This document shows, piece after piece, positions 1 to 19,887 of a stretch of 19,887 nt of DNA. The notes under the pieces were generated by a model. The model ran no database searches. It saw only the letters and a program-made list of their open reading frames with translations, and was not told where the DNA came from. Both the position numbers and the translations under genes were made by a program. How positions within the stretch are numbered: the stretch's first letter is position 1; each line of letters opens with the position of its first letter. Source of the DNA: Echinostoma caproni (Eukaryota; Platyhelminthes; Trematoda; Plagiorchiida; Echinostomatidae); NCBI GenBank assembly GCA_900618425.1, contig UZAN01047329.1:1-19887 (forward strand). The letters run 5' to 3'.

Positions 1-65
1 GGTTATGTGGTTGTTGAATATCCATCTCTCGGGGTGTATAAGGCCATTCCTTGACTTGACTTAGT
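1..65 (+). repeat. Probable 3' terminus of a LINE whose body lies left of the window
   Basis: The stretch ends in a short imperfect tandem of CTTGA (CCTTGACTTGACTTAG, 48-63), preceded by a CATC/GGTG-type small hairpin. The same arrangement, a hairpin followed by GTTGACTTGATTTG, closes the LINE relic at 5170-5215. Short tandem repeats at the 3' end are typical of CR1-, L2- and RTE-like LINEs. No coding sequence is left in the visible part, so the assignment rests on the shared tail only. Confidence 0.33.
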
Positions 66-894
66 TCGCATTCTGTATTATGACTGGTTTTCTTCCAGAA
101 CGGATACCACAGAATTTATACTATCCGTGTAATAGAAGACTTGGAATCCCCCCCCCATCTACCAATCAAACAACAGTCAAAATTCTGTTCACTGTGAGAT
201 ACTTAGTTTCACCGCCTATTATATCCCTCTGTCCATTGAATGCATGCAATGCGCGTTACTGGTCATTGTCAGAAATATGGGTCCTCCTCACATTGGCTTA
301 GTTTTACATTCCGGTGTCAATAATGCGCGTGCCGAATTTAGCCAAACTGGGAAAGGGCATATATCCTAGTTTTCCCAGGAAAATGCACCATTCGTTTGCC
401 AAATATTTAATGTCCAACTCAATTTGCTAGGACGCAGCACATGGGACCCGTCAGGCCCGCATCACACCACAGTTACGTTCGTGTCGTCTAAAGCCGAATC
501 GATTCCCATGGGGCCTTCGAATTTCAGCTGCGCTCTCCGTTTTTTTTTCATCATCGGATTATTCACTGAATAACCACAACTGTATCTGCACCTTTTTTGC
601 GTCATTCGCATAAACTTTTGCCTTGGCTGCCAAGGCGACTGTTGTGCAACTACAGTAATGACGAATTTTATCAAATACGTCCGGACTTTCATGTACTTAT
701 TCAAATGTACCAAATGTGTAGCCAAAACCTGTTTTAGGAGGACTATAAGGAATAAAAACAAAAGGACAGTCAGAAAGCTCTCGAGAGAACAAACGTAGGT
801 ATCATCGAATCGGTTGGAAAGTTGATCTTCGGAAACAAACCATCTCTCGTTTGAGTGCCCCATCATTCTCGGCTGTACCGTCTGATCTCTTATC
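66..894. other. Spacer without a recognised gene
   Basis: There is a 173-codon open frame on the minus strand at 462-983. It contains a hydrophobic run (LTVLLFLFLIVLL) and a basic run (MMKKKRR), but I recognise no family, and part of it overlaps the LINE endonuclease remnant on the other strand, so I treat it as chance. A C9 run lies near 150-158. Nothing else is supported. Confidence 0.4.
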
Positions 895-899
895 GGAAA

Positions 900-1450
900 T
901 ATGGCCGATCTCACCAGCTTATTCAAGCAACGGGAATATGCCCAACTAGGTGTGATCATGCTCCAAGAAGGTTGACTGCACAATGAAAATGTGGATAAAG
1001 CAATATAGCTGGATGGCTTCGCTAGCTATCGCGTCGATTGTCCTGTTCCTTGTCAAAAACCAGTGGAGTCATCTGACCAAAAATGTGTTTTCTTATTCCA
1101 CACGTTGTATAAGCGCATCTACAATTCCATGTAAGCCCAAACATTCCAGCCTTTCTCAGTCACTCATTCTTGTATACATATATATCGCTCAATATTGCTC
1201 ATCTAATGCTCTTAATGACTTTTATGACTCTTTCAACTACACTAATTGAATATGTAAATACTTCAGTCTGTATCATTTTTGGTGACTTCAATAATTCCGA
1301 TACTAGTTTCTTAGCCACCTTTGGTCTACAAAACATTGTTACCTTTCCCACTAGGTTTGATGCACATCTGGATTTGGGTTTTATCAACCTTCCCAACTTA
1401 CTTCTTACAGAACGCCGCCCCTCACTGGGAATGTCTGATCATCCTATGTT
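900..1450 (+). pseudogene. LINE copy A endonuclease (EEP/APE-type) remnant
   Basis: The metal-binding GDFN motif of the endonuclease-exonuclease-phosphatase fold is at 1281-1292 (context CIIFGDFNNSD). The C-terminal SDH catalytic motif is at 1434-1442 (context LGMSDHPML). Between them lies the usual 'PTRFDAHLDLGFINL' stretch. Upstream, about 900-1080 in another frame, reads YAQLGVIMLQEG followed after a stop by material fitting the 'ETWL' region of the domain. At least one frameshift and two stops separate the pieces. In a live element this domain nicks target DNA to prime reverse transcription. Confidence 0.75.
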
Positions 1451-1599
1451 GAAGTCTTCCCCTAAAATCTTCAGCAGAACGAAACATCGTCTCTTTACTC
1501 GAATTCGTGATCACAAACTACAAGTAAGACAGCGTTCTCAAGAAAAGCCTCACGAGGTTAAGGGAAATGATCAGACACTTCGACCTTACTTTGTTTTCT

Positions 1600-2532
1600 G
1601 ATCATAACCACTCCGTTTTCTGTGAGCAATGAACAAGTTACCCAAACTTTTGCTACGATGTTTTGTTGCCCCTCAGAGGCATTTAACATCCACTCCGATC
1701 GATTCTCTTCCCCACACCTCAAACAACTCCGTTGTAGAAAGGAACGTGCCTTCAAAATGCATGAAGGCAACGAGGTACGCTCTCTTTCCAAATCCATCCG
1801 GGCTGAACTTCAAAGGCTAAACTCCTTTTATACGCCCGTGCTCGGCTTGACAACAAAGGTAGTCGTGAGACCTGGCAAGCCCTCCTGCAAATTTCTGGCA
1901 TCAACTCCTCACAGCGCTCACCTGCTGCGGTGGTCATTGATGGTCTGAACCGGAGTTTCATCAACGAAGGATCCGCTTTCACTGCCCTAACTAATGGATA
2001 TGAAAAAACGTGTCTGATCCTGTTGCCAGCGTTACAGCTGTCTATATTTATCAAGGGTTGGCTCGAATTAATCATTGCAAGTTCTTCGGCTTTGACAGAG
2101 TTTTACCAGGTGTGCTGACATAGGTATAGCCGACTGCTGGAAAATGGCATTTATCACCCCAGTACCGAAGAAAGATCCTCAAAATTTCGTCCCATTACTT
2201 GCATCTCACTTATTTCCAAGGTGTTTGTGAGGCTCCTCATTGAAACCCTGTCCTCACAGTTTAATGTTGGTGAAGCGAACCAGTTTCTTTACACCCATTC
2301 CCGTGGTACCGTGGATGCCCTTGCTTATCTATCCCACTATATTTTATCCAATGTGGATAAGAAAAGTAAGGCTGTCCGCATATGTTTTCTTGACTACAGT
2401 GATGCCTTCAATACAATTGATCGACAAATTTTGCTAAATACCCTGTCTTCGGGCGGAGTTCAATTGTCTACCCACATGTTGAGAATGATTTGGCCGGACT
2501 GGACGGCTTTGGTATTTTCAGGAGTGATCTAA
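1600..2532 (+). pseudogene. LINE copy A linker and reverse transcriptase remnant
   Basis: The linker shows 'SSPHLKQLRCRKERAFK' (about 1710-1760), the basic segment between endonuclease and reverse transcriptase in such LINEs. The reverse transcriptase begins with a 'DCWKMAFITPVPKK' type motif at about 2133-2172 and goes on through the FRPITCISLISKVF motif after a frame change. From 2221 one 103-codon frame carries the first catalytic aspartate motif as FLDYSDAFNTIDRQIL (about 2385-2435). The YxDD motif and thumb are missing. The breaks are single-base indels and stops, consistent with an old copy. Confidence 0.75.
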
Positions 2533-3149
2533 TTGTGAACATTCCAACGGAGCTGGCGGAGTGGTCACTTTCCTAAATCGAAATTGGTGTTAGAACACTA
2601 ATTTGTTTTTTCCTACTCAACAGGTAAAATTATTGTACTTTTGTTCGCTGCAGAGCCTCGCTTTCTCAGCAGATTTCGCTTCATTTACTTTGTGCGGTGT
2701 ATTGAAGGAAACTTGCAAATTCTGTTTGGCAGTCAACTTCGTGGATTCCATGCTAAAGCGATTGCTTGGAGTGCTCAAAAATGAAGGAGGGCAAGTGAAA
2801 CATTAACGAGACGAAAGCACAATACCGATATAAACTCCATGAGTCATTTTATTAGATAAATTTAAGTTACATTCTCTACTGTGACTTTGTTATCTTACAA
2901 CTGATGCACCAGCATCTGTCGTCAAAATCGCGAAATTGTACATTTTAATGACATATGCCTAACAGAAGCAGTGACATAAGTGAGTATCTTATCAGATATG
3001 TTGCGTCTGATGTGGGGCAATATCATATTCAATCCCGTGATTGAGGGTGGAAAAGCAAAGCATTGAGAGAAACAAATGTGATGAAAATCAGGATGTTGCA
3101 CGAGTTTGGTCAATACCTGTATATTGTTTTCCGCTCTTTCTCAACACAA
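2533..3149. other. Spacer between LINE copies A and B
   Basis: There is a polypyrimidine-CAG sequence ending near 2623 (TTTTTTCCTACTCAACAG) followed by about 180 bases open in two plus frames up to about 2806. It has the look of an acceptor-bounded exon, but I recognise neither translation. No repeat or RNA gene is visible. Confidence 0.25.
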
Positions 3150-3499
3150 TTCGTGATAGGATTAGACCAGTCACTGTATGTTGTGATTGTATTCGTTTCG
3201 ATATCTCTTTCTTAATAACTTTAGGTTTGGTTAATCTTGTGCACTTTCCGATCCTGACTTCAAGATATGATCTCTTCAACCGATTTTTCTGTCTTCTCTA
3301 ATTCCAGTAATTCTTCTAGATGTGAACATCTCACCGACTACCTTAATTTCTGTTTTGATTTGTGTTGCCCGATCAAGACAATTTTTATCCGTAATGACAG
3401 ATTTGCATTGCCTCTCCTAAACGACCTAATAATATGACGACATATATGAATGGGAGGCACTACGATGTTAAATGACTTTCGATTATTATCAAGGCAGAG

Positions 3500-5045
3500 A
3501 TTCAGTGCTTGAATTGGATATATGTTGAGACCATTCTGGGGAACCGGAGTTGTCGCAAGATGTGGCCGGCGTTGAAGCAAATGTGTGGCACACGCGGGAG
3601 CTCCTATTATGACGTACAAGAAGTAAATCATCAATTTTCTGCTTCCTCTGGTTCTAATTATCTACCGTCCGTTTTCAGTTCTTCAGAAATCATCATAGTT
3701 TTGAAGCAACCTAAGTCAAAAAGCGCACACGGACCGGACTCATTAGCCCCTATTTTATTGAAAACCTGTGCCGAACATCTTGGAACACCCGTTGCTGAGT
3801 TGTTTAATTTGTGTATGTCCCCCGGAAGAACCCCTGATTGCTGGAGGGCTGCCCGGATAAGACCCATTCCCAAGAAGTGTTCTTGGAAATATCGACCGAT
3901 TGCATGTACCTCTACCCGGTTGAAAGTATTTTAAAGAGTGCTGTTGAACCGTTTGACTGACCTATCCGATGGTTCTTATCCTTTTTAGTTTGCTAATAAG
4001 AAATCCCTTTCAACTCTTGACGCCGTCACGTATGTTGTCCATTCTGTGGCCTCAATTCTTGAAATGGTCGCATTATTTTTCTTGACTGCGCCAACGCCTT
4101 TGGTTCACTTGAACGTCGCATTCTCGTTCAACCTCTTGCTGACTGCGACTTAAGATCCTACTTCTCTTCTAGAACACAATTTATCTCATGCAATGGTAAA
4201 ACGTCGTCTCTTTATGTTAACTGTGGTGTCTCCCAGGGCGCCATTTTTTCTCCCTTCTTTTGTTTCCCTACACATAAACCACCTGCCTATCCCCACCAAC
4301 TTCATTGCCTATGAGTATGCGGACGATGTGGTGATTGGGTGCCCCTCCAATACTGGTGATTCTTTTCACCAACTTTAAAGCAGTCTCACTCTTGCTTAAT
4401 GTTTCCAAATGTGTCGACGTTCTCTTCAGCCTTAAATCTGGCTCCCGATATCAAACTAACTTTAATAATTCACCGGATCTAGTAGTTAACAGTCACAGCA
4501 TTTCCAAAGCTGACTCTGCTAAATACCTCGGAGTTTTTCTATCCCACAATCTCTCTTGGATCTTACATGTAGAGAACGTTTACAGCAAGATTCGTAAACT
4601 TTTTTTTATGCTTTCAAGCTTAGGAAGGTTGCTGTTTCCCTAAACGTAATTTTCAAATTCGTGGCATCATGCATCCTCCCTCATTGGCTCTACTGTTCTC
4701 CTGTATCTTTTCCCGGCTTAAAAGAAACAAATTTCGTATTATTTCCAGGTCTATAAAACTTATCCCCATGTAGTGGCATAGACAGAGATGTCCTGGTTGA
4801 TTTTATTGTGTGCAAATATATCGACGCATATGAAAGAATTGCCGACGGAATTGTGATCAAAGAGGTTCACTGATTGCACAACGAACTTGTTGAATCCATG
4901 TCAAACCTTCGTATTTGCTCCCATTGTAAGCTCCTTCCCGTACGCACCGTCGCATACAAATCCAGCATACACCCTTTTCTTGCTCGCTTTTTGGTAAATC
5001 GGTCACCAATTATTACAGGTTTATTTGAACACCTCATAAATTAAT
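3500..5045 (+). pseudogene. LINE copy B reverse transcriptase with C-terminal region, frameshifted
   Basis: From about 3509 one frame runs 141 codons with KSAHGPDSLAPILLKTCAEH, then DCWRAARIRPIPKK and YRPIACTSTRLKVF at about 3830-3930. The frame then changes: STLDAVTYVVHSVASIL and IIFLDCANAFGSLERRIL (motif A) lie at about 4010-4130, and VNCGVSQGAIFSPFF (motif B) at about 4215-4260. The catalytic YADD is intact at 4316-4327. After another shift come the thumb-side SKCVDVLFS and the YLGVFLSHNLSWI motif at about 4525-4570. The C-terminal region shows CSHCKLLP-type text near 4915-4940. Catalytic aspartates are visible, but no single frame joins them. Confidence 0.82.
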
Positions 5046-5169
5046 TTGTTTATTCATTTTAAGCTGTCACTATCGACGTCCGGATTGCAGTTTGCTGCCG
5101 TTTTTCAAATAATTTATTCACACTCTGATGCCATCCTCGTCGATTCCACTGTATTATCGTAAAAAATCG

Positions 5170-5215
5170 ATAAAAATTCACCATCCGGGTGAATAAATCT
5201 TACGTTGACTTGATT
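5170..5215 (+). repeat. 3' hairpin and short-repeat tail of LINE copy B
   Basis: ATTCACC at 5176-5182 pairs perfectly with GGTGAAT at 5188-5194 around a 5-base loop. About 10 bases later follows GTTGACTTGATTTG, an imperfect CTTGA tandem. LINE reverse transcriptases of several clades recognise such 3' hairpins and end in short tandem repeats. The position, just after the end of coding similarity, fits that role. Confidence 0.5.
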
Positions 5216-5400
5216 TGTGCCTGAAGTCACACCTTGTTTACAGCCGCGAGTCTTTAGCAGACCCAAAGAACTTCAACTGTACAGAAGGCGCATCATCACC
5301 ACACAGACAGACTGAACATGACAACGAAAGCATCACCAAAAGTACAAGACAATGTGAAACGATGGAGCAAACAAACTATCGTACTATCCACATAGCAATA

Positions 5401-5484
5401 TGACATCTTAAATTGATACTCGGGCATGTTAAATTGATATTGTGACATCTTAAATTGATATTCGGACATGTTAAATTAAAAAAG
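5401..5484 (+). repeat. Tandem repeat, four 21-bp units in a 42-bp higher-order period
   Basis: Units start at 5401, 5422, 5443 and 5464. Units 1 and 3 begin TGACATCTTAAATTGATA, units 2 and 4 begin GG(G/A)CATGTTAAATT. Odd units resemble each other more than the even ones, so a 21-bp unit diverged into a 42-bp dimer that then duplicated. The fourth unit degrades into an A-run (AAATTAAAAAAG). Nothing else is supported in 5216-5730. Confidence 0.85.
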
Positions 5485-5732
5485 TTATATTGTCCAAAGG
5501 AATAAATAAGTCACTTGGGTTTACAGAGTGCAAATTAAGTCGATGTTTAGATAATTCACATGAACGGGCAATCTATGTGATAGGAAAGAATTCCAATCGC
5601 GACGCTTATGCACAGTAATTTTAGGGGCCCGTATATCAACACAATGAATCAAAACACATAAGAGATCGTGCTAATCAGAACCCGGTTAGCGATTCAATGC
5701 CAGATCAAGAGATTACATCAATTCTGGTCCAC

Positions 5733-5772
5733 GAATATGGGCGTGGGTTCGTATCCCACCACTGACACTACT
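5733..5772 (+). ncRNA. tRNA-like T-arm fragment (B-box type) just upstream of SINE copy 1
   Basis: GTGGG TTCGTAT CCCAC forms a perfect 5-bp T-stem with a 7-base loop and matches the B-box pattern GGTTCGTATCC. It is followed by ACTGAC, resembling the acceptor side of a serine-type tRNA. I could not fold a complete cloverleaf upstream, so this is a 3' half: a tRNA pseudogene or part of a composite SINE head. Confidence 0.45.
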
Positions 5773-5774
5773 TA

Positions 5775-5960
5775 GGGCGATGATGGCCAAGCGGTTAGGT
5801 CACCAACTTGTAGCCTGTGAGTCCCGGGTTGGAACCGCTACAAGCACCGCCCGTCTTCCCAGGCAGCCTTTGTATAGCCGCGCTCCCTCCCCCCCCCCTC
5901 TTCCTTCATGAATGTTGTCTGCACACTTGTATATTCAATAAAAAAGGAAGTAAAAAGACA
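5775..5960 (+). mobile_element. tRNA-derived SINE, copy 1
   Basis: The head has an A-box-like TGGCCAAGCGGTTAGG (tRNA-Leu/Ser-like D arm) and a degraded B-box (CCCGGGTTGGAACC). The body has a C-rich block (C10 at about 5890-5899), and the 3' part reads TTGTATATTCAATAAAAAAGGAAGTAAAAAG. A second copy at 10834-11022 shares head (GATG..CC..GGTTA.GT.ACCAACTT), C-rich middle and the GGAAGTAAAA tail in the same order, which defines the family. It is non-coding and would need LINE machinery in trans. Confidence 0.7.
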
Positions 5961-7194
5961 AACAGACAGACAATTAATTAAACAATGGCTTAAAATTAGG
6001 TTAAACTGACTCACGAATAACACCGGCTAGAAGGTTGCTAGTCAGTGTCTGGCATGAACAACTGCATCATGTGATCGGACGATCACTTGGATCTGATGGA
6101 CTGATGCGAATATAGCATCCCTCTGTCTCCTGGATGACTTAGTACGTTGTTACCCCATAGCGATCAACTGGTTGAGGGATGCGTTGTGGATTATGTAGGG
6201 CACACTGTTGGTTGGACATTTGTGGTTCTTGAAGAGGCAATGGAATAACTAGTTGGTTAGTCGGTTCTGCAAGAGCTTTGGGATAGTAGTGTTACCAGTA
6301 GATGAGACAATCGTAGCTAGATGTCATGCCGACTCACATGGATTCCTTGTATAAACCGGACTCATTATACAAGCGGTCTTCAGTTCGACTTGACTATGCA
6401 CTTAGCCTTTCCTGCTGTCTTTCCAATCTTGCTCTGGGGATCGCCCAATGGTTTCGGTAAAAACCTGGGGAAACTGGAGGACGAATGTGCACGTAGCATT
6501 GATTCACACGAACTGGTAGTCGATCAATGATGCTTTTTCCAAATTGAGTTTGCTGGTTTTTTGATGAATGATCTACCTATATAGGTGAAAAAATCTGTTT
6601 CTAAATACTATCTTCGTTCTTTCTGATTTCAATTGATGATCTTTTGGTCCGAGGTAGGTCAGCAATCTGAAAACTCCTTGATTGGTTTACCTAAGCACAT
6701 ATGCTTCATTTTTTCTTTTTGCAAAACCTTTCTAAACGCGCTCGCTTCATTCTTTATTCCTATCGTCAAATCTTCAACTTAGACGTCAAGGAATGCAGGA
6801 AATCAACCAAAGAACGTGGTTTGTCAAGGAACTGAAGGGTTGCCTGAATTTTTCAGCCCACTTCGCAGAGGTAAATGAAACAGTGCAACTTATCAAAGAA
6901 TGCATACAATTCAAAACGTACCCAAAGGAATATTGGGAAGTCCCAAGTCGTCAACATATTGACGTGAATTGGCACCCACAAAAACGCGACAGTTTGAATT
7001 AATTAGACACAAGTCGCATACAATTTGAAAAAAACACCCCTCAGAGAGAGAGCATGTAATGGATCTGTTCAAAGAAGAAGAGAGGAAGATGTCTTCAATG
7101 TTCGTCGACCAGGTAGCTACCAAACGGACATAAAGGAGACGATCTAAATTGGTAAACGGTATTTCTCAATCTAGACCAACGGAAAATTTCCCAG
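5961..7194. other. Mostly unassigned; possible LINE C-terminal scrap at about 6321-6530
   Basis: The 69-codon plus frame at 6321-6530 reads FPAVFPILLWGS... KLEDECARSI, which resembles the 'vLLYGSETW...LE...RCLRSI' region found after the reverse transcriptase in RTE/CR1-type LINEs, but only this one segment is visible. The plus frame at 6793-7002 (69 codons) has no recognisable family; it could be the decayed N-terminal part of the Penelope-like element that follows. No RNA gene or repeat is seen elsewhere. Confidence 0.3.
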
Positions 7195-8130
7195 CAAACC
7201 CGAGAAGTTTGTTCTCAATTTTACTGATATCCACCTAAATCGCATTACACTTGAATTAGTCTTTTTCTGTTACCCGAGACACCCCGGTTACATAAATTGC
7301 AAATACACGTGCAACTTGAAAACCTTCATAACCGGAGCCGTGACTTGACTTGTTCATCGGACGATGGATGCAGTCGATGCTTTGGGAAGCCCCTTGATGA
7401 ACTGTGCACAAAGCTATCATAAATGCAAAACAAAGCACCAAAATTGTACTGTCATCTGAACATACTGGCGAGCTAATGCAGCGAAAACAAAATCTGGATC
7501 CCGTGTTGAGCATACCAGATAAGTGAGCTTTTGAAAAGGACAGACTAGATAGACAAGATGAATGCGATTTTCTCAAAAAATTTCAAATTGTAAAGTGATC
7601 CGAAAGGGAAGGATCGAGCAGAACTAATCGAACAAGAATTAACGAAATGCCTGACAACGATGAGGAAAACAAACTATATAAGTGCCACTACATTGGAACA
7701 CTTGAAACCCCAAGAGTCAAATATTCCAAGGCTCTACTGAGTCTACAAGGTGCACAAGCCTAATGTACCATTGAGTTCGATATTGGATATGACAAACTCA
7801 CCATATCACGTCATAGCGAAATGGCTGAATCAACTCCTCAATCCAATCAGGAAGAAGATATAAATACACAATGTGAGAGACGGTTTACAGTTGAGGGGAT
7901 CAAAGATCTAAACAACTCTTCTCAATCTATGTGCTCCTTAGACGGACGAAACATTGTTGTTCATAAACGTCCCATTAGTCAAAACTATCGAATATTTGTA
8001 CACCTTAATGAAAGATCAATATTTGGACATTGGAATACCAATGAATGATCTCAAGGAACTATAACTCCTACGCATGTTTGATGTATAAGAAGCATTTCAT
8101 GCCGATATTACCACCACCGTGACCAGTAAC
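7195..8130 (+). mobile_element. Penelope-like retroelement relic, N-terminal region and start of reverse transcriptase
   Basis: Fragments in order match Penelope-like elements: KFVLNFTDIHLNRITLE (7206-7256), VQLENLHNRSRDLT (about 7308-7350), QNLDPVLSIPDK (about 7490-7525), IDKMNAIFS (about 7548-7575), KGKDRAELIEQELTKCL and NYISATTLEHLKPQ (7605-7710). The frame from 7693 then shows the hallmark PRLY-x-VYKVHKPNVPL and MTNSPYHVIAKWL (about 7726-7830), then TNVPLVKTIEYL-like and DIGIPMNDLKEL text to about 8061. Sequence similarity fades after about 8130, before the catalytic YxDD and the GIY-YIG nuclease, so it is truncated. Confidence 0.85.
7600..8064 (+). pseudogene. Penelope-like reverse transcriptase fragment, five stops in one frame
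   Basis: From 7693 to about 8110 the frame needs no indel, yet it carries stops at 7738-7740, 7861-7863, 7909-7911, 7939-7941 and 8062-8064. Decay by point mutation without frameshift is unusual beside the LINE relics here. In live elements this enzyme copies RNA at nicked or exposed DNA ends, and it is a sister group of telomerase reverse transcriptase. The 75-codon open frame at 7821-8048 lies out of phase over this region and is a shadow. Confidence 0.82.
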
Positions 8131-9594
8131 CAAACAACAAACCGTTGCTGTAGCGTGGTAACTGGAAGAACTTCTTAACCAAGGGGATGCCCGATCAAAT
8201 CGTTTACACACGTCGAATTGTTTTGTACATAGGTTAATATGATCCACCTCGCACGGGATGAAACAATATTAAATGCTCAACCCAGGAATGTATATGGTCA
8301 GCTGGTGAATATATCAAAAACAGCTTGTTTCGCCTATCAGATTTTATTTTCAATGATCCGATGAACGTTTTCCTTATGCTTATGAGTAGTTGAATAATTA
8401 CAATGAAATCAAAATTCATGAAATCAAACGTCACCGTCCTTTTCAAATCGGATCACACATCATCTTTAGTGTGAAATCATTCTACTAACCAACAGTTTAT
8501 ATCAAAACCCAGTATTTTCATCAAACATTGCTATAACCTGTAGATCATTGTATTCCATTCCCGTTTCCGCATCTAGATTTAGCTCTTGGATGCTGTCGCG
8601 GATGGACATTACTCTTGTTTACATCAATTATCCGATGACCACATTACATGTCATCTTTCTAATGGTTAAATCTCCAATTACTAGACACGTTTATTTACGC
8701 CGCCACCGGACTGATTTGTGCAATTTGCGGAATGAGAGTTGGAGTAAATGCTTCCCTTTCTGAAATACTCTCGGATCCAAAAACTCTGTAACCACATGGT
8801 TGGAGACACTGACGGTTGCGAACCGACAGCAATGGCCATCTTTCGGTTGCTTCTCCTGAGACCGGAATGCATGAAATAGCATGTATGCACGGTTGGACTG
8901 TGTACTCTGTGTTGAACATTGTGTTGACCATCGCTTTGTTTTCCCGTCCCTAAAAATAGGTCCGATTTCTATCCTCCTTACACATTACCACTTACCTCGT
9001 ATGCAATATGAGTTTGGCAGCGATCAGTGAAGTTCGCTTCACTGTATTACGCTCTACATTGATGATGATGGTCATTTGATTACTGCGCCTGATGAGTCAT
9101 GAGTGGTCATCAGCTGCATCGAGTAGTACCTAGTATCACCGCTTAACGGGCTGAGACGTCAAGAATTGCAAAATGATATGTGAATACATGAGAAAGGTAT
9201 AACAGAACAAACGGAATCATCTTGAAAGAACTCGAGATAAAAGGCCAATTATCACAAGCTGGTTTCGAAGAGCTCGTTCGAACTGCATCTCCAACGCCTT
9301 GGTGGAATGGATTCGATCGAAAATGAATTTCTTTGCGAACATTTATTTCCAAATTGTCTAAGGAAATATTGCACGAATTGATATCAGCCTACATCTGGTA
9401 ATTATGTTACTGGTGTGTTATTACGCTTCTGTTTCGTGTTAAAGCTAAGCAGGTTTGATGATTCGATGGTCTTTGGTGAAACTGTAATTCTGGTTTGTAG
9501 TGATCTTAGGTTTGCATAGTAGTGCATCAAACATTTTTCAAAATGCTGTTGCTACCTATTGGATTAGTAAAATTGAAACGTCAACGATTGAATA
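8131..9594. other. Unassigned spacer
   Basis: Short overlapping open frames occur on both strands (for example 8548-8763 plus, 8695-8931 minus), but none shows a motif I know and three minus frames overlap each other, which is typical of chance. A compact hairpin lies at 9025-9044. No tRNA, repeat array or element end was recognised. Confidence 0.4.
9025..9044 (+). other. Perfect 8-bp hairpin with TTCG loop
   Basis: CAGTGAAG pairs with CTTCACTG around TTCG. In RNA this would be a UUCG tetraloop, although closed by G-C rather than the extra-stable C-G. No transcript, terminator U-run or gene end is evident nearby, so the role is unknown. Confidence 0.5.
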
Positions 9595-10830
9595 GCAATT
9601 CATCTCCGGGGAAAGATAATATCTATCGACAAACCCTTATAACTTAACAAGTATTATAGCTTAATTACTGAGTGAACTATTCCAGCATTTGTTCGGCAAA
9701 ACTATATCTCCACAAACATGGAAACAAGGATTAATTTATCCAATAGACAAGGGTGGCTGTCGTAGTGACCGAGCTAACTACTCTCCCGTTACTCACCTCC
9801 CTGTGTTTTCCGAATTCATGGAATCCATTGTTGCAAACAATGTGATGAGTTATTTGGAAGCACACAAGGGATTATCGTCGATACAACATGGGTTTCATCG
9901 CAGGCGGTTTTGTACTGCTAACCTGCTTCTGACCCGAGAGTAGTGGACAAAAGCAGCTGATCACGATGATGTAGTGGACGTAATATACCTCGACTTTTTC
10001 AATGCATTCGACGGAGTGAGCCACAAAATACTGTTGAGAAAATTACACCATTATGGAATTCGGGGATTTGCACTGGGTTGGATGGAACTTTTTCAACAGC
10101 GCAACACGGCAGTGAGACAACTAGCTTAACCCGAGGCGTTCCACGGGGATCCGTGCTTGGCCCTCGACCTTCTCTAGTTTTCATAAACGGTGATGTTTGC
10201 AGACGATGCAAATTATGGAAAATAATGACAAAACTCGAGGACTCGCTGGCACTTCAGAGAACACTTCATGCTGCTTATCAATGGTCGATCAAGAACAACA
10301 TCGAATTCAATGCATCCAAATGTACGGTCGTATCCCTCAGTCACAAAACTCGGTTTCCGTACTTCCTGGGATACGAATAACTTCCATATGTCCCGAGTGC
10401 GAAGGTTCTTCGTGTCATTATTCAAAACGACCTGAGTTATTTTTTAAACTACTCCAGGGCGTCGTCCAACACTGTAAGATACGTTGGTTTCTAAAACGAT
10501 TATTTGACAAATTTGAACCTATGCTGTTTCCACTTTTTTAGTAGCCTTAATTTGACCTCACATAGAGTATGCAATTCAGATGTGGAATCCATCGCTGCAA
10601 CGCAATCGTATGACTCTAAAAACGTCCACAAGGAATGGGCGCCAAAATGGTCAAATGACGGCCCTTCAAGATTTATGTGAAAAGACTGGATCCAATGCGG
10701 ATATACTCCAAAACAGTAACGCCGAAATCGAGGGGACAGGATTTTCGTGAATCAAATAATACGGAACCCCGATCACCCATATCGTTCTTTGTTGGCTTTG
10801 TCACTCCAGGGACATTCATTACAATTAGTT
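9595..10830 (+). pseudogene. LINE copy C reverse transcriptase, multiply frameshifted
   Basis: The first catalytic block reads VIYLDFFNAFDGVSHKIL (about 9978-10032). The second reads RGVPRGSVLGP (about 10130-10162, different frame). FADD is at 10196-10207 (third frame change). NIEFNASKC at about 10297-10323 follows. Stops include a TAG where copy D has an aspartate-rich run after the 'LTRE' segment (about 9941-9943). The aspartates of the polymerase triad are still encoded, but in separate frames. The C-terminal thumb region up to about 10830 is readable only by switching frame several times. Confidence 0.8.
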
Positions 10831-10833
10831 ATC

Positions 10834-11022
10834 CGGACCGTGATGACCCGGTGGTTATGTTACCAACTTATCACCCCGGGAGGTGTTTGAATCCCACCAC
10901 CACCACCTAACACCCCACTGTGTGTTGAATGGTAGCCATTTGATTGGTCGCTTCCTCCTTCCTAAAAATTGTATCTATGTATATGCAGTAAAAGGAAGTA
11001 AAATGAAAAGAAAAGAAAAAAA
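10834..11022 (+). mobile_element. tRNA-derived SINE, copy 2, nested in LINE copy C
   Basis: The head GTGATGACCCGGTGGTTATG aligns with the A-box region of copy 1. A better-preserved B-box, GTTTGAATCCCACC, follows at about 10886-10899, then a CAC-rich middle. The 3' part TTGTATCTATGTATATGC and AGTAAAAGGAAGTAAAATG matches copy 1 and ends in an A-rich tail. It interrupts the LINE between protein segments that are about 14 residues apart in copy D. Flanking target-site duplications are not clear by eye. Confidence 0.75.
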
Positions 11023-11160
11023 GAACCTAGAATTGTCGACTAGAAGGCTGGTATCAATCATTTGTCTTCCGAGTGTGGAGTGTTTGAAAATCTCTACAAC
11101 CTCATCTTGTTCCTGTGTCCACAATCGATTTCTTCAAGAACAAACTGGATGACACGTTGA
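11023..11160 (+). pseudogene. C-terminal end of LINE copy C beyond the SINE
   Basis: The text QSFVFRV...SLQPHLVPVSTIDFFKNKLDDTL corresponds to HHSFAVNRCSKWNSLPPHVV...LVSFKRQLADAL of copy D: the aromatic-rich WNSLP segment followed by the FK..L helix. This is the end of ORF2 in CR1-like LINEs. One stop replaces the tryptophan of the WNSLP segment. Confidence 0.7.
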
Positions 11161-12390
11161 AAGTCCTAAATTTCGACATGCACGAAACAAAAATGATTTG
11201 TGACAATACTTAGCTTTCTACGAACCGTAAATTGATGCATTTGTGCCATAAACCGTATTGAACAATGATATTTCCCATGATACAGCTGTGACTTAGTAGA
11301 AAACATATTCAGTGGATACCATTATTATAGGTTTATTGATAGCGCGGATCACTGAAAAGTCAGTGGTATTCTGCTAAAAATGCGTTCACTGGCAAAACGG
11401 TGCACCAGCGTGATTTTTCGGTATTCGTCGCTGAACTGCATTGTCACACGAGACATTATTTCGAACTGCTTGTGTGAATAAACGGAGCAACCTATAATGG
11501 AATTTATGATCAAAGATTCTTCACAGTCAACCGTGAACATAATTTTACTTTTCTGTTTCTGTTTCACTGAACACGAAGCTTCAGTCAGGCGATTATCTAA
11601 CTTAGGTTTCGTTCCAACACGCCTTCAGTTTGCTACTGTATATTTGATTTGGCTTTTAACCTGTTATCATTGGTGAGCATGCAGCGCTTTTTTGAGCCAA
11701 TATATTTGAAACACATGGCTCTACTTCGTACAATAGTAGACAGTAGTAGTAGCTTGATGAGTCGTCCAATCAACACGCTCAGAATAAACCCAATTCAATA
11801 AGTAAAACCGAAAGGGTAAAAGAAGGTAGGAACAGAGTGAAGTGTATTCAAATGTAGAAAAAATCTGATTGTCAGAATTAATCAAGAGTACAAGATGATA
11901 TCTTGTGATCAAAAAATCTATTTGGTTACAGTCATCACATCCGTCTCACGATAAACGCAAGTTAGGATTTTCGTCATCGGTCTCCCACTTGCCCCGTGGA
12001 TCCTCGAAGTTCGCGCGAATTCTCTTGATCAAAATTAGCAGCTAAAAAATAGACCATTAGTGAGGAAACACTGTAGAGTATTTCAGGAAGATTGAACTAC
12101 ATCGTTCACTCACATGCGGTCAATATGACAATGACGAAAATAGCACATTGGGTTAATTAGTCCTTCTCAAAAGATGTGCACAAGCAAATAAAGATTACCA
12201 AACGATAGAAGTCAAAATTCAATTCTGTGGTAAACGGATTGATTGCGTCAACATCAGTCGGGTACACGGAATCGGGTGATGTAATAGAATGGGGAACGGT
12301 TCATAAATTGCCAAAGATTTGCCACTGTGGTGACACGACAGCAGTTCGATGGGCGATAAAGAGTTAGCTAATTCTATAATTTTACCATTT
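11161..12390. other. Spacer without recognised features
   Basis: Only short open frames occur (11349-11567 and 11721-11912, minus), with no known motif and no repeat seen elsewhere in the window. The right part may be the downstream flank of the minus-strand gene described at 12712-14231. Confidence 0.4.
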
Positions 12391-12524
12391 TTAACTCAAT
12401 TTAGTGATTAAAGTTTTCAAGAGAGAGTAGCAGCCATAGCAAGGCTGTCTGAGTAAAGAGAGATAATGGAAAAATGGGTAGCGGTGTTGGAGCCACTTGT
12501 GATTATTTCGATTAATGGTTGTAC
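12391..12524 (-). other. Candidate terminal exon of the minus-strand gene
   Basis: A polypyrimidine-TTTTAG acceptor on the minus strand ends at about 12525. The frame after it continues about 45 codons to a TAA at 12391-12393 and is in phase with the donor at 12712 (phase 1). The translation has no recognised motif, and a one-in-three phase match is weak support. The alternative is that the protein simply runs on past the donor to the stop at 12654. Confidence 0.2.
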
Positions 12525-12705
12525 AAACTAAAATTGATTTACCAAAACATATTACTCGATTACCGCCGCCCAGTAGTAACAATCACTTCAAAAAAGAAAT
12601 ATGCAGCTGCATTTAAGAGCACTTTGCCAGTTCTCTTCCAATTTCATAATGACTCAACAACGTAAATCAGCCTTATATAAGGACACACAAAATATCAGAA
12701 GTATA

Positions 12706-12716
12706 AAGTTACCTTT
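12706..12716 (-). other. Candidate 5' splice site at the end of the nucleoprotein-like frame
   Basis: The minus strand reads AAAG|GTAACT, close to the eukaryotic consensus AG|GTAAGT, with the intron starting at 12712. The amino-acid character changes here from a charged, helical text to a hydrophobic, low-quality one, as expected of intron read-through. It would make this a spliced transcript, which integrated viral cDNA does not have at first. Confidence 0.4.
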
Positions 12717-13321
12717 CAGTAGATGCTCAGAAATTTCATTATATTTGGCTTCGAATTCGTCAGGACTTGTCTTGATCAGCTCGCGCATCCCATTTACAAC
12801 AATTGCTCTTCTTTCGGCCAAAGCAACTTTCTTGGGATCAGCAAACTGGTGCTGCTCAACGACAGTTTTGCATTGCCCTGATTTCGCTAACCTCGCCTCC
12901 TTATTATAACCACGTAATAATGTGAAGTTCCCGTCTTTATTTGCAATGTAATAAGAATACCTTGCTAAGTTGCTCCTGGGTATGTGTTCAACGACCCAGG
13001 GAATGCAAAGTCCACCTGGTGAATTATTGTCATCGTAATCTGCTCGGGCCTTGCCAGTCAGGGCCAAAGCATCGATATGGTAATTGGTGCGGTTCTTCTG
13101 GACCCTGTTCTTCATCAGTAAAGTTCCAAGCATGATTTTCAGGCTGCTGAAGGGAATGGAGTCGATGCTTGGTGAATTGATCATACACTCAATCACCTGG
13201 CAACACCAACCACGCTTGTGGCACCCGGCTGGCATAAAATCAAATCGCCTTTGGACCTCAGGTGTGATTCGAGGTAGAAGAGTTTGTGGAACAACTCTCC
13301 TGAACGGCTTGCAAATGATGC

Positions 13322-13360
13322 CTGCAACTTCCAGTGCCGCAATGGTGGATGCTCACTGAC
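13322..13360 (-). other. Candidate 39-nt in-phase micro-intron containing the TGA
   Basis: On the minus strand the TGA lies within a segment beginning GTCAGT and ending TTGCAG, 39 nt long and a multiple of three, so removal would keep the frame. Flukes such as schistosomes are known to have many introns of about 30-40 nt. Against this, the donor is not the best consensus, there is no clear polypyrimidine tract, and the encoded residues look like normal protein. Confidence 0.25.
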
Positions 13361-14257
13361 CAATAATGCTGCAAGGTATCACACTGAATGCCACGTTCTT
13401 GCCATTCGGAAACGTCTCCAATATGCGCGTAAGGAACTTGTTAGTGCTGTCCGATTTCACTGCGTGATGAGTCGAATTCCACCATTGAGCTTTAGTGGCC
13501 ATGATGAGAGCTCCCGCCACTTTAAACAAAACTGGGTTTTCCGTTATGACCTTGATATATTTAATAAACACGTTCTGAGAAACACGTTCAGAGGTAAAGC
13601 GCCATTCACCGTCTCTTCTAACCGTGTTTTCATCGCGTACGGTAGCAATAAATCCACAGCTTGCAACAACGTAAGCACCGGCAGCGTACAAATTTAAATA
13701 CTCTTGGTTTGGGACTTGGGTTTCCACGACCTGCATAGTTGCGCCAACTACAGCGAAAGGCTGGAGAAACTTCGGCCACTTGTATATTAACGTTGGGACC
13801 TTTAGTTTGTATTGGTCTGGAACGTTTTCATAAATGTCTTCGAAGAATGAAAGATCGAATGGTCCATTATCGTTGACAAGCGTAAACGATGCACTCTCTA
13901 TATTGCTACCAAATAGCGAATATTGATATGGTCGCTTAGCATTAGTTCCCAAATCAAGGTATTCTGCCATGGCATCCTTTAACTCCATATATTCTTTTGT
14001 ACCGAGGAAACTGGGGTTATTCACATATTTTGCAGATTTACATTCGGCCTCGTTCATATCCACAGATCCTGAATCAGATAGCCTTCTCTTTTTTGATGCT
14101 TCGCTGATCATTTTGGTCTGGTCGTCATTAATGTGAAGCTCAGATTTAACGCTTTGGGTTGATCCAACAGTAGAATTAGATGGTCCGGCTGATAGCCTTG
14201 TTCGCTTACTGCTACTTCGTGTGCTAACCATGGATAAAATGAGAACGGAAATATTCT

Positions 14258-14263
14258 TTTATT
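14258..14263 (-). terminator. AATAAA-type poly(A) signal upstream of the minus-strand start
   Basis: The minus strand reads CCAATAAAAGAATATTT, about 27 bases before the ATG at 14231. In this position it would serve a transcript coming from further right on the minus strand, not the nucleoprotein-like gene. It could equally be a chance AT-rich match. Confidence 0.25.
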
Positions 14264-14669
14264 GGTCATTTACCGGATTCAGTAACGCGAAGCTCAAGAG
14301 CGAAGACATCTTGAGAGCAAATGGAATTTTGTTCAATACATGTAACGTATGTGAATCTCAAATGTGTCAGAAGATATAGGAGTACAAAAACAATTCTTTT
14401 CTCAGGGTAAACGAAAAGAGCTGTTGCCTTTGTATCGTTCTTTAAAATAAAACGAATATATGCACCATATTTGTAGATTTTCATTATCAATTTCTGCCCC
14501 AGGCGAACCGCCTTCGATTGGGACTCGCTGTGCACGTGCTTTCGTCGTTAGTTCCAGCTGCCCTTGTTTGGACAGTGCACGAGGAGCTAGAAGGGACACG
14601 GTAGAACAAACGATTTATTAGGTAATGCAAGAAAAGTCCATAAAATTGTTGGTCAAACTATCGTTCTAG
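14264..14669. other. Region between the nucleoprotein-like gene and the PLE fragment
   Basis: Two overlapping minus frames (14266-14535, 89 codons; 14402-14599, 65 codons) are open. The second contains the clean-looking text APRALSKQGQLELTTKARAQ, which could be an exon or another repeat, but I do not recognise it. A promoter for the gene at 14231 would be expected here; no TATA or initiator motif stands out. Confidence 0.3.
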
Positions 14670-15150
14670 TCAACACATCATGCTATGGTGATGGGCACGA
14701 TTACATTTTCTGGGTTTTACGGTTGTCGGTTGCTTCATCATTTCTGCTAACCACCTCGGGATGTGCTCGGTTACCCGTTCTGATAGCCGACGGCTTGTTG
14801 TACCAATGTATGTCCCAGCGCAACGGAATGTGAACTGGTACACAGTGTGAGACAGAACCGGTTTGCCAATTGTGGTTCTCTTTCACATCGTTTCGACGAG
14901 TATAGGCCGTGAGTCTGAGCTGAGCAACTTTTGTTGTACACCATTGCCTTAGAAAGCCAGTTTATTTTTGACGACTTGAACGACTAACATTGGATTATTT
15001 TTTCGAAATGATCCGCCTTTTGCAATTCAAATTATCCCAAAATCATTTCAAGGAGTCTGAGCATCATTTCGAGCTGTCTCGTTGATCTCATCGGCGCTGG
15101 CAAGCCTTCCAGCGATTTTTGAATGATCACCATGTAATCTTATAATTCCA
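14670..15150 (-). pseudogene. Penelope-like element fragment with GIY-YIG endonuclease
   Basis: On the minus strand, from 14843 down to a stop at 14670-14672, one frame reads VYQFTFRCAGTYIGTTSRRL then SERVTEHIPRWLAEMM. This is the GIY-YIG fold as found at the C-terminus of Penelope-like elements: VYxF as the first motif, YIG at 14802-14810, the R-x-x-x-R arginine region and the conserved EH. Upstream, through shifted frames, DEINETARNDAQ (about 15040-15075) and KLLSSDSRPILVE (about 14890-14930) fit the segment before the nuclease. At least two frameshifts separate these. The reverse transcriptase is not preserved. Confidence 0.75.
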
Positions 15151-15974
15151 CAAGGCGGTGCTCGATCGAGAACAGTTGCTTATTGCCAATAACGGTCAGT
15201 TAGTGGTTAAATTGTCAATACAGAATTCCTGCACACAAACATGGGATAGTTGATAAAACAGTTCAATATCAGATGCGCACTCTTGTATTCACCATGCCGA
15301 ACAGCAACAGTATGATCCAACTGGTCTTGTTCATTTTTGGTCGTTGGAAGAAACCGCTGATCGCATCTTTTAGCGTATCACTCATAAGTGAGTAGTATCT
15401 CACATTAGTAAGGATTTCTCTACCTCCCGCTGAAGCGCGGTGGGGGTGGGGGACGATTGTGAGACGTGCCTCTGTCACACGCACACCCCAACTCTCATGG
15501 TTGTTTATCTTGCTAGTACGCGTACGCGTCTATGTGTGTGTTTCTGCTCCTCCGCTGATGCCAGTGAATCATGCGCGATCAACACCTGAGCAATTGCTTA
15601 CCTCCGTAGCATGATGCTGCAATGGAATTCACAAGCTACAACCCAAGCGGTCGCACCTGGGACAACAATCGATCACGCTCGATCGATATGCGCATCAGTG
15701 TTGACCAGGTTCACATCCAGTTTGTTCCAGACTTGTCAAAACAACCCCAGCTGTACGGGCATAGGTTATTTCACCCTTTGTTAACCAATTTAAGATTTAC
15801 ATCAATTGGTACTGTGCCTCCATTGTTTCCGTTTGGAAGACTGTAAGAACCGTGAAATACCCCGTTGTGGTTCAGCTATGATAACCGAAAGGTGTTCTGA
15901 TCTCATAATACTTACGAAGTTAGTAAACACTTTTACAGTTTCTGACAGACATTATCTTTTCTGCCGAAAGGATA
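15151..15974. other. Unassigned region with one open minus frame
   Basis: The minus frame 15269-15484 (71 codons) contains RVTEARLTIVPHPHRASAGG and a hydrophobic WIILLLFGMVN segment near its end; no family is recognised. A G-rich block (GGTGGGGGTGGGGG) lies at about 15440-15453 and a GTACGCGTACGCGT alternating stretch at about 15515-15530. The plus frame 15622-15846 shows nothing known. Confidence 0.3.
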
Positions 15975-16121
15975 AAGACAAAGCTCCTGGTTTTAAAGAA
16001 GTACTCATCATCGGGTCTAGATTATATACATCCACAAGCCTATCACTGTGGCAAGTCACATAGCCGATGCTTTAAGTGGGTCATACCAAAAGCTGTTTGA
16101 AGATACCGTGCTTCCTCAGAT

Positions 16122-16865
16122 GTGGAAAAACTAATTTACAAAGGTGGATGCCGTAGTGACCCAGCCAACTACCGACCCGTCACTCTCCTTCCAATGTTGT
16201 CCAAAGTCATAGAATCTATTATTTCAGATTCTGTAATGGATCACCTAGAGAAAAATGACTTACTATCCCCAGCCCAGCACGGGTTTCGAAAAAATCGTTC
16301 ATGTGCAACCAACTTGATTTTGGCCCGGGACGATTGGACTCATGCTGTAGACCAAGGCAGAGGAGTAGTTGTTATTTACCTGGACTTCTCTAAAGCATTT
16401 GATGGGGTAAATCATCAAATACTGATACGGAAGCTGTATAATTATGGAACCCGTGGACTCGTACTTGGCTGGATCGAGGAGTTTCTTCGCCTTCGCACCA
16501 TGTCAGTTCGTGTTTCCGATTCACTGTCTGATCCAATAGGTGTCAACCGTGGGGTTCCACAGGGATCTGTGCTAGACCCACGTCTTTTCCCTGCCTTTAT
16601 AAATGATCTTCCAGACGTTCTCGGACCACAAAATCTACTGTTCGTGGACGATGCCAAAATATGGAGGACAATAACAAAACCAGAAGATTCATTTGATCTC
16701 CAGAACGCCCTTGAAGAAGCCCACAGATGGTCTGTTTCCAATGATATGGAATTCAACTTTACCAAAATCTTAAAGTCTTATCACTACGTCACAATGATCG
16801 TTTTTCCTACACTCTCGGACACGAAACTTTGCCTCATGCTCCATCCGACAAGGATCTGGGAGTAG
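16122..16865 (+). pseudogene. LINE copy D reverse transcriptase core
   Basis: One 247-codon frame holds nearly the whole polymerase: KGGCRSDPANYRPVTLLP (template grip), QHGFRKNRSCATNLI, motif A YLDFSKAFDGVNHQIL (about 16377-16424), motif B NRGVPQGSVLDP (about 16544-16580) and the catalytic FVDD at 16641-16652, where FADD or YADD is usual. NDMEFNFTK follows at about 16740. All three catalytic aspartates are present in one frame. A frameshift before 16122 cuts it from its N-terminal part, and another at about 16840 from the thumb, so the protein is unlikely to be active. Confidence 0.85.
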
Positions 16866-17470
16866 TCATTTATACAGACTTGAGTTGCTCCACACACTAT
16901 TCCAGGGTATCATCCATGGTGGTAAAACAGGTTGGACTGCTCAAACGTGTTTTTGGATCGTTTGAGCCGGCTTTGCTTCCACGCGTGTTAGCAACATATA
17001 TCCGTCCATACACCAAGTACTCAATTCAAGCTTGGAACTCATGGCTGCAGCGAGATCGGAAGGCACTCGAACATCCGCAGAGAATCGCTACCGAGATGGT
17101 CGAATGTCTACATTCCAAGACCTATTGTGAAAGATGACAGCTCTTGGGGCTATATTCATCTCAATATCGTCAAATCAGAGGCGATATGACTTTACTGTAT
17201 CGGATTTTCCAACAGCCCAACCATTCATGTAAATCTCTTTTAATTCTATCAACCAATGTTCATCTCAGAGGGCATCCACTGAAGTTGGCACTCCAAAAGA
17301 GCCGTCCCGACTCCAGGCACCATTCGTTTGCAGTCAACAGGTGCAGCAAATGGAACTCTCTACCACCTCACGTGGTCTGTGCGCCAACATTAGTATCTTT
17401 CAAGCGTCAGCTTGCCGATGCTCTGGCTAACATTGTTTCAACACCTAACTGCATAATATATTCTCCTGTG
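16829..17470 (+). pseudogene. LINE copy D C-terminal domain
   Basis: After the frameshift, SDKDLGVVIYTDLS corresponds to the (K)YLGV-type motif. It is followed by RVFGSFEPALLPRVLATYIRP, SIQAWNSWLQRDRKALEHPQ and RGDMTLLYRI, the standard order behind the polymerase in CR1/Jockey-type LINEs. A TGA at about 17138-17140 interrupts YCER/QLLGL. The protein then runs through KWNSLPPHVV and FKRQLADAL. The same blocks are seen in copy C, which fixes the reading. Confidence 0.82.
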
Positions 17471-17570
17471 CTCGTCAAAAAAATTACACTACTATTTTAC
17501 TTTCATGGACTAACTGTCATCTGGTGGATCGTGTTTCGAACCAAAAGGCAAACACCTTATGGGATTTGAT

Positions 17571-18480
17571 AAGCGAAGTCTTCGTAAGTTTTCTCCCATA
17601 ATGAAAATTAGATTTTGAAGTTTGGTTTGTGGTGGCTTCAGCAATCAATCTTAAGAACAACCACGGTGGTATTCCCACCGTGAACCGGAATCGAGAAATG
17701 AGGCAATGGCAATACGATTGCACGAAGCCAGTTTGCACTTACTAGTTGTGAATGTCATATGCTAACTTTAATTCACTCGGTTTACTTTGTGTGTTGAAAG
17801 TGTTAAAAAAGACTATATGATTTCAGCGATAAAGATTATCGAATTCAGAGCCCATACTCGGAAAAGTGCAATTTATGAACTCGTATTTTCCTATGAAATA
17901 TCGTAACTGTTATAAAATTTATGGTGTATTTCGACAGCCCTCGTTAAGCCATTGCTATTGTAGTTGGTTTGATAGAGATGTCTCATCCCGTTCCGGAGAT
18001 ATGCCCAAAATTGTAAATTTGATTGTTTAGTACTTGAAGAGGATTGTTCCGTGGTGGTGTCGCAGAGATACGGTCGAGGTCGACGACACCTAGTGTGTGG
18101 ATATTCAAAATGTACGACTCTCCGTTCTGAGTACCATCAAAAGACGATTTAAAACGTTACCGTGTCAGTGGGTGATGTAATATGAGAACATTTGTATGAG
18201 TTACAGTACCGCATGTGGTTCAATTTTTCCGTACAAACGTTTAAGAATGACACGGACACCTACTTACGACACGTCGTGCAGTTGTATTTCTGTCGAACGA
18301 CATTTACGATTTATTAGAATATTTTCCCCATTATTACTTGCATCTTTTTAGGTGTGTACAGTGAGTGGTACATTTATACTCCCTATTTTTACGAAAATTG
18401 CCGCTGGGGAGGGGGGATGCCGAAATTTGTCTCCCTTTAAAATCTCGTCTGGTTAGCGAAAGATAACCATTTTCGCACTG
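17571..18480. other. Unassigned spacer
   Basis: No convincing gene is seen. A perfect 8-bp hairpin, CACGGTGG (17662-17669) with CCACCGTG (17675-17682) around a 5-base loop, is the only structured element noticed. The short minus frame 18334-18522 overlaps the left inverted-repeat arm and is treated with it. A G-rich run, GGGGAGGGGGG, lies at about 18407-18417. Confidence 0.4.
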
Positions 18481-18547
18481 ACAAGCCTGTGCGAGTGTTT
18501 GAACGGTAATCGCAACAGTCATTCTTAGAGCACTGACGAAATTAGAC
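18481..18547 (+). repeat. Left arm of a diverged inverted repeat
   Basis: These 67 bases, from ACAAGCC to GAAATTAGAC, match the reverse complement of 19266-19332 with 9 mismatches and no gap by my count. A weaker match may extend outwards to about 18465. Read on the minus strand the arms could encode a peptide, but 8 of the 9 differences change the amino acid, so there is no sign of protein conservation; the DNA itself is the repeat. Confidence 0.75.
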
Positions 18548-18738
18548 GGTCAGTTTTACGTACTTCAACTTAGTGATAACGACAATGCGATTGCTTCATC
18601 GTTTACCAGGGACGAGACGTCCCTCTCACCCGTGACCTTAACCCCCTCTTATTCACTCTAACCCCTACTGCGATCTGATTGGATCATATTTCGCAATCTG
18701 CGGCGCTTAAAATCCCTCACCCCAACACGAGACTCTGA

Positions 18739-19206
18739 TTACCGGCTTGTACGTTTCCTATTGCTCTTGTTGTTACGTCCAGTCCATCCGTGTACTGATA
18801 GCACGCCTGCCTCACAGTCGAAGTTCACTGGGCCTGCCTGAGACTCAGCTGTAAAAAAGGTGTGGCTTCTCGCTCGGGCTAGCTGGACAGGTCTCTTGTT
18901 GCGGCTGAACCATTCGAACGATCGATAAATCAACCCGATCGGTCGTGTGATTTTCCGGCCGGTACAGGAGGAGGTTCCGAATCCGATGCAGTCCAAGTGC
19001 TGTTAGAGAATCACCTCAAAATGGTCGGTTGTGGATCGGTGCGCCATGGGGGAAAAGTCAAGTAAAATAATCAACCGCAAGCGATCGTCGATCGACAGAC
19101 GACGAGTACGTGAGCAAGCCATGATGACAACCAGTGTAATGACCGTCTGTTCTTGATTCTGTTCCCATACACCACAATAGATTGTCGTTACCCCCAAGTA
19201 CATCAC
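18739..19206 (-). pseudogene. Unrecognised minus-strand ORF of about 156 codons with one stop
   Basis: Two open stretches in the same frame, 19206-19006 and 19002-18739, are parted only by a TAA at 19003-19005. The N-terminal part has a hydrophobic run (TVITLVVIMACS) and SIDDRLRLIILLDF. The second part has GFGTSSCTGRKITRPIG, RSFEWFSRNKRPVQLARARS and a serine/arginine-rich end. I recognise no family. It lies between the inverted-repeat arms, so it may be the body of a short mobile element or a repeat-derived exon. It has no clear start context. Confidence 0.3.
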
Positions 19207-19213
19207 TAGAAAA

Positions 19214-19233
19214 ACAGTAAGGGGTGCGTTAGA
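19214..19233 (+). repeat. Direct repeat unit 1 (ACAGTAAGGGGTG)
   Basis: ACAGTAAGGGGTG is followed by CGTTAGA here and by TGTGAGA at 19404-19423: 18 of 20 bases are shared. The two copies lie on either side of the right inverted-repeat arm, about 190 bp apart, in the manner of a target-site duplication or an older local duplication. Confidence 0.55.
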
Positions 19234-19241
19234 AACTGGTT

Positions 19242-19332
19242 ACGATTACCTTTGGACAGTGATCTGTCTAATTTCGTCAATGCTTTAAGAATTACTGTTG
19301 GGATTAGCATTCAACCATTCGCACTGGCTTGT
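19242..19332 (-). repeat. Right arm of the inverted repeat
   Basis: The outer 67 bases (19266-19332) pair with 18481-18547. The inner part (19242-19281, ACGATTACC...TTCGTCA) matches a third copy at 19712-19750 in opposite orientation. The arm is thus a longer unit of which the other two copies keep different portions. The spacing from the left arm gives an outer length of about 850 bp. Confidence 0.7.
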
Positions 19333-19711
19333 AGGTGCCAATGATTCCGAAAAAACAGATAATGCCTGTGTTGCCGTGCATGCGCATGGATACCATGAAC
19401 AATACAGTAAGGGGTGTGTGAGAGTTCAAATCATTCTGTAATTCATTGTGCATTCGAGAACACCACCGCAGTTAGCCTCGTCGCGGATTGACGAGAACCG
19501 GGGGTTCGCCAATTACGGCTCATTTGATGGAATCCGAACATCATGTCAGAATGACAGGGTCAGTCAGGCCCATCTACACGATCATCGGGGTGAGATCGAA
19601 GCAGGTCAAGTATCGCTTACTGTCTCCACAGTCGAAGTGATCACGATTCCGTTGAACCATCCCCTCCTTGTTCGTTAAAAAAAACAGTCAGTCAGAGATC
19701 TGGATTTGCCA
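19333..19711. other. Spacer to the third repeat copy
   Basis: Apart from the direct repeat at 19404 nothing is recognised. The plus frame 19448-19678 has no known motif and no helpful context. Confidence 0.35.
19404..19423 (+). repeat. Direct repeat unit 2 (ACAGTAAGGGGTG)
   Basis: This is the second copy of the motif at 19214-19233, with two mismatches in 20 bases. The flanking sequences outside the 20 bases do not match. Confidence 0.55.
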
Positions 19712-19750
19712 TGACGAAATTAGACAGGTCACTGAACAAAAGTAATCGTA
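19712..19750 (+). repeat. Third, partial copy of the inverted-repeat family
   Basis: TGACGAAATTAGACAGGTCA and the following TG..CAAAAGTAATCGTA match the reverse complement of 19242-19281 with a few mismatches. The first 14 bases also match 18534-18547 in the same orientation. Beyond it to the window end nothing further is recognised. Confidence 0.6.
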
Positions 19751-19887
19751 GGTAGGGTCGAACAGTTTTCTTAATTTCCGAAAACCAAGAACTTTCCAGG
19801 AGCTAGTTTGTGCAGTAGGCTTTTCATGGGTGAGAGTCTCCTTCTGTTTCATATATTTATGCACCTCGGGTGATGGCATAAGAATAT

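What the first reader, a model, noticed from the sequence alone, without database searches (positions are those of the whole stretch)
12654..14231. Well-preserved nucleoprotein-like gene, possibly an endogenous chuvirus-like element, in a flatworm genome
A frame of about 525 codons with one stop stands among retroelements that are broken every 50-150 codons. It has no transposon motif, two basic clusters near the N-terminus and a helical core whose landmarks (WRFTSERV, the QWW...HH segment, PAGCHKRGW, GGLCIPWVV) recall nucleoproteins of negative-strand RNA viruses, best guess Jingchuvirales. Seen: frame, motifs, single stop. Known: nucleoprotein genes of such viruses are found integrated in invertebrate genomes. 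Inferred: viral origin and possible retention for a host role such as antiviral interference.
Basis: partly seen in the sequence, partly recalled or inferred. Interest (0 to 1): 0.9.

Follow-up and report, generated by a model that had tools for sequence, protein, structure and literature searches.

The report
Unidentified long gene relic
A long, nearly intact protein-coding stretch with one premature stop really is there, but it matched nothing I could search, so the idea that it is a captured viral nucleoprotein remains an untested guess.

Summary
The frame is real. On the minus strand 534 codons (14258-12657) hold one stop (TGA, 13353-13355); from ATG 14231 it reads 292 codons, stop, 232 codons. 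None of 300 simulated windows reached this, and its three-base periodicity is the highest in a scan of the window. The contrast with neighbours is overstated: a reverse-transcriptase piece at 16101-16865 is open for 254 codons.

Searched apart, both parts gave no match in Pfam, NCBIfam, PHROGs, a 5.8-billion protein set or IMG/VR, and nothing significant among PDB sequences; part 1 alone gave nothing in GTDB contigs or phages. Single-sequence models were mostly unusable (mean pLDDT 35 and 43). The window's genome could not be searched (8 of 8 requests unanswered), and no jingchuviral nucleoprotein was at hand to compare, so 'chuvirus-like' has no test behind it.

Best estimate: a recent endogenous nucleoprotein-like relic of a negative-strand RNA virus (0.4), against a host orphan gene or pseudogene (0.33) or a transposon-borne ORF (0.22). 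No result shows a retained function.

The parts
13356..14231 (-). Part 1: open part from the first ATG, 292 codons, with two basic clusters (KRTR at residue 9, KKRR at residue 47)
   Evidence: periodicity
13353..13355 (-). single in-frame TGA stop
12657..13352 (-). Part 2: second open part, 232 codons, same frame
   Evidence: periodicity (to 12713)
12709..12715 (-). splice-donor-like heptamer (MAG|GTAA), 19 codons from the end of part 2; one of 4 on this strand of the window; function not tested
   Evidence: sequence
16101..16865 (+). not part of the candidate: reverse-transcriptase piece of a LINE-like element, open for 254 codons, used as comparison for preservation
   Evidence: RVT_1 E 8.9e-26

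Best explanation
Most likely an endogenous relic of a nucleoprotein-like gene of a negative-strand RNA virus. Inferred steps: one viral mRNA was reverse-transcribed by a retrotransposon enzyme of the host, inserted recently, and has since gained one stop codon. In the virus the protein would coat genomic RNA; in the host it is probably decaying. Shown: a long coding frame with one stop, N-terminal basic clusters, no recognised domain, LINE reverse-transcriptase pieces in the same window. Inferred: viral origin, insertion route, lack of function. The viral order is not identified.
For: Long lone frame with a real coding signal. No zinc knuckle or reverse-transcriptase pattern and no Pfam domain in either part. 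LINE reverse-transcriptase pieces in the window. KRTR and KKRR clusters near the N-terminus. A size of about 500 codons suits a nucleoprotein (recalled). Jingchuviruses, rhabdoviruses and nyamiviruses occur in parasitic flatworms (PMC9241645, passages). Endogenous copies of nucleoprotein, glycoprotein and RdRp genes, most with disrupted frames and many within transposons, are reported from more than 40 arthropod species (PMC4384744, passages). All of this is circumstantial.
Against: No similarity to a viral protein in any search run, and no Pfam family even at E 10. On the coding strand no run of 7 or more A was found at 9000-16000, and the best exact repeat between the flanks was 10 bases, so no hallmark of LINE-mediated insertion was seen; the ends of the insert are unknown. 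A splice-donor-like site near the 3' end may point to a host gene, though splice variants are also reported for endogenous bornavirus-like nucleoproteins (PMC4982594, abstract start). The fold evidence is unusable.
Confidence: 0.4

Rival explanations
1. A lineage-specific host gene, or its recent pseudogene, without a described family. It may have an intron beginning at 12712; the stop is a recent loss, an allele or an assembly error.
For: Real coding signal; no family match; a splice-donor-like heptamer, one of 4 on this strand of the window, lies 19 codons from the end of part 2, and one pyrimidine-rich acceptor-like site was found downstream at 12449 in a scan of 11500-12713. Zero frameshifts are easier to explain with past constraint.
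Against: It lies among retroelement pieces; no further exon was identified; splice-like sites also occur by chance; the internal stop would truncate the product.
Confidence: 0.33
2. An ORF carried by a transposable element without recognised domains, such as a divergent ORF1 or gag-like protein.
For: Reverse-transcriptase pieces in the window; basic N-terminal clusters.
Against: No zinc knuckle; no Pfam match; no second copy in the window (other tblastn matches E 4.4 or worse); no direct repeat of 14 bases or more at 11000-16000.
Confidence: 0.22
3. A chance open frame without coding history.
For: None found.
Against: 0 of 300 simulations reach it; highest periodicity in the window scan.
Confidence: 0.02

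Closest known systems
[quoted passage not shown]
   Same: Nucleoprotein-derived frames in animal genomes, most defective, some kept open, with splice variants in some (PMC4982594 and PMC3166317, abstract starts in the listing)
   Different: No sequence similarity shown. No Pfam family matched; that Pfam holds a bornavirus nucleoprotein model is recalled. No evidence of selection or expression here
Jingchuvirales nucleoproteins and their endogenous copies
   Same: Such viruses are reported from parasitic flatworms (PMC9241645, passages); genomes of the order encode a glycoprotein, a nucleoprotein, a polymerase and/or unknown proteins (PMC10770922, whole text)
   Different: No similarity shown. 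The tapeworm jingchuvirus SsJV1 is described with a single protein, similar to L (PMC7305300, passages), so I had no flatworm jingchuviral nucleoprotein to compare

Membership tests
Jingchuvirales nucleoprotein (endogenous) | Sequence similarity to jingchuviral nucleoproteins | not testable with these tools
   No jingchuviral nucleoprotein was at hand; Pfam, IMG/VR and the protein set gave no match
Jingchuvirales nucleoprotein (endogenous) | Fold of negative-strand virus nucleoproteins | tested here: inconclusive
   Mean pLDDT 35.4 and 43.1; BFVD matches with E <= 0.001: 0 for each model; PDB second looks
Endogenous non-retroviral viral element | Detectable homology to a virus | tested here: inconclusive
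   No match, but coverage of animal viruses is limited or unknown
Endogenous non-retroviral viral element | Signs of retrotransposon-mediated insertion (poly(A), target-site duplication); not obligatory | tested here: inconclusive
   None seen: no run of 7 or more A on the coding strand at 9000-16000; best exact flank repeat 10 bases. The ends of the insert are unknown
LINE ORF1 or gag-like protein | CCHC zinc knuckle or a known ORF1 domain | tested here: not met
LINE ORF1 or gag-like protein | Dispersed copies in the genome | tested here: inconclusive

The most novel reading that the evidence does not exclude
A fossil nucleoprotein of a flatworm jingchuvirus or related lineage whose nucleoprotein is undescribed, taken over as a spliced host gene and lost only recently, or still whole in some individuals.
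Probability: 0.08. Interest if true: 0.75.

Novelty: new member of a known kind. Interest (0 to 1): 0.3.

Why it matters
It could help to find the nucleoprotein of flatworm jingchuviruses, one of which is described with one protein only (PMC7305300, passages). If it is an orphan host gene or a transposon ORF, it is ordinary.

Tried and rejected
Families: Pfam (E up to 1 and up to 10), NCBIfam and PHROGs (up to 1) gave 0 families for 2 of 2 parts. PDB sequences: 8 weak matches for each part, best E 0.12 (part 1, spike glycoprotein chains, residues 113-148) and 0.014 (part 2, bacterial PriB, residues 7-54); rejected as insignificant. Protein set: 438, 497 and 131 candidates, none within E 1, 1 and 10; the third scored residues 120-301 of the 301-codon frame only. 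tblastn of part 1 on phages: one match at E 0.9, rejected. IMG/VR: 2 (part 1) and 10 (part 2) stretches matched a peptide pattern, none confirmed. GTDB contigs, part 1 only: 16 stretches, none confirmed. These scans use six short exact peptides and reach close relatives only.

Rfam: no match at gathering threshold. Decay: 4.5% of possible substitutions (3.5% weighted) create a stop in 1515 bases. At most one stop has probability 0.90 at 1%, 0.26 at 5% and 0.03 at 10% neutral divergence; no indel has 0.22 at 1%, 0.05 at 2% and 0.0005 at 5% (assumes a transition:transversion ratio of 4, 0.1 indel per substitution and an intact start). Neutral decay therefore fits only if the insertion is young, about 1-2% divergence; otherwise some past constraint is needed. 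A splice at the TGA region was considered by eye and dropped because it would shift the frame.

Full report
Observation. On the minus strand a frame runs from 14258 to 12657 with one stop at 13353-13355. From ATG 14231 it gives 292 codons, a stop, then 232 codons. In 300 first-order Markov sequences of the window's length, the longest open run was 284 codons and the longest with one stop 318, against 301 and 534 observed. Base composition differs by codon position: chi-square 31.3 in part 1 (0 of 2000 simulations as high) and 17.3 in part 2 up to 12713 (14 of 2000). RNY codons are most frequent in the open frame (0.34 and 0.33, against 0.19-0.26 in the other two frames of that strand); this measure does not tell the strand. 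Of 191 sliding windows the nine highest all start at 12701-13501. The stretch has coding history.

Contrast with neighbours. Of eight other frames sent to Pfam, two hold reverse transcriptase above the cut-off, 2119-2532 (E 1.1e-10) and 16101-16865 (E 8.9e-26), and a third, 9970-10380, a sub-threshold match. The piece at 16101-16865 is open for 254 codons; with adjoining pieces, if they are one element, it shows about two stops and one frame change in 1.6 kb. The candidate is better preserved, but not in a class of its own.

Identity. The two parts were searched apart. Pfam, NCBIfam and PHROGs gave 0 families for 2 of 2 parts. Three searches of the 5.8-billion protein set gave nothing. That tool restricts candidates by length (part 1 about 161-511 aa, up to 526 aa; part 2 about 128-406 aa), so longer full-length relatives were out of reach, for part 2 above all. 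PDB sequences gave nothing significant. IMG/VR gave no confirmed relative for either part. GTDB contigs gave none for part 1, and phage records gave one match at E 0.9 for part 1; part 2 was not sent to these two. The silence is weak evidence, because the DNA sets are prokaryotic or viral-metagenomic and the scans reach close relatives only. The window's own genome could not be searched in 8 of 8 attempts.

Anatomy. Part 1 has KRTR at residue 9 and KKRR at residue 47; CCHC and [YF]xDD patterns were absent from both parts. A splice-donor-like heptamer, one of 4 on this strand in 19.9 kb, lies 19 codons from the end of part 2, and an acceptor-like site lies at 12449. This suggests a transcribed, spliced gene but may be chance. 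On the coding strand no run of 7 or more A was found at 9000-16000 and no convincing target-site duplication (best exact repeat 10 bases). No second copy lies in the window.

Age and function. If it was intact at insertion and has drifted neutrally, at most one stop is likely up to a few per cent divergence (P 0.90 at 1%, 0.26 at 5%, 0.03 at 10%). The lack of any frameshift is stricter: P of no indel is 0.22 at 1%, 0.05 at 2% and 0.0005 at 5%, with an assumed rate of 0.1 indel per substitution. A young neutral relic explains the data; an old one would need past constraint. With a stop after 292 codons a full-length product is not expected from this allele.

Literature. Jingchuvirales genomes encode a glycoprotein, a nucleoprotein, a polymerase and/or unknown proteins (PMC10770922, whole text). 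[quoted passage not shown] The tapeworm virus SsJV1 is described with one protein (PMC7305300, passages). [quoted passage not shown] Passages of PMC10084718 and PMC11097642 were also seen. I saw no report of an endogenous nucleoprotein in a flatworm in the listings; most subscription papers are not held.

Conclusion. The frame is real. I give 0.4 to an endogenous nucleoprotein-like relic of some negative-strand virus, 0.33 to a host orphan gene or pseudogene, and 0.22 to a transposon-borne ORF; these odds are judgement, not computed. No result here supports the order Jingchuvirales or a host role.

Noticed in passing
window 14673-14882, minus strand: A short frame resembles by eye (recalled) the GIY-YIG nuclease end of Penelope-like elements; Pfam gave no match at E 1.
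   Followed up: partly
window 18472-18547 and 19266-19341: A 76-base inverted repeat pair at 84% identity, and a 39-base inverted pair at 19241-19279 and 19712-19750 at 90%.
   Followed up: no
window 2119-2532 and 16101-16865, plus strand: Reverse-transcriptase pieces of LINE-like elements.
   Followed up: partly
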